64,000 nucleotides of DNA, from positions 124,001 through 188,000 of the forward strand of contig NZ_CP059066.1 in NCBI RefSeq assembly GCF_017301615.1. Direction: 5' to 3'. A program made the translations under genes and the position numbers. The DNA is from Koleobacter methoxysyntrophicus. GTDB taxonomy: Bacteria > Bacillota > Thermosediminibacteria > Koleobacterales > Koleobacteraceae. The notes beneath the pieces are model-generated. The model was not told where the DNA came from and ran no database searches. It saw only the letters and a list, made by a program, of their open reading frames with translations. This document shows positions 1-64,000 of this stretch, one piece after another (within the stretch, counting starts at the first letter, position 1; each line of letters begins with the position of its first letter).

Positions 1-2
1 GT

Positions 3-188
3 AATACCTGGCAAGGCACCAGATGTATTTCAACCTTAGTCATCCCCCCATTGGATGGCCTGCAGGTGAAAGTTGCAGATGCCCTTTTGGCTGGTTATCG
101 TATGCTGAAAGGCTCGCTGTCAACTGGATTTTTGAAAAAGTTTTTTCCTAAATTAACCAGTAAGTTTGGGTTTTATTGCTTTTGCTAA
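3..188 (+). CDS. 3' end of an unidentified protein, open at window edge
   Basis: An open frame of 61 codons enters from outside the window and ends with TAA at 186-188. Readable residues include PPLDGLQVKVADALLAGYR followed by a lysine-rich end. I do not recognise the family. The next 500 bases hold transposase debris, so a transposase tail is possible, but no DDE or zinc motif is visible in this short piece. Confidence 0.3.
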   Translation, partial: NTWQGTRCISTLVIPPLDGLQVKVADALLAGYRMLKGSLSTGFLKKFFPKLTSKFGFYCFC

Positions 189-560
189 CTACCTGTCTTA
201 ATTGGTAATTTGCTGTTTTGCTTTTTTTAAGTCAATGTTCGACTTTTTCATTGGCTTGTTCACTGTGCCTATTTTTATCAATAAATTTCCTCGGGGTTTT
301 TAAAATTTATCCCTTGACTTTTTCTAGCTGGTCTAAAACTACATTAATGTATGTTATATTATCTATTCTATAAAATTTGTTGAAGATCCTTTATATTTCC
401 ATAAAAAATGACACTACATTTCATAGCGCCCTTATTTTTACACCCACACCCACCCCCACAAAAGAGTTAAGTCCGTATAATTGTGTAAAGAGGGGTTGAG
501 CCACCTCCACCCCTCTGGTTAGAATTAAAGGTAAACAAAAGCTAACTGGAGGGATGAGAA
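189..560. other. gene-free AT-rich stretch ending in IS256-type leader
   Basis: No convincing coding frame is seen. From about 463 the sequence resembles the leader of an IS256-family element: a purine-rich start, then an inverted repeat GAGGGGT...ACCCCTC near 491-516, and a GGAGGG ribosome site at 547-553 ahead of the broken transposase start. The rest is AT-rich with no clear terminator or promoter. Confidence 0.35.
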
Positions 561-686
561 ATGGCTCAATATAATATTACCATTGATTCAGAACTTTTGC
601 ATTATCTTTTTTAAAAAGAGGCCCAAGATGAAGGGATGGTCGAGTTTTTATCCGTACTCAATCAAATACTGCAGGCCCAAGCTTGA
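561..686 (+). pseudogene. remnant of an IS256-family transposase N-terminus
   Basis: ATG at 561 follows a GGAGGG ribosome site and reads MAQYNITIDSELLHYLF, then an in-frame TAA at 612-614. The same frame continues as KEAQDEGMVEFLSVLNQILQAQA before TGA at 684. This is the well-conserved start of IS256-family (Mutator-like) transposases. The catalytic DDE region is gone, so only the first tenth of the gene remains. It lies just downstream of the tRNA-Thr gene and shows that an IS256 element once sat here. Confidence 0.7.
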
Positions 687-770
687 TACCGGATTAATGG
701 ATGAAATAAGCAAAAAAGCCGAGATGATGGGGATTTCAGTATCACCATTAGGAAGATAAATAAAAAAATT

Positions 771-797
771 CAAAAACCCCGCAAATCCTTGCAGGGC
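771..797 (-). terminator. rho-independent terminator of tRNA-Thr
   Basis: On the minus strand CCCTGCAA pairs with TTGCGGGG around a GGAT loop and is followed by TTTTTG. It lies 13 bases beyond the CCA end of the tRNA gene. Confidence 0.7.
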
Positions 798-809
798 TTG
801 GTTTTCGTC

Positions 810-884
810 TGGAGCTGATGGAGGGATTCGAACCCTCGACCTGCGCATTACGAGTGCGCTGCTCTACCCCTGAGCCACATCAGC
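810..884 (-). tRNA. tRNA-Thr(CGT), CCA encoded
   Basis: The complement folds as a standard cloverleaf: acceptor GCTGATG/CATCAGC, D-stem GCTC/GAGC, anticodon stem GCGCA/TGCGC with loop CTCGTAA (anticodon CGT, reading ACG), T-arm GAGGG-TTCGAAT-CCCTC, discriminator T and encoded CCA. Length is 75 bases. It stands alone, with a terminator just downstream. Confidence 0.97.
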
Positions 885-980
885 CCATTTTAATTTTTTC
901 TACAGACAAAAGGATAGCAGATTATCATCTCCGTGTCAATAATTTTTACCGCATCTTATACCGGCATAAGCTCAAAGTTT

Positions 981-1505
981 CTAGATTATCTTTACGCCGA
1001 GGGTATTTTCCATTTCTCTTAAAGCAAATTTATGAGCTTCTTCATCGAATGAAGCAACCCCATCTTTTATCACCGTTACCTTGTAATTCAGCATCCTCGC
1101 ATCAGCTGCAGTATACAGGACACAGATATTAGTGCAAACACCAACAAGTATTAACTCTGAAACGTTCATCTCTCTTAGGGTGGCATCCAGGTCCGTTCCG
1201 AAGAATGCGCTATATCTCCTCTTCGGAATGATGTAGTCTCCGGGCCGGGGGGCCAGTGAATCTATAATTTCTCCGCCCTTAGTATTTTTTATGCAGTGCG
1301 GTTTAAACATCTGAAATTCGGCATCATCTGTTCTGTGGCAGTCGCAGATGTAAATAACGGGCATTTCTTCTTCCCTTGCTTCTTTTATGATTCTTTGAAT
1401 TTCCGCAGCAATCCTTTCTGCAGATTTACCGATATAAAGAGCCCCATCCGGCTGGATGAAATCGTTTAGCATATCTATGACCAGCAATGCTTTTTTCCCG
1501 TTCAA
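981..1505 (-). CDS. isochorismatase-family cysteine hydrolase (nicotinamidase-like)
   Basis: The 174-residue protein has the catalytic triad of the isochorismatase/nicotinamidase superfamily: Asp11 in LLVIDMLNDF, Lys95 in YIIPKRRYSAF, and Cys128 in VGVCTNICVLYTAADA, preceded by the usual cis-peptide Val-Cys. These enzymes hydrolyse small amides such as nicotinamide to nicotinate, and the length and the FFGTDLD segment suit PncA-like members, but the exact substrate is not fixed by the sequence. It ends a minus-strand group with the DUF3343 gene 20 bases upstream. Closest alternative: another cysteine amidohydrolase of the same fold. Confidence 0.85.
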   Translation of the reverse strand: MNGKKALLVIDMLNDFIQPDGALYIGKSAERIAAEIQRIIKEAREEEMPVIYICDCHRTDDAEFQMFKPHCIKNTKGGEIIDSLAPRPGDYIIPKRRYSAFFGTDLDATLREMNVSELILVGVCTNICVLYTAADARMLNYKVTVIKDGVASFDEEAHKFALREMENTLGVKII

Positions 1506-1525
1506 ACTCTATACCCCCTTTCCTT

Positions 1526-1807
1526 TTAAGGTTTATCCGAAATCAACATATACGATTTCTTGCCGGTGTCCTCGTTTTCTTTTACCTCATAGAGCCGGTC
1601 CATCTGTAATTTGTGGGTTTTAACAAAGCCCTCAATGAAATCGGTGCTTTCTCCTGTAAATCTTACGGCTATACCGCAGCTTGAACTGATTTCTCTGGGA
1701 ACGGGTATTGAATAAGTGTAATAGCCGGCTTGCTTTAACACTTTTTCGAATTTAACGGCATGAGAAACAGATAAAAAGGTAGCGAGAAAGGTTTTGTTTT
1801 CTTTCAT
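1526..1807 (-). CDS. DUF3343 family protein
   Basis: This 93-residue protein carries the family signature PVPREISSSCGIAVRF, with one conserved Cys after a serine run. DUF3343 proteins are short, cytosolic and of unproven role; members are often described as putative Se/S carrier-like. A tight position between sufB and an isochorismatase gene (29 and 20 base gaps) suggests co-transcription with the Suf system, which would agree with a sulphur- or selenium-handling job; that is inference only. Confidence 0.75.
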   Translation of the reverse strand: MKENKTFLATFLSVSHAVKFEKVLKQAGYYTYSIPVPREISSSCGIAVRFTGESTDFIEGFVKTHKLQMDRLYEVKENEDTGKKSYMLISDKP

Positions 1808-1836
1808 TTAAACCGCCTCTTAAAGAATGTCATGAT

Positions 1837-2757
1837 TTATCTTAAAAAACCTTCTATGACCGCCCGAACGGCTTCTTCTTCTGTAAGGCCCAGGCTCATC
1901 AGCTTGATTATCTGTTCCCCTGCTATTTTACCTATTGCTGCCTCATGGGTAAGTTCAGCCAGAGGGTGTTCGGCCCATATTTCGGGAACGGATCTTATTT
2001 TCCCCGAATCCATGATAATAGAATCACACTCTACATGGCCCTTGCCCTCTGCCTTAGCCACTACCCGGGGCTGAAAGACCTGCAGGGATGACCCCTTTGC
2101 AACCGAACGGGATACGACCTTAACAGAACTCCCCTTTCCCAAAAGCTCGACAACTACATCTGACCGGGCTTTTTGATCTTGATGGGTCATCAATTTTTCG
2201 GTCATGATCAGCCTCGCTCTTTCATGAAGCTTAGCCTCTGTTATGCGGTGTGTATCATCCACGCCTTCTATCTGAACCATTTCAAACTCCCCTGTCCCGT
2301 TTTCATGGACCTCAATTACGGTTTTAGGGTTCAGTACGCGTTTTCCTTCACCGGTTCCTTCTCCGTAGTGTTTCTCTACGTACCTCAGTTTTGCATTCTT
2401 GCCTATTATTATTTCATGAACCCCATCATGTCTGGATTCCTTTGAACCGGGATTGTGAATTCCGCAGCCTGCAACAAGGAGGATATCGGCATCTTCCCCT
2501 ATTTCTATGGTATTATACACCACCTCTTTTATTCCGCTCATTGAAATTATCACAGGTATATGAACAGCCTGATTTTTAGTTCCGGGTTTAACCTTTATAT
2601 CGATCCCCGGCCTGTCCTTTTTAGGGCTGATGACTATGTTCTCTATGGAATTAATTAAAAGGCTTTCCCCATCCTTCCGAATACTGTATGCCCCCTGGGG
2701 TACATCGTGTAAATCCGCCACCGTAGAGAGGAGTTTTTTATCTAATGCATTCAGCAT
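1837..2757 (-). CDS. sufB: SufB/SufD-family Fe-S cluster scaffold, short (SmsB-like) form
   Basis: About 306 residues, much shorter than the roughly 470 residues of E. coli SufB. It keeps the beta-helix core and the C-terminal segment SVPEIWAEHPLAELTHEAAIGKIAGEQIIKLMSLGLTEEEA, broken here for length, that defines SufB/SufD and docks SufC. With the adjacent ATPase it forms the minimal two-gene SufBC (SmsCB) system thought ancestral in anaerobes; no SufD, SufS or SufU is in the window. GTG at 2766 is possible, but ATG at 2757 has GGGGG eight bases before it. The start overlaps the end of sufC, so translation is probably coupled. Confidence 0.85.
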   Translation of the reverse strand: MLNALDKKLLSTVADLHDVPQGAYSIRKDGESLLINSIENIVISPKKDRPGIDIKVKPGTKNQAVHIPVIISMSGIKEVVYNTIEIGEDADILLVAGCGIHNPGSKESRHDGVHEIIIGKNAKLRYVEKHYGEGTGEGKRVLNPKTVIEVHENGTGEFEMVQIEGVDDTHRITEAKLHERARLIMTEKLMTHQDQKARSDVVVELLGKGSSVKVVSRSVAKGSSLQVFQPRVVAKAEGKGHVECDSIIMDSGKIRSVPEIWAEHPLAELTHEAAIGKIAGEQIIKLMSLGLTEEEAVRAVIEGFLR

Positions 2758-3478
2758 AATCATCACCCCCGCAAAGTTCGCGGAATTTACAGCATATGCC
2801 GCTTTTCAGCTGGGGCATAATATCTTCCGCAGTTCCTCTGGCCTGTACTTCCCCATCGGAGATAACTATTATCTCATCGGCAAGAGACAGTATCCTCTCC
2901 TGATGGGTAATAACAATGGTTAAAGCCTGATTGTTTGTATGATTCTGCCTTATGACATCAACCAGTGCATCAAAACTCCACAGGTCTACACCTGCTTCCG
3001 GTTCATCGTAGATGATGGCTTTCGGCTGTTTAAGCAGTATGGTAGCTATTTCTATCCTCTTTATCTCTCCTCCTGACAGGCTGGCATCAACTTCCCTTTC
3101 CATATAGTCTTCCGGGCATAGGCCTACACTCTTCAAGCTCTTTCTTATTCCCTTATCGCCGTTGGCTGCAATCCTGAGGATATCTATTACCCTTATTCCC
3201 TTAAACCTGGGGGGCTGTTGAAAGGCATAACCTATTCCCATCCTGGCCCTTTCGGTAATATCAGTATCGGTAATATCCTCTCCTTCAAAATAGATTCTGC
3301 CCGAGTCGGGTTTTGTAATCCCCATTATGACCTTGGCGAGGGTTGTTTTGCCTCCACCGTTAGGACCGGTAATACAGTAAAATTTCCCTTTTTTAAAATC
3401 TATCGAGATATTCTTAAGAATTTCCATCCTTGAGCTGCCGTTAGCAGCAGACAATGAGATGTTTTTAAGCTGTATCAT
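2738..3478 (-). CDS. sufC: SufC ATPase of Fe-S cluster assembly
   Basis: An ABC-type ATPase with Walker A GPNGGGKTT, signature LSGGEIKR, Walker B AIIYDEPEAGVD and a switch His in VITHQ. The DEPEAGVD wording and the QQPPRFKGI stretch are typical of SufC rather than importer ATPases. It powers cluster assembly on SufB. ATG at 3478 sits behind AAGGGGGGATT, a better start than TTG at 3505. It overlaps sufB by 20 bases. A C-terminal CCKFRELCGGDDYAECIR adds four Cys not usual in SufC. Confidence 0.9.
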   Translation of the reverse strand: MIQLKNISLSAANGSSRMEILKNISIDFKKGKFYCITGPNGGGKTTLAKVIMGITKPDSGRIYFEGEDITDTDITERARMGIGYAFQQPPRFKGIRVIDILRIAANGDKGIRKSLKSVGLCPEDYMEREVDASLSGGEIKRIEIATILLKQPKAIIYDEPEAGVDLWSFDALVDVIRQNHTNNQALTIVITHQERILSLADEIIVISDGEVQARGTAEDIMPQLKSGICCKFRELCGGDDYAECIR

Positions 3479-3529
3479 TTTAATCCCCCCTTGAGGTTTA
3501 TTCAAAGTCAGTTCATCCGGAATTGTAAT

Positions 3530-5671
3530 TTACGTACCAATGTTAACAGAAAAGGACCGGGGAGTCAATAGCACCCGCATGGCATTTAAAACGGCAATTA
3601 AAGCAACCCCCACATCGGCAAACACCGCTTCCCATAAAGCTGCGTGCCCCAAAGCCCCCATCAACAATATGATACCTTTAACCGATAAAGAGAACACGAT
3701 ATTCTGCCATACTACATTCTTTGTTATTCTTGCAATTTTAACGGCACTAACCAGCCCGGAAGGCTCATCGGTCATCAAAACTATATCGGCGGCTTCGATT
3801 GCCGCATCAGCCCCCAGCCCTCCCATAGCAACCCCTATATCTGCCCTTGCAAGAACCGGGGCATCATTTATACCATCCCCTACAAATGCAAGTTTCCCTC
3901 CCGGGGATTTCTCTTTATTAAGGACCTCAAGTTTTTCCAGCTTCTGTTCGGGCAGGAGCTCTGAATATATTTCATCCAATCCCAGATGTCTTCCGACCAT
4001 TTCTGCTGCAGCTCTTGAATCCCCCGTCAGCATGGCTATCTTCTTAACCCCTAAATCCCTCAGCTGTTTTACCGCAACTTTTGCATCCTCTTTAATTTCA
4101 TCGGAGATTGTAATCTGCCCGGCATATTCGCCATTTATCCCTATATGCAGTACAGTACCCGGGATTTCAGAACCTCTCCTCCCCGGTTTAATTTTTTCCC
4201 TTTTCATAAGCCTGCCATTGCCGACAGCTATTTCTTTCCCTTCGATTTTTGCTACTATGCCGAAACCCGGCAATTCCTCATACGATTCTATTTTGTTATT
4301 ATTAATCTCCCCTTTATAGGCTTCAAGTATTGACCTGGCTATAGGGTGATTTGAACAGGATTCGGCATAAGCGGCGTATTTGAGCAGCTCGTCTCGAGAA
4401 ATTCCCCCCTCCGTCAATACATCTGTCACTTTAAAAACCCCTTTTGTAAGTGTTCCTGTTTTGTCAAATACAACTGTATCCAGATGATTTAATGCATCTA
4501 AATAATTTCCTCCCTTAACAAGTATACCCTTTTTTGACGCTGCACCTATCCCTCCGAAAAAGCCGAGGGGAACTGACAGGACAAGGGCACACGGGCAGGA
4601 TACAACGAGGAAAATAAGGGCCCGGTACAGCCAATCGCCGAACTGAGCACCTTCTATAAAGAAAGGAGGAAGAAGGGCTAAACCTACAGCTGAAAATACC
4701 ACCAGGGGGGTATAGTATCCTGCAAATCTTGTAATAAAATTTTCTATAGGCGCCTTTTTATTGCCGGCATCTTCTACCAAATTCAGGATTCTAGAAAGCG
4801 TTGAATCGCTGTAATCCTTCGTTACCTCAACCATCAAAATCCCTTCTCTGTTGATAAAACCGCTGAGGATTTCTCTTCCCGGTTCCAGCTCCTTCGGCAT
4901 CGATTCCCCTGTCAAAGCAGATGTATCTACGGTGGACCTACCCCCGACAACCTTACCGTCCAGAGGCACCTTTTCTCCCGGTTTAATCATAATAATATCC
5001 CCTATTTTTACGTCTTCAGGATGGACCTTTATAAAATCATCTCCCGCTTTCAAATTGGCATAATCGGGTCTAAAATCCATCAAAGCTCTAATAGACCTTC
5101 TCGAACGCTTTACCGCAAGTTCCTCAAAAAATTCTCCTATGCGGTAAAAAACCATTACCGCAACGGCTTCCGGGTATTCTCCAACAGCAAAAGCACCTAA
5201 TGTCGCTGCCGTCATCAGGAAGTTTTCATCAAAGAACCGGCCTTTCAGGATATTCCTAACAGCTCTGTTTATTACCCTTCCTCCTATTAATATATAACTA
5301 AAAACAAACATCCCAACCCTGTTCCAAAGGGAAAAGGGCAAAATGAAGGCTGCGGTGAATAACAATATACCTATTCCTAACACTACTATTTCATTTATAT
5401 TTGTTTCGATAACTTCTTTCATGTTCTCAGCTTCCATATCTACTGTCTTGATTTCAACATCGGGCTCAATACCTCTTACAATAGAAGCAATCTCCCCGGC
5501 TATCCTTTTTATATCTTCCTTATCTGCAATTTCTACGGAAAGTTTCTTTGAAAAGAAATTTAAAGAAGCTCCCTTTATTCCTTTAACCCCTTTTACTTTT
5601 TCTTCAATCTTGTCGGCACAGCCGGCACATTTAAGACCTTCTAATATAAAGTATTCCCTGCAGTTATCCAT
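3530..5671 (-). CDS. cadA: heavy-metal P1B-type ATPase (Cd/Zn/Pb exporter type)
   Basis: Protein of 713 residues: an N-terminal heavy-metal domain with metal site CAGC at 15-18, then transmembrane segments, actuator TGES near 254-257, the transmembrane CPC at 359-361 that defines soft-metal P-ATPases, phosphorylated Asp403 in DKTGTLT, and hinge GDGINDAP near 600. CPC with a single CxxC fits CadA/ZntA exporters of Cd2+, Zn2+ or Pb2+; a copper pump cannot be fully excluded. An SmtB/ArsR-like palindrome lies in its leader and an ArsR gene lies 1.5 kb away. Its end is 52 bases before sufC, with no terminator seen between, so readthrough into suf is possible. Confidence 0.9.
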   Translation of the reverse strand: MDNCREYFILEGLKCAGCADKIEEKVKGVKGIKGASLNFFSKKLSVEIADKEDIKRIAGEIASIVRGIEPDVEIKTVDMEAENMKEVIETNINEIVVLGIGILLFTAAFILPFSLWNRVGMFVFSYILIGGRVINRAVRNILKGRFFDENFLMTAATLGAFAVGEYPEAVAVMVFYRIGEFFEELAVKRSRRSIRALMDFRPDYANLKAGDDFIKVHPEDVKIGDIIMIKPGEKVPLDGKVVGGRSTVDTSALTGESMPKELEPGREILSGFINREGILMVEVTKDYSDSTLSRILNLVEDAGNKKAPIENFITRFAGYYTPLVVFSAVGLALLPPFFIEGAQFGDWLYRALIFLVVSCPCALVLSVPLGFFGGIGAASKKGILVKGGNYLDALNHLDTVVFDKTGTLTKGVFKVTDVLTEGGISRDELLKYAAYAESCSNHPIARSILEAYKGEINNNKIESYEELPGFGIVAKIEGKEIAVGNGRLMKREKIKPGRRGSEIPGTVLHIGINGEYAGQITISDEIKEDAKVAVKQLRDLGVKKIAMLTGDSRAAAEMVGRHLGLDEIYSELLPEQKLEKLEVLNKEKSPGGKLAFVGDGINDAPVLARADIGVAMGGLGADAAIEAADIVLMTDEPSGLVSAVKIARITKNVVWQNIVFSLSVKGIILLMGALGHAALWEAVFADVGVALIAVLNAMRVLLTPRSFSVNIGT

Positions 5672-5733
5672 TATTGTCCCCCTTTACTTTATCTTCATTT
5701 AGAGAATTTCTTTCTCCTATATATTTCAGTTCG

Positions 5734-5757
5734 ATATTTGAACAATTCTTCAAATTT
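5734..5757. promoter_or_regulatory. candidate SmtB/ArsR operator upstream of the P-ATPase
   Basis: ATTTGAA-CAATTC-TTCAAAT (arms 5736-5742 and 5749-5755) lies 65-85 bases before the ATPase start. It looks like operators of the CadC/SmtB group. The ArsR-family gene at 7165 is the obvious candidate regulator. No binding evidence. Confidence 0.5.
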
Positions 5758-5866
5758 ATTATACCATCATATTTTTTTTTCAACAAGATACTTTGTACTC
5801 TGGGGATGGTCATCCCCCTTCCCCGTTAATCGATGTAAATAAATTGCCTGTTAGTAGTTTTTTAGA

Positions 5867-5895
5867 TTGACTAAATTGTACTTCTATATTACAAT
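5867..5895 (+). promoter_or_regulatory. sigma-A promoter of the permease gene
   Basis: TTGACT, a 17-base spacer and TACAAT. The -10 overlaps a perfect ten-base palindrome ACAATATTGT (5891-5900), and a TAGTAAT motif follows at 5905; the same TAGTAAT motif occurs at the arsR promoter, so the two promoters may share a regulator. Confidence 0.7.
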
Positions 5896-5934
5896 ATTGT
5901 CATATAGTAATTAATCCGATTGGAGGTTGCATTT

Positions 5935-7104
5935 ATGAAAGAATGGCAAAAATTTTTTATCACTGTAGCAGTATTTCTGGCTGCATATTATATCCCATTC
6001 GGAACACCCAGGACAGACGGGGCTATACTGGAGTCCTTTAAAATGCTCCAGGAGTATGCCCGTCTACACGTGCTGACCTGCCTTGTTCCTGCATTTTTTA
6101 TAGCAGGAGCCATATCAAACTTTGTTTCTCAGGGTGCTGTTTTGAAATATCTCGGTAGAAATGCAAAAAAGACAATTGCATATTCGGTAGCAGCCGTTTC
6201 GGGCACAATACTTGCGGTCTGCTCATGCACGGTGCTACCGCTGTTCTCAGGGATCTACAAAAGGGGAGCCGGTTTAGGGCCTGCCGTCGCCTTTCTGTAT
6301 TCCGGCCCGGCTATAAATGTCCTGGCTATTATTTTAACCGCCCGCATACTGGGATGGCAGTTAGGATTGGCCAGGGCACTGGGAGCAGTGCTGTTTTCCG
6401 TTGTTATCGGGCTTATTATGGCAGCCATTTTTAGAAATGAAGATGAAGCAAGATTAAATAAGGGCTTTAATGTAGTTGAAGAAGACCAGGCAAGAAGCCT
6501 GGGGCAAAATACCGTATTTTTAGCTAATCTGGTTCTTATACTGATCTTCGCTTCCTGGGGCAAGCCATCCCATCCGGTGGGTTTCTGGAATGCAGTTTAC
6601 AGTGTAAAATGGATTCTTACCTTCATTTTTTTAGGCACGCTTGGGATACTGCTCATCAGGTGGTTTAAACGTCATGAAATCGCCTCATGGCTCGATGCCA
6701 CGTGGAGTTTTGCCGGTCAAATCCTCCCCCTCCTCTTCGGCGGAGTGCTAGCAGCCGGGTTTTTAATGGGCCGTCCGGGGAGTGATGCCGGTCTGATTCC
6801 TTCAGAATACGTAGCATATCTGGTAGGGGGGAATTCCCTTTTTTCTAATTTCTTTGCTTCTATTGTCGGTGCTTTTATGTATTTTGCCACATTGACAGAA
6901 GTCCCAATCCTGCAGGGCCTGATCGGCTCGGGTATGGGGCAGGGGCCGGCCCTGGCACTGCTTCTTGCAGGCCCCGCCTTGAGCCTTCCTAATATGCTTG
7001 TAATAAGGAGCGTTCTCGGCACAAAGAAGACTTCGGTGTATGTAGTCCTTGTAGTAATCATGGCTACTGTTACAGGCATGATTTACGGTGTAATTGCAGG
7101 GTAA
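5935..7104 (+). CDS. permease of the ArsP/YraQ (DUF318) group, SO_0444-like
   Basis: A polytopic membrane protein of 389 residues with about ten hydrophobic segments. It carries the family core CSCTVLPLFSGIYKRGAGLG followed by a YSGPAINV motif, and a mirrored second half with TEVPILQGLI and GPALSLPN. Members export organoarsenicals, copper or zinc, or are unassigned. ATG at 5935 has GGAGG seven bases upstream; TTG at 5920 has no site. It is followed by ArsR, a small thioredoxin and a Cys-rich ferredoxin, which points to metal or metalloid export, with thiol chemistry supplied by the neighbours. Confidence 0.8.
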   Translation: MKEWQKFFITVAVFLAAYYIPFGTPRTDGAILESFKMLQEYARLHVLTCLVPAFFIAGAISNFVSQGAVLKYLGRNAKKTIAYSVAAVSGTILAVCSCTVLPLFSGIYKRGAGLGPAVAFLYSGPAINVLAIILTARILGWQLGLARALGAVLFSVVIGLIMAAIFRNEDEARLNKGFNVVEEDQARSLGQNTVFLANLVLILIFASWGKPSHPVGFWNAVYSVKWILTFIFLGTLGILLIRWFKRHEIASWLDATWSFAGQILPLLFGGVLAAGFLMGRPGSDAGLIPSEYVAYLVGGNSLFSNFFASIVGAFMYFATLTEVPILQGLIGSGMGQGPALALLLAGPALSLPNMLVIRSVLGTKKTSVYVVLVVIMATVTGMIYGVIAG

Positions 7105-7115
7105 AAACATTAGCA

Positions 7116-7150
7116 TTGACATTAAAATTACTAAAAGGTAATATAGTAAT
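7116..7150 (+). promoter_or_regulatory. promoter and likely operator of the arsR operon
   Basis: TTGACA (7116), a 17-base spacer and TAATAT (7139) form a near-ideal promoter between the permease and arsR. An inverted repeat ATTACTA (7127-7133) and TAGTAAT (7144-7150) brackets the -10, a natural autoregulation site for the ArsR protein. Confidence 0.7.
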
Positions 7151-7164
7151 AAGGAGGTGGTGTT

Positions 7165-7491
7165 TTGACCCGGCTTAACAGGGAGCTGTTCAGGCTTAGA
7201 GCAGAAATTTTAAAGGCTTTAGCTCATCCTACCCGATTGGCTATTGTTGATTTTTTAAAAACCGGTGAAAAATGTGTATGTGAAATAATCGAATACCTGG
7301 GCGAGAAACAGTCTAATGTTTCTAAACACCTTTCAATACTGCGTCAAACCGGGATCGTCGATACCCGAAAGGATGGCCTGAATGTATACTATATTTTAAA
7401 AATACCGTGTGTTACAAGTTTTTTCCAATGTATGGATGACATTCTAATCAAGAACCTAGAAGAAAATATGAAAGTATTAGGAAATAATTGA
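7165..7491 (+). CDS. ArsR-family metal(loid)-responsive repressor
   Basis: A 108-residue winged-helix protein. It has ALAHPTRLAIVDFLKTGEKCVCEI, then the recognition helix QSNVSKHLSILRQTGIV. The CVC in the helix-3 region recalls the ELCVCDL arsenic site of ArsR, and two further Cys (PCVTSFFQC) near residue 90 could complete a thiolate site. It would bind the palindromes around 5736 and 7127 and release them on metal binding. TTG at 7165 follows AGGAGG. Confidence 0.88.
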   Translation: MTRLNRELFRLRAEILKALAHPTRLAIVDFLKTGEKCVCEIIEYLGEKQSNVSKHLSILRQTGIVDTRKDGLNVYYILKIPCVTSFFQCMDDILIKNLEENMKVLGNN

Positions 7492-7511
7492 TTTTGAAAG
7501 GAGAGATTCAT

Positions 7512-7754
7512 ATGGTTATTAAGGTTCTTGGATCAGGTTGTAAAAACTGTATAAAACTAGAGGAAAATGTTAAAGAGGCCTTAAAGGGTTTGAATTTGTC
7601 TGCTGAAGTGGAAAAGGTTCAGGATATCAATGATATCCTCGACTACGGTGTTATGAAAACACCAGGGCTGGTCGTAAATGAAAAAGTAAAGGTTATGGGA
7701 AGGGTTCCATCGGTAGAAGAAATTAAAAAGATATTAGAACAGGAGCAAGGTTAA
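7512..7754 (+). CDS. small thioredoxin-family protein with CKNC active site
   Basis: About 80 residues, beginning VIKVLGSGCKNCIKLEENV and containing the cis-Pro region MKTPGLVVNEKV. This is the MTH895-type mini-thioredoxin often found beside ArsR and ArsP/DUF318 genes. It probably reduces thiols or handles bound metal for the permease. ATG at 7512 has AAGGAGAG before it and replaces the longer frame beginning at 7488, which would overlap arsR. Confidence 0.85.
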   Translation: MVIKVLGSGCKNCIKLEENVKEALKGLNLSAEVEKVQDINDILDYGVMKTPGLVVNEKVKVMGRVPSVEEIKKILEQEQG

Positions 7755-7797
7755 CTTCAATAAAATATAAGATTTAGCGGTAAGGGGGATATTATAT

Positions 7798-8040
7798 ATG
7801 TCGAAGAACTGGTATCCGGTAATTGATTATGAAAAATGTTCGGAGTGCGGAGCATGTTTTGATAAGTGTTGTCATGGAGTTTATGAATTGCGCGGAAATA
7901 CACCTGTGGTAGTTAATCCCGATGGCTGTATAGAAGGCTGCAGGGGATGCCAAAAATTGTGCCCGTCCTCTGCAATAGAATATGTCGGGGATACGGGGAC
8001 ATCCTCCAGTGAGTGCAGCTGTGAATGCTGTGACTGTTAG
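7798..8040 (+). CDS. [4Fe-4S] ferredoxin-like protein with Cys-rich tail
   Basis: An 80-residue protein. The first cluster motif CSECGACFDKCC lies near residues 14-25, the second CIEGCRGCQKLCP near 44-56, and the last ten residues ECSCECCDC hold five Cys, a metallothionein-like end unusual for ferredoxins. GGGGG lies eight bases before ATG. It closes the permease-arsR-thioredoxin group, and the tail suggests metal binding or handing metal to the permease. That role is inferred. Confidence 0.75.
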   Translation: MSKNWYPVIDYEKCSECGACFDKCCHGVYELRGNTPVVVNPDGCIEGCRGCQKLCPSSAIEYVGDTGTSSSECSCECCDC

Positions 8041-8043
8041 TTT

Positions 8044-8070
8044 AAAAGCCCGGTTTAATCCGGGCTTTTA
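8044..8070. terminator. bidirectional terminator
   Basis: AAAAGCCCGG and CCGGGCTTTT around a TTTAAT loop, with T-rich ends on both strands, between convergent ferredoxin and livF genes. Confidence 0.85.
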
Positions 8071-8073
8071 TAG

Positions 8074-8778
8074 TCACATCCCCATATATGCCTTTTTGAC
8101 CATTTCGCTGTTGAGAAGCTCTTCCCCCGTTCCCGAAGCTACTATCCTCCCTGTCTGGAGGATATAACCCCTATCGGCCATCTCCAGAGCCTCCTGCACC
8201 TTCTGTTCCACCATCAAAACCGTCATACCTCGCCTGCTGATTTCTTTTAGTATATCCATGACCCTATCTACCAGGATCGGCATCAATCCCAGGGACATCT
8301 CATCTACCATAAGGAGTTTTGGCCTTGACATGAGACCTCTGGCAATGGCAAGCATCTGCTGTTCGCCTCCGCTTAAGGTTTCCGCCTTCTGATTTTCCCT
8401 TTCTTTAAGGCGGGGAAATATTTCATAGACCTCATTCAGTGTTTTTTCTATCTGCTCCTCCGAATTTACGGTAAATGCCCCTAAAAGGAGATTATCTCTA
8501 ATAGACATCTTCCCGAATACATGTCTTCCTTCCGGAACATGGGCAATACCTTTTTCGACTATAGTGTGGGCAGGTATATTATCGATTCTTTCCCCCAGAA
8601 ACTCGATTTCCCCTGCCATAGGTTTTAACAGACCGGAGATGGTTTTCAAGATAGTAGTCTTACCGGCTCCATTAGATCCAACTATTGAGACCAGTTCACC
8701 CTCTTTAACCTCAAAGGAAACATCAAAGATAACAGGGACATTGTCATAACCTACTTTAAGATTTTTTACTTTTAGCAT
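8074..8778 (-). CDS. livF: branched-chain amino acid ABC transporter ATPase LivF
   Basis: A 234-residue ABC ATPase with Walker A GSNGAGKTT, signature LSGGEQQML and Walker B LLMVDEMSLGL. The last (MSLGLMP) is characteristic of LivF. It is the last gene of livHMGF on the minus strand and overlaps livG by 23 bases. With LivG it drives uptake through LivHM. Substrates of the family include Leu/Ile/Val, other amino acids, amides and urea; the sequence does not decide. Confidence 0.92.
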   Translation of the reverse strand: MLKVKNLKVGYDNVPVIFDVSFEVKEGELVSIVGSNGAGKTTILKTISGLLKPMAGEIEFLGERIDNIPAHTIVEKGIAHVPEGRHVFGKMSIRDNLLLGAFTVNSEEQIEKTLNEVYEIFPRLKERENQKAETLSGGEQQMLAIARGLMSRPKLLMVDEMSLGLMPILVDRVMDILKEISRRGMTVLMVEQKVQEALEMADRGYILQTGRIVASGTGEELLNSEMVKKAYMGM

Positions 8779-9508
8779 GATACCTCTCCCCTAAATAAGC
8801 TTTTATTACCTCTTCGTTGTTGACAACCTCTTCCGGTCTACCTTCAGCGATCTTTCTGCCGGCATTCAGGACTACAACCCTGTCGGATATGGGCATAATA
8901 GCCTCCATTATGTGTTCCACGATAACCAGGGTGATGCCCTCTTTTTTTAATTGCAGACATAATTCCATTGCTTCCTTTATTTCCGTTTGATTCAAACCGG
9001 CCATAGCCTCATCCAGCATAATCATTTTCGGTTTCGTTGCCAGGGCCCGGGCAATTTCCAGGCGTTTTTTATCTGCTATGGTTAAACTGGCAGCAAGAAC
9101 GTCCTTTTTTTCGGAAAGATGGGTTAATTCCATAACCCCTTCCGCAATTTCTTCCGCCTTTTTCCTGCTGGCTGTATGAAGGAAAGCCCCAGTCATTATA
9201 TTCTCCTGTACGGTCATCCCCTTCAGCGGTTTTACTATCTGAAAGGTTCGCGTTAACCCTAACTGGCATATTTTATAAGGCTTTAAACCGGTTATATCAT
9301 GACACCGGAAGGTTACCTTCCCGGAAGAGGGTTTATAGAATCCTGTTATGCAGTTAAACAGAGTAGTCTTCCCCGCCCCGTTGGGGCCTATAAGGCTTAC
9401 AATTTCTCCCTCGTTTACATAAAAATCTACATTATCATTGGCAACAAGACTGCCGAACTTCATAGTAATACCATTAACCGCAAGCATCGGATTTTCCATA
9501 ATCGACAA
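8756..9508 (-). CDS. livG: branched-chain amino acid ABC transporter ATPase LivG
   Basis: A 250-residue ATPase with Walker A GPNGAGKTTLFNCITGFY and the LivG-type linker TRTFQIVKPLKGMTVQENIM, plus Walker B MIMLDEAMAGLN. The signature loop reads ASLTIADKKR, with SLTIADKK replacing the usual LSYGQQ; this variant occurs in a minority of LivG-type proteins. The start overlaps the end of livM by 35 bases. An internal Met4 is an equally possible start. Confidence 0.9.
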   Translation of the reverse strand: MSIMENPMLAVNGITMKFGSLVANDNVDFYVNEGEIVSLIGPNGAGKTTLFNCITGFYKPSSGKVTFRCHDITGLKPYKICQLGLTRTFQIVKPLKGMTVQENIMTGAFLHTASRKKAEEIAEGVMELTHLSEKKDVLAASLTIADKKRLEIARALATKPKMIMLDEAMAGLNQTEIKEAMELCLQLKKEGITLVIVEHIMEAIMPISDRVVVLNAGRKIAEGRPEEVVNNEEVIKAYLGERYHAKSKKS

Positions 9509-10496
9509 CCCCCTTCCCTCTGCTTCTCCTTCTCACCTTCTCAAAAAACCCTACTATCCCGTTAGGCTGGTAGCATGCTACAATTACTACTAATAGACCG
9601 AAGATTATCAGATCTACACCCTTGCCGGTACCCCCTAAGTTTATCCTGGTATATTCGGAAAGGGGAATCAGGACCGCCGCTCCGATAATAGGCCCGTATA
9701 AAGAGCCGAGGCCGCCGAGAACCGTTAATAGAACTATTTTCATCGATACCGGAAGTGCAAATACCATAAATGGGTCTATATAAAGGAAATACTGGGCATA
9801 GAAGGTCCCGAACAACGCCGTTAAGAAGGCACTTGCCATCATGGCATAGAGTTTATACCGGGTTGTGTTTATCCCAATGGATTCTGCAGCCTCGTGGCTT
9901 TCCCTAATAGCCTTCAGGTAAAATCCCATCTTTGAATTTTCTATCCAGTACGCGATAACCAGAACTAATCCGAACATTATATAAACTATATAAAAGTAAG
10001 GGAGTTTATTTAACGGGTGAAACTGGAAATTTAGCAGGCTTTCATCCATTATGGGCAGAGAAATGCCCGTCGCTCCTTCAACATATTCCCAGCTTACAAA
10101 GATCTGCTGGATAATTTCGGCTATGGCAAGGGTAGCAATGGCGAAATAATGCCCTTTGAGTTTAAAGCAGGGATAGCTGACAGCAGCAGCCACGATAGCA
10201 GCTATAATTCCCCCCAGGAACATCCCTATCCAGGGGTTAACACCGTATCGATACAAAAGGACCGTAGATGTATATGCACCTATTCCAAAAAAGGCAGCAT
10301 GCCCGAATGAAGTTTGACCTGTAAAACCTGTTATTATATTCCATGCTTCGCCGAGGGAGGCAAAAACTACGAACAGGATCAAAATGTTGTGGAAGTTGAT
10401 ATTCCTTACAGCCAGGGGGAGGATTCCGATTAAAACAAATATGCCGAGTAATATCTTCTTTTGGTTGAGATGTTTTAATCTGTCCATGATTACCAC
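9474..10496 (-). CDS. livM: branched-chain amino acid ABC transporter permease LivM
   Basis: A 340-residue membrane protein with the family motif WNIITGFTGQTSFGHAAFFG near residue 52 and the coupling region RESHEAAESIGINTTRYK near residue 200. About nine hydrophobic segments are visible. It pairs with LivH to form the pore. The start overlaps livH by seven bases. The C-terminus ends in a basic tail FFEKVRRRSRGKG. Confidence 0.92.
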   Translation of the reverse strand: MVIMDRLKHLNQKKILLGIFVLIGILPLAVRNINFHNILILFVVFASLGEAWNIITGFTGQTSFGHAAFFGIGAYTSTVLLYRYGVNPWIGMFLGGIIAAIVAAAVSYPCFKLKGHYFAIATLAIAEIIQQIFVSWEYVEGATGISLPIMDESLLNFQFHPLNKLPYFYIVYIMFGLVLVIAYWIENSKMGFYLKAIRESHEAAESIGINTTRYKLYAMMASAFLTALFGTFYAQYFLYIDPFMVFALPVSMKIVLLTVLGGLGSLYGPIIGAAVLIPLSEYTRINLGGTGKGVDLIIFGLLVVIVACYQPNGIVGFFEKVRRRSRGKGVVDYGKSDACG

Positions 10497-11344
10497 CCGA
10501 ATAATCCTTTCGGTCTAACCTGAATTACTATTAAATAAATCAGAAAAACCACTGCATATTTAAACTGGGTGCCTAAATAGAATCCCCCCAGGGCCTCGGC
10601 AAGCCCGATAATAATCCCTCCGTAGAGAGCACCCATTATATTTCCAAACCCCCCTAAAGCAACTATGACAAAGGCAAGCAGGCTGTACAAAGCACCTGAC
10701 TCAGGATGTGTGGGGAAAAAGGTTGACATTAACGCCCCGGCAACACCCACACATGCCCCGGCAATACCGAAGGTTACCGCATAAATCTTTTCAGTGTTTA
10801 TACCCATTAATCTGGCCGTATCCTTGTCAAGGGCAGTAGCCTGAATGGCCCTTCCAGTTCTAGTTTTGGTGATAAAGTAAAATACCGCAGTGGTCATAAG
10901 GATACTGCCGACAGATGCAACTACCTGAGGCATTCCGAGGACAATAGGGCCTAAAACCAGCTTTTTATCACCTACTATAGTTTCATTAATAAAGCGATAA
11001 TTGGGAGACCATAAGAACTGGGCCATATTCCGTAAAAACAGACTCAATCCGAAGGTAGCCAGTAATGCTGTTAATCCCGGCGCATCTATAACCCTCTTTA
11101 TTATTATTTTATAAGTTATAAATCCCATTAGAAAGATAAGGGCTGTTGCAACAGGTAAAGATAAAAGAGGGTCAATACTGAACAGGCTGTACATCCAGAA
11201 GGCTGTATACATGCTCAGCATTAAAAATTCGCCGTGGGCGAAATTGATTATATCCATAACACCCCATACCAGGGTCAGGCCTACGGCTACCAGGGCGTAA
11301 ATAAAACCCATCAAAATCCCGCTTGCTATAACCTGAAGTAACAC
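10490..11344 (-). CDS. livH: branched-chain amino acid ABC transporter permease LivH
   Basis: A 284-residue permease with the LivH hallmark GLTLVWGVMDIINFAHGEFLML near residues 23-44 (given in part), the coupling segment ATALDKDTARLMGIN near 170, and VIVALGGFGNIMGALYGG. About eight transmembrane segments. It is the first gene of the livHMGF block and lies 352 bases after livK, the gap holding a dispersed repeat and a terminator. Confidence 0.92.
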   Translation of the reverse strand: MLLQVIASGILMGFIYALVAVGLTLVWGVMDIINFAHGEFLMLSMYTAFWMYSLFSIDPLLSLPVATALIFLMGFITYKIIIKRVIDAPGLTALLATFGLSLFLRNMAQFLWSPNYRFINETIVGDKKLVLGPIVLGMPQVVASVGSILMTTAVFYFITKTRTGRAIQATALDKDTARLMGINTEKIYAVTFGIAGACVGVAGALMSTFFPTHPESGALYSLLAFVIVALGGFGNIMGALYGGIIIGLAEALGGFYLGTQFKYAVVFLIYLIVIQVRPKGLFGW

Positions 11345-11373
11345 AAACCACCTCTCCTTTCTCTGAATATTTT

Positions 11374-11567
11374 GCTATATGACTATTCCTTTAGCTCAGG
11401 AAGGATTAAATGGCATCCCTTCGCTTGCTGTTCGCACCGCTCTTAGCTCCGCTCACTTTGAAATTTGGTTCTTCACCATCCATGGCTTCGAGCCAAATTA
11501 ACAGTCGCCTATGTGTTTGCCATTTATTCAAACTAGACTTGCCGTATCCTGAGTAAAGTATATAGCC
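11374..11567 (-). repeat. dispersed 194-base repeat, copy 1
   Basis: The complement of this stretch matches 63575-63768 at roughly four bases in five along its full length. Shared blocks include CTCAGGATACGGCAAGT, GCGACTGTTAATTTGGCTCG, GTGAGCGGAGC and GGGATGCCATTT. Both ends carry an imperfect inverted repeat of the type CTATAT...RCTCAGG. A central stem AATTTGGCTC/GARCCAAATT encloses a second hairpin. No coding frame is conserved between copies. It splits livK from livH. Confidence 0.8.
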
Positions 11568-11652
11568 ATTTTTTGCTGTATTGTTATTTAGATGGTAACT
11601 GTAACTTTATGTTAAATTTGACCCCGCACAATCCCGTACAATAATGAAGATT

Positions 11653-11680
11653 AAAGGCTTAACCCATCAGTTAAGCCTTT
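11653..11680 (-). terminator. terminator after livK
   Basis: AAAGGCTTAAC and GTTAAGCCTTT around CCATCA, 17 bases past the livK stop. It would cap livK transcripts and reduce livHMGF levels relative to the binding protein, a usual arrangement for ABC importers. Confidence 0.75.
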
Positions 11681-11696
11681 AATCCCAGTTAAAAAG

Positions 11697-13001
11697 TTAC
11701 CTCTCGCTCCATGCCGGGAATGCGGGTTTCGGTTCTGCTGTCTGGAATTCCTCCGGCCAAACCGCTTCATATACGCCATTCTGAAGTTGAACCATAACAG
11801 AGGCGGAATATTTATTTTGACCGTTTTCAGCAAACTGTATCTTGCCTGATACGAAATACGGTGCATAGAATTCCTTGGTCTTTATAACGTCCATTATCTT
11901 CTGCGGGTCAGTGCTGCCCGCTTCATTGATGGCATCGGCAATTACCATAGCTGATGCGAAGTCCTCAAGGGATGGCCCGTCAAAATCTACCCCCGATTTA
12001 GCTTTATAGATCTCATTTATCTTATTCAGGGCATCCATTTTATCGAAAAGGGCAGATGTGCATGCATTTGAACCGGAGAAATAGTCTGCATCCTTACCCA
12101 GGTTAACAACAAACTGGGGGTCCTGGAAGCCGCCGCAGTAATTTAAAACAGCCTTCGGAACCACATTGGATTCCTTGTACTTCTTAACAAACTGGGTAAT
12201 ATCCCCTATATATGATGCATGGAATATGGCATCGGGGTTTTTAGCCTTTACTTTCTGAACCTCTGTATCCACATTCGATACATTTGTAGGGTATTTCACA
12301 TCGACAACCAGTTCAAAACCCTCTGCCTCGTATTTTTCTTTTAACCACTTGCGGACCATTTCTGCAGCATGGACACCGTACTCGTTATCGATGTAAACAA
12401 CCCCTATGGTCTTGATATCGGCATTATATTTCTCATTTAAGTACTTCAGATATTCAAAGAAGAACTCAGTTTCCATATCATCATTGGGTGCGATCCTTGT
12501 AAACCATTTCAGCCCCCTCTCCGTCAGGGCAGCGGAGCTGGAAGACCCTGCAACAAACGGTATCCTGAAGCTTTCAGCCACCTGGCTTGCGGGTTTTGTT
12601 GCTGAACTGTGGTAGCAGCCGATTAAGCCTACAACCTTTTCATTCTGGATTAAACGCTCTGCTTCAGAACGGGCGACTTCAGGATTGGCCTGGTGGTCGG
12701 CAAAGATGAATTCTATTTTTGCACCACCCAAATTCGGCAATCCGGCACTCTTGGCAAGGGGCACATCTATTTCCGGATGTTCGCCATTGATAATTTCCTC
12801 GGCGGTTTCTATGGCATATTTTAGTTTAACCCCCGTCGATGCCGCCGGACCCGTCAACGGGAAAATAGCACCGACCTTAACGACTTCCACCTTTTCAGAT
12901 TCGGCCGGTTTTGCTGGTTCCTCCTTTTTGCCGCATCCTACAGCTAGTAGGGCTACCGAAACAATAGCCACTATAAGGATGCTTAAAACCTTTCTCTTCA
13001 T
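11697..13001 (-). CDS. livK: branched-chain amino acid type substrate-binding lipoprotein LivK
   Basis: A 434-residue periplasmic-binding protein of the leucine-binding class. Signal peptide 1-22 ends in the lipobox LAVGC with Cys23, then a Glu/Pro/Lys linker. The mature part opens VKVGAIFPLTGPAAS and has FADHQANPEVARSEAERLI and GCYHSSATKPAS, normal for type I binding proteins. It delivers ligand to LivHMGF; the ligand cannot be fixed. The 434-residue length and the insert HPEIDVPLAKSAGLPNLGG fit a subfamily annotated for amino acids and amides. Confidence 0.92.
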   Translation of the reverse strand: MKRKVLSILIVAIVSVALLAVGCGKKEEPAKPAESEKVEVVKVGAIFPLTGPAASTGVKLKYAIETAEEIINGEHPEIDVPLAKSAGLPNLGGAKIEFIFADHQANPEVARSEAERLIQNEKVVGLIGCYHSSATKPASQVAESFRIPFVAGSSSSAALTERGLKWFTRIAPNDDMETEFFFEYLKYLNEKYNADIKTIGVVYIDNEYGVHAAEMVRKWLKEKYEAEGFELVVDVKYPTNVSNVDTEVQKVKAKNPDAIFHASYIGDITQFVKKYKESNVVPKAVLNYCGGFQDPQFVVNLGKDADYFSGSNACTSALFDKMDALNKINEIYKAKSGVDFDGPSLEDFASAMVIADAINEAGSTDPQKIMDVIKTKEFYAPYFVSGKIQFAENGQNKYSASVMVQLQNGVYEAVWPEEFQTAEPKPAFPAWSER

Positions 13002-13185
13002 TAAAATTCCCCCCTTAAGATTTTTACTTTCTCCGGCTGCCAGGTTTTTACATAAAACTGGAGAATAATTTCTGTATATTTATAATTCTAGGTAAAATCT
13101 GATTCTCCTCCATTTTAGCTGAAAACTGTTCATGTTATATTTTGCTACTCATATTTTTAATCGAATCCGGTTAATTATATCGTAT

Positions 13186-15096
13186 CTATCTGCTGCTGTA
13201 AAACCTCCCATGGTTTTCAATAATGTGCGCTGCAAGGCAGAAGGCCTCTCCCCTTTTAAGCCGGCTCTTACCCCGGGTTCTTTCAATAAATTCCTCATTA
13301 ATAAAACCCTTTTCCACAGCTTTTTTATAATGCCCGCCTTCTGCTGGCCTTTCACCGTAAACGGTCAGTATAAATTCGGCTGCCCGTTCTTTGGTTAGAA
13401 TCCTGTCTTCAGCTATGTAATACATCTGTCTCAACCGTTCAATATCGTAATTTGCAGGATTCGACCTCTGGATCCCGTTTGATAATAAATTAATAAAGGC
13501 CTTCTCATTTATCGGCTCTTCCAGCCGGAAACTATTAGAATACCCTCCTCCTATTAGGCCCCATTCCAATAATGTCCGTACCGACGGATAACTCCAGTGT
13601 TTCGTGTTCGGGTTGATAATTTCAAAGGGATAGAATTTTGCCCCCTGGTTTAGCAGTATCTGCTGGACTTCCTTCATAGCGTTTTCATCTTTCGGTATAT
13701 CCCTGAAAGAAATCCCCCTGTCAATGGAATATTTTGCAGCTGCTCCGGCAGCTTCCCCTAGTGTCATCCCAATCGGAATAACCCTGGCACTCCCTGCAGC
13801 CAGAGAAGTATATGAGGCCGACCTGCCGACAACAAGGAGGTTTTCCACCTTTAAAGGCACCATAACCCTGAAGGGTATGCTGTACTGGACCGGCTGCCCT
13901 ATCACAAAGCCGTAATCGCCAGGGCTCGTTGCCTGAATATCTACCGCATAGGAACCTATTCCGATCCTGTCATGGAAATCCCTATTTTCGAGCACATCGT
14001 GAATTGTCAGCTGGTATTCCCCTATAATATGCCTGGTCTCCCTTATATAAAGTTCCGGGGGGAAATCCTTAATTCGTGCTTCCTCAAAACCGGGGAAGTT
14101 TTCCCTTAAAAAATTCAGTATATGATAGGTCTCCCTTTTCCCCCGTTCCATCCCATCCTCAATGGATTCGGGGTCCAGGCCGTCTACCCCAAAGATCTGA
14201 AGGGCATTTATAAGGATAGAACCGTCCTTCTGCCTCCCTATATTTAACCCCCTCAACCGGGTAGTTTTATCTTTCGGCTGGTACATCTTCCCTATTTTGT
14301 CAAAGCCCCATGCAGCAACCTGATTCCCCTTGGCATACCCGAATTTTCTAGATTTAACCGTATCTAGGATTCTATCCCAATTTACATTCTCCAGATGTAT
14401 CATAAGGGTTGCCGCCATCTTCCGGTCCCTTAACCCTATGTCTTCATGACCGATAGTATACGGCACACCGCTGGCAGCGGCCACATCGGCATCCTGGGTT
14501 GCATCTATTATCCTTTTGCCGTAGTAATTATGGTAGATTCCCTCAATTTTTACCCGGACCCCCTTTATCGTCACCCCATCATTTTCCATTATAGGTGCGA
14601 TAAATTCAGCATTCAGCAGGAGGTCTATATTTTCTTCTTGCGATACCATATCTAAAAAGACCTGTTTTGCATGTTCTACATCAAAGGCATCTCCCCCGAC
14701 AGCTTTATAGAATTCAAGAAAAATGCCGTGGTTAGCTATTTTCTTATCTTTATCATAGTTAATGTCAATAAAATTTAACATCCCGTAAGTCATCAGCCCG
14801 CCTAACCCGTCCCTCTTTTCAACCAAAAGGGTTTTAGCCCCGTTCCTTGCAGCAGAAACTGCAGCTGCCACCCCTTCCGGTTCTCCACCCACCACTATAA
14901 CATCATAAACTTCATCTTTGTGGTCAATTATCTCCTTTTTGTCCTGACCCTCGACCTGCTCCGAGGGCTTCCCTTCATTGGTAGAACCCTGATTCGTTAT
15001 GGGACCTGTTGTAAATGTGCATGACAGGCTCAACAATAATATCAGTATTAATAGACTTAAGGCAAACAAATCCTGCCATTTCCGAAACCCTTTCAA
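13186..15096 (-). CDS. FAD-dependent oxidoreductase lipoprotein with SLH-like C-terminus
   Basis: A 636-residue protein. Residues 1-25 are a signal with lipobox ending at Cys26 (LSLSC). A linker leads to an FAD_oxidored-type domain with dinucleotide fold VIVVGGEPEGVAAAVSAAR near 66-84 and a later FAD motif GRSASYTSLAAGSARVIPIG. The last 140 residues contain two stretches resembling S-layer homology repeats (HWSYPSVRTLLEWGLIGG and YKKAVEKGFI). So it is probably an exported, surface-held flavoenzyme. The substrate is unknown. TTG at 15096 follows GGAGTGA. It stands between liv and psd with no obvious operon partners. Confidence 0.75.
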   Translation of the reverse strand: MKGFRKWQDLFALSLLILILLLSLSCTFTTGPITNQGSTNEGKPSEQVEGQDKKEIIDHKDEVYDVIVVGGEPEGVAAAVSAARNGAKTLLVEKRDGLGGLMTYGMLNFIDINYDKDKKIANHGIFLEFYKAVGGDAFDVEHAKQVFLDMVSQEENIDLLLNAEFIAPIMENDGVTIKGVRVKIEGIYHNYYGKRIIDATQDADVAAASGVPYTIGHEDIGLRDRKMAATLMIHLENVNWDRILDTVKSRKFGYAKGNQVAAWGFDKIGKMYQPKDKTTRLRGLNIGRQKDGSILINALQIFGVDGLDPESIEDGMERGKRETYHILNFLRENFPGFEEARIKDFPPELYIRETRHIIGEYQLTIHDVLENRDFHDRIGIGSYAVDIQATSPGDYGFVIGQPVQYSIPFRVMVPLKVENLLVVGRSASYTSLAAGSARVIPIGMTLGEAAGAAAKYSIDRGISFRDIPKDENAMKEVQQILLNQGAKFYPFEIINPNTKHWSYPSVRTLLEWGLIGGGYSNSFRLEEPINEKAFINLLSNGIQRSNPANYDIERLRQMYYIAEDRILTKERAAEFILTVYGERPAEGGHYKKAVEKGFINEEFIERTRGKSRLKRGEAFCLAAHIIENHGRFYSSR

Positions 15097-15425
15097 CGAC
15101 TATCACTCCATTCCTTTAAGTTTAGGAACATGTCCAACCCATAATAGAATTACATAAAAATCTTTATTTATTACATCCTGTTCTTAAGCCGTCTAATATT
15201 CGAAATATATAATTCTACGGCTTCGGAAAAATCCCTTTTAGAAAACGTTCCTGTAATAGTATTGTAATATTAACATATAATCCTCACTGTTAAAGTATTC
15301 TATCCCTTTTGTACTTCTCTGCTGCCCTCCTATCTTTAAAAAATTCATCTTTCCTGCCGGGCAAAAAAAGTTTATAATTATTATAAACCTACTTTCTAAT
15401 AATTTTCTAATAATCGGAGGTAACA
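15097..15425. other. intergenic region between divergent FAD lipoprotein and psd
   Basis: No gene is visible in these 329 bases. A perfect palindrome GTTTATAAT-T-ATTATAAAC lies at 15370-15388 and contains TATAAT; no good -35 is placed 17 bases before it. GGAGG at 15417-15421 serves psd. Confidence 0.4.
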
Positions 15426-16073
15426 ATGGAAAAAAAGACACTTTCTTTTGCAAGAGAAAGCTTCCCTTATATCTTTGTTCTCATTGTAATAAGCATTGTG
15501 TTCAGAATGTTAAATCCCCTCTTAAGCTTTATTCCTCTTATCTTAGCAGCCTTTGTTTTGTTTTTCTTCAGGGATCCGTATAGGGAAATCCCCCAATCAA
15601 AAAATTCAATAGTGTCACCGGCAGACGGCAGGATTATTAATATACAGGATATATATGATAATGTGTTCCTTAAAGGAAAGGGAAGGAAAATCAGCATTTT
15701 CTTATCTATTTTTGACGTTCATATCAACAGAAGCCCTATTCATGGAAGGGTTTCATTTAAAAAGTACGTGCCCGGAAGGTTCCTGGCCGCCTATGACAAA
15801 AGGGCTTCCGTTGAAAATGAGAGGAATTATATAGGGATAGAAAATGACAGGCTGAGGGTTCTTGTAACCCAGATTGCCGGTTTTATTGCCAGAAGAATAG
15901 TGTGCTATATTAATATAAACGATACCCTGGAAAAAGGGGAAAAATTAGGATTGATAAAATTCGGTTCCTGCACGGAAATCGTGCTGCCCGAAAACGTGGA
16001 AGTGCTGGTAAATGTGGGGGATAAAGTCAAAGGGGGAGAAACTATTCTGGGGAGGTTGAATGATGAAAATTAG
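15426..16073 (+). CDS. psd: phosphatidylserine decarboxylase proenzyme
   Basis: A 215-residue short-form enzyme. Two hydrophobic segments lie at 13-28 and 31-48. Core motifs: SPADG at 64-68, FDVHINRSP at 96-104, and Gly180-Ser181 in KFGSCTEIVLP. Here the protein should cut itself, Ser181 becoming the pyruvoyl group; the usual LGST is FGSC in this copy. It converts phosphatidylserine to phosphatidylethanolamine at the membrane. It overlaps pssA, the preceding pathway step, by 14 bases. Confidence 0.92.
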   Translation: MEKKTLSFARESFPYIFVLIVISIVFRMLNPLLSFIPLILAAFVLFFFRDPYREIPQSKNSIVSPADGRIINIQDIYDNVFLKGKGRKISIFLSIFDVHINRSPIHGRVSFKKYVPGRFLAAYDKRASVENERNYIGIENDRLRVLVTQIAGFIARRIVCYININDTLEKGEKLGLIKFGSCTEIVLPENVEVLVNVGDKVKGGETILGRLNDEN

Positions 16074-16767
16074 GTGCTGGATTCCCAATATATTTACTTT
16101 AGGCAACTTGGTGCTTGGGTTCACATCAATAACCTTTATTGTAGAGGGGAATTATAATACTTCGGCCTTATTAATTTTATTTGCCATGGTTTTGGATGGC
16201 CTTGACGGAAGGGTTGCCAGAAAATTCAGGGTAAACAGTGATCTGGGTAAAGAACTGGATTCCCTGTGTGACCTCGTATCTTTCGGTATTGTCCCGGCCC
16301 TTTTGATCTACCAGATGAGTTTTAAAAACTTCGGCATTTTTGGGCTTCTGGCTGCCGTGATATTCCCTGTATGTGGAGCATTTAGATTAGCGAGATTTAA
16401 TCTGCAGAAGTCACTGGGCTATTTTACAGGTCTTCCAATAACGGTAGCCGGTGGTACCGTTATCTCTATGGTTTTAAGCGACAAAAACCTGGATATGCCC
16501 GTATATATACCGGTAATTCTGGGTTTATCGGCATTAATGATAAGTAATATTAAATACCCGAATTTTAAAGGGGTTTCCAGGGCACAGGGTTTAAAGCTTT
16601 TTGCCCTTGCTTCCCTTACTGCCCTAATTATCGCCTTTAAATCGAATCCGGGGCAGATGATTTTCCTCTACCATGCAGGGTATGTTCTTTCGGGTATTGT
16701 AATGCTTATACTGAAGCAGGCTGAAGGTAGATTAAACCCCATTGTAGAGAGAATTATTGGAAAGTAA
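16060..16767 (+). CDS. pssA: CDP-diacylglycerol-serine O-phosphatidyltransferase
   Basis: A 235-residue membrane enzyme with the complete CDP-alcohol phosphotransferase motif D46-x2-DG-x2-AR-x8-G63-x3-D67-x3-D71, read as DGLDGRVARKF followed by DLGKELDSLCD. It makes phosphatidylserine from CDP-diacylglycerol and serine. About seven hydrophobic segments. ATG at 16060 or 16063 both suit the GGGAGG site. With psd it forms a two-gene phosphatidylethanolamine unit. Confidence 0.93.
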   Translation: MMKIRCWIPNIFTLGNLVLGFTSITFIVEGNYNTSALLILFAMVLDGLDGRVARKFRVNSDLGKELDSLCDLVSFGIVPALLIYQMSFKNFGIFGLLAAVIFPVCGAFRLARFNLQKSLGYFTGLPITVAGGTVISMVLSDKNLDMPVYIPVILGLSALMISNIKYPNFKGVSRAQGLKLFALASLTALIIAFKSNPGQMIFLYHAGYVLSGIVMLILKQAEGRLNPIVERIIGK

Positions 16768-16855
16768 AACTGTGGCATCTAGCCCGCTATCAGAGCGGAT
16801 AAGAGGTATCCTTGCCCTTATATCGAAGACCTATTTGGTAATCAACAATGAGCAA

Positions 16856-16939
16856 TCATAAACGGGCTATTATAAGAGCATCTTTATCACCACCTTGAGC
16901 TTTGAATATGAGTTTTTTAAGCTTTTGTTTTTTTGCCAT
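16856..16939 (-). pseudogene. duplicated, truncated head of the sigma region-2-like gene
   Basis: A 27-codon frame (MAKKQKLKKLIFKAQGGDKDAL, then divergent) that copies the first 22 codons of the gene at 19439-19699. The leader and its ribosome site GGGTGATAATT are also copied. After codon 22 similarity stops, marking a deletion or recombination point. Direct duplication with part of the riboswitch terminator region. Confidence 0.75.
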
Positions 16940-17052
16940 AATTATCACCCTTTTTTATAATATTTTCCCTATTTTTAAAAAAGTCAAAAAAGACCTGCTA
17001 TTGCGAAGATTGCAGGTCGTAATCTATAAACACCTGTAGTAGCAGCAAAGCT
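16873..17052. repeat. direct repeat, copy 1 of the riboswitch-tail/gene-head duplication
   Basis: Matches 19633-19812 in the same orientation. It contains the gene head, a T-rich stretch and a terminator hairpin GACCTGC/GCAGGTC (16992-17018), which on the minus strand is followed by six T. The aptamer half of the c-di-GMP switch is not recognisable upstream here. The remainder of 16768-17225 holds no gene I can support. Confidence 0.7.
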
Positions 17053-17225
17053 GTTGGAACAACTGATTGATTCCTGGGTACAACCGGTGGTTTTAGGTAT
17101 GAACTTCGGGAGAATGATGACATAATATAATAAAACATAATATAATTAAGTACAGAGTAGAGGAAATAAGTTGCCTATTTAAAGCCTTAAATTTTGATAA
17201 CAAATAATTGAAGGAGAGATTTTTA

Positions 17226-18404
17226 ATGAAATTGAAACACATTATTTTTTTAATTATCATAGTTTTGATTCTTACTGCCTATAATAGCTTACGGCAGTCG
17301 GCTTCGAAAATCGCAAATGAAAAACAAGATATTAGTCAGGCAAGTCAAAGCATTGATGAAGATACCACAGTAAATTTCAATGAGCTTTATATGATAGATG
17401 AAAATTATGGCTTCGGTATATCAGATAAAAATGTTTTTAAAACTACAGATGGAGGAGAATACTGGACCAATATAACTCCAGATTTAAGTGAATTAGATAT
17501 TTCTAAAAATCTTAAAGAACATTTACATTTCTTTTCACTGGATAAAGAAAAACTATGGGTTTATATTAAAGAGGATATAGGGAATAATATGAAACTTTAT
17601 AAAACCACGAATGGAGGAAAACAATGGAAAGAATCAACTATCATCTTACCCGTATCATTTCAGTCATCTTCGATCTACATCTACTTTTTAGATGAACAAA
17701 ACGGATACATGCTAAGCGAATCCGATCCTGCATTGAGTTCTAGCTTAAAAGCAGTGCTTACTACAAAAAATGGTGGCGAAAGCTGGATTTGTTTAACAGA
17801 GGCTTTTTTTGATAATAAAAATGAAAAATTCTTGCCGAACTTAGGATATCCTACAGGTCTTTCTTTTGTCGATCAAAAGAATGGATGGGTTGGCTACTGG
17901 GATCACGGTCATGAAATTATTCCTTTATTTCGGACAGAAGATGGCGGCAAAACCTGGTTAAATCAGACTATACCATTGCCCGATAAATTTAAGCATAAAA
18001 ATAAGAGCGATTTTACATCCAATGTGTTTCCCCCTGTTTTTTCTCAAGATAAAAAGAAGGGTGTCCTTTTGGTACAATACATTGATGAAACAGGATCTAG
18101 TTTTTCATCTTATTTTACAACTGATAAAGGAAATACCTGGAATATTGGGTCGTCCATTATAGCAAACTCGGTCAAATTCTTAAATCCCGATTTGGGGTGG
18201 GGTAATGACTCAGAACATAATAGAATATATATATCATATGATGGTGGAAATAAATGGTCCCAAATAATCAGCAAAATGTCCTTGAAAAACAGCGATATTC
18301 AGTTTGTCAATAAGAATACCGCATTTGCCCTTGTAAAATCCAGAAATAAGTCACATATTTATAAATCCGTTGATAATGGAGTTACGTGGAAAATGTTATA
18401 TTAA
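17226..18404 (+). CDS. BNR/YCF48-like beta-propeller repeat protein, exported
   Basis: A 392-residue protein with an N-terminal hydrophobic anchor (residues 5-21, no lipobox) and at least six sialidase-type Asp-box repeats: KTTDGGEYWTN, KTTNGGKQWKE, TTKNGGESWIC, RTEDGGKTWLN, TDKGNTWN, SYDGGNKWSQ and SVDNGVTWK. Such proteins form extracellular beta-propellers; catalytic sialidase residues are not evident. ATG at 17226 follows AAGGAG. Lower GC than flanking genes and location inside an accessory island suggest acquisition. Role unknown. Confidence 0.75.
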   Translation: MKLKHIIFLIIIVLILTAYNSLRQSASKIANEKQDISQASQSIDEDTTVNFNELYMIDENYGFGISDKNVFKTTDGGEYWTNITPDLSELDISKNLKEHLHFFSLDKEKLWVYIKEDIGNNMKLYKTTNGGKQWKESTIILPVSFQSSSIYIYFLDEQNGYMLSESDPALSSSLKAVLTTKNGGESWICLTEAFFDNKNEKFLPNLGYPTGLSFVDQKNGWVGYWDHGHEIIPLFRTEDGGKTWLNQTIPLPDKFKHKNKSDFTSNVFPPVFSQDKKKGVLLVQYIDETGSSFSSYFTTDKGNTWNIGSSIIANSVKFLNPDLGWGNDSEHNRIYISYDGGNKWSQIISKMSLKNSDIQFVNKNTAFALVKSRNKSHIYKSVDNGVTWKMLY

Positions 18405-18512
18405 CTCCTTTCAATTTTTTCTAATAGTCTTAAAAGAGAATAATTCTAAGTATTAAGGCCCCATTTTCAGTCACCTCCAATTTCATTTATTTTATTTTCC
18501 CTATACTATATA

Positions 18513-18541
18513 AAAGAGAAAACAGGAAGCTATTTTAATAA
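18513..18541 (-). promoter_or_regulatory. non-canonical promoter-like element, copy 1
   Basis: Minus strand: TTATTA, 17-base spacer, CTCTTT, embedded in a longer conserved block (GGGTTATTAAAA...TNCCTGTT...TATATAGTA) shared with 19399-19427. Downstream are GGAGGTGACTG and a 14-codon frame only, possibly the head of a lost second holin-like gene. Confidence 0.5.
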
Positions 18542-18567
18542 CCCTCTGCAAATATTTTTTTTGCTTA

Positions 18568-18885
18568 TTATACTTTGTCTTTTTCTTTCAAGCCTTTCTT
18601 CTTCACATTTCCTAATATACTCTCGTTTATTATCTGCCAGCTTCCCATAGCCGATGTTGTTATCAATAGCCCATTTAAAAAATATAACGGCAGATTTATA
18701 ACTTTAAATTCACCTTTTGCAATATTGGTGAAAATAACAATTATTTCAGCTACTATAAATACAGTCCATCTCGTAGGCATCACTTTAAAACACTTTATTT
18801 CTTTAATAAATTCCACAACAAGTACTGTGGCGGTAACGGCACCGGTCAAAGTCTCAAGATAAGCGTAGGTAAATTGATCTCCCAA
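18568..18885 (-). CDS. holin-like small membrane protein
   Basis: A 105-residue protein with three hydrophobic segments (about 10-26, 41-58 and 62-86) and a strongly basic end KKKGLKEKDKV. Size, topology and tail fit phage or bacteriocin-associated holins, but I recognise no family signature. TTG at 18885 follows GAGGTG at good spacing. It lies after the sigma region-4 gene on the same strand, as UviB-type holins do beside UviA-type sigma factors. Confidence 0.5.
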   Translation of the reverse strand: MGDQFTYAYLETLTGAVTATVLVVEFIKEIKCFKVMPTRWTVFIVAEIIVIFTNIAKGEFKVINLPLYFLNGLLITTSAMGSWQIINESILGNVKKKGLKEKDKV

Positions 18886-18932
18886 AGTCTATCACCTCAA
18901 CAGTAGAAAATTGATAATCCGCTGGATGTCAA

Positions 18933-19355
18933 CTAATTCATATAATTTTTCATATGCTCTTTTATCTTTTTAAGTGCTCTGTTCTTAATCTTATGAACAG
19001 CCGGTTGGGATATACCCAACTTCTCTGCCGCTTCTTTCTCAGTCAATTCTAGAAAAAATATCATTTTTATTACTTTCTGTTGTTTTAATGTTAAATGCGA
19101 TAAAATTTGATCAATATCTATTTTTTCTTCTATTTTTGTTATATTGCTGCTACCAGCAATAGTATCGATCATCTCTATAGATTCGTATTCCGAATCATCA
19201 AGAGGTTTATTCAGTATCAGCATTTCGTTCCGTCTTAAATCCTGCTGCTTTTTTAATATCCTGATTACTTCGTGTTTAATCCCGACTACATACCATGCTA
19301 CTATTCTAGCCTCTTCCAAATCTTGTTCGTAAATTTCTGAAACACATGAAACCAT
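18933..19355 (-). CDS. sigma-70-family factor, C-terminal half (Tn916 Orf7-like)
   Basis: A 140-residue protein. Residues 12-45 (EEARIVAWYVVGIKHEVIRI) resemble the end of sigma region 2 and region 3, and residues 80-135 form region 4 with helix-turn-helix LTEKEAAEKLGISQPAVHKIKNRALK. The main region 2 is missing, but the upstream gene supplies it. The arrangement matches Tn916 orf8/orf7 and resembles the SigO/RsoA pair of B. subtilis, where two proteins make one sigma factor. ATG at 19355 has AAAGGAGGG upstream. Confidence 0.8.
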   Translation of the reverse strand: MVSCVSEIYEQDLEEARIVAWYVVGIKHEVIRILKKQQDLRRNEMLILNKPLDDSEYESIEMIDTIAGSSNITKIEEKIDIDQILSHLTLKQQKVIKMIFFLELTEKEAAEKLGISQPAVHKIKNRALKKIKEHMKNYMN

Positions 19356-19398
19356 TTTCCCTTCCCTCCTTTAAATGTTTTTTTACTTTGTACTATAT

Positions 19399-19427
19399 AA
19401 AGAGAGAACAGGGACATGTTTTAATAA
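19399..19427 (-). promoter_or_regulatory. non-canonical promoter-like element, copy 2
   Basis: Minus strand TTATTA-N17-CTCTTT, within the same extended block as the element at 18513. It is placed directly before the sigma region-4 gene. The CTCTTT -10 resembles the CTTTTT type used by UviA/TcdR-group sigma factors, so it may be autoregulatory. Confidence 0.5.
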
Positions 19428-19438
19428 CCCATTTCCGG

Positions 19439-19699
19439 CTATGATTTAAAATTTTTGTCATTTTTTTTATCAGAGAGAAACTTTTTGAGTTCTTCTCTAC
19501 TAGAGGTAATGTTCTCTTTATAGCTAAGTGTCGCTTTGATTATCCACTCTATAATCTCCGAATCGATATCTTCATTACCATAGCGTCGGGCATATTTCTT
19601 AACAATTGGTTTAAACCGCATAACCACTTGATTAAGAGCATCTTTGTCACCGCTTTGAGCCTTAAATATGAGTTCTTTGAGCTTTTGTTTTTTTACCAT
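19439..19699 (-). CDS. sigma region-2-like helix-turn-helix protein (HTH_16, Tn916 Orf8-like)
   Basis: About 86 residues, starting VKKQKLKELIFKAQSGDKDALNQVV, broken here, then MRFKPIVKKYARRYGNEDIDSE, the pattern of sigma region 1.2/2.1 in HTH_16 proteins. It would act with the region-4 protein encoded next. ATG at 19699 is chosen because the duplicated copy conserves the sequence from here and not the longer start at 19723. Its leader is a c-di-GMP riboswitch. Confidence 0.75.
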   Translation of the reverse strand: MVKKQKLKELIFKAQSGDKDALNQVVMRFKPIVKKYARRYGNEDIDSEIIEWIIKATLSYKENITSSREELKKFLSDKKNDKNFKS

Positions 19700-19812
19700 A
19701 ATTATCACCCTTTTTTCATCCATTTTTCGCCATTTTTTAAAAAGGGTAAAAAAAGACCCGCTATCGAAAAGACTGCAGGCCGTAATCTATGTACTGTAGT
19801 GGCAGCCAGGCT
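19633..19812. repeat. direct repeat, copy 2 of the riboswitch-tail/gene-head duplication
   Basis: Parent copy of the block at 16873-17052: start of the sigma region-2-like gene, T-rich leader and terminator. Differences are scattered substitutions, so the duplication is not recent. Confidence 0.7.
19748..19781 (-). terminator. intrinsic terminator of the c-di-GMP riboswitch
   Basis: Minus strand GGCCTGC pairs with GCGGGTC and is followed by seven T. It sits between aptamer and gene, so ligand binding could switch transcription on or off. Confidence 0.7.
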
Positions 19813-19896
19813 ATCATAGTGCAGGAGTATACCCATAAAAACACCTTAGACCCTATGGCTTTGCGCCCTTATCTTTCGATAAGTTTGCCTTTATCT
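19800..19896 (-). ncRNA. cyclic di-GMP-I (GEMM-I) riboswitch
   Basis: The complement reads AAAGGCAAAC, hairpin TTATC-GAAA-GATAA with the GNRA loop, GGGCGCAAAGCC, then ATAGGGTCTAAGG and later ACTATGATAGCCTGGCTGCC. These are the conserved parts of the GEMM-I aptamer in order. It precedes a terminator and the split sigma factor genes. Confidence 0.92.
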
Positions 19897-19952
19897 TTTT
19901 TGTTAATTTGTTTACTCCGGGAAACTTTCTTTAGAGCATCCGGGATATCTCG

Positions 19953-19969
19953 TTTGTATAGTATACAAA
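19953..19969. promoter_or_regulatory. perfect palindrome upstream of the c-di-GMP riboswitch
   Basis: TTTGTATA-G-TATACAAA, 57 bases upstream of the aptamer on the minus strand. The shape is that of a GntR-type operator. No -35/-10 pair is clear nearby. The stretch 19970-20185 shows no gene. Confidence 0.45.
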
Positions 19970-20185
19970 TGCTGGCCGAACTAACCCTTGTTAAAAGCAA
20001 CCAAAGTTATTGAAGCAAATGAGGAGCTTTTTGATATTTTTGAACATGTTTTGGTCATCTCCTTTTTTGATTTTTCTACTAATTTTTTCTACACTTTTTA
20101 ATTATTTCCTGCGTGTTGGAACAACTTTTTTTGGAACCGCCCTCACTTCCGCAAGGGCCAGTTCTTGAGCCGTTCAGTGGATATT

Positions 20186-20220
20186 TACAAAAGAAGGAAC
20201 CCTAATGTTAACAGGTTCCT
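20186..20220 (-). terminator. terminator after ferredoxin gene
   Basis: AGGAACC and GGTTCCT around a 12-base loop; on the minus strand followed by TCTTTT. Confidence 0.65.
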
Positions 20221-20255
20221 CTTTGCGAGTTAGTTAAGTTTCATGTAGTTGTGTT

Positions 20256-20450
20256 TTACCTTTCCATTTCTTTTATGGCATCCGTAGGACAGTTCTCAAG
20301 GGCTTCCCTTGCATCTTCTTCCACATGGCTGGGCACCTCTTCCTCAACAGCTTCGGCTTTTTCGTCGTCATTCCACTGGAATACTGCGGGTGCGGTGTCT
20401 ATACACAAACCGCAGCTTATACATAAATCTTGGTCAACATATACCCTCAT
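20256..20450 (-). CDS. single-cluster [4Fe-4S] ferredoxin
   Basis: A 64-residue protein. VDQDLCISCGLCIDTAPAVF gives three cluster Cys (CxxCxxC) and ENCPTDAI gives the fourth, the monocluster pattern of clostridial and Thermotoga-type ferredoxins. It carries electrons, possibly for the hydrogenase or aldehyde oxidoreductase encoded elsewhere in the window. ATG at 20448-20450 follows AAGGAGG; longer starts overlap the HAD gene. Confidence 0.88.
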   Translation of the reverse strand: MRVYVDQDLCISCGLCIDTAPAVFQWNDDEKAEAVEEEVPSHVEEDAREALENCPTDAIKEMER

Positions 20451-20532
20451 TTTAAAGCTGATCCTCCTTCCGTTCGCCTGCTTACTTATTATTATAATAC
20501 TGCCCTGTTCAACGGTAAAATATGCAAAGACT

Positions 20533-21441
20533 TTAAATGCTGTGTTCAATTCCAGCGCTTTTTAATTTTGTCCCCGATATTCCATTAAAGAACACGGAAA
20601 TAACCTTAACCAGACCGTCGTTATCATTTGAATCCGTTATAAAATCTGCTTTCTCTTTAACAGCATCGGGAGCATTACCCATAGCCACTCCCAACCCTGC
20701 ATATTCTATCATTTCAAGGTCATTGTAATTATCGCCGACAGCAACAATCTGGTTTCTGCTGATATCCAAATACCGGGTCAGAATCTCTAAGCCATAGGCT
20801 TTAGATACACCCGGTGCAAGAATATCCATATAATTTTTAATTGCAGAAGTCGTAGAAACCATACCGGAGAATCTTTCTTCCAGCACCCGCCGAAATTCTT
20901 CCATAACCTCGGGTTTCCCGCTTAAAACCAGTTTTACCGGCGGTTCTGTAATATATTTTAAGACCCCCATATTACTGCCGGCATTTATAACAGGCCCTGC
21001 ACCAAAATCCCTCAGATAATTGTAAACCCCCCTGAAGTTTAATATGCGCCTCCTTCTCAAAAATTTCTTTAGCTGGACCATTCTGTAATTCCTTCCCCCA
21101 AAAATTTTGCAGTTTTTCAAAAACACCTGCAGTTCCAGCGGATAATCTCCAAGGTTTTTTACAATTTCCCGGGCAATTTCTATATCAAGAGGCCTAAAAT
21201 GAATCAATTCCCCTGTATAAACATCCTGGATTTGAGCGCCATCATTAGCTATCATCGGCACATTTATCCCCACTTCTTTTGCAATAGCCGAAGCACTTCC
21301 ATAGAATCTCCCCGTAGCCAGGGTTAAAAAAACCCCCTTGTTTTTGATTTCAGCCAGTGCTCTTTTTACACTTTTTGTTAACGTATATTGACTGCTTACC
21401 AATGTTCCGTCAATGTCAACGGCCAGCAATTTATAATCCAA
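20533..21441 (-). CDS. Cof-type HAD-superfamily hydrolase
   Basis: A 302-residue phosphatase. Motif I LLAVDIDGTL has nucleophile Asp9 and Asp11, motif II LATGR, motif III Lys near 230, and motif IV VAVGDNYNDLEM followed by GVAMGNAPDAVKEKAD. The C2-type cap between motifs II and III is typical of the Cof/YcsE group, which dephosphorylates sugar phosphates and flavin or thiamine precursors. The natural substrate cannot be read from the sequence. Confidence 0.88.
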   Translation of the reverse strand: MDYKLLAVDIDGTLVSSQYTLTKSVKRALAEIKNKGVFLTLATGRFYGSASAIAKEVGINVPMIANDGAQIQDVYTGELIHFRPLDIEIAREIVKNLGDYPLELQVFLKNCKIFGGRNYRMVQLKKFLRRRRILNFRGVYNYLRDFGAGPVINAGSNMGVLKYITEPPVKLVLSGKPEVMEEFRRVLEERFSGMVSTTSAIKNYMDILAPGVSKAYGLEILTRYLDISRNQIVAVGDNYNDLEMIEYAGLGVAMGNAPDAVKEKADFITDSNDNDGLVKVISVFFNGISGTKLKSAGIEHSI

Positions 21442-21884
21442 GTTTCTCTCCCCCAGTCATATTCTATATTTATTTACCATTTATTAAATTTTAATAGGCA
21501 CCAAAAGAAAAAAAGACCGCTCCTACAAAAACACCAGCAACATATATTCTATATCTTGTCAGTAAACTAATGATATATTATAATAACAAACATATATTTC
21601 TTTATTCAAACATAATACGGCTTCGAAAATAGTATAACACAACGAGATATTTATTGCTACTTTGATTTAAACTGAGTCATATTTGTAATTTTATATAAAT
21701 TCAAATATAAATTTTGCCTTTTTGCAATTTTTAAAATTATATAGCAGGAAAAATTCCTGATTTGTAGAATATAATTAGTTTAGTAGGGAGGATTACAAAT
21801 TCTAATCAAAAAGGGGGGATTATAGCTAAAACTGCAGATGGATTTTTTTATTTTAATCATATCCTAAAAAGGAGGTAATTGAAA
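21442..21884. other. gene-free region before the sodium symporter
   Basis: No coding frame. It is AT-rich, with a small inverted repeat CAGGAA-AAA-TTCCTG near 21745 and a TATAAT-like hexamer near 21770. GGAGG at 21871-21875 serves the transporter. Confidence 0.35.
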
Positions 21885-23234
21885 TTGAGCAGTAATGGAA
21901 GGGGTCAATGGCAGTCCCGTTTTGGTTTCATAGCTGCAGCTGCCGGCTCAGCTATAGGATTGGGTAATATCTGGAGGTTCCCGTATATTACCGGTGTATA
22001 CGGCGGAGGAGCATTTGTTCTTTTATATTTGATAATACTCTTATTCTTCGGCATACCTATTCTTAACTCTGAACTGCTATTAGGGCGTAAAAGCCAGAAA
22101 AACGCTGTTGGGGCTTTCCGGACTCTTGCACCCGGTACCCCCTGGTCTATCGTAGGCTGGATGGGAGTTGCCGCGGCGTTTATCATCCTGGCGTTCTATT
22201 CGGTTGTAGCAGGCTGGGCTGTAGCCTATATATTCAAGGTAGGGGCTTATATGGCCCAGGGAGCCAACCATGCTGATCTGTTTGTCGGGCATATTACTTC
22301 AACGGCAGCACCATTAATATGGCATGCTGTATTTATGGCCATGACAATAGGTATAGTCATGCTGGGTGTAGAAAAAGGTATTGAACGCTATTCGAAATCC
22401 CTGATGCCTGTACTGGTTGGAATTATGATCGTGCTGATTGTCCGTTCAATAACACTTCCCGGGGCTACTGCAGGCCTTGAATTCTACCTGAAACCCGATT
22501 TCAGCAAGATAACAGGCGAAGCTATTCTTGCTGCTCTCGGCCAGGTGTTCTTTAGCTTAAGTCTTGGTATGGGATGTATGATCACATACGGGAGCTATCT
22601 CAGCAAAAAAGAGGATATACCGATGAACTCCATTTATATAGCAGGAGCAGATACCTTGATTGCGCTTTTAGCAGGTTTTGCTATATTCCCAGCCGTATTC
22701 GCCTTTGGAATGGAACCGGCTGCCGGCCCAGGTTTAACCTTTATAACCGTTCCGGCTGTATTCAATGCAATGGGACCCGTAGGCATATTTTTCGGCATCC
22801 TGTTCTTCCTCCTCTTAACAATTGCTGCCCTTACTTCGGCTATTTCACTGCTGGAGGTTGTTACGGCGTACTTTATCGATGAGGCTAAATGGGACCGTAA
22901 AAAGGCTGCCGTAATAATAGGTATAATAATATTCCTTCTCGGAATATTCCCATCCCTCGGTTACAGCGTCCTCTCCCATGTAAATATAATCGGCCCAAGG
23001 GATATCCTGGACTCCTATGACTTCCTAGCATCGAATATACTCCTGCCGTTGGGGGGGATGCTGATGGCAATATTCATAGGCTGGTTCTGGGGAGTCGATA
23101 AAGCCATCGAAGAAGCCAATGAAGGTGCTGGAAGCTACAAACTAGGAAGCCTCTACGCTTTTGTTATCAAGTATATAGCTCCTATTGGAATATTCATCGT
23201 ATTCCTGAACAGTATCGGTATCCTCAAGTTCTAA
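21885..23234 (+). CDS. sodium-dependent transporter of the NSS/SNF (LeuT) family
   Basis: About 449 residues and eleven or twelve hydrophobic segments. The first helix carries the Na+/substrate motif GSAIGLGNIWRFPYITG, and helix 6 has FFSLSLGMGCMITYGSYL. This is the bacterial neurotransmitter:sodium symporter family, importing amino acids such as tryptophan, tyrosine or leucine with Na+. TTG at 21885 has nine bases to AGGAGG; TTG at 21879 is too close. The gene stands alone with a strong terminator. Confidence 0.9.
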   Translation: MSSNGRGQWQSRFGFIAAAAGSAIGLGNIWRFPYITGVYGGGAFVLLYLIILLFFGIPILNSELLLGRKSQKNAVGAFRTLAPGTPWSIVGWMGVAAAFIILAFYSVVAGWAVAYIFKVGAYMAQGANHADLFVGHITSTAAPLIWHAVFMAMTIGIVMLGVEKGIERYSKSLMPVLVGIMIVLIVRSITLPGATAGLEFYLKPDFSKITGEAILAALGQVFFSLSLGMGCMITYGSYLSKKEDIPMNSIYIAGADTLIALLAGFAIFPAVFAFGMEPAAGPGLTFITVPAVFNAMGPVGIFFGILFFLLLTIAALTSAISLLEVVTAYFIDEAKWDRKKAAVIIGIIIFLLGIFPSLGYSVLSHVNIIGPRDILDSYDFLASNILLPLGGMLMAIFIGWFWGVDKAIEEANEGAGSYKLGSLYAFVIKYIAPIGIFIVFLNSIGILKF

Positions 23235-23264
23235 CAGCACAAATAAAATAAGGCCCTGATTAAG

Positions 23265-23300
23265 CAAAAGATAATGCCCTTAAAGGGGCATTATCTTTTG
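23265..23300. terminator. strong bidirectional terminator
   Basis: A 15-base perfect stem CAAAAGATAATGCCC with its complement around TTAAAG, between the convergent symporter and rex genes; it overlaps the rex stop codon. Confidence 0.9.
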
Positions 23301-23971
23301 TTCTTTATCGCCGTACCTTTTTTGAACCTTTCCCTGAGTTTCTGTTCCTGTATTCTATAAGAAAGTGTGAAAAGGCTGTCAGTCAGGTGGACGTTTTCCA
23401 CTACAACACCTTCGGGGGCCTTTAGATCAACCGGGGCAAAATTCCATATCCCTTTTATTTTGCAGCTGCACAGCATTTTGGCTATATCAGGAGCGGCTTC
23501 TTTCGGTGTGCATATTACGCCGATATCGATAGATTCTGTAAAGATGAATTCTTTCAGGTTATCGATATCCATGACATCCACTCCTGCTATCTTAAGACCT
23601 ACAATCTTCGGATTTATATCAAACATACCCTTTAGGACAAATCCCCTTTTCTTAAAGTCTTCGTTATTTGCCAGAGCCTGACCCAGATTCCCGGCTCCGA
23701 TTATTACGCAGTTATAAGTGCAGTTTAGGCCGAGAATTTTATTAATCTGTTCAAATAAGTCTCTAACCCTATACCCATAACCCTGCTGGCCGAACTCCTC
23801 AAAGTTGCTTAAATCCTGTCGTATCTGGGATGCCGTCAAACCCATAATCCGGCTCAATTCCTGAGAAGATATCCGCTCTACGTCCCTTTGCAGGAGTTCC
23901 CCTAAATACCGGTGATACCTGGGCAGGCGTTTAATTACAGCTATTGATATTTTTTTAACATCTGAATCCAT
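23291..23971 (-). CDS. rex: redox-sensing transcriptional repressor Rex
   Basis: A 226-residue protein. The N-terminal winged helix reads SSQELSRIMGLTASQIRQDLSNFEEFG, broken in evidence, with GQQGYGYRV after it; the Rossmann domain has VIIGAGNLGQAL, and the C-terminal swap helix is present. Rex binds TTGTTAA-type operators when NAD+ is high and leaves when NADH rises. Two matching sites lie at the hydrogenase promoter at 31638-31693, so that operon is a clear target. No perfect site was found before rex itself. Confidence 0.95.
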   Translation of the reverse strand: MDSDVKKISIAVIKRLPRYHRYLGELLQRDVERISSQELSRIMGLTASQIRQDLSNFEEFGQQGYGYRVRDLFEQINKILGLNCTYNCVIIGAGNLGQALANNEDFKKRGFVLKGMFDINPKIVGLKIAGVDVMDIDNLKEFIFTESIDIGVICTPKEAAPDIAKMLCSCKIKGIWNFAPVDLKAPEGVVVENVHLTDSLFTLSYRIQEQKLRERFKKGTAIKNKR

Positions 23972-24124
23972 ATTATATCCCCTTTTTGGTGTTTGTTCTT
24001 AAATTATAATATATACACCCTTTTTTTTCAACATTCTCCAGTCTTTATCTTTAAACGATTTCTTGAGTTAAATGTCTTTTCAAACTTAAAATAACCCATG
24101 TTTTATCTAAAACTGCAATGTATG

Positions 24125-24544
24125 CTAAAAATATTCAACAGTTACTTCTTTGCCCAATTTCTTTAAAAGTTCAGCCATCTCTTTCACTATCTTTAGCTTC
24201 AATGAAAGTGCCTCGGGTAAATTAGGGTTCTGGTGCGCCGGATTAACTGCTCTCCCGACCAGGAGTTTTAAGTGGGTACCCTGGTTCAAAAGCAGATTTG
24301 CCAGGAGGGATGCCCCATCCTTATTATTGCTTATCGTCTTAAACATCAGATTCGAATCTTTTAATTCTAAGTTTCTTAAAAGCTCGACAGTCCTGTTCAA
24401 TGTAAGTACCCCTTCGGTAACCAGATCTATTCCCTTGATTTTACCGGTGGGCGGTACTCGGGGGTCTATAAATTCCAGATCGGTAACAATTTCCTGCTTG
24501 AGTTCCCTGGCCACAATATTGGCAGCCGTCCCGCCGCATACCAC
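24125..24544 (-). CDS. SpoIIE-family phosphatase, C-terminal part after a frameshift
   Basis: A frame of 139 residues beginning VCGGTAANIVARELKQEIVT. This is the C-terminal region of the SpoIIE phosphatases that accompany [FeFe]-hydrogenase operons, not an independent gene. The frame can be followed upstream through EGKKVVCGG to about 24565, where it takes over from the N-terminal part, which stops at 24561. No ribosome site precedes the nominal start GTG, so without frameshifting it is probably untranslated. Confidence 0.7.
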   Translation of the reverse strand: MVCGGTAANIVARELKQEIVTDLEFIDPRVPPTGKIKGIDLVTEGVLTLNRTVELLRNLELKDSNLMFKTISNNKDGASLLANLLLNQGTHLKLLVGRAVNPAHQNPNLPEALSLKLKIVKEMAELLKKLGKEVTVEYF

Positions 24545-24560
24545 TTTTTTGCCTTCAGAA

Positions 24561-25292
24561 CTAACTAGTTACAACCCGGGCATCCATACTTCTATCCCGG
24601 GGTGGGCCGGTAAAAAGGCTGATTATGCAGGGGCTTTTTATCTCTACTCCGACAACCGTAGCATCATCCCCCGGTTTTTGGGCATATAGATGGGCACAGG
24701 CCGTTATCAATAACCTGATTTTTTCATAAATACTCCTGGGCTTTTTAGATAATCTTTCAAGGTAATGGCCTACATTTTCCCATTTCCATCCTAAATTAAG
24801 AATACCACCTACCCCTGCGTGAACTACTCCATCACTGACAATGTATAGTTGGGCCCCCTCGGTGATTAAAAACCGGCTCTCCCTTATTCTCCTACCTTCT
24901 ATATCTCTGAAATAGACATCTAATTTTTCCAGTTTCCCCTTTTTTAAATAAAATGTTTGTGGATTATCAAATTCTATCAAATGTGCATTCCCTTTATGAG
25001 AGACCTTGAGTATAGTAAAGGTAGAATAGGCCAGCCTTCTTATTCTGCATACGGGTAATGTCTGGATCATGGTTTTTACTACTTCTTCTACATTCATATT
25101 GTTTTTCATCATTGTAGAAGCAATTTTAACAGTCATTGTAGATAAAATGTTAGCTTTGACACCACTGCCCAGCCCGTCAGCAAGGACGATAATCGTTGAA
25201 TCAGGGGTTTTAATAATCTCTACATTGTCGCCGCACAGTTCTTCTCCGGCTTTTTTAAGGTTCTGGTATGCCGATTCAACAAATACCTTCAT
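24561..25292 (-). CDS. SpoIIE-family serine phosphatase, N-terminal part (frameshifted)
   Basis: Frame of 243 residues with PP2C/SpoIIE features: IVLADGLGSGVKAN supplies the metal-binding Asp-Gly, TFTILKV and LYIVSDGVVHAG follow, and PGDDATVVGVE gives the last Asp. The catalytic domain is complete. It ends ...RSMDARVVTS then TAG, where a continuous protein of about 390 residues is expected. It overlaps the sensory-hydrogenase gene by 17 bases. The partner would be a Ser/Thr-phosphorylated protein not in this window. Confidence 0.8.
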   Translation of the reverse strand: MKVFVESAYQNLKKAGEELCGDNVEIIKTPDSTIIVLADGLGSGVKANILSTMTVKIASTMMKNNMNVEEVVKTMIQTLPVCRIRRLAYSTFTILKVSHKGNAHLIEFDNPQTFYLKKGKLEKLDVYFRDIEGRRIRESRFLITEGAQLYIVSDGVVHAGVGGILNLGWKWENVGHYLERLSKKPRSIYEKIRLLITACAHLYAQKPGDDATVVGVEIKSPCIISLFTGPPRDRSMDARVVTS

Positions 25293-27003
25293 CGGTTTCT
25301 CCCCCGCCCTTAACCAGGTTTATTAATCGGGTCAACAGCACCTTGCTCTCAGCAGTGGTTTCCCCTAAAAGGCCGGCAATTTCCTGGGCTACCCTCATTT
25401 GTTTGTTTATGACTTCCCGGGCCTTTTCGATCGTCTCTCTTCTTACCTCCGCCAGTTCCTTTTCCCTGCCCTCCTGACGTGTTATATCGGTAAAAATCCC
25501 TAAAACAAGGTCCTGTTCGTGAATATAGCAGATAGTTTGAAGGGTTACGAGATTGAACCTTTCGTATTTTACCCTTCTGTCTATTATGCTTTTCCTGGAC
25601 ATAAACACATTTAAAAAATCGGAGTCATCTATCAGGGTTCCCAATTCTTTTCCGATAACCTGATTTCTATTTATTTTGAACATCCTTTCGGCTGAGGGGT
25701 TAAACTCCTGAATCCTTAATTTGGCATTCGTTAGGATTATTCCGTTTGGTGTTGAGTCAATTATTAAATTAGCCAGGGATTCAGCCTTGCTCCGCATGTA
25801 CGGCATACACATATCGGGTTCTGCCATCCCCTGATAAACGGCTACGGCTTTATCCCTGCATGAAGGATAGCCGCAGGAACCGCAGTTTAATTCCTTATCC
25901 TCCGAGGTCTTCCCTATAGAACTCAGAATTTCCCGGATCTTCCTTTCCCCGGGATAATGTTTTATAAAAACCTTTGAATGAAACCCTCGAGTAAGTTCAA
26001 TACCTGTATCCGTTCCCGGATTGAAAATGTTTATTTTGGAGGAAATTAACTCTATCTGTTTTAAATACCTTTCACGTTTGACAAAGGGATTTTCTTCTAT
26101 TCCGGCAGCCGGGCCGCCTATACATCCCCCCCTGCATGCCAGGAGTTCGAAAAATTCGGCATCAAGACCTCTTTTTTCAATAGCGTCCATTACCTGTTTA
26201 CATTCATCGATTCCGTCAACTACAACAGTCTTTATATTATCTAAATCACCATCGATTTTTGAGGTTCTCAGCAATCCCCCGGGAAGGGCAAAGTATCTGG
26301 CATTCTCCGGCTCAGGGTCAAACATCCCTTCAGTTCTTGAATATGAATTCGAGATTTTATCTTCCTGAATCCACTCCTTCAGCTCCCTGAAAGTCAAAAC
26401 AGAATCAACAGCCCCTCTGACTTCATCATCTTCTGCTTCCTGTTTTTTTGCTATGCAGGGTCCAATGAATACAACCTTTACCTTATTACCCTTGGTTTCT
26501 TTTATATATCTCCCATGGGCAACCATAGGAGACACCAGAGGGGCTAAATGGGAAAGGAGTTTAGGATAATATCTTTCAACAAGGTTTATGATAACGGGGC
26601 ATGCCGTTGAAATCACGGGTTTTGAGGGCAGCTCCTTTATAATCCGCGGATACTGGCGTGAAACCAGTTCCGCACCCTCTGCCGTTTCCCGGATTTCATG
26701 AAGCCCTAATCCATGTAACCTCGCTATAAAATCTTCGGGGTTTGCCACAACTGAGAGAAAGGAAGGAGCAATACTTGCCACAACTGTATGTCCCTCTTTT
26801 ATAAATCCCTTTACCTTATCAATATCACTTCTTATCACTTTTGCCTTTTGAGGACATATGTTAACACATATGCCGCAGGATATGCATCTTTCTTCTATTA
26901 CCTCTGCCTGACCGTCTTTAATTTTAATAGCTTTAACAGGGCAGTATCTGACACATTTATAACAGTTTTTACAGTTGGCCTGGGATATGGTTATTAGGCT
27001 CAT
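25276..27003 (-). CDS. sensory [FeFe]-hydrogenase (HydS/group C-like) with PAS domain
   Basis: A 575-residue protein. Residues 5-60 hold two [4Fe-4S] motifs (CKNCYKCVRYCP and CISCGICVNICP). Residues 70-350 are an H-cluster domain with motifs STACPVI, GPCIAKKQEAE and LACRGGCIGGP. A further cluster CGSCGYPSC lies near 390, then a PAS domain to about 530 and a coiled tail. The first Cys of the TSCCP motif, the proton-relay residue of catalytic enzymes, is Ala here, as in HydS. So it probably senses redox or H2 and signals through the phosphatase encoded next. Confidence 0.88.
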   Translation of the reverse strand: MSLITISQANCKNCYKCVRYCPVKAIKIKDGQAEVIEERCISCGICVNICPQKAKVIRSDIDKVKGFIKEGHTVVASIAPSFLSVVANPEDFIARLHGLGLHEIRETAEGAELVSRQYPRIIKELPSKPVISTACPVIINLVERYYPKLLSHLAPLVSPMVAHGRYIKETKGNKVKVVFIGPCIAKKQEAEDDEVRGAVDSVLTFRELKEWIQEDKISNSYSRTEGMFDPEPENARYFALPGGLLRTSKIDGDLDNIKTVVVDGIDECKQVMDAIEKRGLDAEFFELLACRGGCIGGPAAGIEENPFVKRERYLKQIELISSKINIFNPGTDTGIELTRGFHSKVFIKHYPGERKIREILSSIGKTSEDKELNCGSCGYPSCRDKAVAVYQGMAEPDMCMPYMRSKAESLANLIIDSTPNGIILTNAKLRIQEFNPSAERMFKINRNQVIGKELGTLIDDSDFLNVFMSRKSIIDRRVKYERFNLVTLQTICYIHEQDLVLGIFTDITRQEGREKELAEVRRETIEKAREVINKQMRVAQEIAGLLGETTAESKVLLTRLINLVKGGGETDEGIC

Positions 27004-27272
27004 CGAGTTTTTCCCTCCATGAATTCCCCGTTTTTTATACTCGCTATTAGATCAGAAACACTTTCGACAGAAACAGGCCCTACTATTTCATCCCCTATTT
27101 TCACGGTCACTGCCCGTGTGCAGTTCCCCAGACAGAAACCCGCCTTAAGATTAACTCTATTTTCAAGGCCCTCCTCTTTTATCAGCCGCTGAAATTCCTC
27201 GATTACCCTGTATGAACCGTTTAAATGGCAGGAACTCCCCACACATACCGTTATGGTTAACAACTTAATCAC
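27000..27272 (-). CDS. thioredoxin-like [2Fe-2S] ferredoxin (NuoE-type)
   Basis: A 90-residue protein with the four cluster Cys of the NuoE/thioredoxin-like fold: Cys10 and Cys15 in TVCVGSSCHLNGS, Cys47 and Cys51 in GFCLGNC. It is clearly paralogous to the last 80 residues of the catalytic hydrogenase subunit encoded next door. It overlaps that gene by eight bases and the sensory hydrogenase by four, so it is co-translated and probably carries electrons within the complex or to the sensor. Confidence 0.85.
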   Translation of the reverse strand: MIKLLTITVCVGSSCHLNGSYRVIEEFQRLIKEEGLENRVNLKAGFCLGNCTRAVTVKIGDEIVGPVSVESVSDLIASIKNGEFMEGKTR

Positions 27273-29244
27273 CCCTGCTTATGCTGTTAAGGATCTCTTC
27301 TACGTCTTTTTGGGTTACCTTATTCTTTATCTTCCCGTTAACCATGATGGAAGGGCTTCCGGTGCAGTTTTCAAGGCAGAATGTAGCAGTCAAATTCACC
27401 TTATCCTCGATCTCCCGGTTTTTTATACCCTCGGTAAATTTCTGGAATATATCATACGAGCCTTTAAGATAGCAGCAGGTCCCTATGCAAACCTTAATAT
27501 CCGTTACACTACCGACGGCCCCTTCAAAATGGATTTCCTCGCCGTGTATCCTCTTTTTCGGATGATACTCGGTATGGAGCAGCTTATGGGCTTTTGTCCC
27601 TGAAGGATGCCCGAGCCATTTTTCGTAAAGATTTTTTACAGCGGGGTTTTCCATCGGATTGATTAACTGTATATATTTATCCTCTCTGTATAGACCTCTG
27701 CTTCTCGCTTCTCTGCTGTCAGTATCATTGGGATACGGCTGACCGGCACCACCAATACATCCTCCGCGGCATGCCATCACCTCGATCAGGTCATACTGCA
27801 CTTCTTTTCTGCTCAGTTTTTCAAGAAGGTCTTTAGCATTTTTAAGGCCGTGAACGACTGCAATCCTTATTTCCCTGTTGCCCAATTTCACGGCGGTTTC
27901 CTTGAAGTCAGCTAGCCCCCTTAAATCCTCGACTTTGCGGTTGTTAAGGGGATCTATTGCCCTTATTACGGCCTCTGATACCCCTCCTGTAGTTCCGAAA
28001 ATGAATCCTGAACCTGTTGCAAAACCGAAGGGCATATCAAAGGGCTCTTCTTCCAGGTCTTCAAAGACTATTCCTGCTTCTTTAACCATCCTTATGACCT
28101 CCTGGGTCGATAAAACGGCATCCACATGCCGAACCCCATCGGTTGCAAACTCGGGCCTTCTGGCTTCGGTTTTTTTGGCAGTACAGGGCATAATTGAAAC
28201 CACAAACAGGTCTTCGGGAGAAACCCCTTTATTCTCCGCATAATAAGACTTAGCCAGAGCGCCGAACATCTGCTGCGGAGACCTGCAGCTCGAGAGATTG
28301 TTTATATACCCCGGAAAATTGAGTTCAACATACCTTACCCAGGCAGGGCAGCAGGATGTAAACTGAGGAAGATTTTCTCCATTTTCCAGTCTTTTTATAA
28401 ATTCCCTTGATTCTTCTACAGCTGTCAAATCCGCTGCAAAACAGGTGTCATACACCTCGCTAAAACCCAGATATTTCATTGCTGCCACCAGTTTCCCGGT
28501 AGCTCTGTCCCCGGGTTTTAACCCGAATGCTTCACCGAAGGCAACCCTAACAGCGGGAGCTACCTGGGCAATAACCCTTTTAGCAGGGTCATTCAGTGCC
28601 TTCCATACCGTGTCGATTTCCGATTTTACTACAAGGGCTCCTGTCGGGCAGACTGCAGCACACTGGCCGCATTCCACGCAATCTACTTCCTTAAGATTCT
28701 TATTAAAGGCAGGGGTCACAACGGCCTTTGAACCCCTATAAGCAAAAGCTATTACTCCTATTCCCTGGACCTCTTCACACATCCTGACACAGTCACCACA
28801 TAAGATGCATTTGTTTGGGTCCCTAATTATCGCGTCACTGCTGTTATCTATCGGGAGTCTTCTGTCCCTCTTCCCAAACCTGACCTCCTTGATACCCATG
28901 GAATAGGCCAGTTCCCTCAGCCGGCAGTCACCGTTTTTTTCACATGTGGTGCACTCCCTGTCATGGTTGGCAAGGAGGAGTTCCAGCGTCATTTTCCTCT
29001 GGCGCCGGAGTTTTTCCGTATTGGTTTTAATAACATACCCGTCCCTGGGAGGTGTAGAACATGCTGCCATTATTCCCTGTTTCTCTTCCTCTACCAGGCA
29101 CATTCGACAGGCCCCATATATACTCAGTTCTGAATGATAGCAGAATGTAGGCAGGTCAAAACCCGCTTTTCGTATTACTTCGAGGATGTTTTTCTCTTTG
29201 TCGAATTCCACCCTTTTGCCATTTATAATCATGCTCTTACCCAT
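27265..29244 (-). CDS. hndD: NADH-linked [FeFe]-hydrogenase catalytic subunit (HndD/HydA type)
   Basis: A 659-residue protein. The N-terminus has a plant-type [2Fe-2S] domain (CYHSELSIYGACRMC), a His-Cys cluster CTTCEKNGDCRLRELA, and two [4Fe-4S] motifs. The H-cluster domain keeps all three signatures, TSCCPAW, MPCTAKKTEA and MACRGGCIGGAG, so it is catalytically competent. About 80 extra residues at the end form a NuoE-like [2Fe-2S] domain, making it longer than the usual 570-580. It works with the NuoF- and NuoE-like subunits to couple NADH and ferredoxin oxidation to H2. Confidence 0.93.
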   Translation of the reverse strand: MGKSMIINGKRVEFDKEKNILEVIRKAGFDLPTFCYHSELSIYGACRMCLVEEEKQGIMAACSTPPRDGYVIKTNTEKLRRQRKMTLELLLANHDRECTTCEKNGDCRLRELAYSMGIKEVRFGKRDRRLPIDNSSDAIIRDPNKCILCGDCVRMCEEVQGIGVIAFAYRGSKAVVTPAFNKNLKEVDCVECGQCAAVCPTGALVVKSEIDTVWKALNDPAKRVIAQVAPAVRVAFGEAFGLKPGDRATGKLVAAMKYLGFSEVYDTCFAADLTAVEESREFIKRLENGENLPQFTSCCPAWVRYVELNFPGYINNLSSCRSPQQMFGALAKSYYAENKGVSPEDLFVVSIMPCTAKKTEARRPEFATDGVRHVDAVLSTQEVIRMVKEAGIVFEDLEEEPFDMPFGFATGSGFIFGTTGGVSEAVIRAIDPLNNRKVEDLRGLADFKETAVKLGNREIRIAVVHGLKNAKDLLEKLSRKEVQYDLIEVMACRGGCIGGAGQPYPNDTDSREARSRGLYREDKYIQLINPMENPAVKNLYEKWLGHPSGTKAHKLLHTEYHPKKRIHGEEIHFEGAVGSVTDIKVCIGTCCYLKGSYDIFQKFTEGIKNREIEDKVNLTATFCLENCTGSPSIMVNGKIKNKVTQKDVEEILNSISRGD

Positions 29245-29247
29245 TAT

Positions 29248-31128
29248 TTATCCCTCCTCCACAGCATTGAAAGGGCAGGTACTTACACAGGCCCCGCATT
29301 TAATGCACTTCTCCCTATCTATTGTAAACGCCTGTTTGATTTTCCCGGTGATGGCATTTACGGGACAGACCTTTGAACACTTGCTGCATCCCTTACACTT
29401 CTCGGGATCTATTGAATAGCCTTTTAGTGCCCGGCAAACACCGGCAGGGCATTTCTTTTCCTTTACATGGGCTAAATACTCATCCCCGAAATATTTCAGT
29501 GTAGTCAGCACAGGATTTGCAGCCGTTTTCCCTAAACCGCAGAGAGACCCCGTCTTTACCGTTATAGCCAGCTCTTCTAAAAGCTCTATATCCTCCATAG
29601 TCCCATTTCCTGAAACAATTCTTTCTAGTATCTCAAGCATTCTTTTTGTCCCTTCCCTGCACGGCACACATTTGCCGCAGGACTCCTTTTGAGTGAAGTC
29701 CATAAAAAATCTGGCAACTTCCACCATGCACGCATCCTCGTCCATAACAACGAGGCCGCCGGAACCTATCATGGCCCCTGCCTTTTCAAGGGAATCAAAG
29801 TCCAGAGGCAGGTCCATGTGCTTTTTTGTAAGGCATCCGCCCGACGGCCCGCCGATCTGTACGGCCTTAAATTCCTTACCTCCGGGGATGCCTCCTCCTA
29901 TATCGTATATAATCTCCCTTAAGGTAATACCCATGGGAACCTCAATCAAACCCGTATTGACGATATTCCCTGTAAGTGCAAATGCTTTAGTGCCCGGGCT
30001 GTTCGGAGTTCCCATTCCGAGGAACCACTCGGCTCCGTTGATGATTATATCGGGCACATTTGCAAAGGTTTCAACATTATTGAGAAGGGTTGGTTTACCC
30101 CATAAACCAGCCTGAACGGTTCTGGGCGGTTTCGTTCTGGGCATTCCCCTGTTCCCTTCTATAGAAGCCGTCAGAGCGCTACCTTCACCACATACAAAGG
30201 CTCCGGCCCCTTTGTTTATTTTTATATCAAAACTGAACCCGGTTGATAGAATGTTTTCCCCGAGAAGCCCGTGTTCCCTGGCCTGTTTTACGGCCTTCTG
30301 GAGCCGTTTTACGGCCAGGGGATATTCGGCCCTTACATATATATACCCCTCTTTTGCTCCTGATGCGTACCCTGCTATCAGCATTCCTTCCAGTACCCTG
30401 TGGGGGTCACCTTCCATTATGCTCCTGTCCATAAAAGCACCCGGGTCCCCTTCATCACCGTTACACACAACATATTTAATCTCGGAGTTTTCCTTTCTCA
30501 CAGAATCCCATTTTATACCTGCCGGGAAACCTCCCCCTCCACGGCCCCTTAAATTGGCTTTGTTAATTATTTGACAAACGCCCTCAGGGGTCATTTCCGT
30601 CAGCACCTTAGCAAGGGCATGATACCCGTTATTCCCTATATATTCAAATATGTCCTCAGGATTTATTCTGCCGCAGTTTTTTAGGACATTCCTTTTCTGT
30701 TTTTTATAGAAAGGCATGTTCTCTTCTTCTATATACCGCTCACCCGTTACCGGATGCCTGTAAAGCAGCCGGTCGATTACTTCCCCCTTCTTCAGGGTAA
30801 TCTCGACAATATCCTCCGCATCTTCAGGTTTGACTTTAGTATAGAAAATGCCCTTGGGTTCAATCCGCACGATAGGACCCATCTCACAGAAACCGTGGCA
30901 GCCGCTGGGAGAAACCCTAATCTTCTTTGAATCTCCGTGTTTGTCAAGGTCCACTAGTGTGTTTAATCCTTCCGCTTCAACAAGCTCTTTTATCCTTCTG
31001 TATACCTCCATAGAACCGCCCGCAACACAACCCGTCCCGGCACAAATCAGCACCTTTAAACCGCATTTCTTCTGCTCTTCCCTCCAGGCCGCTGCAGCTC
31101 TTTCCAGGTCACCTCTATCTTTGATCAT
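29248..31128 (-). CDS. hndC: NuoF-like flavoprotein subunit of bifurcating hydrogenase (HndC type)
   Basis: A 626-residue protein. Residues 20-110 are a thioredoxin-like [2Fe-2S] domain (CAGTGCVAGGS, CHGFCEMGP), then the FMN/NAD(H) domain with GRGGGGFPAGIKW and CNGDEGDPGAFMDR, an SLBB domain, the N3 cluster site CGKCVPCREG, and two terminal [4Fe-4S] motifs (CKGCSKCSKVCP, CIKCGACVSTCP). It is the NADH site and the probable bifurcating flavin. It overlaps the NuoE-like gene by 14 bases. Confidence 0.94.
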   Translation of the reverse strand: MIKDRGDLERAAAAWREEQKKCGLKVLICAGTGCVAGGSMEVYRRIKELVEAEGLNTLVDLDKHGDSKKIRVSPSGCHGFCEMGPIVRIEPKGIFYTKVKPEDAEDIVEITLKKGEVIDRLLYRHPVTGERYIEEENMPFYKKQKRNVLKNCGRINPEDIFEYIGNNGYHALAKVLTEMTPEGVCQIINKANLRGRGGGGFPAGIKWDSVRKENSEIKYVVCNGDEGDPGAFMDRSIMEGDPHRVLEGMLIAGYASGAKEGYIYVRAEYPLAVKRLQKAVKQAREHGLLGENILSTGFSFDIKINKGAGAFVCGEGSALTASIEGNRGMPRTKPPRTVQAGLWGKPTLLNNVETFANVPDIIINGAEWFLGMGTPNSPGTKAFALTGNIVNTGLIEVPMGITLREIIYDIGGGIPGGKEFKAVQIGGPSGGCLTKKHMDLPLDFDSLEKAGAMIGSGGLVVMDEDACMVEVARFFMDFTQKESCGKCVPCREGTKRMLEILERIVSGNGTMEDIELLEELAITVKTGSLCGLGKTAANPVLTTLKYFGDEYLAHVKEKKCPAGVCRALKGYSIDPEKCKGCSKCSKVCPVNAITGKIKQAFTIDREKCIKCGACVSTCPFNAVEEG

Positions 31129-31630
31129 TCACAATCCCCTCGCTTTCTATAATGTCATCTATTACCTTTTCCACGGCATCAGGTGTCATTTTTCCGTAAA
31201 CTTTATCATTAATTACCATTACGGGAGCCAAACCGCAGGCCCCTAAACATGATACCGTTTCAAGGGTGAAGAGGAGATCCTTGGTAGTATTCTGGCCTTC
31301 TTTTAATTCCAGCTTTTTTCTTAATGCCTTCAATATATCCCGGGATTTTCTTACATGACACGCCGTTCCGTCACACACCTTTATAACGTATTTTCCCTTC
31401 GGTTCGAGGGAAAAATTTTCATAAAAGGTTGCTACCCCGAATACCTTGGAAGGGGAAATCCCCATAACCGTAGCAATATATGTAAGGATTTCCTCCGGCA
31501 GATAACGGTATTCTTCCTGGACCTCCTGAAGGATAGTTATTAGAGCAGATTTTTGGTTTCCATTAGCTTTTATTATTTCATTTACCCTTTTAAAACTCCT
31601 TTGTGAATGGGTCCCTGCAAGCATATCCAT
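31115..31630 (-). CDS. hndA: NuoE-like [2Fe-2S] subunit of bifurcating hydrogenase (HndA type)
   Basis: A 171-residue protein with an N-terminal helical bundle and the C-terminal thioredoxin-like cluster domain: CDGTACHVRKS and SCLGACGLAP supply the four Cys. It is the first gene of the operon and follows the Rex-controlled promoter; the ribosome site AAGGGGGATG directly abuts the second Rex operator. Confidence 0.93.
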   Translation of the reverse strand: MDMLAGTHSQRSFKRVNEIIKANGNQKSALITILQEVQEEYRYLPEEILTYIATVMGISPSKVFGVATFYENFSLEPKGKYVIKVCDGTACHVRKSRDILKALRKKLELKEGQNTTKDLLFTLETVSCLGACGLAPVMVINDKVYGKMTPDAVEKVIDDIIESEGIVNDQR

Positions 31631-31637
31631 CCCCCTT

Positions 31638-31655
31638 TTGTTAAAAATTTAACAA
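31638..31655. promoter_or_regulatory. Rex operator, proximal
   Basis: TTGTTAAAAATTTAACAA, a perfect 18-base match to the Rex consensus, eight bases before the hndA start codon region. Confidence 0.88.
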
Positions 31656-31665
31656 TAATATTCAA

Positions 31666-31703
31666 AAGATAGAGATTGTTATAATTTTAACAATCTCTAT
31701 CTT
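31666..31703. promoter_or_regulatory. Rex operator inside a 38-base hyphenated palindrome
   Basis: Two 16-base arms AAGATAGAGATTGTTA and TAACAATCTCTATCTT flank TAATTT. The centre, TTGTTATAATTTTAACAA (31676-31693), is a second Rex site. In RNA the arms would form a hairpin at the very 5' end of the hnd transcript. Confidence 0.85.
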
Positions 31704-31704
31704 C

Positions 31705-31733
31705 AGTATAACAGCCTCTTTAAAACATGTCAA
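31705..31733 (-). promoter_or_regulatory. promoter of the hydrogenase operon
   Basis: On the minus strand TTGACA, a 17-base spacer and TATACT. Transcription should start near 31698, inside the palindrome. Confidence 0.85.
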
Positions 31734-31918
31734 TAGTTTTTTATGAAAATTGACTTGAAGTACCACCCATATTTTAGCAGTTCTATTTATCGTATAATGC
31801 TTTTTTTACTATTTACCTTTTCCTTTTTCAAATCCCGTTTTTATCTGTATTTCCATAATTCGTGCACCATTTCTCGTTTCCATTTACAAAAGTGCAGGTT
31901 CTGGAACCGGGTAAACCG

Positions 31919-32461
31919 TTAACCGGCAAAGTCTTCTTTATGCCGTAAATAAATCTCGTTTTTTTCTTCTGCAGTTATCAACCTATCAATGATATAGGCC
32001 ATTAAAACAACTCCGGTAAGGCTGACTACCCATCGCGTAACGGAAAACCTTGCTCCCAGAGCAGATGTTTCAAAAAGGAACATGGGGATCTTCAGGGTTG
32101 ACCATGCCCCTAAAAAGGTTATTACATTTGAAAACTTAGCCCCTTTTTTCATCATCAAACCCGCTACCGGGAAAGCGCCATATAGGGGGCCTGCAGCCGC
32201 TGCCCCTAAAAATATGCTTAAAATTATGCCTTTCAATCCTGATTTTTCACCCATGTATTTTATCATGGTCTCCCGGGGTACCCAGATATCCATCAGGCCC
32301 AAAAGGATAAATATGGGCGGAAGGACCCCTAACATCTGTTTAAAATTAGCTTTAGTGTTCATAAATATTAAACTTCCGGTTTCAGGTTTTAAAAAATAAA
32401 CTGCAATGTCTATGATAATAACGACTACAAAAAGTAAATACGGCCTAATCTTCTCATTCAT
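31919..32461 (-). CDS. predicted permease half (COG0701/DUF318-like)
   Basis: A 180-residue membrane protein with about five hydrophobic segments. The stretch GIILSIFLGAAAAGPLYGAF resembles the core of ArsP/YraQ permeases, and MKKGAKFSNVITFLGAWST is typical of the half-size form. It overlaps the next membrane gene by four bases. The two probably assemble into one full transporter. Substrate unknown. Confidence 0.65.
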   Translation of the reverse strand: MNEKIRPYLLFVVVIIIDIAVYFLKPETGSLIFMNTKANFKQMLGVLPPIFILLGLMDIWVPRETMIKYMGEKSGLKGIILSIFLGAAAAGPLYGAFPVAGLMMKKGAKFSNVITFLGAWSTLKIPMFLFETSALGARFSVTRWVVSLTGVVLMAYIIDRLITAEEKNEIYLRHKEDFAG

Positions 32462-32937
32462 CCTGCAATCACCCCTATAATCATCGCCACTATAAAAGAA
32501 AAAATATAGCTCAAGATGTTTCGCAGTATTGTTTCCTTTTTCCCGAAATATTTCGTTTCAAGGGGCATGGTAACAAAACCCACCATCATTAAGGTTGAAA
32601 TGAATACTGCTATTTGTACAGTCCCTGCACCCTTTTCCAGGAGGGATGCGGCCAGCGGAAAGGCAACAAACCCCGGTATCAGCGTAATAGAACCTACTAT
32701 TGAAGTTATAAACATACCCAAAAACCCCGTTCCACTCCCTATTACCAGTGAAATCATATCAGGGGTAAGAAGTGTTAAGGTTAAACCGACTAAGGCCAGC
32801 ACCCCTGCAAAAGCCGGAAAAACGTTTAAAAAGGCCTTTACCCCTTTTTTTAGAGCTGTCATGGTTTTCCGTTTATTTTTATAAAAGGATATAATCAAAC
32901 ACCCAAAAGCCGCTAAATATAAGGCTGATGTAAACAT
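32458..32937 (-). CDS. predicted permease half, partner of the downstream gene
   Basis: A 159-residue membrane protein with about four or five hydrophobic segments, including GFLGMFITSIVGSITLIPGF and AVFISTLMMVGFVTMPLE. It resembles the other half of a COG0701-type permease. The ATGA overlap of the two genes argues for equal synthesis. It lies 50 bases upstream of a degraded HEPN gene but is functionally separate. Confidence 0.65.
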   Translation of the reverse strand: MFTSALYLAAFGCLIISFYKNKRKTMTALKKGVKAFLNVFPAFAGVLALVGLTLTLLTPDMISLVIGSGTGFLGMFITSIVGSITLIPGFVAFPLAASLLEKGAGTVQIAVFISTLMMVGFVTMPLETKYFGKKETILRNILSYIFSFIVAMIIGVIAG

Positions 32938-32984
32938 GCAATTCCTCCTTGTTGGGCTAAAAATGAATCTCTTGAAGCAAGCAT

Positions 32985-33272
32985 CTATTTGCTGAAATTA
33001 TCTTCATACCGCTTTAAGAAACCCTGCAGCCTCTTTATAATCGCCCTGATATTTACTGCCCAACGTAATTCTAAGAGATAAGTTAGATTATGCGATTTTC
33101 TAAAGTCTATTTGTAGTAATACTAATAATCCCTTTATATATTTTTCAGAGGACTGTTGGCAGTGAAAACAGGTGATATGATTAAATTCTTTAAATAGCTT
33201 TTTTGCGGCTTTAAGGTCTTTCTCGGCAAAGTCAAACTATTCTTTAACTAGCGCTTGTACTTTTTTGTCCAT
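32985..33272 (-). pseudogene. HEPN-domain toxin gene with premature stop
   Basis: The frame starts MDKKVQALVKE, then TAG at 33237-33239 where this family normally has Trp, then FDFAEKDLKAAKKLF and HCQQSSEKYIKGLLVLLQIDF. That is a HEPN domain, broken by one base change. The last 30 residues after HNLTYLLEL do not fit the family, pointing to a further deletion. It overlaps the end of the nucleotidyltransferase gene, the usual MNT/HEPN arrangement. Confidence 0.8.
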
Positions 33273-33579
33273 ATAAAAGTTTACCCTCCCTTTTGACATG
33301 ATATGCTATAGTTCCTTTTATATTACATTCATCCTTAAATTCTTGAGGAGTATACACTAAAATATCTACTGGGTAGCAATTTTGTCCTCTTAATTCTTTT
33401 CTAAACTCTAAAGCCCGTAATCTTTTGGGTTTATTACTTTCTTTGATTATTAAAAAATCTATATCACTATCTTCATTTGCATCATTTCTTGCTTGTGAAC
33501 CGAAAAGATATATTGATTGGGGGGCATAGAATGAAATTAATTTATTTAAGACAAATTCAATGTATTCGTTTATAGACAT
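33244..33579 (-). CDS. MNT-type nucleotidyltransferase (HEPN antitoxin)
   Basis: A 111-residue minimal nucleotidyltransferase with the active-site pattern LFGSQARNDANEDSDIDFLII and a later Asp in PVDILVYT. In MNT/HEPN pairs this protein AMPylates and silences the HEPN RNase. The active site is intact although its toxin is broken, so it may be a leftover. The frame runs 29 bases into the HEPN gene. Confidence 0.85.
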   Translation of the reverse strand: MSINEYIEFVLNKLISFYAPQSIYLFGSQARNDANEDSDIDFLIIKESNKPKRLRALEFRKELRGQNCYPVDILVYTPQEFKDECNIKGTIAYHVKREGKLLYGQKSTSAS

Positions 33580-33742
33580 AAAAGCACCTCCAAAATATTC
33601 TCAGGTTGTTATTTGTTTTATATTATATTTCAATATAATTTCAATATAGAAAATAAATATCCTTTTGAAGAAACACAGAAAAGCGGCCCGACTTCAATAA
33701 CAAAATGTTTACGCGGCAGAAATGTTACAATCCACTGCTTTT

Positions 33743-34516
33743 TCATGACGTCTTAATGAGTTCCAAAAGCTCCCTGGCATTTATTACTGCCTGAGCATTA
33801 AAATGATTATTCATAGCGATAAATACCATCAAAGTCCTGGCTGCAAGTTCTCTTATCTTCGGCACCCATTCCTGAAGCTCCTCCTTAGAATATAGGTAAT
33901 TATATCTTTCATACGGCTCACTATGGTTATACCATTTTGCGGCATTTCTCCCGTGGAAGCGAACATATCCAATATCAGCAGTAGCTGCAGCTACAGGGGG
34001 GAGCAAGCCCTCAATTTGGGGTTCATCCACACAAACAAAAGCCAGGTTTTCCCTTTCCATTAGATTAAAGACCTTATCATCTATCCATTCAGCTGTACGG
34101 AACTCAACGGCTACGGGAATGTCTTTGAAGGCTTCCCTCATCCTTTTGAGGTATTCAATATTACCCGGGGTTTTGTGAAAACTATAGGGGAACTGGGCAA
34201 GGATACATCCCAGCTTCTTTCCTTCGATAAGGGGAATCAAGGAATTCAGGAATATATCTGCATCCCGTTTAAGATTATCCCTCTTATGGGTAATACCTCC
34301 AAAGGCTTTTACAACAAAAGTGAAGTTTTTAGGGGTTTTTCTCATCATATTATATATCATATACTGGTTCGGCATTTTATAGTATGTAGAATTTACCTCT
34401 GTAAAGTTAAACTCCTTTGCATAATACGAAAGCATCTCTTTTTTATCTATGTTATTGGGATAAAAGGTGCCCTTCCAATCTTTATAGGAATACCCTGAAG
34501 TCCCTATCCGTATCAT
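33743..34516 (-). CDS. DUF72 family protein (YecE-like TIM barrel)
   Basis: A 257-residue protein opening IRIGTSGYSYKDWKGTFYP, with FTEVNSTYYKMP, AVEFRTAEWIDDKVFNL and YVRFHGRNAAKWY. These are the standard DUF72 signatures. A TIM-barrel fold related to endonuclease IV is known; the biochemical role is not. It lies 98 bases upstream of... and is transcribed after the radical SAM gene on the same strand, but the gap contains GC-rich sequence and separate units are possible. Confidence 0.85.
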   Translation of the reverse strand: MIRIGTSGYSYKDWKGTFYPNNIDKKEMLSYYAKEFNFTEVNSTYYKMPNQYMIYNMMRKTPKNFTFVVKAFGGITHKRDNLKRDADIFLNSLIPLIEGKKLGCILAQFPYSFHKTPGNIEYLKRMREAFKDIPVAVEFRTAEWIDDKVFNLMERENLAFVCVDEPQIEGLLPPVAAATADIGYVRFHGRNAAKWYNHSEPYERYNYLYSKEELQEWVPKIRELAARTLMVFIAMNNHFNAQAVINARELLELIKTS

Positions 34517-34614
34517 ATATTATCACTCCTTTGCGGTTCCGTTATGCGATGCAGCCTGCTCCTTTCACCCCCGGGCTTTAACCGTGGTGTTCACTACGTT
34601 ATCCTGTCAGGGTT

Positions 34615-35424
34615 TTAATTATGAAAAAATATGCTGTAATTTACCCCTTTTCTTCTGCAAAAGGTCCGAATTTCTCCTTCGATCCAATCCCAATAATTAT
34701 TTTTCGTAAAATAAATAGCCCTATATCTTTCCGATAGATCCGGCCGCCTCCTTTTCAACCACATCCAAATATCCGACCGGTTTGTTGCCCTCACATTAAG
34801 GTTTTCAAACCAAAATTCATCTGTAAAATCTGCAGTTTTATTTATTATTTCTTTCCAGTCGGTTAATTCGGGAAATATCGGGGATATAAAAATAAAGGTG
34901 TTAATTCCCGCTTTTTTCAACTCTTTGACGGCATTTATCCTTTTCTGAGCGGAAGAAGCTAACGGTTCTACGTCCTTTCTAATGTCCTCATCCAGAAGGG
35001 AAAGGGACACACCGGCTGTGCAATTTTCAAATTCCTTTAACAAACCGATATCCCTGATTATTAAATCAGACTTGGTTATTACACATAAATCCGGCTTTAA
35101 AGGAACTAAATTTACTAGAATTCTTCTCATCAATTTGTATTTCCTCTCTGCAGGCTGGTAGGGATCGGTTACTGAAGAAATTACTATGGATTTCCCGGCG
35201 TATTTATCGGTCTTTTTTGGAATCAACTCCGGGGCATTTACTTTTATATCCAGAAATTTTCCCCATACTTCATGATGGTTTGTGAACTTTTTCATAAATT
35301 TAGCATAGCAATAGATACACGAATGCAGACATCCCACATAAGGGTTTATGGTAAAATCCGAACCGGGCAATCCCGATTTTGTTATTATAGACTTTGCTTT
35401 TATCTCCTTTATATTCATTTTCAA
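34615..35424 (-). CDS. radical SAM protein, spore photoproduct lyase-related
   Basis: A 269-residue protein with the SAM cluster motif GCLHSCIYCYAKFM near residues 31-44 and the preceding NPYVGC. SVTDPYQPAERK and later VSLSLLDEDIRKDVEP follow the SPL-like (Rv2578c) family. The group is smaller than true spore photoproduct lyase and functionally open. Start at Met1 or Met3. Confidence 0.82.
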   Translation of the reverse strand: MKMNIKEIKAKSIITKSGLPGSDFTINPYVGCLHSCIYCYAKFMKKFTNHHEVWGKFLDIKVNAPELIPKKTDKYAGKSIVISSVTDPYQPAERKYKLMRRILVNLVPLKPDLCVITKSDLIIRDIGLLKEFENCTAGVSLSLLDEDIRKDVEPLASSAQKRINAVKELKKAGINTFIFISPIFPELTDWKEIINKTADFTDEFWFENLNVRATNRSDIWMWLKRRRPDLSERYRAIYFTKNNYWDWIEGEIRTFCRRKGVNYSIFFHN

Positions 35425-35618
35425 CCTCTTTCCGCTTCATGCCCCTACATCACCTGCGGTCTTGAAGTAAAGATGATGCGGATATGGTCTCCGAAGAGGG
35501 CATACGGCATGACAGCCTTTGTCCAATCGGTGCTTCATGGTTATATTATACCAGAAGAACCGGAATAGAACAATAGTTTGAAAATGGGGTCGGGGACTCC
35601 CGGGCAGTTAAAATACTA

Positions 35619-35645
35619 GAGGATAACCCGAATCAGGTTATCCTC
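35619..35645 (-). terminator. terminator of the amino-acid dehydrogenase operon
   Basis: GAGGATAACC and GGTTATCCTC around CGAATCA; overlaps the last codons of the ferredoxin-like gene. Confidence 0.7.
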
Positions 35646-36142
35646 TTTATCGAAACAACTTCATCAAAATGCCTTTTGTCAAAAACTGCAGAGATTATAG
35701 GGGTTTTATTGTTCCTCTTACTGTTGTTCACCTTGATAACGGTCCCTCTGCAGACCTGTTCTCCCATCCGGTTTACCATTATCACCTCCTGCCCTTCTTC
35801 AGGGAGGGGATAGTATTCATAGGGGAATGATATCACGGCCTCATCATCGGAATAGGTATAATCCTTCACATATATGGCAAGACCGGGGCATACAGCGATA
35901 CACAACCCGCATCCTGCGCATTTATCCGCATGGAGGACCGGCAGATTCGTAATGGGGCTGCCTACTGTAATGGCCCCCTTAGGGCAGGCACTTTCGCAGG
36001 GATTGCAGGGTATTTCTTCGATACATTCAATAAAGGCTATAGGCCCTTTCATATAGTCCTTCTTTCTGGGGAAACCCGGGGTCTGGATCAATTCCTGTAT
36101 ACTGGGACAGCCTGTTTTTTTCAGCATCTTCTCTTTTAACAT
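35633..36142 (-). CDS. [4Fe-4S] ferredoxin-like subunit of an amino/imino-acid dehydrogenase
   Basis: A 169-residue protein. Cluster motifs are CNPCESACPKGAI near residues 46-58 and CAGCGLCIAVCPGLAI near 74-89; the last 70 residues form a non-cluster domain with PLPEEGQEVIMVNRMGEQVC. Its arrangement beside FAD and [2Fe-2S] subunits matches the electron-transfer subunit of clostridial and archaeal proline/hydroxyproline-type dehydrogenases. It overlaps the FAD subunit by seven bases. It would pass electrons to free ferredoxin or quinone-like carriers. Confidence 0.8.
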   Translation of the reverse strand: MLKEKMLKKTGCPSIQELIQTPGFPRKKDYMKGPIAFIECIEEIPCNPCESACPKGAITVGSPITNLPVLHADKCAGCGLCIAVCPGLAIYVKDYTYSDDEAVISFPYEYYPLPEEGQEVIMVNRMGEQVCRGTVIKVNNSKRNNKTPIISAVFDKRHFDEVVSIKRIT

Positions 36143-37245
36143 GCAACTTCCTCCTTGCTGTTTATAAGGGCATCCTTAGCTTTTTTCCTCTTTTCCCCAA
36201 AAGGCCCGCTCCGCAGCGAATCAAGCCGCTCCCAGATCTCCCTGCACTTTTTCTCCCTTTCTTTCGTAGAGTAGTATCCTAAGGCATAGGCCGCATTAAC
36301 ACCAGCCAGTTTCCCTTCTTCCATAGCAGTACTTGCCTCCTCGATCCCTGAAATATCCCCGGCTACATATATTCCTTTAACCGTTGTTTCCATGGTTATA
36401 TCGTGGATGGGGACATGCCCTCCCAGCTGCGGAATAAACTTAAACCGGCATCCGGCTATCCATGCTAGTTCAGATAGGGGGGTAAGGCCTGTCGCAATAC
36501 ATACGGTATCCACATCTAGGTATTTTTCCGACCCCTCTATCGGATTCCAGTTCCTATCCAGTTCCACTATTACGGCACCCTCGACCTTATCGGTCCCAAA
36601 GGCTTCCTTAATAGTATGGGATGTATAGAAGGGGACACCTGCCCTGCGTACCTTTGCAGTATGAACACCATATCCCCCTAACTCCGGTGCCGCTTCTACA
36701 ATAGCGGCCACCTCTGCACCGGCCTGCAGCAGCTGGTATGAGACAATTACCCCTACATTACCGGAACCTATCATTAAAATGCGTTTACCCGGCAGGACCC
36801 TGTTTATATTAATCATCGTCTGGGCGGCGCCTGCCCCCATTACGCCGGGCAGGTCCCAACCCGGGAAATTTATTGAATTCTCTATGGCCCCTGTAGCCAG
36901 TATTATGCATTTGGCCGCCACCTGTTTTGATTCTTTTTTATCCTTCACAGCCCACAGGTTTTTGTTAGAATCTATACCGCAGACTTCGGTATTTAACCAC
37001 ACATCAATGGAGAGCCTCTTCGTCTCTTCCAAAAGCTCTTCCCCTATATCGAAACCCCTTATCCCGGCTTTATGTTCACGGGAACCGAAGAATTTGTGGA
37101 TCTGTTTAAATAACTGGCCTCCCGGCCTTGAGTTTTCATCTATTACCAGTACATCGGCTCCTGCTTTACCTGCTTCGATAGCAGCAGATAATCCTGCTGG
37201 TCCTCCGCCGACTACAACAATAGACCTTTTCTCAACAGAATTCAT
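36136..37245 (-). CDS. FAD/NAD(P)-type alpha subunit of an amino/imino-acid dehydrogenase
   Basis: A 369-residue flavoprotein. VVVGGGPAGLSAAIEAGKAGA near residues 10-30 binds FAD, LMIGSGNVGVIVSYQLLQAGA near 158 is a second dinucleotide fold, and GIYVAGDISGIEEASTAMEEGKLAG is the terminal FAD motif. This is the pattern of opine oxidase A / PDH1 alpha-type subunits, which cooperate with a DAO-family beta subunit. It overlaps both neighbours. No BFD domain is fused; that function is separate at 38479. Confidence 0.85.
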   Translation of the reverse strand: MNSVEKRSIVVVGGGPAGLSAAIEAGKAGADVLVIDENSRPGGQLFKQIHKFFGSREHKAGIRGFDIGEELLEETKRLSIDVWLNTEVCGIDSNKNLWAVKDKKESKQVAAKCIILATGAIENSINFPGWDLPGVMGAGAAQTMININRVLPGKRILMIGSGNVGVIVSYQLLQAGAEVAAIVEAAPELGGYGVHTAKVRRAGVPFYTSHTIKEAFGTDKVEGAVIVELDRNWNPIEGSEKYLDVDTVCIATGLTPLSELAWIAGCRFKFIPQLGGHVPIHDITMETTVKGIYVAGDISGIEEASTAMEEGKLAGVNAAYALGYYSTKEREKKCREIWERLDSLRSGPFGEKRKKAKDALINSKEEVAC

Positions 37246-37561
37246 TTTGTTCCCTCCGTTTCCAGGAGCCCAGCCCTTTTTGTGTTTCTATTACCATTCC
37301 TTCCTCTACGGGTGTTATGCATGTTCTTACATTCGGAATCCCGTTTACGGTCATCACACAGTCGGTGCACCTGCCGATCCCGCAGTAAATACCCCTGGGG
37401 GAATTCTTCTTGGTATATCTGAAAATCCTGCGGCCGGCAGCAAGTAAGGCTGCCGCAATCATTTCCCCTTCATATGCTTCCAGTTCTTCCCCATCTACGA
37501 TGATTTTTACCTTTTTTCTCTCTTCCATTTCTCCAAGAATGATGTGATGTTTCACCCTCAT
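37232..37561 (-). CDS. [2Fe-2S] subunit of an amino/imino-acid dehydrogenase
   Basis: A 109-residue protein with a plant-type [2Fe-2S] pattern GIYCGIGRCTDCVMTVNG plus RTCITPV. It corresponds to the N-terminal SoxA/opine-oxidase domain that occurs as a free subunit here. It overlaps the FAD subunit by 14 bases. The last residue is Cys. The preferred start is ATG at 37561, with GGGAGATGG upstream. Confidence 0.85.
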   Translation of the reverse strand: MRVKHHIILGEMEERKKVKIIVDGEELEAYEGEMIAAALLAAGRRIFRYTKKNSPRGIYCGIGRCTDCVMTVNGIPNVRTCITPVEEGMVIETQKGLGSWKRREQNEFC

Positions 37562-37581
37562 AATAAGACACCATCTCCCAT

Positions 37582-38463
37582 TTATTCAATGATTCCTAAT
37601 TCTTTTAAATCATTTTTTAGGACCTCTACAACCTTTTCATCAGCTTCAACCAGAGGCAGCCTCAGACTGCCCGGGTCATAACCCGCTAACCTTAAAGCGG
37701 CTTTTACAGGAATGGGGTTCGCTGTAATGAACAGGTCCCTAAATATCGGCAGAAGCGACAAATGTATCTGTGCTGCCTCATCAACCCTTCCGGCCAGGTA
37801 GGAATCTATCATTTCCCTCATCTTCCTCCCCACAACGTGAGAGGCTACACTAACAACTCCGTAACACCCGATAGACAGCATTGGAAGGGTAAGGCTGTCA
37901 TCCCCGCTGTACACCTTAAAATCCCTGTCAACGCCCCTCAGGACCCTGCCTGCCTGGTCAAGGTCTCCTCCCGCTTCCTTCAGGGCTATTATATTGCTGA
38001 TTTTAGATAAGCGAATAACCGTTTCAAAAGCCATATTAGCTCCCGTCCTGCCCGGTACATTATAAAGCATTACCGGCAGATTGACATTTTCTGCAATCGC
38101 CTTAAAGTGCCGGTAAATCCCTTCCTGGTTCGGTTTGTTGTAATAGGGCACTACAGCCATAATCCCATCAACACCGCACTCCATCACCCGTTTGCTCAGC
38201 TTTATCGTCTTTTCGGTAGAATTGGTTCCTACGCCTGCAATTATCGGTACATCAACCTTCTCCTTTAAAACTTTAAAAAGCTCCAGCTTCTCCTCATCGG
38301 TAAGGGTTGGAGCCTCTCCTGTAGTTCCCCCGACCACCAGGGCAGTGCTGCCCTCTTTAACCAAATACCTTGCAATTTCAACTGCCTTGTCATAGTCCAC
38401 CTTCAAGTTTTCATCAAAAGGTGTAACCATTGCTGTTATTAATCTGCCCCATTCAACCATCAA
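37582..38463 (-). CDS. dapA: 4-hydroxy-tetrahydrodipicolinate synthase family lyase (DapA)
   Basis: A 293-residue class I aldolase. It has GGTTGEAPTLTDEEK, the catalytic Tyr and loop PYYNKPNQEG near 133, YNVPGRTG with the substrate Arg near 138-141, and the Schiff-base Lys in IALKEAGGD near 163. Those residues fit true dihydrodipicolinate synthase. The operon, however, is catabolic, where DapA-fold enzymes such as the pyrroline-hydroxycarboxylate deaminase of hydroxyproline breakdown occur. So the exact reaction is open between lysine synthesis and amino-acid catabolism. Confidence 0.82.
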   Translation of the reverse strand: MMVEWGRLITAMVTPFDENLKVDYDKAVEIARYLVKEGSTALVVGGTTGEAPTLTDEEKLELFKVLKEKVDVPIIAGVGTNSTEKTIKLSKRVMECGVDGIMAVVPYYNKPNQEGIYRHFKAIAENVNLPVMLYNVPGRTGANMAFETVIRLSKISNIIALKEAGGDLDQAGRVLRGVDRDFKVYSGDDSLTLPMLSIGCYGVVSVASHVVGRKMREMIDSYLAGRVDEAAQIHLSLLPIFRDLFITANPIPVKAALRLAGYDPGSLRLPLVEADEKVVEVLKNDLKELGIIE

Positions 38464-38478
38464 AACTCCTCCTTTCCT

Positions 38479-38742
38479 TTATTTTTCAAACACCTTGATT
38501 TGAACTGGCCTTACAGGGCTTCTATAATTTGAAGGTAAAACCTCTTCGGGTTTTTTACCTGTTTTTTCGCATATTATTCTTTCCACATTCTTCCTGCAGA
38601 TCTTCCCCTGACACAAACCCATACCGGCTCTGGTCCAGCGCTTGACTTCATTGGCAGTGGTAGCTCCTTCTTCAATAGCCTTTTCTATTTCAGCCCTTTT
38701 AATCTCTTCACAGCGGCAGACAATAACCTCTAATTTATTCAT
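38479..38742 (-). CDS. BFD-like [2Fe-2S] subunit
   Basis: An 87-residue protein with the four Cys of the bacterioferritin-associated ferredoxin fold: Cys9 and Cys11 in VCRCEE, Cys44 and Cys49 in GLCQGKIC. In related oxidases this domain is fused to the NAD/FAD subunit; here it is separate, as in the four-subunit archaeal L-proline dehydrogenase. Gaps of 15 and 13 bases to its neighbours show co-transcription. Confidence 0.85.
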   Translation of the reverse strand: MNKLEVIVCRCEEIKRAEIEKAIEEGATTANEVKRWTRAGMGLCQGKICRKNVERIICEKTGKKPEEVLPSNYRSPVRPVQIKVFEK

Positions 38743-38755
38743 TTTATCCCTCTTT

Positions 38756-39490
38756 TCATGTTTTTTTCCTCTGATATTGTTCCCAGTATTTTTTCACATC
38801 ACTTACAAGATTTTCAATATGAAGGATCATGCACTTTTCCGCCTCAACAGCATCTCCTTTTTTCAGTGCTTCGTATATCCTTTTATGAGAAACCATATAG
38901 GGTGCCCCTACCGTTTCCCTGATAAATTCAAATATCTCTGACTGCTGACCTGACATGGAAATAATGTGGTATAGGTTCTCCAGCACCCTGTTGCCTGATG
39001 CCCTGGCAATGGTTTTATGGAAATCCAGGTCATTGTTTGTTATGCTCCTGTGCAGGCTGTAATTCCTTTCCTGTTCCTTTAAAATCTCTTCCAGCCTTTT
39101 AATCTCTTCAACGGTTATGTTTTTTGCAGCCAGGCGGGCTGTAGCCCCTTCTATTGCCTTCCGTGCTTCAAGGACCATAAGGTATTCTTCAAGGACCTGT
39201 GAATTTATGAATTTCATCAGTTCATTCCTGTGGAAATCTATCTTCTGGATCTTCTTAATATTTGCTATTGCCTCCTGCCCTTTTTTTGTAATTACCCGGC
39301 CCTTGAACTTTTTCTTCTCAAGAAAACCCAGTTTTTCCAGTCTGTTTAACATCCTTCCTGCAGTAGCAGAACTGACAGAAATCCCCACTTCGGCCAGTTT
39401 GTCGGCTATTGCCCAGGAACCTATGGGTTCTTCCGAATCCCTTATCATTTTCAAGATCACAAGTTCTTTTTCATCTACTATATTCTTCAT
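38756..39490 (-). CDS. GntR-like/FCD-domain transcriptional regulator
   Basis: About 244 residues. The N-terminal winged helix (PIGSWAIADKLAEVGISVSS and RMLNRLEKLGFLEKKK) is of the NrpR/HTH type rather than classical GntR. Residues 95-235 are an FCD ligand domain with DLDFHKTIARASGNRVLE and SHKRIYEALKKGD, whose Asp and His residues bind a metal and a carboxylic acid. It probably controls the surrounding operon through the palindromes at 42320 and 42531. ATG at 39490 follows GGAG at nine bases. Confidence 0.82.
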   Translation of the reverse strand: MKNIVDEKELVILKMIRDSEEPIGSWAIADKLAEVGISVSSATAGRMLNRLEKLGFLEKKKFKGRVITKKGQEAIANIKKIQKIDFHRNELMKFINSQVLEEYLMVLEARKAIEGATARLAAKNITVEEIKRLEEILKEQERNYSLHRSITNNDLDFHKTIARASGNRVLENLYHIISMSGQQSEIFEFIRETVGAPYMVSHKRIYEALKKGDAVEAEKCMILHIENLVSDVKKYWEQYQRKKT

Positions 39491-39515
39491 TCGAACACAC
39501 TCCAAAACAGATATT

Positions 39516-39550
39516 ATTTGTAAAGGGGATACAAAATCCCCTTTACAAAT
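39516..39550. promoter_or_regulatory. 35-base perfect hyphenated palindrome
   Basis: Arms ATTTGTAAAGGGGAT and ATCCCCTTTACAAAT around ACAAA, lying between the symporter stop and the regulator start. No T run follows on either strand, so it may be a processing or stability hairpin, or an operator. Confidence 0.6.
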
Positions 39551-39594
39551 AAATTATATCAGAATTAAACAGATTAAACTATCCCTTTAAATAA

Positions 39595-41037
39595 CTATGC
39601 CTCAGCATTATCAGTTATTACCTGATTTTTAGTCAAATTAGATACTATTACAATCAGTACGGCCGATATAACCAGAGCAATAAGCACCCTGTTTGGCCCT
39701 AAGGCATTTACCTGTGTCAGAATAGAACCGGCTATCAGACCTACCCTTGCACCCCACGGGGTTATATTGCTGTTCTTCTTGCCCATCTTGAAATCTTCAT
39801 CCGGCTTCTTTTTCCATAAAAGGCCGACCAAGAGCAGGGGCACCAGACCTCCGCCTGCCATAGCATAGGCCTTAGAAAACAGACCGATAATCGAGCTTGC
39901 ATAAATGGCAGCAAGAGCTGCAAATATACCCAGAATTACCGTAAAAATTGTGGCATATTGGACCAGTTCCTTATCTGTAGCATTGGGCTTAAAGGGTTTT
40001 ATCAGGTCATTGACCACAAGGATAGCAGCAGAGTTAAGGTTGGAATCGGCCGATGACATACCGGCTGCCAGTATGAGCGCAAAAATCATTGCAGAAATCC
40101 CTGCCGGAACATAATTCATCATAAACCAAGGCATTGCATCATCGGGTTTTAGGTCTTGATTCATAGTCAGTATAACAAGACCTACAAGGGCTGTAAGTAT
40201 TACCATGACTATTGCAATTATTCCGCTCCACAAAAGACCGTTCCTCGCTGTCCGGGAGTCTTTAGCAGCGAAACACCTCTGCCAGTAAATCTGTGCAGCC
40301 AAAATACCTACACATCCTGTTACAAATTTAGTGATAAGGCTCATCGCCGGAATTCCGGATAAGGTCCAGAGTTCTGCCTTGCCGACTGCAGCCAACCGTT
40401 CGCCGAGGACCGCAAAACTCCAGTTAACAGGTGAAAAGGCATAAATGTAAAATATGGTCCCGAAGATTACTACCAGCACACCTTGAAGCAGGTCGGTCCA
40501 GACAACTGAATAGATGCCGCCCAGAGTAGTGTAGAGTATAAAAACGGCAGAAAAAAGCAGTATAATGGGAATGGGGTCGGCACCCGTAACGATATTGAAT
40601 ATATTGCCGAAGGCCTTCCCCTGACCGCCTACCCATGCGATCATTATTAAGGAAGCCAATAAACCTGCAATGGCTCTTGTAATTTTGTCTTTAACGAACA
40701 GGTCGTCTATCATCTCTGCTATGGTATTGTAAGTAAAACGACCGGCAAGACCGGCAAAGAACAGGGCGAAAATGATCTTCGAGCCCTGCTCACCCAGTAT
40801 AAATGCAAGGTGAGGCAGTCCTATCTGGTATCCTTTACCTGCATGCCCGATAAAGTTGCCGACACCCATTATAGTGGCAAACTGCGTGAAGAAAATCAGA
40901 TATAGAGGAAAGGAACCGCCGCCTATCGCATAGCTGCTGAAACTGGATGTGGCATCACCCCTGACCTTCCAGGAAATATAGAGGAAGGCACCGCACATTA
41001 TTATGGTAATTAACCAAAGTAATGACCCTAGATCCAT
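39595..41037 (-). CDS. sodium:solute symporter (SSS/PutP-like)
   Basis: A 480-residue protein with about thirteen hydrophobic segments. SSFSSYAIGGGSFPLYLIFF, FIGHAGKGYQIG, GGIYSVVWTDLLQGVLVV and AAGMSSADSNLNSAAILVVNDL are typical of SSS carriers; the last is the sodium-site helix 8 region. Context with an amino- or imino-acid dehydrogenase suggests proline, hydroxyproline or a similar substrate. Confidence 0.9.
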   Translation of the reverse strand: MDLGSLLWLITIIMCGAFLYISWKVRGDATSSFSSYAIGGGSFPLYLIFFTQFATIMGVGNFIGHAGKGYQIGLPHLAFILGEQGSKIIFALFFAGLAGRFTYNTIAEMIDDLFVKDKITRAIAGLLASLIMIAWVGGQGKAFGNIFNIVTGADPIPIILLFSAVFILYTTLGGIYSVVWTDLLQGVLVVIFGTIFYIYAFSPVNWSFAVLGERLAAVGKAELWTLSGIPAMSLITKFVTGCVGILAAQIYWQRCFAAKDSRTARNGLLWSGIIAIVMVILTALVGLVILTMNQDLKPDDAMPWFMMNYVPAGISAMIFALILAAGMSSADSNLNSAAILVVNDLIKPFKPNATDKELVQYATIFTVILGIFAALAAIYASSIIGLFSKAYAMAGGGLVPLLLVGLLWKKKPDEDFKMGKKNSNITPWGARVGLIAGSILTQVNALGPNRVLIALVISAVLIVIVSNLTKNQVITDNAEA

Positions 41038-41115
41038 ATTGTAACCCCCTTTAAATTTTTATCATCTTAACAAACACTACCATAAACACCTTTCTCCATT
41101 ATGCCGATTGTCTTT

Positions 41116-42297
41116 TTAATCACTCCCTTCCTTTTGAAATCGGTCAGGGCTCAGTTCTTCCAGATTAAAGGGCGGTTTGTCACCGCATATGAGCCCTGAT
41201 ACTATCTTGCCTGTAATCGGTGCAAGGGCTATGCCGTCCCCCTCATGGCCTGCTGCTATGAAAAACCCTTTTCTGCCAGCTGCTTCTCCGATTATCGGTT
41301 TGCCGTCAGGGGTAGCGGGTCTCAGGCCTGCAAATGTCCTGATGATGTTAACATTTTTTAATATCGGGAAAAATTTCAATGCCTGGGATACTATAGTTTT
41401 TATACACCTGTAATCAGTGGATGTGTCAAAACCTGCAAACTCCCGGCTCCCTCCAATAAAATAATTGCCGTCCATAGTCCTGGCAAAGGAGAGGCCTATG
41501 CCCAGTTCTTTCAGAACTTCGTCCCTATTCCCCGCAGAATTCGGGTCCAACTTTGCCACTATATACCCTGCATCCCATATATTGGTTTCTCCCAGGGAGG
41601 GGATCTGTTCAGTAACGGCTATCTGACCCTTTTTGGGCTTTATAGGAATTTCAACATCGATCAGCTTCGCAACCTGGGGAGCCCATGCACCGGCTGCATT
41701 AACTATAAATTCAGAGCAGTATCTGCTTTTATCCTCAAGTTCTATTTCCCATTTATCCCCTTTTTTTTCAATAGAACTCATTGAAAAACCCTTTATAATC
41801 TCAAGGCCGTTTTCTCTACCCTTTTTTAGAAACCCTTTCATAACCTTTAAAGGATTTACCTGGGAATCGATAGGGCTGTAGGTAGATGCCACAATATTTC
41901 CGGATGCAAAAGGCTGTTTCTTGTAAATATCATTCCCTTCAATAATCTGCACATCGAGGCCATAGGATTTCTGCTTTTTTACGAAATCCTCCATAAATTT
42001 TAACTGCTCCCGGTCCTCGATAAGTATCATACCGCCCCTGTTTTGAAATTCAAGGTCAATGCCCAGTTTTTCAGACAGGGTTTTATATAACTCAAGGCTT
42101 TCAAGGGCCATTTCAAGTAGCAAACCAGGTTTTTTGGACTGCATTAAGATCATTTCATCACATGAGCTTGATGCGCCGGCTCCTATTTCATTTTTCTCTA
42201 TCAATAAAACCCTTTTCTGTTTTTCAGTAAGATGATAGGATACTGACAGTCCTATAATACCTCCACCGATAACAATTACATCATATCGATTCTCCAA
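41116..42297 (-). CDS. DAO-family FAD subunit (beta) of an amino/imino-acid dehydrogenase
   Basis: A 393-residue flavoenzyme. VIVIGGGIIGLSVSYHLTEKQ near residues 7-27 binds FAD, VNAAGAWAPQVAKL is the second motif, and RTFAGLRPATPDGKPIIGEA with HEGDGIALAPITGK is the C-terminal active-site region. This is the D-amino-acid oxidase/sarcosine oxidase/proline dehydrogenase beta fold. It is the first gene of the operon and the likely site of substrate oxidation, electrons passing on to the 36-38 kb subunits. Substrate candidates are D-hydroxyproline, L-proline or another N-alkyl amino acid. Confidence 0.87.
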   Translation of the reverse strand: MENRYDVIVIGGGIIGLSVSYHLTEKQKRVLLIEKNEIGAGASSSCDEMILMQSKKPGLLLEMALESLELYKTLSEKLGIDLEFQNRGGMILIEDREQLKFMEDFVKKQKSYGLDVQIIEGNDIYKKQPFASGNIVASTYSPIDSQVNPLKVMKGFLKKGRENGLEIIKGFSMSSIEKKGDKWEIELEDKSRYCSEFIVNAAGAWAPQVAKLIDVEIPIKPKKGQIAVTEQIPSLGETNIWDAGYIVAKLDPNSAGNRDEVLKELGIGLSFARTMDGNYFIGGSREFAGFDTSTDYRCIKTIVSQALKFFPILKNVNIIRTFAGLRPATPDGKPIIGEAAGRKGFFIAAGHEGDGIALAPITGKIVSGLICGDKPPFNLEELSPDRFQKEGSD

Positions 42298-42319
42298 AAT
42301 GAGACACCCCTTTTTTGCT

Positions 42320-42340
42320 GCTAATCATTTTGTGAGTAGC
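42320..42340. promoter_or_regulatory. operator of the dehydrogenase operon
   Basis: GCTAATCA-N5-TGAGTAGC, starting about seven bases after the predicted transcription start. Same 8-5-8 element as 42531-42551. Confidence 0.75.
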
Positions 42341-42353
42341 TTTATTTTTATTT

Positions 42354-42383
42354 AATATAACACTTAATCAAATAACTTGTCAA
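42354..42383 (-). promoter_or_regulatory. promoter of the dehydrogenase operon
   Basis: Minus strand TTGACA, an 18-base spacer and TATATT, upstream of the FAD beta gene. Confidence 0.75.
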
Positions 42384-42488
42384 TACGGTTTTTAATTTTC
42401 TGAATTGGATTAAATCTGGATTCTTTAATTTTTCTTTGTTTTTTAAAAAAATTCTACACTTGTTAAATTATATTCTGAAGATTAACTG

Positions 42489-42517
42489 TTGACTCATTAT
42501 TTAAATTGTTTTATAAT
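42489..42517 (+). promoter_or_regulatory. promoter of the aldehyde ferredoxin oxidoreductase gene
   Basis: TTGACT, a 17-base spacer and TATAAT. Confidence 0.8.
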
Positions 42518-42530
42518 AAAAATATAAATT

Positions 42531-42551
42531 GCTAATCATTTGATGAGTAGC
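42531..42551. promoter_or_regulatory. operator of the aldehyde oxidoreductase gene
   Basis: GCTAATCA-N5-TGAGTAGC, again starting about seven bases after the predicted start site. Confidence 0.75.
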
Positions 42552-42576
42552 TAATACGTTTAAGGAGGGTCTTTTT

Positions 42577-44292
42577 ATGCCTGATAGAGATAGGAATTTC
42601 TTCCTCTATGTAAATATGGATAAATGCGAGATAGAAATAAGTAAACCCCCTGAAAAGTATTCGTCACTTGGGGGCAGGGCCTTAATTTCAAGCTTTATTC
42701 TGGATAATGTTGATCCCATATGTTCTCCATTAGGAAGGTTTAACAAATTAATTATCGCACCCGGCCTTCTTTCCCATTCTTCTATACCCTGTACCGGAAG
42801 GCTTTCAATAGGTGCAAAGAGCCCGTTAACCGGCACGATTAAGGAAAGCAATGTGGGAGGAACCGCATCAAAGGATATCTGCAGGTTGGGATACAGGGCC
42901 ATAGTCATAGAAGGCAGGCCTGAAAGCGACAAATTGTACGTTCTTGTAATAACCCCCGATAATGTAAAACTCGTTGAAAAGCCGGAACTCAAAGGGAAAG
43001 GTAATTATGAAACCGTTAAGATCTTAAAGGATGAATTCGGCAAAAGGGTTTCGGTATTATCCATAGGGCCTGCGGGTGAAATGGGAATGGCAGCAGCCGG
43101 AATAGCCGTCACAAATATTGAGGGAATGCCTTCACGTTTTGCGGGTCGCGGCGGGCTTGGAGCCGTTATGGGGTCAAAAGGAATAAAGGCCATAGTAATT
43201 GACCCTAAAAATCTGCAGCTGCCGAAACCTGTCAACAGCGAAAAGTATAAAGAACTGCTTAAAGATTATGTCTCTAGATTTAAAGAAAACCCTGTCACAT
43301 CAACGGTCCTTCCCACTTACGGAACGGCAAATATAGTAAGTATAACTCAGGAACTGGGAGCAATCCCTACAAGAAACTTCAGTGAAGGTAGATTTGAAGC
43401 TGCGGATTTAATTAACGGTTATGCCCTAAAAAGGCTTACAGATGAAAGGGGAGGTAAAACGGGCCATCCCTGTTACCCCGGCTGTATTATTAAGTGTTCA
43501 AATATCTACAATGACCCAAACGGCGGCTACCTTACATCTGGCCTTGAATATGAAACTATAGTTCTCCTGGGATCTAACTGCGGAATAGGTGACCTCGACA
43601 CCATCGCAAAGCTGGACAGGCTGTGTGATGATTATGGAATCGATACTATAGAGACCGGTGCTGCTGTAGGGGTTGCCATGGAAGCCGGGGTCTTGAATTT
43701 CGGTGATGGAGAAGGGACAATAGATTTGGTACATCAGATAGGTAGGGGTACAACCCTCGGCCGTATCCTCGGCCAGGGTGCAGGGGTTACAGGAAAGGTT
43801 TTCAATGTCTATAGGACACCCGTAGTAAAAAATCAAAGCCTTGCAGCCTATGACCCCAGGGCTTTAAAGGGCGGGGGAGTAACTTATGCAACGACCCCTA
43901 TGGGAGCAGACCATACTAACGGAAATGGATTAGGCGGAAACTCCGACCCCTTAAGACCTGAAGGACAGATAGAATATTCTAGATACTTCCAGATCGCTGC
44001 TGCATATATAGATTCCTTGGGATTATGCTGGTTTACGAGGGGGCCCCTGCTGGGTAATCTCGAGCTTCTGGCCGAGATATCTAATTCATATCTGGGATTA
44101 AATCTAACAAAGGACAGTTTCGAAATGCTCGGGAAACAGGTGATTTCCACCGAAAAAGAGTTTAATCAAAGGGCAGGATTCAATTCCAGCCATGACAGGT
44201 TGCCTGAATTCTTTAAACTGGAGCCTTTAAAACCCCATAATGTCGTATTCGATGTCCCTGACGAAGAACTTGATAATGTCCATAATTGGTGA
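42577..44292 (+). CDS. aor: aldehyde ferredoxin oxidoreductase (tungsten type)
   Basis: A 571-residue protein of the AOR family. SRFAGRGGLGAVMGSKGIKA binds the bis-pterin tungsten cofactor and phosphate, HPCYPGCIIKCSN plus the late Cys in LGLCWFTRG supply the [4Fe-4S] ligands, and GSNCGIGDLDTIAKLDRLCDD belongs to the second AOR domain (motifs shown in part). It oxidises aldehydes to acids with ferredoxin as acceptor. The shared operator with the dehydrogenase operon suggests that the aldehyde comes from amino-acid breakdown. Slightly shorter than the usual 600 residues. Confidence 0.92.
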   Translation: MPDRDRNFFLYVNMDKCEIEISKPPEKYSSLGGRALISSFILDNVDPICSPLGRFNKLIIAPGLLSHSSIPCTGRLSIGAKSPLTGTIKESNVGGTASKDICRLGYRAIVIEGRPESDKLYVLVITPDNVKLVEKPELKGKGNYETVKILKDEFGKRVSVLSIGPAGEMGMAAAGIAVTNIEGMPSRFAGRGGLGAVMGSKGIKAIVIDPKNLQLPKPVNSEKYKELLKDYVSRFKENPVTSTVLPTYGTANIVSITQELGAIPTRNFSEGRFEAADLINGYALKRLTDERGGKTGHPCYPGCIIKCSNIYNDPNGGYLTSGLEYETIVLLGSNCGIGDLDTIAKLDRLCDDYGIDTIETGAAVGVAMEAGVLNFGDGEGTIDLVHQIGRGTTLGRILGQGAGVTGKVFNVYRTPVVKNQSLAAYDPRALKGGGVTYATTPMGADHTNGNGLGGNSDPLRPEGQIEYSRYFQIAAAYIDSLGLCWFTRGPLLGNLELLAEISNSYLGLNLTKDSFEMLGKQVISTEKEFNQRAGFNSSHDRLPEFFKLEPLKPHNVVFDVPDEELDNVHNW

Positions 44293-44597
44293 ATTATCTG
44301 AAAAAATCAATCAGCATATTGATTACCTCCTTTACTGCAAAATAAAATAGCTCCTATTAGACATTTATTTTAAATCTAATAGGAGCTATTAGCTGAACTC
44401 AGCAATTAAGGTGAGCTCCATCACCTTCTGTATCGGACTGGCTTTATAAACAGAAAAGGCCGCTAAATCTGTTCTGTTTACAATTAAGTTATACATTAAA
44501 AAAGCATAAGTGGCATATATTGCTATAAAATGACAAGATATTTTATGAAAAAGGGTTTCCAAGCTGGATATTTCTACGAAATCGTTCTGTTCGGTAT
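44293..44597. other. gene-free stretch with a long inverted repeat
   Basis: A 16-base perfect inverted repeat AATAGCTCCTATTAGA / TCTAATAGGAGCTATT (44346-44361 and 44375-44390) with a 13-base centre probably ends aor transcripts, although no T run follows. A second small repeat with GAGCT cores lies at 44382-44417. No coding frame is seen in the rest. Confidence 0.5.
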
Positions 44598-44626
44598 TTG
44601 AAAAAAATATTCAAATAAATTATAAT
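44598..44626 (+). promoter_or_regulatory. sigma-A promoter of the CIRCE-controlled unit
   Basis: TTGAAA, a 17-base spacer and TATAAT. Start site expected near 44633. Confidence 0.8.
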
Positions 44627-44641
44627 TATAGCGCAAGATTA

Positions 44642-44668
44642 TTAGCACTCTTTAAAATAGAGTGCTAA
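44642..44668. promoter_or_regulatory. perfect CIRCE element (HrcA operator)
   Basis: TTAGCACTC-N9-GAGTGCTAA, identical to the consensus in both arms and spacing. It lies at about +9 to +35 of the predicted transcript. No groES, hrcA or dnaK gene follows. Confidence 0.92.
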
Positions 44669-44749
44669 TAATTCGGTAAAAAAGGGAAATGATTTGATAT
44701 CCTTTAGAAGATTAATCTTATTAAAATAATCCGGTTTTAAAATGCTCCC

Positions 44750-45538
44750 ATGATGATTCATGATTACCACTTACATGCTCAGTTTTCTAAAGACAGCGAT
44801 GCAACTATTGAAGATTATTGCAATTATGCCTGCAAGCTTGGGGTCCCCGAAATTGCGGTAACAGAGCATTTAACCTTATATGAAAAGGACAAAAATTATA
44901 CTGAATTTAACTACCGCAGTTTCATTAATGAAATCGAGCGGTGCAGCCTGCTTTTCAAAGGAAGGGTTGCAGTTAAAGCAGGGATCGAAATAGACTATCA
45001 TCCCCATTTGGAGGAAGATTTAAAGGAATTAATTTCTGAATGGGATAAGCTTGATTTTGTGATAGGGTCGATTCATTACGTAAACGGAAAATCTGTAATT
45101 AATAACTGCCTGGATAAAACCGAAGTGGATTCTCTAATATCAGATTACTTTCTCGTAATGGAGGAATTGGTCTCAAGTGGAATTTGTGATGTTGTCGGGC
45201 ACTTTGACGTTTTTCGTCGTTCAATGATTGAAAAGTTTGAAGTAGATCGTTACTTATCAGTGTTAAAAAAAGTGCTGTATAAGGTAGCTGAATGCAATAT
45301 GGCTATCGAGGTTAATACATCAGGGTTTCATCGCGGTTTAAATGATATTTTTCCCACAGGTAAAGTATTGAAACTTTTCAAAGACTTCGGGGGGAAATAC
45401 ATTACGATAGGCTCTGATGCTCACCATGTATGGGAATTAGCCAGAGAACAAACAAAAGCTATAGCCGAATTAAGAACAGCCGGGTTTAATCAAATAACCT
45501 GTTTTAAAGGGAGAAAGCCCTATCTAGTTTCTTTTTAA
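44750..45538 (+). CDS. PHP-domain phosphatase (histidinol-phosphatase-like)
   Basis: A 262-residue protein with the metal ligands of the PHP superfamily: DYHLHAQFS (first HxH), TEHLTLYEK, a Glu in AGIEIDYHP, FVIGSIHYV, VVGHFDVFRR and IGSDAHHV. It is closest to HisK/HisJ-type histidinol phosphatases, but no his gene is near. As the first gene after the CIRCE promoter and before inositol-phosphate genes, it is a candidate for dephosphorylating phospho-di-myo-inositol phosphate. ATG at 44750 has no visible Shine-Dalgarno site, a possible control point. Confidence 0.8.
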   Translation: MMIHDYHLHAQFSKDSDATIEDYCNYACKLGVPEIAVTEHLTLYEKDKNYTEFNYRSFINEIERCSLLFKGRVAVKAGIEIDYHPHLEEDLKELISEWDKLDFVIGSIHYVNGKSVINNCLDKTEVDSLISDYFLVMEELVSSGICDVVGHFDVFRRSMIEKFEVDRYLSVLKKVLYKVAECNMAIEVNTSGFHRGLNDIFPTGKVLKLFKDFGGKYITIGSDAHHVWELAREQTKAIAELRTAGFNQITCFKGRKPYLVSF

Positions 45539-45560
45539 AAACCGAAAAATAAATGTCTTC

Positions 45561-45588
45561 AATCCCCCCCTAGGGGGGTATTTTTTTG
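45561..45588 (+). terminator. terminator between PHP gene and inositol-phosphate synthase
   Basis: A short CCCCC/GGGGG stem followed by TATTTTTTT. It may end the PHP transcript or act as an attenuator before the next two genes. Confidence 0.7.
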
Positions 45589-45637
45589 CCCTGCGCAGGT
45601 GCTCTTTATTAATGTCAATGGACACCTCTTAAGCCAA

Positions 45638-45653
45638 TTGGCACCAATGCCAA
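45638..45653. promoter_or_regulatory. palindrome upstream of inositol-phosphate synthase
   Basis: TTGGCA-CCAA-TGCCAA, 40 bases before the start codon. TTGGCA could also serve as a -35, but the hexamer 17 bases on (TTATTA) is weak. Confidence 0.4.
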
Positions 45654-45693
45654 AATATCATTATTAAAAAAAAAGAAAGGAGCTGATTAAGGT

Positions 45694-46785
45694 ATGAATA
45701 AAAAAATTAAAGTTGCCATTGCAGGGGTTGGTAACTGTGCAAGTGCTCTTGTGCAGGGAATTGAGTTTTACCGCAAAAGGCCGGAAGCAGCCGGATTAAT
45801 GCATCGCGAAATCGGCGGCTATAGGCCTGAGGATATTGAAGTCGTTGCTGCATTTGACATCGATCGCCGGAAAGTAGGAAAAAAACTAAAAGAGGCGATA
45901 TTGAGCAAACCAAATTGTACAACCCTATTTGTTAAAGACCTGCCAGATTACCCTGTTGTAGTGCAAATGGGGCCTGTTTTGGATGGAGTATCTGATCATG
46001 TCCGTGATTATGATGATGACGTCAGTTTTTCTGTAGCCGATGTTGAACCCTGTGATGTCGTTGATGTCCTGCGGACAAGCGGAGCTGATATATTGATCAA
46101 CTACCTGCCGGTTGGGAGCGAGAAAGGTGCCCGCTTCTACGCTGAGGCCTGTTTAAAAGCAAAAGTCGGATTTATTAATGCGATGCCTACCTTCATCGTC
46201 TCTGACCCGGAATGGAGCAAAAGGTTTGAAGCCGAAAACATCCCCGCTATCGGTGATGACATAAAAAGCCAGCTAGGTGCTACTATCGTCCATCGTGTTC
46301 TAACCGATTTGTTTGAAAAAAGAGGGGTAAAACTTACGAAAACCTATCAGCTTAATTTTGGAGGGAATACGGATTTTTTGAACATGCTTAACAGCAGCCG
46401 CCTGACCTCCAAGAAAAAATCAAAAACAAATGCAGTTCAATCCCAGTTAAATGTACCGTTGCCGCCCGATAAAATTCATATCGGTCCCAGTGATTATGTT
46501 CCCTGGCTGAAAGACAATAAAATTTGTTATATCTTTATGGAAGGCCTGGGCTTCGGAGAGGTTCCTCTCACTATTGAAGTTAAACTATCTGTGGAAGATT
46601 CCCCAAATAGCGCAGGGGTGATTATTGACGCCATTCGATGCTTAAAAGTCGCCCAAGATAGGGGAATCGGTGGTCCGCTTACATCTGTCGCTTCCTTTAC
46701 CATGAAATCACCACCCCAGCAGTACACAGACAGTGCAGCATGCAAATACGTGGAAGAGTTTATTGCCGGAAAGAGGGAACGCTGA
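45694..46785 (+). CDS. ino1: inositol-3-phosphate synthase (myo-inositol-1-phosphate synthase)
   Basis: A 363-residue enzyme of the short bacterial/archaeal type. VAIAGVGNCASALVQGIEFY near residues 7-26 is the NAD-binding loop; DILINYLPVGSEKGARFYAE, AIGDDIKSQLGATIVHR and NFGGNTDFLNML are core catalytic regions. It isomerises glucose-6-phosphate to inositol-phosphate with bound NAD. AAAGGAG precedes ATG. Its stop overlaps the start of the bifunctional gene by one base (TGATG), so the two are coupled. Confidence 0.93.
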   Translation: MNKKIKVAIAGVGNCASALVQGIEFYRKRPEAAGLMHREIGGYRPEDIEVVAAFDIDRRKVGKKLKEAILSKPNCTTLFVKDLPDYPVVVQMGPVLDGVSDHVRDYDDDVSFSVADVEPCDVVDVLRTSGADILINYLPVGSEKGARFYAEACLKAKVGFINAMPTFIVSDPEWSKRFEAENIPAIGDDIKSQLGATIVHRVLTDLFEKRGVKLTKTYQLNFGGNTDFLNMLNSSRLTSKKKSKTNAVQSQLNVPLPPDKIHIGPSDYVPWLKDNKICYIFMEGLGFGEVPLTIEVKLSVEDSPNSAGVIIDAIRCLKVAQDRGIGGPLTSVASFTMKSPPQQYTDSAACKYVEEFIAGKRER

Positions 46786-48155
46786 TGAAGGCCGTAGTTG
46801 TTGCAGCAGGGGAAGGCAGCAGGATGCGGATGACTGCCGGAAAGGAGCCCTTCCCAAAACCTCTCCTTCCCCTTCTCGGCCTAAGAATTATTGAAAGGGT
46901 TTTTCTTGCCGCTCGAAAGGCCGGAATTAAAGAATTTGTGGTTGTAATCGGTTATCGGGGCGATGAAATTCGCCGATATCTGGGAGATGGGTCAAAATGG
47001 GGCCTTAAAATTCAGTATGCCTTTAATGAACACTGGCTAAATGGTAACGGCTATTCCCTTTTAGCAGCAAAACCGTACTTAGAATCTGAAAATCGGTTTC
47101 TTTTATTGATGGCCGACCACATTTTTGAGCCGAATCTGCTTAAACATTTTTTACAGTTTACCGACGACGAAATTAAAAAAGTCCAAAGTGATAAAAACCT
47201 TCACTTTTTAGCGGTCGATGCCTGCCCTGAAAAGGTGACTGACTTAGAAGAGGCTACAAAGGTTTATACCCGTGCGGGAAAAATTATCGCCCTGGGAAAA
47301 GAAATAAAAGACTTTAATGGTGTAGACTGCGGCATCTTCAACTTCGGGGCCGGCATTTTTGAAACAGTAGAAAAATCTTTAAAGGATAGTGGAGGCAGCC
47401 TGAGTGAAGCCTTACAGCTCGTAGTGAAAACTGGAAACCTGAGGCCTTTTGAATTCAAAAATTATTACTGGCATGATATTGATCAGAAAAAAGACCTGCA
47501 GCAGGCAAGACAGAAACTCCTGCAGCACCTGTTACCCAAAAAAGACGGAATAGTTTCCCGCTATTTTAACCGCCCAATTTCTCTAACCATAACTTCTGTG
47601 CTGGCAAATCTTTCTGCCACGCCCAACATTATATCTTTTTTCAGTTTTTCCCTCTGTCTGTTGGGAGGAGTATTGTTTGCATTGGGATACCCTTTGGCCG
47701 GCGGTTTGTTGGCACAGCTGGCTTCCATTATAGATGGGGTTGACGGGGAAATTGCCCGTTTAAAGTTTCAGGAAAGCCTGTTCGGTGCATATCTTGATTC
47801 AATCCTTGACCGTTATGGAGATGCTGCCCTTATCGGGGGGCTTACAGCCGGAAGTTTGTTAGGAGGAGCCTCTTCTCCGTCTTTTGTTCTTATAATGGGA
47901 TTCTTAGCCTTAACAGCTTCTCCGCTTTCAATGCTGGCTAAAGAAAAGTATGCAAACCTAACGGGAAAAACGTATAATCCTTTAGAACTTGACGGTTATT
48001 TGCGCTATTTCCCTTTTAATCGCGATGGCAGGCTGGCACTAATAATGCTGGGAGGCGTGTTTAACCAGCTTACAGCCACTCTCTTACTGCTGGCTTTGTT
48101 AACCAATTTGCAGGCAATATACCGTTTATTCGTAGTCCGGCAAAACCTGGGGTAG
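46785..48155 (+). CDS. bifunctional IPCT/DIPPS (CTP:inositol-1-P cytidylyltransferase and DIP-phosphate synthase)
   Basis: A 456-residue two-domain protein. Residues 1-235 are a nucleotidyltransferase (VVVAAGEGSRMRM, PKPLLPLLG, LLMADHIFEP). From about 265 a membrane CDP-alcohol phosphotransferase follows, with D-x2-DG-x2-AR-x8-G-x3-D-x3-D read as DGVDGEIARLK and FGAYLDSILD. This fusion makes CDP-inositol and joins it to inositol-1-phosphate, giving phospho-di-myo-inositol phosphate, a solute of (hyper)thermophiles. ATG at 46785 follows GAGGG; the frame beginning at 46740 would overlap ino1. Alternative: a phosphatidylinositol-type enzyme. Confidence 0.88.
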   Translation: MKAVVVAAGEGSRMRMTAGKEPFPKPLLPLLGLRIIERVFLAARKAGIKEFVVVIGYRGDEIRRYLGDGSKWGLKIQYAFNEHWLNGNGYSLLAAKPYLESENRFLLLMADHIFEPNLLKHFLQFTDDEIKKVQSDKNLHFLAVDACPEKVTDLEEATKVYTRAGKIIALGKEIKDFNGVDCGIFNFGAGIFETVEKSLKDSGGSLSEALQLVVKTGNLRPFEFKNYYWHDIDQKKDLQQARQKLLQHLLPKKDGIVSRYFNRPISLTITSVLANLSATPNIISFFSFSLCLLGGVLFALGYPLAGGLLAQLASIIDGVDGEIARLKFQESLFGAYLDSILDRYGDAALIGGLTAGSLLGGASSPSFVLIMGFLALTASPLSMLAKEKYANLTGKTYNPLELDGYLRYFPFNRDGRLALIMLGGVFNQLTATLLLLALLTNLQAIYRLFVVRQNLG

Positions 48156-48190
48156 ATAAATGCACCACCTAGCTAGCGTCAATAAACCGA

Positions 48191-48238
48191 CTGCCGATAA
48201 AAAATCAAGCCCTAGAGGGCTTGATTTTTTATCGGCAG
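48191..48238. terminator. very strong bidirectional terminator
   Basis: Two perfect 22-base arms around TAGA, with six or more A/T at the stem centre, between the convergent inositol and octopine-dehydrogenase units. Confidence 0.9.
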
Positions 48239-48269
48239 GGATTACATGCTTCTAGCACTTCTACTGCAT

Positions 48270-49439
48270 CTATGCTACAACATCCCCTTCTGCGCCTTGA
48301 GCTTCACCTTCTGCAATGCCTCTTTGGGGAATGACAACTTCTCCTTCCAGAACCAGCTGGTGTATTTGATCTACACTTAAACCTTTCAATCCCAGCTTTT
48401 CGGCCGTTCTCCCCTTTTCCCAGTAATTAATATTGTGCATCGCACTTGCCATCTCGATAACGGAATCTATAACCGGTGTGGGAACTCCTGCAATCCTTCC
48501 GAAAGAAGCGATGGGAACCAGACTCTCCGGAACATCTTCAAAAATGTACCTCACATGAACGGTATCAGGGGCCTTTAAGCCTTTGTACGCCTTTGTATTT
48601 TGAATCGCTTCATATAAGCTATTGCCTTCAGAACCGTATGTGAATTTAAGCCATTCCAGAGCCGATACGGCTTTTACCTTTAGAGCATTAGCGACTTTAA
48701 TCCTTTCCCGGTCTATTTTTTCAATCACAGATGCTACCGCAGGTGAAATGCCGTCAATATAGTACTGAAAATCCCCTTCCGTAGTCTCTATACGGGCTGA
48801 ATTCAAAAGAGTCGGTGCAGGATGGAATATTGCCCCTATATTGTTCAGGCTGGTTTCCAGTACGCTCTCTGCTGCATGAAACTGGGGATAGGCACAGGAT
48901 AATTTTTCTACTACTTTACGGGTCTTATAGGCGGGAATTGCCGCTACATCGACCCTGTCTTTAATGCTGAAAATCTTTACCCTCGCGGGGCCTACAATAC
49001 GGCAGGCGTAAATAAATGTCTGGGCTTCCGAAATTATTACTTCTTTTCTTACCCCCGTTTGTTTTATAATATTCTTGAACTCAAGGGCTCCCCCAGTCCT
49101 CCCCGGATTTAAAACTATTATCTGGTCTTCCTGGAGGAAAGGTGCTGCCATTTTAGCTATATTCCTATGACCTGTAGCGGGGGTTGTAATCATAATTATA
49201 TCAACATCCCTGATAGCTTCTTCAATATCAGTAGTTATTTTATCTAACCGGCCAAAACCGCTAACTGCACCTTCAAGATGAATGCCTCCGGTTTTTTTAA
49301 TATCCTTTAGTCTATATTCACTTCTATTATATAAATTGACCTTGAAACCCATTAATGCCAGGTGTGCAGCCATTGCACATCCGCCATTTCCCGCTCCTAC
49401 AACGGCAAACTTTATGTCTTCTCTTATTTCTGCATTCAT
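48270..49439 (-). CDS. NAD/NADP octopine/nopaline dehydrogenase family protein
   Basis: About 389 residues. The N-terminal Rossmann fold begins KFAVVGAGNGGCAMAAHLALMG, broken here for length, and continues NLYNRSEYRLKDI; the C-terminal helical domain has NNIGAIFHPAPTLLNSARIE, the signature of the opine dehydrogenase domain, with the catalytic His. Members reduce keto acid plus amino acid to opines, but many bacterial ones are uncharacterised. ATG at 49439 follows AAAGGAGG. A c-di-AMP riboswitch precedes it, so an osmotic or cell-wall role is likely. Confidence 0.87.
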   Translation of the reverse strand: MNAEIREDIKFAVVGAGNGGCAMAAHLALMGFKVNLYNRSEYRLKDIKKTGGIHLEGAVSGFGRLDKITTDIEEAIRDVDIIMITTPATGHRNIAKMAAPFLQEDQIIVLNPGRTGGALEFKNIIKQTGVRKEVIISEAQTFIYACRIVGPARVKIFSIKDRVDVAAIPAYKTRKVVEKLSCAYPQFHAAESVLETSLNNIGAIFHPAPTLLNSARIETTEGDFQYYIDGISPAVASVIEKIDRERIKVANALKVKAVSALEWLKFTYGSEGNSLYEAIQNTKAYKGLKAPDTVHVRYIFEDVPESLVPIASFGRIAGVPTPVIDSVIEMASAMHNINYWEKGRTAEKLGLKGLSVDQIHQLVLEGEVVIPQRGIAEGEAQGAEGDVVA

Positions 49440-49494
49440 GTATACATACCTCCTTTCAATTGATTCTCTTCTTCTTATATTTATACCTCTAGGA

Positions 49495-49524
49495 CAAAAA
49501 AAGCTATGGAAGGCATCCATAGCT
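49495..49524 (-). terminator. terminator of the c-di-AMP riboswitch
   Basis: Minus strand AGCTATGGA pairs with TCCATAGCT and is followed by seven T, between aptamer and start codon. Confidence 0.82.
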
Positions 49525-49539
49525 AAGGCATTTAAGCAG

Positions 49540-49692
49540 CCTCGCTAAGTTATCGACCTCCCTTTCAACGCTTACGAGGTTAGCTGTCGGATTCGGGTCG
49601 AAAGAGATAACCCTACACTTTCCCCTGATTGGGGATAGTGATTCACCCCAAAAAATGGTTCCCCCGCTTCTTTTTTAAAAAAGAATTAAGCG
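49540..49692 (-). ncRNA. cyclic di-AMP (ydaO/yuaA) riboswitch
   Basis: The complement shows the conserved blocks in order: GCGGGGGAACCA, GGGGTGAATC, TAGGGTTATCTCTTTCGACC, CGAATCCGACAGCTAACCTC, GTAAGCGTTGAAAGGGAGGTC. This is the ydaO aptamer. With the terminator at 49495 it forms a genetic-off switch on rising c-di-AMP, by analogy with the family. Confidence 0.92.
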
Positions 49693-50066
49693 TTTTAAAA
49701 GTGATAACCTATATCATAATCATATTAAACTGTCTTAGACTATTATATAATAGTTTTGCGTATTTGTCAAATGCTACCGATTAGATCAGAGTTTTTAGAA
49801 AGAAACGAATTGCTCGCCTTCGGTATTTGCCTGTTCATGTAAATTATGTTATAAAATAGATTTTAAATCCCCGAAATGGATGTGTTATAATATCTTTGTA
49901 TTAAATATTAACTCCTTTTGCCCTTCTCTGTTATATAAAAGAATACTATTATATGGAATATAAGTGAATTAAGAAAGCATATTGGCAGTTCAGGGATATT
50001 AGAAAAGATGAAAACTTTATATTGAAAATATAACAAGAGAATATAAATTAAGAAAGGACTGTGCCT
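49693..50066. other. gene-free divergent intergenic region
   Basis: AT-rich, no frame supported. It must hold the promoters of the riboswitch unit (minus) and of the hydrolase gene (plus), but no clean -35/-10 pair could be assigned. Confidence 0.4.
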
Positions 50067-51056
50067 ATGGACCCAATTACCCATGCTGCAGCCGGAATCG
50101 GCCTCGCTTCTCTCTCAGGAAGTAAATTTTCTATATGCAATCCCCTTTACATTAGCTCTTTGATCGCTTCTATAGCCCCTGACCTAGATATACTTTACAG
50201 GTTCAAAGGGGAAATAGCCTATTTAAAAAATCACCGGGGTTTTTCCCATTCGATCCCGGGGCTGCTGTGCACTGCAGTGCTTACAACAGCATTGCTGAAT
50301 ATTTTCTACCCCGATTTTTCGCCCGGTTTGATATTCCTGTGGGCTGTGATAGGTGCCTTATCCCATACTGCCCTTGACCTGTTCAATTCTTATGGTGTTA
50401 AAATCTTTCTGCCTTTTTCACGGAGGAATTATTCATTCAACCTGCTGCTGATCTTTGACCCTGTTTTGATGGTTGTGTTCCTGTCTTTGTTTTATTTGTC
50501 AAATTCCGCAAATCTTTCGCTTTATTCTATTCCGGTCCCAATAGGTTTTTTACTCGCCTATTTGCTTTTTAGGGTTTATGTTCAGCAAAGGATTAAAGCC
50601 TATCTGGGGCTTAAATATAGAAAACGAAACGTATCAGATATAATAGTTTTCCCTTCGCTTTTCAGCCTTTTTACCTGGAATTTTATTTTAGAAACACCTG
50701 AAGAATACCTTATAGGGGAAATAAAAACATACCCCAGAGGTTTCGGTTTATTGAGAAAATTAAAAAAGAGAGCTGTAAAGAGGAATATCATTGATAAGGC
50801 TCTAAATTCTAAATTAGGCAGGCTGTTCAAGGAGTTTACACCATATTTTTATGTTTACAGCTTCGAAAAAAACGGAATGCATTTTGTAAAATTCCTGGAC
50901 CTTCGTTATTTTAACGGAAGTGATTTTCTCCATACGGCCACTGCCGTATTCGACGACAGCTTCAAACTTATAGATTCCATATTCCATCCCTTTAGAAAAA
51001 ATAATAACATAAGGATTGTCGATGAAACTCTTGAATTTGCAAATCAAAGCCAGTAA
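50067..51056 (+). CDS. membrane-bound metal-dependent hydrolase (DUF457/YdjM-like)
   Basis: A 329-residue protein opening MDPITHAAAGIGLASL, with HRGFSHSIPGLL and GALSHTALDLFNSYGVKI. The three His/Asp motifs are those of the DUF457 inner-membrane hydrolases, and four or five hydrophobic segments lie in residues 20-175. The C-terminal 150 residues are soluble. Function is unknown; LexA control is known for E. coli YdjM only. ATG at 50067 after AAAGGAC. Confidence 0.82.
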   Translation: MDPITHAAAGIGLASLSGSKFSICNPLYISSLIASIAPDLDILYRFKGEIAYLKNHRGFSHSIPGLLCTAVLTTALLNIFYPDFSPGLIFLWAVIGALSHTALDLFNSYGVKIFLPFSRRNYSFNLLLIFDPVLMVVFLSLFYLSNSANLSLYSIPVPIGFLLAYLLFRVYVQQRIKAYLGLKYRKRNVSDIIVFPSLFSLFTWNFILETPEEYLIGEIKTYPRGFGLLRKLKKRAVKRNIIDKALNSKLGRLFKEFTPYFYVYSFEKNGMHFVKFLDLRYFNGSDFLHTATAVFDDSFKLIDSIFHPFRKNNNIRIVDETLEFANQSQ

Positions 51057-51160
51057 ATTAATAATTGAATTGAGTATAAGCTTATGAAATAAAAAAAGGA
51101 ATTTCTCTTATGTGTGTAGAAAAGATTTTGTTGACTTAAAAAAAAGGGGGAATTTTCAAA

Positions 51161-51367
51161 ATGGCATCCTGCACAAATTCTCAAAAAAATCTTAAAGGGT
51201 GTACGTGCACCTATGAACCCTGCAGCAGAAAAGGAAACTGCTGCGAATGTGTAGCATACCACAGAAGAAACGGTGAAATCCCCGGCTGTTTTTTCCCTGA
51301 AGAAGCAGAAAGGACTTACAACCGTTCTATAGATTACTTTGTAAAATACCATAAAAGTTTAGGCTAG
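51161..51367 (+). CDS. DUF6485 family Cys-rich protein
   Basis: A 68-residue protein with seven Cys in the first half: [21 protein letters not shown], given in part, then [12 protein letters not shown], and a late PGCFFP. The pattern is that of DUF6485, probably a zinc- or cluster-binding small protein. No function is known. AAAAGGGGG precedes ATG. A strong terminator follows. Confidence 0.75.
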
Positions 51368-51376
51368 AAAACTTAA

Positions 51377-51415
51377 ACAAAGATTAATCCCGGTATAACC
51401 GGGGTTAATCTTTGT
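51377..51415. terminator. bidirectional terminator
   Basis: A 17-base stem ACAAAGATTAATCCCGG with its complement (one G-T pair) around TATAA, between convergent genes. Confidence 0.88.
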
Positions 51416-51445
51416 TATTAGTTCAGAATACCTATATACCTCACA

Positions 51446-52423
51446 TCACCTGTCGATAAGTACCCGATTTACTAAATTGGGCGGTATCTTCCCCTTTAAG
51501 GCAGCAACCAGATTTTCGGCTGCCATAACTGCCATCCTCGTTCTCGTTGCTATACTGGCACTCCCTATATGGGGTGCCAAAACTACATTATCCAGCTTTA
51601 ACAGCGGGTTATCAGTAAACGGCGGTTCGGGGTCCATTACATCTAGGCCTGCAGCTGCCAGTTTTCCCGCCTTGAGTGCTTCATAAAGGGCCGACTCCTC
51701 AACTATTGCCCCCCTTGCAGTATTAATCAGAATCGAACCATGTTTCATCTTCTCAAAGGCGGATTTGTTAAATAAGTGTTTTGTCTCGTGGGTCAGTGGC
51801 AGGTGAATGCTGATAAAATCAGATTGTTCCAGAAGCCTGTCAAAGGAAACGAGCTCTGCTCCCAATTCCTTCTCGATTTTCTCATTCCTGCTTTGATTGT
51901 AGTAAAGGATTTTCATGCCGAATCCTGCCGCCCTTCTGGCGACAGCCGTTCCTATCCTGCCGGCCCCTGCCAGCCCCAGGGTAGAACCGTATATATCCCT
52001 CCCCAGCAGGAGCATGGGTTCCCACGTCTTCCATCTTCCCGTTCTTACGAACTTGTCTGCTTCCACTATTCGCCGTGCACAGGCCATCATAAGGGCAAAG
52101 GCCAAATCAGCCGTTGTCTCTGTAAGCACCCCCGGGGTATTGGTTACCATGACTCCCTTTTGTGTGGCTGCTCCGATATCTATATTATCATACCCCACCG
52201 CATAATTGCTGATGACCTTTAATCTCTCCCCGGCCTCTATTACCTCTGAATCGATTTTATCGGTAAGGAGGGCAAGCAGGCCGTCTGCATCCTTTATTTC
52301 CTTTAAAAGAACATCTTTAGGCGGCGGCAGCTGCCCTTCCCATACCCTGATTTCGGCAATATCTTTTATTAATTTCACCCCTTCATCGGGAATTTTCCTG
52401 GTTATGTATACGTTAAATTTCAC
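51446..52423 (-). CDS. D-2-hydroxyacid dehydrogenase (glyoxylate/hydroxypyruvate reductase type)
   Basis: A 325-residue enzyme. [20 protein letters not shown] near residue 155 binds NAD(P), the catalytic Arg lies in [11 protein letters not shown], Glu in DVMDPEPP and His in [10 protein letters not shown]. The wording [21 protein letters not shown] places it with GyaR/GhrB, which reduce glyoxylate and hydroxypyruvate. The start is GTG at 52423, with GGGGGATGG upstream; the frame from 52459 lacks a site. Confidence 0.9.
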
Positions 52424-52576
52424 TAGAAACCCATCCCCCTTCAAGTAGGTTATTACCATTTGTCTGCCGCACTGATGTAAACTGTAAGAACAACGCAGTC
52501 TTTATAAAACGGCATGATTTCGGCTCATATAAGGACCGGCCCTAGGATTTACCCATGAGTTGAGTGGAAGCAGGCA

Positions 52577-52945
52577 CTATTTGTCGATATTATCAGTATT
52601 ATCAGACCAATAGCTCGTACCTAAAAGTATATCAATAAGTTTTAACTGTTCTTCGACCTTTTCTCTATCTGCCGAATTGTTTTTTCTTGCTTCAAAGCCG
52701 TATCCATCAAGTTCCCAGGAAAAAGATTTAAAATTGTATATATCCTTTCGTCTCTTTATTTCAAAAACAATATTTTCTATTTCCGAATATCTGACATCAT
52801 TGTTTTCTTTCCATTTTTTATAAGTTTCTAAATCAGCTAAGCCTCTAATAGATTCCGCTATTTTTAGACGATATTCATTTTTCCCTAAACCGGCTTTATT
52901 AAGCTTTATAAAATTTTTATAATTCTCGCAAAACTGCCTATACAT
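52577..52945 (-). CDS. uncharacterised partner of the nucleotidyltransferase gene
   Basis: About 122 residues, largely helical and charged, opening MYRQFCENYKNFIKLNKA. No motif recognised. It starts inside the upstream nucleotidyltransferase gene (eight-base overlap) behind GAGGAGG, so the two are translated together. By position it may be the other half of a toxin-antitoxin pair; that is inference. Confidence 0.55.
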   Translation of the reverse strand: MYRQFCENYKNFIKLNKAGLGKNEYRLKIAESIRGLADLETYKKWKENNDVRYSEIENIVFEIKRRKDIYNFKSFSWELDGYGFEARKNNSADREKVEEQLKLIDILLGTSYWSDNTDNIDK

Positions 52946-53456
52946 TATATTCCTCCTCAAAATCTTTAACGTTTTTAATGAAACGATACTTTACAACAGG
53001 GCTAAAGTCTTTTCTATTTATAACAAGTTCAATCAATTTTTTCAGCTTTTCTTTATCGGCGCCGGTCATAAGTTTTTTTATATCTTCTCTGTCTTTTTCC
53101 GAGTATCTCCCCAATTTACTTACAATTATATCTTCTCTAGATAAAACATATACAGAATCAAAGCCCTCTATTTTAATTGCCCTTTTCTCAAATTCGGGCG
53201 CCACGGGCGTTACATATAGATCCAGCATGTCAAACCTATCCAGGATTTTGAACAATCTCCCTGCTTTTGCCGGATAATTTATATCTATAAAATCAAAATC
53301 AACTGTTGCTCTTTCTAAGTATCCAGCTATAATACAACCTGCTCCACCTATCAAGTAAATGACAGGACATTCTATCCCCTTCAGACGGGCAAAATCCTCC
53401 ATATCACGCAACAGCTCCAGTAAGATTTGTTTATTCTTATTTTCCAAGGGCAACAT
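52938..53456 (-). CDS. DUF6036-like nucleotidyltransferase
   Basis: A 172-residue protein with a nucleotidyltransferase-type start YLIGGAGCIIAGYLERATVDFDFIDI, broken pattern GG...DxD, and ILSREDIIVSKLGRYSEKDREDI, which matches the DUF6036/AbiEii-related group. Such enzymes are often toxins paired with a small partner. The active-site residues appear intact. Confidence 0.75.
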   Translation of the reverse strand: MLPLENKNKQILLELLRDMEDFARLKGIECPVIYLIGGAGCIIAGYLERATVDFDFIDINYPAKAGRLFKILDRFDMLDLYVTPVAPEFEKRAIKIEGFDSVYVLSREDIIVSKLGRYSEKDREDIKKLMTGADKEKLKKLIELVINRKDFSPVVKYRFIKNVKDFEEEYNV

Positions 53457-53554
53457 CCTTTACTTAAAAAAATTTAAATAAGATTATCTCTGCTTTTATA
53501 ATAACATGTGTGTAGATAAAAGGCAAAGAAAATCTCGGCAAAGTTCCAGGTGCC

Positions 53555-53583
53555 TTGACAAAGGCCTTTTTTTGTTCTATAAT
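53555..53583 (+). promoter_or_regulatory. promoter of the glyS T-box unit
   Basis: TTGACA, a 17-base spacer and TATAAT. Confidence 0.88.
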
Positions 53584-53609
53584 TTTTACAAAATAAACAA
53601 GGTTTTTTT

Positions 53610-53811
53610 GTCGGGAAGAGTAACCGAAATCCCTATCCTAGAGCGAACGGGGGATGGTGGAAGCCCCGGGGTATATTTCGGCGAAGGGGCCCGATAGTAT
53701 AGCTTGACCAATAGAGGGGCCGGAATTTTTGTTCCGGCAACTAGGGTGGAACCATCCTATGAAAATAGGATCCCTAGACCTAATATCTCAGGTCTGGGGA
53801 TTTTATTTTTA
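53610..53811 (+). ncRNA. T-box leader of glycyl-tRNA synthetase
   Basis: The T-box sequence AGGGTGGAACC lies at 53743-53753, preceded by stem III GCCGGAA/TTCCGGC and followed by a terminator stem ATCCCTAGACCT/AGGTCTGGGGAT (53770-53801) with TTTTATTTTT. Uncharged tRNA-Gly should favour the antiterminator. The specifier codon was not located with certainty. Confidence 0.9.
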
Positions 53812-53853
53812 TCATTTATTTTTAATTAAATTTCACCTACAGGAGGGAAAAAG

Positions 53854-55242
53854 ATGACACAGCAAAAAGAAGGCGAAAGGCTTATGAACAAGCTGGTATC
53901 ACTATGCAAAAGGAGGGGGTTTATCTTTCAGGGTTCCGAAATCTACGGAGGCCTGGCCAATACCTGGGACTACGGCCCTCTGGGAGCAGAACTCAAGCAA
54001 AATGTAAAAAAGATCTGGTGGAAACGGGTCGTTCAGGAAAGGGATGATGTGGTCGGCCTTGACAGTGCAATCCTGATGCACCCCAGGACATGGGAGGCTT
54101 CCGGTCACGTAGCCGGCTTCAATGACGCCCTTATCGACTGCAAAAACTGCAAGGCCAGATTTAGGGCAGACCACCTAATAGAAGATACCCTGAACATGCA
54201 TGTTGAAGGTAAGGGCATAGATGAACTCACCCGGATTATAAAAGACAACCAGGTAAAATGCCCTACCTGCGGGGTTTCAAACTGGACCGATGCCCGGGTC
54301 TTCAACCTGATGTTTAAAACCTTCCAGGGGCCGGTAGAAGACAGTTCATCAGTAGTCTATTTAAGGCCCGAAACGGCCCAGGGAATATTTGTAAACTTCA
54401 AGAATGTGATGGATTCTATGCGCATGAAGCTCCCCTTTGGTATAGGTCAGATCGGCAAGGCTTTCAGAAACGAGATAACCCCGGGAAATTTCATATTCAG
54501 GACGAGGGAATTCGAACAGATGGAACTGGAGTACTTCGTTAAACCCGGAGAAGATATGGAATGGTTTAACTACTGGAGGCAGTTTACCATCGAGTTCTTC
54601 ACAGGCCTGGGGGTTAAAAAGGAAAACTTAAGGCTTCGGGACCACAGCCCTGAAGAACTGTCTCACTACTCCAAAGCAACAACGGACCTCGAGTACAACT
54701 TCCCCTTCGGATGGGGTGAACTCTGGGGTGTGGCCAACAGGACCAACTTCGACCTGTCCCGCCACATAGAGTATTCGGGGAAATCCCTGACATATTTCGA
54801 TCCTGAGACTAAAGAACACATCATTCCTTACGTTATAGAACCGTCCCTCGGCGTTGACAGGGCAATGCTCGTATTTTTGTGTGATGCCTACAGGGAGGAA
54901 GAGGTTAACGGTGAACAGAGGGTGGTAATGGGATTTGCTCCGGAAATCGCTCCTGTAAAGGCAGCCGTTCTTCCCCTGTCTAAGAAAGAAGAGCTGGAAG
55001 CCATTGCCCGGGAAATATACAATACCCTTAAAAAACACTATACTGTGGAATACGACGTCAGCGGCAGTATTGGAAAGCGCTACCGACGTCAGGACGAGAT
55101 CGGCACACCGTACTGCATAACGGTAGATTTCGATTCTATAGATGATAAAAAGGTGACGGTAAGGGACAGGGATACAATGGAGCAGGATAGGATACCGATA
55201 AATGACGTCCCGGACTTTTTGAGGGAAAAGATGGGGTTTTAA
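53854..55242 (+). CDS. glyS: glycine-tRNA ligase, homodimeric class II
   Basis: A 462-residue enzyme of the eukaryote/archaeal-like dimeric form. [22 protein letters not shown] opens it (given in part), a zinc-type insert has [12 protein letters not shown] and CPTCGVSNW, motif 2 is [21 protein letters not shown], in part, and motif 3 ends [12 protein letters not shown]. The C-terminal anticodon domain holds [19 protein letters not shown]. It charges tRNA-Gly. GGAGGG precedes ATG. Confidence 0.96.
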
Positions 55243-55289
55243 TACTGAAAAACAGCGGCTTTTTTTGAAACCGCCTGTTTTTCAGTATT
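55241..55289 (+). terminator. terminator of glyS
   Basis: AATACTGAAAAACAGCGG and a near-complement CCGCCTGTTTTTCAGTATT around a T-rich loop. From 55290 to 55543 no gene or clear site is seen. Confidence 0.8.
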
Positions 55290-55543
55290 AAATCGGTATG
55301 TTTGCTGAGCCGCAGAAATGAAGCATGAATTTTGAAACATGGAACCATCAAAGTTTGGAGGACTAGTTAAAGTGAAAACTCTTCACGCTAGTTTCTGCAT
55401 AAAATTGTGTGTAAAAAGTGGTAAAGGTACAATATAATTATGTTATAAAAAAACAAGGCAGGAAGGGAGTAAAGACTTGAACACAAAGGGTGATTGGCAG
55501 TCTTATTGCTGTTTAGCTGAAAAGATAAGGGGGATTGTTGGAT

Positions 55544-55606
55544 ATGCTTGATCATGAGACTATCAGAAGTTTTATTCTTCATTCGGAGAGATGTGTTAGA
55601 AAATAT
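55544..55606 (+). pseudogene. 5' fragment of the SEC-C protein gene, cut by an IS element
   Basis: ATG at 55544 gives 21 codons, MLDHETIRSFILHSERCVRK then Tyr, and the insertion follows. The fragment joins the frame at 56962 exactly once the IS and one target copy are removed. GGGGG lies ten bases upstream. Confidence 0.85.
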
Positions 55607-56953
55607 GGATCATCTCCAAAAGCGTTGGTGAACTAACGCTTTCATGAGCAGGCTTGTTTAACTTTTAAGATAAAATACTCCAGGTCATGGAAGCCATAAG
55701 CTTGACGTTTGATAACCTTAATTTTATTGTTTATCCCTTCCAGCTTACTCGTATGTATTGGATAATCAGCGTGATTAAGGATACCGTATTCATGGCGTCG
55801 TAAGGTTTTCACAAACCGTTTTAATGCAGGTATACCGGATTCCAATGCTTTTGTGCACCACTCATCAAGCGCTTTTGACACCTGCTGGCGGTCATTACAT
55901 TGCCAGATTGTTTTTAGCTCATCTTTCAAAATGTATACGGTGGAAAGGTTCTTATTAATCGAAAGCAGTTTTTCCAAACGAGGTATTTCCTTTTCTTTAA
56001 GATTCTCCGGATTTTTAAGCAGGATCCAGCGGCTGCCCTTAATGACATTTTTATCAGTTTCCATTGCAGCCCTGGTTTCTACTCTACGGACCTTGTCAAT
56101 TACTTTATTGTATTGAGCGACTATATGAAATACATCAAAGACAATGGCAGCCTGGGGACAAAATTCAGAAACTGCTTTAATAAATGGGTCCCACATATCC
56201 ATGGCAACAGCCTTAATTTGGTCTCGTACCTCCTCCGGCATCTTTAAGAAGAACTCTTTTAAGGTTTCATATTTACGGTCTTTACCAACCCAAACAATCC
56301 GGCCGGTTTCAAAATCGATGACATTAGTCAGATACCGGTGGTGTTTTCCATAAGAGATTTCATCTATTGCCAAATACCGTAATCCGTTGTAGTCTATATC
56401 GGCAAATTCCTGCTTAAGACCCTGTTTATCAATTTCTTTAACCGTTTTCCAATCCAGCTGGAGATGTTCTGCTACATCCTTTACGGTCATTAATTTACAG
56501 AGTTCCTGTATGTAGACAGCCAAACGCCGGGTTACCCTTGGCCCACCAGGTTCGGCTATATCCAGCTCTTCTACAACTATTTGACCGCACAGAGGACACT
56601 CTATCTTGCGATAATGTAGATGGATTAGCGTTTTATGAGGACCTAAGGAAAGGTCTCTTAAGAAACGTTGATGGTTAGAATGCTTACCGACTCCTTTACT
56701 GCTACATTTAGAACAAATGGGCGTAAAACGCAGGTCTGGTTTTAATTCAACTACTTTTCCGGTACCCTGCTCGAAATCAATGTCCTCTGAACCTATAAAT
56801 TTTAGTCGACGAAAGGGGAATAATGATGTTATACTTATATTGGACATCTGTAATACCTCCTTAGATGTTTTAGAGTCAATATCTAATTACGACGAGGTAT
56901 GCAGATGTCCTTCTATTTTAGCTGCTTTTTACCAACGGAAATGGAGATGAACC
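55607..56953. mobile_element. ISL3-family insertion sequence, complete
   Basis: A 1347-base element. The left end GGATCATCTCC...CGTTGGTGAA and the complement of the right end GGTTCATCTCC...CGTTGGTAAA form imperfect terminal inverted repeats of about 26 bases. It is flanked by the eight-base target duplication GAAAATAT at 55599-55606 and 56954-56961, the length usual for ISL3. One transposase gene fills it. Intact ends and duplication point to recent insertion. Confidence 0.93.
55642..56847 (-). CDS. ISL3-family transposase
   Basis: A 401-residue transposase. The N-terminal zinc domain has CSKCSSKGVGKHSNHQR and CPLCGQIVVEE; a helix-turn-helix LTVKDVAEHLQLDWKTVK follows; the DDE catalytic region has AIDEISYGKHHRYLT, AVAMDMWDPFIKAV and the final Glu in HTSKLEGINNKIKVIKRQAYG, in part. 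All three acidic residues are present, so it looks active. It opens with MSNISITSLFPFR after GGAGGT. Confidence 0.95.
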   Translation of the reverse strand: MSNISITSLFPFRRLKFIGSEDIDFEQGTGKVVELKPDLRFTPICSKCSSKGVGKHSNHQRFLRDLSLGPHKTLIHLHYRKIECPLCGQIVVEELDIAEPGGPRVTRRLAVYIQELCKLMTVKDVAEHLQLDWKTVKEIDKQGLKQEFADIDYNGLRYLAIDEISYGKHHRYLTNVIDFETGRIVWVGKDRKYETLKEFFLKMPEEVRDQIKAVAMDMWDPFIKAVSEFCPQAAIVFDVFHIVAQYNKVIDKVRRVETRAAMETDKNVIKGSRWILLKNPENLKEKEIPRLEKLLSINKNLSTVYILKDELKTIWQCNDRQQVSKALDEWCTKALESGIPALKRFVKTLRRHEYGILNHADYPIHTSKLEGINNKIKVIKRQAYGFHDLEYFILKVKQACS

Positions 56954-58140
56954 GAAAATATGCCGTAGAATTCTTTAGTGAAGGATATATTAAAGATGAA
57001 AAAGCTGCTCTCTTACTCCTGGATGTTTATGAAAAGAATGAAGATCAGGAAGAGAATCATGAGATTCTCTACTATGTATCTACCCTCCCACAGACCCGAA
57101 CGTCTCTGATAAGACTTAATAAAATTACAGCTGTGGATTATAACTCTATTAGTCACATTGATAAAGCCATAATTTCTGCCGATTTAGAGCTCTTAAGAAG
57201 TTTACCAGATATCAGGCCAAAAATGCCGGAAAATAAGAAAATTCTAGATAAACGGTTCAATTTTTCAGCCATGGAAACCGAAGAGCTCTGGGAACAACTC
57301 TGGCAGCACAGCAGATCGGGGATGGGGAAAGGATTTGGAAATTTTGATTATACCTATGGTGAGCTTATTATAAAAGAAATATCCAGTCGCAAGGATTTTC
57401 CTTATGGTAAATTTATGGAGATGATTAGCCATGACTATCCTGAGGATTATACAGGTTGGGATGATACATATCTGTGCGTCCTTGCCGGGGAGTTGAAGTC
57501 CGAAGATTCAATACCTTTTTTAATAAAATGTATGAAAATCGATGGAGACTTTATTTGCGAGAGAGCTGCCGAGGCACTGACCAAAATCGGGACAGCAAAA
57601 GTGGTTGACGCCATCGCCAGGGAATATATGAGGGAAAAATTCCACTTCAGGTTATACGCTATTGGGGCCCTGGGAAACATTAAATCTGAGGAAAGCGAAC
57701 AGCTAATGCTTGAGCTCCTTCCAGAGGAGAAAGATGTAACTCTCAAGACCTCTCTTGGCTTTGGCCTTTGCAAGCTTTTTTCCATAAAAGGGATTCCTAT
57801 GGTTTTGACTCTTTTAAAATACGGTTATGATACTATGCTGGTTAACCTAGAAGAAGCAGTTTATGTAAATCATGTTGTCAATGGGCTTGAGCATCCTCAA
57901 ATGCACAGGTGGAAAGAAAGCATAGACAGAGAAGAACGGAGAATAAAGGAAGCCAAAAGAAAATTTTTTAACGGTGATATTGATGTTAAAGAAGTCAAAA
58001 AAAACTTACAAGACCTTTTTATAAGAAGGAAAGAAATTAAAAAGTTGAATGAGTCTTATTCCAAAGGATTTAAAGTGGGGCGAAATGACCCATGTCCCTG
58101 CGGCAGCGGTAAGAAATTCAAGAAATGTTGCGGGAAGTGA
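56941..58140 (+). CDS. HEAT-like repeat protein with SEC-C motif, 5' end lost to IS
   Basis: About 399 residues remain in frame. The centre carries HEAT-like helical repeats (EDSIPFLIKCMKIDGDFICERAAEALTKIG, in part), and the end is the zinc-binding SEC-C motif GRNDPCPCGSGKKFKKCCG, as at the SecA C-terminus. The natural protein starts in the fragment at 55544; the insertion replaces about 21 codons. The present frame opens with codons inside the IS right end (ATG at 56941 or 56899), so a nearly complete protein could still be made. Confidence 0.8.
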   Translation: MEMNRKYAVEFFSEGYIKDEKAALLLLDVYEKNEDQEENHEILYYVSTLPQTRTSLIRLNKITAVDYNSISHIDKAIISADLELLRSLPDIRPKMPENKKILDKRFNFSAMETEELWEQLWQHSRSGMGKGFGNFDYTYGELIIKEISSRKDFPYGKFMEMISHDYPEDYTGWDDTYLCVLAGELKSEDSIPFLIKCMKIDGDFICERAAEALTKIGTAKVVDAIAREYMREKFHFRLYAIGALGNIKSEESEQLMLELLPEEKDVTLKTSLGFGLCKLFSIKGIPMVLTLLKYGYDTMLVNLEEAVYVNHVVNGLEHPQMHRWKESIDREERRIKEAKRKFFNGDIDVKEVKKNLQDLFIRRKEIKKLNESYSKGFKVGRNDPCPCGSGKKFKKCCGK

Positions 58141-58151
58141 ATCTGCCGCAG

Positions 58152-58188
58152 AAAGGGCTGTTGACATCTGACTCTGTCAACAGCCTTT
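58152..58188. terminator. terminator of the SEC-C gene
   Basis: GGCTGTTGACA and TGTCAACAGCC around eight bases, with A- and T-rich flanks, between convergent genes. Confidence 0.8.
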
Positions 58189-58225
58189 AAGAGGGAGAAT
58201 ATTTCCTTCTGTATTTTATGGGAAA

Positions 58226-58795
58226 TTACATTTTATTGCAGAAATAATCGTGGACAACAGTATTATTGGTTAATTCTGGATGAAATGAGGTGGCCAACAT
58301 ATTTTCTTGTTTGGCTGCTAAAATATGACCATCCAGCTCTAAGAGTGGGGTAACATTTTTACCTATTTCTGTAATGTAAGGAGCGCGTATAAATATAAGG
58401 GGTATTTTTTCATTGGAAAACTCAGGAATAACCTTGCGGATCATAAAACTGTATATTTGCCTGCCATATGCATTCCTTCTTACCTGTATATCCATGACCA
58501 TCAGATGTCCTTCTGGACTTCCTTCGATTTTTTTTGCCAGCAAAATCATCCCAGCACAGGTACCCCATACAGGCATACCATCTTTTATCCTATCTACCAA
58601 GGGGTTTAAAAGGTTAAAATCCCTCAACAATTTGCCCATCGTGGTACTCTCGCCACCTGGAATAATAAGGCGATCTACTTCCATTAATTCTTCGCGGGTT
58701 TTAACCTTAATAGGCTCAATTCCCTCTATTTTTTTTAGGATAGATATGTGTTCTTCCACAGACCCCTGAAGGGCAAGCACCCCGACTTTTTTCAT
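58226..58795 (-). CDS. pdxT: pyridoxal 5'-phosphate synthase glutaminase subunit
   Basis: A 189-residue class I glutamine amidotransferase. GVLALQGSVEEH opens it; the catalytic Cys lies in VWGTCAGMILLA near residue 78 and the His-Glu pair in SFHPELTNN near 170. It releases ammonia for PdxS. ATG at 58795 follows GAGGGTGG and lies two bases from the end of pdxS; upstream in-frame starts would lie inside pdxS. Confidence 0.95.
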   Translation of the reverse strand: MKKVGVLALQGSVEEHISILKKIEGIEPIKVKTREELMEVDRLIIPGGESTTMGKLLRDFNLLNPLVDRIKDGMPVWGTCAGMILLAKKIEGSPEGHLMVMDIQVRRNAYGRQIYSFMIRKVIPEFSNEKIPLIFIRAPYITEIGKNVTPLLELDGHILAAKQENMLATSFHPELTNNTVVHDYFCNKM

Positions 58796-58796
58796 T

Positions 58797-59675
58797 TTAC
58801 CACCCTCTATCAGCCAGGCGTTCTTTGCTGTCCAGTCTATCAATTTCCAATCCATACATTGCTTCTCCCAGGTCTTCCGAAACCTCTGCTAACACTTTCG
58901 GATCGTTATAATAAGTGGTAGCTTTTACAATAGCCTCTGCCCTCTTTTCAGGATTAGCAGATTTAAATATACCTGAGCCGACGAATATACCGTCACATCC
59001 CAACTGCATCATTAAAGCGGCATCGGCTGGAGTAGCGATACCTCCAGCTGCAAAATTTACAACTGGCAGTTTACCGTTTTTAGCTACCCATTTTACCAGG
59101 TGATATGGGGCTCCCATTTCTTTAGCAGCTGTCATCAATTCTTCTTCAGGCATGGTCTGGAGACGGCGTATTTCTGACATGATTGTTCTAACGTGCCGTA
59201 CTGCCTCTACCACGTTGCCGGTACCTGCTTCCCCTTTAGTTCTAATCATGGATGCACCTTCGGCTATTCTCCTCAGGGCCTCTCCCAGGTTCTTGGCACC
59301 ACAAACAAAGGGTACTTTAAATTTTGTTTTATCTATGTGACAGGCTTCATCTGCCGGAGTTAAAACTTCACTCTCATCTATGTAATCAATCTCTAATGCT
59401 TCTAAAATTTGGGCTTCTACAAAGTGGCCAATTCTGACTTTTGCCATAACCGGGATTGAGACAGCCTCTTTTATTTCCTTAATTAGTTTGGGGTCTGACA
59501 TCCGGGCTACCCCTCCGTGTTTTCGTATATCTGCGGGAACTCTTTCAAGAGCCATGACTGCTACTGCCCCTGCCTTTTCAGCGATTTTAGCCTGCTCGGC
59601 ATTTACTACATCCATGATTACTCCACCCTTTAGCATTTGAGCTAGATTTTTGTTTAATTGGTACCTTTCATTCAT
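58797..59675 (-). CDS. pdxS: pyridoxal 5'-phosphate synthase lyase subunit
   Basis: A 292-residue TIM-barrel enzyme. [21 protein letters not shown], in part, [32 protein letters not shown] with the Schiff-base Lys, and [18 protein letters not shown] are all present. It builds PLP from ribose-5-phosphate, glyceraldehyde-3-phosphate and ammonia. ATG at 59675 gives the normal length; the longer frame to 59885 lacks family sequence and overlaps the operator. Confidence 0.95.
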
Positions 59676-59710
59676 AATAAATATACCCCCTTTTGTAAAA
59701 TCTAAATTGT

Positions 59711-59747
59711 TGGTATAACAATTGTACCGGTACAATGAATTGTACCC
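59711..59747. promoter_or_regulatory. multi-half-site operator upstream of pdxS
   Basis: A perfect palindrome ATTGTACC-GGTACAAT (59721-59736), a further ATTGTACC at 59739-59746, and a related GGTATAACAAT at 59712-59722. The spacing is that expected for a dimeric MocR/PdxR-type regulator, and a pdxR remnant lies next to it. Confidence 0.6.
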
Positions 59748-59812
59748 GTAACGATTTGAATATATTATAACATTTCGATAAATAATGGTCAATACCCGGA
59801 AGGAGGATAATT

Positions 59813-59968
59813 GTGAAAGAAATCGTATCGATACAATTGGATCGAGGTAGTAATACACCTTCATATACACAGCATTTATTGGCATTTAAAAATCTCATAA
59901 AAGGCAGGGGCTCTAGGTGCAGCAATAATTGCTACACAGAGTTGTTAATGTATTATTCAAAATTTTAG
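59813..59968 (+). pseudogene. truncated MocR-family (PdxR-like) regulator
   Basis: A frame of 51 codons behind GGAGG, starting [20 protein letters not shown] and continuing [13 protein letters not shown], then unrelated sequence and TAG. The start copies the N-terminus of MocR/PdxR proteins (DR.S.TPLY.Q...LI..G). The rest of the DNA-binding and aminotransferase domains is missing. Divergent from pdxS, as intact pdxR genes usually are. Confidence 0.6.
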
Positions 59969-60285
59969 GCTTCAAAGCCTGCAGTGCTGCGCTTTTCATT
60001 AACGGATCTTATCTTATCCTCCATATGGGACTCTTTATCCCGCCTGTCATCGATTTTCACAACGGTATATACCCTTCTGACCCCGCTTTTAAAAGGTACT
60101 TCATGGAGTTCCCTTACTATTCTCATCAGGTCATCCAGCCGGCCCTCGATAACCGTTCCCATCGGATTCAGCTGGTATTTGACATCCTTCTCTTTTTCCA
60201 GCACATCATGGATTTCGGCTACATACCTGCTTACACTGGTAGTATTGGTACCTATGGGGATAACCGATAACTCAACAATAGCCAA
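59965..60285 (-). CDS. MTH1187/YkoF family thiamine-binding protein
   Basis: A 106-residue protein: AIVELSVIPIGTNTTSVSRYVAEIHDVL, given in part, then YQLNPMGTVIEGRLDDLMRI and KSGVRRVYTVVKIDDRRDK. This is the MTH1187 family; the members studied bind thiamine or its precursors, forming tetramers of ferredoxin-like folds. Its end overlaps the pdxR remnant. It may be involved in vitamin supply with pdxST, but the link is positional only. Confidence 0.88.
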   Translation of the reverse strand: MAIVELSVIPIGTNTTSVSRYVAEIHDVLEKEKDVKYQLNPMGTVIEGRLDDLMRIVRELHEVPFKSGVRRVYTVVKIDDRRDKESHMEDKIRSVNEKRSTAGFEA

Positions 60286-60327
60286 AACAACTCCCTCCCT
60301 TCCGCTCTTTTGATTCTCATTCCTGCC

Positions 60328-61518
60328 CTATTCATAGCGCAGGGCATCTATGGGATCTAATCTAGCTGCCTTGTTGGCCGGGTAAATCCCGAAAAATATC
60401 CCAACACCTGCGGAAAAAAGAAATGCCAGTACAACCATCTTCCACGAAATAAGGGGCGGCCAATTTGCCATCATTGATACGGCTAATGCCCCTCCCAACC
60501 CTATTATCATACCTATCATTCCGCCGATTAGGGAGATGACTACGGCTTCTATTAAAAACTGTACCAGGATATCCTTCCGCCGGGCACCCAGGGCCTTCCT
60601 TATTCCTATTTCTCTGGTCCTTTCCGTTACGGAAACGAGCATAATATTCATTACCCCTATCCCCCCCACTACAAGGGAGATGGCAGCAATAGAACCTACG
60701 ATCAGGGCTGCAATACCCGTAATCCTGTTCGCCATTTCTATTTCCTTTTCCATGTTGTAGGCCCTGTACTTACCCTGGGTCCTGTGCCTTCTCTCAAGGA
60801 TAGATATTGATTGGTCAATTGCTTCCTGGACCCGGTCCTGACTTGCGGCCTTTCCGTGGAGATTGTCTATCCAGTTATTATTGAATATAGAAAAATAGCT
60901 CCTAAGGGGAAGGTATATCATGGCCCTGCTGTCATCGAAACCAAATGCCGACGGTTCATCCCTTAAAACACCGATAACTATAACGGGAAGGTTATTGAGG
61001 ATTATCCTCTCACCTAGAGGGTTTGAATTCGGAAACAGCTCGTCTGCCAGTGCCTCATTAATAACCCCCACCTGGCGGCGGCCTAAGTCATCGTCCTCAG
61101 TAAAAAATCTGCCCGATTTTAAGGTTAGTTTCTCTATTTGGGTAAAGCTGCTGGTAGTCCCCCTGATATATGCATCTACCACCCTTCCTCCGGCCGATAC
61201 ACCGGCTCTGTCATAGCACATGGGTACTATGAGGCTGACGGCAGGTGCCAGATCTGAAATTACTTTTATGTCCCTCTCCGTAAAATTATCCATCCATGTT
61301 ATGGGTTTATCATGGGAATAGTTGTAATAGATTACAAAACGGTTAGAGCCAAAACGTTCCATTTCACTCTGCAGGGCGCTCCTACCTCCCTGACCGATAG
61401 CAGCTACTGCTATAACGGAGGCAACTCCGATGATTATCCCAAGCATTGTTAAGAATGACCTTAACTTATTGGCCATAATCCCATCCAGCGCAACCCTGAT
61501 GCATTCCAGAAGATTCAT
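60328..61518 (-). CDS. MacB/FtsX-type ABC transporter permease
   Basis: A 396-residue protein: helix 1 in [21 protein letters not shown], in part, a large extracytoplasmic MacB domain (about 45-265), then three helices with the FtsX motif [19 protein letters not shown] near residue 300. It would work with the ATPase and adaptor encoded upstream to export peptides, macrolides or lipids, or as a mechanotransmitter. It overlaps the ATPase gene by four bases. Confidence 0.9.
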
Positions 61519-62252
61519 CCTGCACCCACCCCCTCACCGGAAAGCTGCTTTAAAATATCGCCGGCCCTGTTTGGTCTTTCAACCCTTTCATCCTTGATAA
61601 GACGGCCGTCTCTGAAATGCAGTATTCTACCGGCATGGCGGGCAATTTCCATCTCATGGGTTACCAAAATGACTGTTACCCCCTCGCTGTTCAGCCGTTG
61701 GAATATATCCATAATTTCCTCTCCCGACCGGGTATCCAGGTTACCTGTGGGCTCATCGGCCAGGAGGATAGAAGGATTGTTCACCAGGGCCCTGGCAATG
61801 GCCACCCTCTGCTTTTGCCCTCCCGACAGTTCATTGGGGCGGTGTTCCAGCCGGTCTCCCAGGCCTACCCGTTCCAGGGCCTGTACTGCCCTTTTCCTTC
61901 TCTCCCTTATGGGAACCCCCGCATAGATCATGGGGACCTCTACATTATTAACGGCTTTGACCCTGGGAAGGAGGTTAAATGTTTGAAACACAAATCCTAC
62001 TTCCCGGTTTCGTATCCTGGCCAGCTGATCATCGCTGAGTTTGGAAACATCCTTCCCTTTCAAAAAATACGCTCCTGAAGTAGGCCTGTCAAGACAGCCC
62101 AGGATATTCATTAAGGTTGATTTTCCGGAACCCGAAGGCCCCATAATAGCCGTAAATTCTCCCTGTTTTATCTCAAGGTTTACCCCCCTTAATGCCGCTA
62201 CTTCAATCTCCCCTGACCTGTATATCTTTTTAATATCCCTAAGGCTTATCAT
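61515..62252 (-). CDS. MacB/LolD-type ABC transporter ATPase
   Basis: A 245-residue ATPase. Walker A is [18 protein letters not shown], signature [15 protein letters not shown], Walker [14 protein letters not shown], and the switch His is in VTHEME. Those sequences place it in the LolD/MacB/Sav1866-like group 7 family (FtsE-like). It overlaps both neighbours and forms a three-gene efflux unit. Confidence 0.93.
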
Positions 62253-63489
62253 TTACAATCACCTTCTGGCCGGATTTTAAGTTTTCCCCGGGATTTGCAA
62301 CAACTATATCCCCTTCTGATAAACCGTCCACTATTTCAATATATAGGTCATTGCTGATACCCGTACCTACTTCTCTTTCCTCTACTGTACCGTCTTCTCT
62401 AACCAAAAAAACATAGCTTTTACCATCCCTGTTTTTGACACACTCAAGGGGCAGGACCGGTATATCTTTTTTCTCCTTTGTGATAATCTCCATGTTTGCC
62501 GAAAATCCCGGCCTTATTGAGGAATCGGGACTCGTTATTTCTACGATAATTTCTACGGTTGTTCGGCTGCTTTGCCCTATTATGCGTGTAATGGCAGCCG
62601 GAGCAATCTCCTCTAATACACCCAAATATTCCTTATTGCTAAAACCATCTCCCGTGATTTTAACCCGCTGTCCGGGTTTCAGTTTAATTACATCAAATTC
62701 ATTTACCTCCCCCTTAATCTCCAGGGTGTCAATATTACCCAGAGAAAACAGAGGGGTTCCGGGCTGAACCATAGTCCCTTCTTCAACAAGAACATCGAGG
62801 ACTATTCCTTCTATAGATGCCTTTATATATCTCCTTTCCACTTCCATTTCAACTTCTTTTAATTCGGCCAGACACTGCTCTAAAGCTGCCTGCTTGCTTT
62901 TAATCAATTCTTCATAAAAGCCGGTGTCTTCCAGTTTATTGACCTCACTTTGTGCCTTGTTCAACCTGATCTCCTGCATCTTCAAGTTGCTTTCCGATAC
63001 CTCAAGGTCTTTTTTAGAAATAGCACCTTTCTCAAATAGTTCCTTGTTTATTTCATATTCTGATATAACCTGCTCATATTCCAGCTCTGCCTTCTCTAAT
63101 TCTCTCAAGGCATCACCCTTTTTTTCTTCCAGGTCCCTTTTAGCCATCTGAAACTCTGCTTCTGCAGCTTCATATTTGGCTTTTGCAATTTCCAATTTGT
63201 ATTCCAGATTATCACGGTCGATTACGGCTAACAGCTGTCCTTCTTCTACCCTATCTCCTCTCTTTACCAGAATTTGGTCAATAATTCCGGAAGTTCTGGA
63301 AACTATTTCATCTTCTAAAGCGGGTTTAATCCTCCCCGTAGTGAAAACTGTTGTGGTAAGGTCCCTTTTTATCACCTTTGTAGTTTTAACCATTAACCCC
63401 TGGGCCCTGTTTTTATTTATAAGAAAGCCCGCCGTAATGGCTCCGATAACAATTATAATCATAAAGATAATCCGGCCCCTTTTCCTCAC
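62239..63489 (-). CDS. HlyD/MacA-type membrane-fusion adaptor
   Basis: A 416-residue protein with an N-terminal anchor (residues 6-23), a biotinyl-lipoyl hairpin domain split by a coiled coil (about 85-215, rich in Glu/Lys heptads), a beta-barrel and a C-terminal domain. [23 protein letters not shown], in part, is the lipoyl entry. In a Gram-positive cell it links the MacB-type permease to the cell wall side. First gene of the three-gene efflux unit. Confidence 0.9.
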
Positions 63490-63574
63490 CTTTCATCCCC
63501 CTTTCTGTTCATTTCTTTAACTTCAGGCTCCCAGACTATAATATAACATTCTCAATTTAAAATAAACTATAAAG

Positions 63575-63768
63575 ACTATATACTTTGCTCAGGATACGGC
63601 AAGTCCGGTTGAAGAAATAGCAAATCCCGGAGCGACTGTTAATTTGGCTCGAAGCCATGGATGGCGAAGAGCCAAATTCCAGAGTGAGCGGAGCATGGAG
63701 GCGGAGCGAACGGCAAGCGGAGGGATGCCATTTATAATTCTCTCTGAGCTAAGGGGATAGCCATATAA
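63575..63768 (+). repeat. dispersed 194-base repeat, copy 2
   Basis: Same element as 11374-11567, in the opposite orientation. It keeps the end motifs, the central stem AATTTGGCTC/GAGCCAAATT (perfect here) around GCCATGGATGGC, and the GGAGC-rich 3' half. It lies between the efflux unit and the YlbF-like gene. Confidence 0.8.
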
Positions 63769-63810
63769 ACTATTTATTATCATTTTTGCTTATGAAGATT
63801 GTTCCAAAAA

Positions 63811-63834
63811 GTAAAACGGTGGTTTCCCACCGCC
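63811..63834 (-). terminator. terminator of the YlbF-like gene
   Basis: Minus strand CGGTGG-GAAA-CCACCG followed by TTTTAC. Confidence 0.8.
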
Positions 63835-63847
63835 CTACTTATTCGAA

Positions 63848-64000
63848 TTATTCCGTTAAAGACTCAGTTATTGCCCTGTTAACTTTCTGCATGACTTCGT
63901 TGAAATCTTCCTGGGCCTTTATAAAGTTTTTCAGAGTAATATTCACCTGCATCTGATTATGAATATCCTGAAGTTCTTTAATATCATCACGGCTAACAGG
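63848..64000 (-). CDS. C-terminal part of a YlbF-like protein
   Basis: The last 50 residues, PVSRDDIKELQDIHNQMQ and then NITLKNFIKAQEDFNEVMQK, ending ITESLTE, match the helical end of YlbF/YmcA-family proteins (RNase Y-associated regulators). The 5' part is beyond the window. Confidence 0.65.
   Translation of the reverse strand, partial: PVSRDDIKELQDIHNQMQVNITLKNFIKAQEDFNEVMQKVNRAITESLTE

What the first reader, a model, noticed from the sequence alone, without database searches (positions are those of the whole stretch)
18513..19896. c-di-GMP riboswitch controlling a split sigma factor and a holin-like protein
Seen in order on the minus strand: GEMM-I aptamer, intrinsic terminator, sigma region-2-like gene (86 aa), sigma region 3/4 gene (140 aa), holin-like gene. 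Known: two-protein sigma factors exist (SigO/RsoA; Tn916 Orf7/8), and UviA-type sigma factors sit beside holins. Inferred: c-di-GMP level decides whether a dedicated sigma factor is made, which then drives a lysis or release function. I am not aware of a described c-di-GMP switch placed over a split sigma factor.
Basis: partly seen in the sequence, partly recalled or inferred. Interest (0 to 1): 0.85.

Follow-up and report, generated by a model that had tools for sequence, protein, structure and literature searches.

The report
c-di-GMP riboswitch gating split sigma factor
A bacterial signal-sensing RNA sits in front of a sigma factor (a switch for RNA polymerase) made in two separate pieces, next to a membrane-pore-like protein; the same cassette recurs in many anaerobic Bacillota, often beside cell-wall-cutting enzymes, so it looks like an undescribed signal-controlled release or lysis circuit.

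Summary
Rfam confirms a c-di-GMP-I aptamer (77.4 bits) followed by an intrinsic terminator, then ORF A (HTH_16, sigma region 2.1-2.2), ORF B (regions 2.3-2.4 and 4) and a three-helix holin-like protein (H). Fused homologues in related genomes show that A+B are one sigma factor cut inside region 2. A promoter-like element precedes B and recurs behind H; these are its only two copies in the 3.1-Mb genome. Relatives across Bacillota repeat the plan: c-di-GMP-I leaders precede A or H in about 15 loci, and the same element precedes B, H or cargo (30 strong sites against 0-1 in shuffles). Cargo beside B includes cell-wall hydrolases without signal peptides. A, B and H are under purifying selection (dN/dS about 0.2). 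Most likely c-di-GMP switches A off; when it falls, A joins B, the factor feeds back on B and H, and contents are released. The window copy lacks a lytic enzyme and has a decayed agrD gene and a decayed second copy, so its own output is uncertain. I found no description in the open papers searched. New variant of known kinds; ligand direction, sigma activity and lysis are untested.

The parts
20118..20141 (-). GCGGTTCC / AGTTGTTCC direct repeats resembling LytTR (AgrA-type) binding sites
   Evidence: read by eye; fuller form CCAGTTGTACCG..CCAGTTGTTCC in L042, where an AgrA/LytR-type response regulator is encoded nearby. Not tested statistically
19912..20047 (-). decayed agrD-like autoinducer peptide gene
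   Evidence: same position and recognisable sequence as the intact AgrD gene of L042 (TIGR04223, 44.8 bits); frameshifts and stops visible
19798..19899 (-). c-di-GMP-I (GEMM-I) riboswitch aptamer
   Evidence: RF01051 77.4 bits, all 87 positions
19887..19900 (-). aptamer 5' strand predicted to form an antiterminator with 19781-19766
   Evidence: duplex -10.6 kcal/mol, 8/300 shuffles reach it; pairing probability about 1 in the truncated transcript
19748..19781 (-). intrinsic terminator of the riboswitch
   Evidence: -12.9 kcal/mol, z -3.71, U7 tail
19439..19699 (-). subunit A, 86 aa, HTH_16 / sigma region 2.1-2.2
   Evidence: PF12645; best PDB fold matches are sigma region 2; aligned to the N-terminus of fused homologues
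19391..19429 (-). promoter-like element P1 upstream of B
   Evidence: 24/24 to the two-box consensus; same element ahead of B in most relatives
18933..19355 (-). subunit B, 140 aa, sigma regions 2.3-2.4 and 4
   Evidence: Sigma70_r4, TIGR02937, aligned to fused homologues, PDB sigma chains
18568..18885 (-). H, 105 aa, holin-like membrane protein, three helices
   Evidence: no family; model pLDDT 58.6; two best viral structure matches are annotated holins; orthologues in relatives
18504..18543 (-). promoter-like element P2 downstream of H
   Evidence: 21/24 to the consensus; second of only two copies in the genome
18453..18464 (-). micro-ORF ATG GGG CCT TAA after P2
   Evidence: same position as ATGATGATGGGACCGTAA in L042
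16859..17030 (-). decayed second copy: riboswitch-type terminator and N-terminus of A
   Evidence: A profile E 1.4e-8 at 16859-16954, sequence

Best explanation
The locus is a self-amplifying release switch. A transcript that starts upstream (in relatives probably under an Agr-type quorum regulator) runs through a c-di-GMP-I aptamer. With c-di-GMP bound, the aptamer holds its 5' strand and the terminator forms, so subunit A is not made. When c-di-GMP is low, the aptamer 5' strand pairs with the 5' arm of the terminator and transcription continues into A, B and H. A (regions 2.1-2.2) and B (regions 2.3-2.4 and 4) together make one sigma factor, which recognises GGTTATTAAA-N15-CTCTTTATATAGTA ahead of B. 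This gives positive feedback on B and H, and in relatives on cargo genes. H permeabilises the membrane and lets cytoplasmic cell-wall hydrolases or other leaderless proteins out. Shown by computation: aptamer, terminator, gene order, fused homologues, recurring promoter-like element, cargo identity, selection on A/B/H. Inferred: ligand polarity, A:B pairing, promoter use by A:B, pore function, release or lysis as the outcome.
For: GEMM-I with a terminator directly downstream that does not overlap the aptamer, the OFF-type layout (PMC9262584), and C. difficile class I riboswitches act as OFF switches (PMC6200980). Fused 203-251 aa homologues align to A and then B, and one hits TIGR02937 over its full length at 62 bits. 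c-di-GMP-I leaders precede relatives of the cassette in the class and in other Bacillota. Promoter-like element: 30 sites at >=20/24 in 25 loci against 0-1 in dinucleotide shuffles; in 17 genomes 18 matches against 2 for the reversed pattern. Cargo behind B: Amidase_3 twice, Rv2525c-like glycoside hydrolase twice, a weak glucosaminidase match, and a peptidoglycan-binding protein with an Ntox44 domain. H: the two best viral fold matches are annotated holins. dN/dS 0.16-0.26 for A, B, H in comparisons with the window. The genome has seven GGDEF domains, so c-di-GMP is plausibly present.
Against: No experiment. The window copy lacks a lytic enzyme next to H, its agrD is decayed, and the two promoter-like elements are the only ones in the genome, so a wider regulon is not visible. 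The antiterminator stands out from shuffles only in the window (8/300) and not in most relatives. The H model is low-confidence (pLDDT 58.6). The element also contains a G-run/C-run inverted repeat followed by a U-rich stretch, which could act as a terminator. Several relatives are decayed, and some have no detected riboswitch (L106, L107, L109, L110, L113-L115).
Confidence: 0.6

Rival explanations
1. A and B are a real riboswitch-gated split sigma factor, but H is not a releasing holin: it could be a small membrane regulator (for example an anti-sigma or transport-type protein) and the neighbouring hydrolases serve wall remodelling or competition without lysis.
For: No Pfam or NCBIfam holin family is hit; the H model has low confidence; two relatives (L044, L046) have A and B without a detected H; non-lytic roles for holins are reviewed in PMC9527704.
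Against: H has its own copy of the promoter-like element in several relatives (L104, L107, L110, L113); leaderless amidases sit in the same cassettes; best viral fold matches are holins.
Confidence: 0.22
2. In this organism the cassette is a decaying, horizontally acquired remnant with no present role.
For: Decayed agrD and decayed second A copy beside it, no lytic cargo, absent from the three order-level relatives searched, and less diverged from G004 than the housekeeping rex gene (pS 0.33-0.47 against 0.84).
Against: A, B and H are intact and under purifying selection (dN/dS 0.16-0.26); aptamer, terminator and both promoter-like elements are intact.
Confidence: 0.13
3. The repeated element is an attenuator/terminator hairpin and not a promoter, so there is no sigma feedback loop and the riboswitch simply controls one operon.
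For: G-run/C-run inverted repeat followed by a U-rich stretch in many copies.
Against: The loop TTATTAAA and the downstream TATATAGTA are conserved although a terminator needs neither; copies lie 5' of B, H and cargo genes, including a divergently oriented H in L104; copies lie close ahead of ribosome-binding sites.
Confidence: 0.12
4. A and B are two independent DNA-binding regulators and not one factor.
For: Pfam names A a helix-turn-helix domain; the two genes are separate.
Against: Fused homologues, sigma region 2 fold matches for A, sigma chains matched by B.
Confidence: 0.05

Closest known systems
[quoted passage not shown]
   Same: sigma 2-like and sigma 4-like parts on separate proteins that must act together; the pair transcribes its own operon (PMC8103513, PMC10028694)
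   Different: no c-di-GMP riboswitch, holin or lytic cargo is described for it in the passages read; here fused homologues also exist and one subunit is under a riboswitch
TcdR/BotR/UviA group V sigma factor loci with TcdE-type holin
   Same: dedicated autoregulated sigma factor with a holin-like gene in the same locus, linked to release of cargo (PMC4885068)
   Different: single-chain factor; no riboswitch directly over the sigma gene that I know of; different sequence family
Clostridioides difficile flgB operon (Cdi-1-3 riboswitch, SigD)
   Same: class I c-di-GMP OFF riboswitch whose operon contains a sigma factor that relays the signal (PMC6200980)
   Different: there the sigma factor is the normal flagellar one within a long flagellar operon; here a dedicated two-piece factor lies directly behind the aptamer
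Tn916 Orf7/Orf8
   Same: HTH_16-type small protein next to a sigma-like region 4 protein (recalled, not tested)
   Different: part of a conjugative element; no conjugation genes recognised among the ORFs around the window locus

Membership tests
c-di-GMP-I (GEMM-I) riboswitch | covariance model match above the gathering score | tested here: met
   77.4 bits against 35
c-di-GMP-I (GEMM-I) riboswitch | G and C at the two ligand-contact positions (G20, C92 in Vc2) that favour c-di-GMP | tested here: met
   AAAGGCAAAC and UGCC in the aligned window sequence; position assignment made by me from recalled Vc2 numbering; the residues are named in PMC9049102 (title and abstract)
c-di-GMP-I (GEMM-I) riboswitch | binding of c-di-GMP and ligand-dependent termination | not testable with these tools
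   needs in-line probing and in vitro transcription
[quoted passage not shown]
[quoted passage not shown]
   shared promoter-like element strongly recurrent but use by A:B not shown
[quoted passage not shown]
   needs biochemistry
[quoted passage not shown]
   SigO/RsoA sequences were not fetched; A belongs to HTH_16
group V sigma (TcdR/BotR/UviA) | single-chain sigma factor | tested here: not met
   two ORFs in the window
phage-type holin | small membrane protein with one or more transmembrane helices | tested here: met
   three predicted helices, hydropathy peaks
phage-type holin | match to a curated holin family | tested here: not met
   no Pfam or NCBIfam hit; only fold similarity to annotated holins
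phage-type holin | pore formation releasing an endolysin | not testable with these tools
   needs lysis assay

The most novel reading that the evidence does not exclude
A widespread, horizontally moving cassette class in anaerobic Bacillota in which c-di-GMP (and, in some members, Agr-type quorum sensing) gates one subunit of a split sigma factor. The two-subunit factor acts as an AND gate with positive feedback and fires a holin plus leaderless cell-wall hydrolases or antibacterial proteins, causing programmed lysis or release in part of the population. In some lineages B additionally appears to need a +1 ribosomal frameshift.
Probability: 0.35. Interest if true: 0.87.

Novelty: new variant of a known kind. 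Interest (0 to 1): 0.74.

Why it matters
If right, it is a direct route from a second messenger through an RNA switch to a dedicated two-piece sigma factor and on to cell lysis or holin-mediated release. It would be a natural logic gate, probably bistable, and would link biofilm or motility signalling (and Agr quorum sensing) to release of enzymes in thermophilic and subsurface anaerobes. It also gives a clean natural experiment on split sigma factors, because fused and split versions with related promoter-like elements exist side by side.

Tried and rejected
Single-sequence scans for B in genome contigs and viral contigs found nothing; the alignment query worked for genomes but not for viral contigs, so I do not call the cassette a prophage. 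tblastn of H in phages found nothing; plasmids gave only weak B matches. My first promoter pattern had a wrong gap and missed even the window. Antiterminator duplex energies were not better than shuffles in most relatives, so I do not claim a conserved antiterminator. The automatic terminator scan does not list the riboswitch terminator, whose stem has interior mismatches. An att-like conserved tail behind B was seen in only five loci and not pursued. Reading A as an ordinary helix-turn-helix repressor was rejected because of the fused homologues. cGAMP sensing was judged unlikely because the discriminating position is G.

Full report
WHAT IS THERE. On the minus strand the window carries, in order, a c-di-GMP-I aptamer (19899-19798, RF01051, 77.4 bits), an intrinsic terminator (19781-19748, -12.9 kcal/mol, z -3.7), ORF A (86 aa, HTH_16), ORF B (140 aa, sigma region 4) and ORF H (105 aa, no family). 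Between A and B lies GGTTATTAAAACATGTCCCTGTTCTCTCTTTATATAGTA, and a second version lies behind H. Two related patterns find only these two sites in the whole 3.1-Mb genome; a stricter version finds only the first.

THE SIGMA FACTOR IS SPLIT INSIDE REGION 2. Relatives in three genomes of the same class (L051-L054) encode one protein of about 203-251 aa whose N-terminal part aligns to A and whose remainder aligns to B. One of these matches the general sigma-70 model over its whole length (62 bits). By this alignment A corresponds to regions 2.1-2.2, and B to 2.3-2.4 plus 4 (region assignment is my reading). The predicted fold of A (pLDDT 75) has sigma factor structures containing region 2 as its ten best PDB matches, although none reaches E 0.001. 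B matches sigma chains by sequence.

THE CASSETTE RECURS. Using B as a query I found relatives in Tepidanaerobacter, Thermosediminibacter, Desulfofundulus, Peptococcaceae and other Bacillota. A c-di-GMP-I leader precedes A or H in L024, L025, L026, L028, L034, L035, L062, L065, L066, L067, L103, L104, L105, L108, L111 and L119; several of these are decayed copies. Others (L106, L107, L109, L110, L113-L115) have A/B/H parts without a detected riboswitch. Gene order varies: riboswitch-A-B, riboswitch-A-B-H, riboswitch-H-A-B, A-H-B.

THE PROMOTER-LIKE ELEMENT. With a two-box consensus there are 30 sites at 20 of 24 or better in 25 loci, against 0-1 in dinucleotide shuffles. Most lie ahead of B, H or cargo genes. 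An exact pattern gives 18 matches in 17 genomes against 2 for the reversed control. The consensus was taken from members of the set, so these numbers overstate independence somewhat; the shuffles and the reversed control guard against composition only. I infer that the A:B factor reads this element, so that A is gated by the riboswitch while B, H and cargo are amplified by feedback.

CARGO. Directly behind B, without signal peptides by inspection, relatives encode N-acetylmuramoyl-L-alanine amidases (L062, L111), Rv2525c-like glycoside hydrolases (L068, L115) and a protein with a weak glucosaminidase match (L113). L106 encodes a 1326-aa protein with SH3, peptidoglycan-binding, M14 peptidase and Ntox44 domains. 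This is the main support for a release or lysis function. The window has lost, or never had, such a gene; P2 is followed by a micro-ORF and then by a convergent BNR-repeat gene.

SWITCH POLARITY. In the window the terminator does not overlap the aptamer, as in the Cd1 OFF-switch and unlike the pilM ON-switch (PMC9262584). In C. difficile class I riboswitches act as OFF switches (PMC6200980). In the truncated window transcript the aptamer 5' strand pairs with the terminator 5' arm at probability near 1, and 8 of 300 shuffles do as well in duplex energy. In most relatives this test does not stand out. I put OFF at about 0.75.

STATE OF THE WINDOW COPY. A, B and H are intact, with dN/dS of 0.16-0.26 in comparisons of the window copy with its nearest relatives. 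Synonymous divergence from G004 (pS 0.33-0.47) is well below that of rex (0.84), and three order-level relatives lack a close B homologue, so the cassette was probably transferred horizontally; one housekeeping gene is a thin yardstick. An agrD-like gene just upstream is decayed; in G004 the intact gene (TIGR04223) sits directly before the aptamer with AgrB, an AgrA/LytR-type regulator and a GGDEF protein nearby. In the window's own genome the single AgrB gene is followed by a GGDEF protein. A decayed second copy of A with its terminator lies at about 17030-16859.

KNOWN OR NEW. Parts are known kinds: GEMM-I riboswitch, two-subunit sigma factor as in SigO/RsoA, holin beside a dedicated sigma factor as in the TcdR loci. 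I found no paper in the open library that describes the combination, but subscription papers are mostly not held. C. difficile SigD already lies in a c-di-GMP riboswitch operon, so a riboswitch above a sigma gene as such is not new.

LIMITS. No ligand, sigma or lysis activity was measured. The H model is weak.

Noticed in passing
L062 2530-2560, L065 5975-5995, L066, L067, L068, L049, L103, L105, L107, L108, L109, L119 (start of B): In about 12 relatives the SD-placed start codon (ATA in L119) opens a short micro-ORF (often ..Y-T-stop) and B continues in the +1 frame (for example ATG GCT CCC TAC ACC U GAC ACC TAC), with no other well placed start: candidate programmed +1 frameshift. The window and its closest relatives do not need it.
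   Followed up: partly
L042 6158-11921; L043 5404-8133; L048; L122 7728-10282: Agr-type quorum sensing genes (AgrD, AgrB, kinase, LytTR regulator) and a GGDEF gene next to the cassette in relatives; in the window's own genome AgrB is followed by a GGDEF protein.
   Followed up: partly
L062 5129-6868, L105, L108, L125, L126, L140: Large serine recombinase genes lie near the cassette or downstream of a copy of the same promoter-like element; L067 and L119 have integrase-like genes and nearby tRNA genes, suggesting mobile elements.
   Followed up: partly
L062 2953, L065 6385, L103, L067 4589, L049: Conserved 38-nt inverted-repeat segment around the stop codon of B, beyond which cargo genes differ: possible exchange site.
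   Followed up: no
window 16859-17030: Decayed second copy of A and its riboswitch-type terminator on the far side of the BNR gene.
   Followed up: partly
window 17208-18404: BNR/Ycf48-like repeat protein convergent with the cassette; a similar protein lies downstream of the cassette in L047.
   Followed up: no
window 49553-49702 and 44373-44434: c-di-AMP riboswitch (106 bits) and fluoride riboswitch (46 bits) elsewhere in the window.
   Followed up: no
G000:C1:2316988 (L059): Another c-di-GMP-I riboswitch in the same genome precedes a flagellar flgB-like operon.
   Followed up: no

Follow-up and report, generated by a model that had tools for sequence, protein, structure and literature searches.

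The 64,000-nucleotide stretch of the Koleobacter methoxysyntrophicus genome analysed here (the window; its genome is G000) contains two divergent units, an operon around an amino-acid dehydrogenase and a gene for an aldehyde:ferredoxin oxidoreductase (AOR), and between them the same interrupted palindrome occurs twice. This arrangement raises the questions which protein reads the palindromes and which pathway it controls through them.

Twin sites at two divergent promoters

The genes of the left unit are arranged in the order DAO-SSF-regulator-BFD-dapA-Fer2_4-Pyr_redox-Fer4, and the right unit consists of aor (Table 1). The sequence GCTAATCA-N5-TGAGTAGC is present twice between them, as sites O1 and O2, whose arms are identical at 16 of 16 bases. 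Twin 8-5-8 sites at equal offsets from two near-consensus promoters, about seven bases past each start, had been predicted originally, and this was confirmed: the coordinates are right, both promoters match at 11 of 12 bases, the gap between the -10 box and the site is 13 nt in both cases, and with the start taken 6 or 7 bases past the -10 box both sites span approximately +7 to +27. Since the promoter scan by itself performed no better than shuffles (three promoters found, 2.5 expected), it is the position of the promoters relative to the sites that carries weight. On the DNA, O1 and O2 are direct repeats at divergent promoters and thus lie in opposite orientation along their own transcripts, which is of little importance as the motif is near-palindromic.

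Table 1. Features of the two units and of the region between them (positions in the window).
Feature	Position	Strand	Basis or remark
4Fe-4S ferredoxin-like subunit	35633..36142	-	Pfam
Pyr_redox_2 FAD/NAD subunit of dehydrogenase complex	36136..37245	-	Pfam
Fer2_4 [2Fe-2S] subunit of dehydrogenase complex	37232..37561	-	Pfam
DapA (4-hydroxy-tetrahydrodipicolinate synthase)	37582..38463	-	TIGR00674 346 bits, cut-off 206
BFD-like [2Fe-2S] protein of dehydrogenase complex	38479..38742	-	ORF; name from reading its sequence
Regulator, HTH_12 winged helix + FCD effector domain	38756..39505, likely start 39490	-	Pfam
Sodium:solute symporter (SSF), presumed substrate importer	39595..41037	-	Pfam
FAD-dependent amino-acid dehydrogenase, DAO family, first operon gene	41116..42297	-	Pfam DAO 231.7 bits
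Operator O1 (putative), GCTAATCATTTTGTGAGTAGC	42320..42340		Directly downstream of the amino-acid dehydrogenase (DAO) operon promoter
DAO operon promoter	42354..42383	-	TTGACA-18-TATATT, 11/12
aor promoter	42489..42517	+	TTGACT-17-TATAAT, 11/12
Operator O2 (putative), GCTAATCATTTGATGAGTAGC	42531..42551		Directly downstream of the aor promoter
Aldehyde:ferredoxin oxidoreductase (AOR)	42577..44292	+	AFOR_N + AFOR_C

With up to three mismatches allowed, the 64-kb window held matches at the places of O1 and O2 alone (four with both strands counted); for shuffled windows 0.37 matches are expected, and four were reached in none of 100. The genome search which had been named beforehand as a check yielded no further exact copy in 3.1 Mb: O1 and O2 are the sole exact copies of the 21-mer, and neither the strict nor the loose motif returned a convincing further site in this genome, the weaker matches staying at the background level of the reversed pattern.

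The regulator and the distribution of its putative operators

Pfam profiles assigned an HTH_12 domain (35.7 bits, cut-off 21.4) and a C-terminal FCD effector domain (87.5 bits, cut-off 24.3) to the regulator of the operon, and a GntR winged helix was not found with the six Pfam families tested. A GntR/FadR-type label for the protein was consequently corrected: by its sequence, the HTH_12 domain is an RNase R-type winged helix and the protein is not a GntR protein. The putative metal ligands D154, H158, H202 and H224 are invariant among eight aligned relatives, and this Asp and the three His have the same spacing as D138, H142, H186 and H208 of HypR in the accessible part of its description (PMC6608401). 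A structure model built from seven sequences (mean pLDDT 79.5, pTM 0.56) resembles the PdhR and DhdR C-terminal domains, with a TM of about 0.8 of the target.

In a sample of 61 genomes of relatives, the palindromic motif with at most one mismatch was found in 11. Exact matches beyond the window's genome were limited to two genomes of the same order, G003 and G002, where they lie on the same contig as a close orthologue of the regulator (67 and 58% identical) and ahead of the orthologous operon. In both, the counterpart of O1 has been conserved ahead of the DAO orthologue. G003 also has a site in front of an AOR gene that differs from the one in the window, and so has an Atribacteria MAG, there with two mismatches. 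The eight other genomes are counted by one-mismatch motif matches alone. Near-motif matches in G040 and G036 form three and nine identical copies, several of them close to contig ends, and are probably repeat elements unrelated to the regulator.

Further relatives of the regulator (38-64% identity) came from MAGs of Atribacteria, Peptococcaceae, another Clostridia lineage and Synergistaceae and from the order of G380. The resulting regulon set of 13 loci, each with a regulator relative (38-67% identical), holds 15 exact GCTnnTCA-N5-TGAnnAGC sites, compared with a mean of 0.01 in 100 Markov simulations; these loci are not all independent, as G380 and G424 belong to one genus, G409 and G410 to another one and G424 supplies two of the 13, and one of them, L184, is a paralogue with different neighbours. 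An exact site is present in 10 of the 13 loci, and L066, L180 and L184 have sites with two, one and two mismatches, respectively; at the DAO gene of L066 no site was found. Duplicates (L065, equal to G003; L038, equal to G002; L178 and L179, overlapping L068 and L069) and L071, an FCD-only match, were left out of all counts, the duplicates being recognised by the length and content of their contigs. The available sequence is limited by an N run near the regulator start of L066, the 3-kb contig of L070 and the contig end at which L069 stops.

Fifty control loci (751,618 bases) contained no site at up to one mismatch. Eighteen of them carry sister HTH_12-FCD regulators, and the other 32 are stretches around homologous DAO genes where the window's regulator had no detected relative. 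As the regulon loci were retrieved via the regulator, the co-occurrence of regulator and site is partly built in, which the controls offset in part. The recognition helix GRxLN[KR]LE is present in all 13 regulators of the site-bearing set and, judged by eye, in none of 23 readable sister proteins. Upstream of the sister loci (28 searched, 23 usable, with L015, L016, L022, L024 and L028 read on the wrong side), the search for a shared dyad returned A/T runs and one weak dyad (ATTTC-N3, five loci). We consider it very improbable that a regulator other than the FCD protein occupies the sites. Such a protein could be accommodated in so far as the loci were retrieved through the FCD gene and FCD binding is a deduction, but the site tracks the recognition helix, the 18 sister loci lack it and none is found in the 32 DAO stretches, which include the second DAO operons of G000, G002 and G380.

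The composition of the motif bears on the nature of the reader. Across the 13 loci, an arm spacing of 5 gave 15 sites, a spacing of 8 two and a spacing of 2 one, and the remaining spacings from 0 to 14 gave none. Base 5 of the half-site, which the search pattern leaves free, is A in 14 and C in 16 of the 30 half-sites and never G or T; base 9 is T in 23 of 30, and base 4 takes all four letters. Near-palindromic sites within the transcribed leader, close to +7, might also act as RNA hairpins of the 5' leaders and not as DNA operators. This is highly improbable, however, because the arms do not co-vary: of the 15 exact sites, ten have a mismatch between the arms at base 5 and six have one at base 4, plus one G-U, and both bases are paired in just two. 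Arms which are often unpaired, together with half-sites constrained separately (A or C at base 5), argue for a protein reading DNA.

Thirteen of the 20 distinct sites (15 exact, five degenerate) lie 7-14 nt past a promoter of at least 9/12, as do 49 of 3000 random positions, the better direction being counted wherever both were tried; the other seven sites have no good promoter at the right distance. Judged from sequence, this placement is where a repressor would sit. Twin sites between divergent units recur, with the window and G003 (DAO/AOR) being joined by G413 (DAO/BFD-dapA) and L069 (dapA/SSF), where one of the two sites carries a mismatch. DNA looping between the twin operators was considered and is not argued here, since their distances (211 bp in the window, 197 bp in G003, 227 bp in G413 and 323 bp in L069) share no helical phase.

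O1 and O2 are very probably operators of the HTH_12-FCD regulator that the operon itself encodes. The comparison shows the site, where it lies, that it goes with this subtype of regulator and that AOR is paired with it repeatedly. The proposal that one FCD regulator serves both units and couples amino-acid with aldehyde oxidation thus gained comparative support, and its binding is what we infer. A dimer of the regulator would set one winged helix on each GCTnMTCA half-site, covering approximately +7 to +27 in either transcript, and would block transcription, presumably as a repressor and not as an activator, so that the dehydrogenase operon, including the regulator's own gene, and aor would be switched off together. 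An effector bound at the FCD metal site would release the regulator from DNA; induction would presumably be by substrate or product.

Which pathway is placed under the sites

The lysine pathway connects aspartate and meso-diaminopimelate via aspartate semialdehyde, HTPA and tetrahydrodipicolinate. We tentatively propose that the regulon serves the catabolism of meso-diaminopimelate by reversal of this route. The DAO complex would deaminate meso-diaminopimelate, presumably at its D-centre, to tetrahydrodipicolinate, which DapB and DapA would convert to pyruvate and aspartate semialdehyde. The semialdehyde would then be oxidised to aspartate, either by a tungsten AOR with formation of reduced ferredoxin or, elsewhere, by Asd and an aspartokinase with degenerate feedback part, yielding ATP. 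Reversal of DapA needs thermodynamic driving.

Within the regulon set, dapA was detected in seven of 13 loci, asd together with an aspartokinase gene in three (G410, G409, G413) and dapB in three (G380, G424, G419); the absence of asd, aspartokinase and dapB genes in the window, L037, L066 and L067 was read from ORF lists. The window has dapA and AOR, and dapB is located elsewhere in its genome. Taken together, the regulons supply the DAO complex, DapB, DapA and either AOR or Asd with aspartokinase, but in different genomes, and no single fetched locus with every step was found. Among the seven loci with either AOR or Asd plus aspartokinase, none showed both (partly from ORF lists). Nine of 13 loci encode a similar sodium symporter (79-81% identical to that of the window in G003, G002 and the Atribacteria MAG), and in G419, downstream of a site, dapB and the symporter gene are separated by one for a peptide-binding protein. 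The BFD-like ORF likewise has counterparts in other operons.

Among solved structures, the DAO protein matches 1y56_B best (deposited as sarcosine oxidase), followed by glycine oxidases and dimethylglycine dehydrogenases, and the best NCBIfam for the Pyr_redox_2 subunit is sarcosine oxidase alpha, far under its cut-off. The complex resembles the multi-subunit DAO dehydrogenases of the 1y56 kind, which we take to be L-proline dehydrogenase, in its DAO, FAD/NAD and Fe-S subunits; it differs in its predicted substrate, diaminopimelate, in an extra ferredoxin-like subunit and in DapA. An in-frame TAG in two DAO homologues proved to be the terminal stop, and no tRNA was found in those stretches.

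The DapA of the window carries the motifs GTTGE, PYYN and YNVPGR, the first and last of which are kept in 10 of 10 operon DapAs. They are absent from the DapA-family proteins of the racemase-linked loci L162 and L163, from the L166 protein and from the second DapA-family copy of G000. We assume that the Arg of YNVPGR marks true DapA. The NCBIfam name alone would not settle the function, since the hydroxyproline deaminase of Streptomyces coelicolor is likewise listed under TIGR00674 in the accessible part of the source (PMC6608401).

Proline or hydroxyproline as the substrate, suggested in the original prediction, was not supported by these results. In such a pathway AOR would oxidise alpha-ketoglutarate semialdehyde. 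The dehydrogenase complex does share its subunit types with the D-hydroxyproline dehydrogenase in the HypR regulon, as far as the excerpted source describes it (PMC6608401), and the racemase-linked DAO operon of L162 does contain an AOR, 33% identical to the G003 type. Yet no proline-racemase-family epimerase was detected among the nine scanned operon proteins, the operon DapAs have the signature that L162, L163 and L166 lack, and asd, aspartokinase and dapB have no role in hydroxyproline breakdown, which makes this pathway improbable for the operators. Elsewhere, G000 encodes two proline racemase matches, of which that at 2,089,021 is full-length and that at 1,209,136 partial. The former (594 bits, cut-off 556) is part of an operon in G000:2084000-2096000 (L102, 4995-11406) which also has a further complement of 2Fe-2S, FAD/NAD, ferredoxin, BFD and DAO subunits, 25-52% identical, and a gene read as that of a transporter; this operon is the likelier proline or hydroxyproline unit of G000.

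The same operators and regulator could also govern a biosynthetic regulon, in which AOR or Asd and aspartokinase supply aspartate semialdehyde and the DAO complex acts as reductive aminase, so that meso-diaminopimelate or lysine is made from aspartate. DapA, DapB, Asd and aspartokinase are lysine-pathway enzymes, of the two DapA-family genes of G000 the operon copy alone bears the complete signature, and reductive amination is, as generally known, thermodynamically easy. We nevertheless regard synthesis as unlikely, in view of the sodium symporter in nine of 13 loci, of a second strong DapA which makes the operon copy an extra one in G002, G410 and G413, and of a feedback part of the aspartokinases that may be degenerate. 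The second DapA was found in these three of the six covered regulon genomes with operon dapA and not in G000, G003 and G417, counts which rest mainly on bit scores; in the latter three the operon DapA may thus serve biosynthesis too, which is a point against breakdown. For the aspartokinase of L068, the best profile covers residues 1-269 only (positions 1-276 of 405) and a lower-ranking one reaches residue 337, and two more operon aspartokinases match AA_kinase alone in Pfam. The feedback part, presumably ACT domains, may therefore be degenerate, the profiles having been run on the operon aspartokinases alone. Importer, second strong DapA and a feedback part that is hard to recognise favour meso-diaminopimelate breakdown as the direction.

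The AOR genes provide a further link. A site precedes AOR in three regulon members (the window, G003 and L066), and in G002 AOR closes the operon. The AOR of the window is 29-30% identical to those of G003, L066 and G002, which form one group (65-79%). Inside the DAO operons of G103 and G134 there are AORs 58% identical to that of the window, and the DAO operon of G014 has one 63% identical to the G003 type, so that AOR of either lineage occurs in three of 32 DAO stretches. That AOR has been brought more than once into operons of this type speaks for a functional connection. A search of the literature on AOR regulation returned nothing fitting. L162 and L166 contain DAO operons with a divergent DapA-like gene and an AOR at 33-36% identity, together with the racemase in L162, whereas none was seen in L166; in some anaerobic pathways of this sort, AOR may take the place of the NAD-dependent semialdehyde dehydrogenase.

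Relation to known systems

HypR of Streptomyces coelicolor is described, in the accessible part of its report, as a GntR protein that acts as repressor, binds CTNTGC(A/C)ATGTCAC and governs a racemase-containing operon for hydroxyproline (PMC6608401). The two systems share an FCD-type regulator of an operon for DAO, Fer2_4 and Pyr_redox/BFD subunits and a DapA-family enzyme; they differ in that the window's operon has no racemase among its scanned proteins and that part of the report names no AOR for the HypR system (PMC6608401). Operators of the FadR subfamily are given, in the excerpt consulted, as palindromic TKGT/ACMA in which GT and AC are 2-3 nt apart, divergent double sites being covered as well (PMC4494728). 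Palindromic operators and divergent double sites are common to both, whereas the window's regulon has GCTnMTCA-N5-TGAKnAGC and an HTH_12 DNA-binding domain. The TKGT/ACMA core is not matched by the 15 exact sites with their half-site GCTnMTCA.

The FadR subfamily of the GntR superfamily has an FCD-type effector domain, as has the window's regulator, and autoregulating repressors with twin operators at divergent promoters are a well-known kind. No described member of the HTH_12-FCD architecture, with such an 8-5-8 motif or otherwise, was found in the literature searched, which left most subscription papers outside, and the same search yielded no described catabolic route for diaminopimelate; one review describes biosynthesis only, in the part accessible. 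Asd, aspartokinase, DapA and DapB are shared between the related regulons and diaminopimelate biosynthesis, with the direction proposed to be reversed here; unlike in biosynthesis, an importer, an amino-acid dehydrogenase complex and AOR stand under one putative operator. It is conceivable, and we put it forward with reserve, that several anaerobic lineages ferment meso-diaminopimelate from peptidoglycan by an undescribed route under the control of a novel type of HTH_12-FCD regulator with an 8-5-8 operator of its own. The operator offers a one-assay handle on the HTH_12-FCD architecture, and through its regulon a specific substrate can be predicted for an AOR. Should the pathway prove right, it would explain how anaerobes could feed on diaminopimelate, a cell-wall amino acid, and would represent a case of a biosynthetic route turned round for energy.

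Three minor observations concern neighbouring systems. In L184 (9240-12921), the paralogous regulator with the same recognition helix is accompanied by the perfect palindrome ACTACTCACTAGATGAGTAGT and adjoins a dicarboxylate symporter and an altronate/galactarate-type dehydratase, neighbours by which the subfamily may govern another pathway too. In L142, L143 and L148-L151, a PAS-domain sigma-54 activator is encoded near DAO-dapA-SSF or DAO-AOR-SSF operons without FCD regulator (called by Pfam in L142 and L150, by likeness in L143, L148, L149 and L151); that of L150 has an extra N-terminal homoserine-dehydrogenase-like NAD-binding domain, perhaps a sensor. In the window itself, at 45694-48155, an inositol-phosphate synthase-like gene overlaps one for a fusion of nucleotidyltransferase and CDP-alcohol phosphatidyltransferase (both named by reading), and the pair perhaps belongs to an inositol-lipid pathway.
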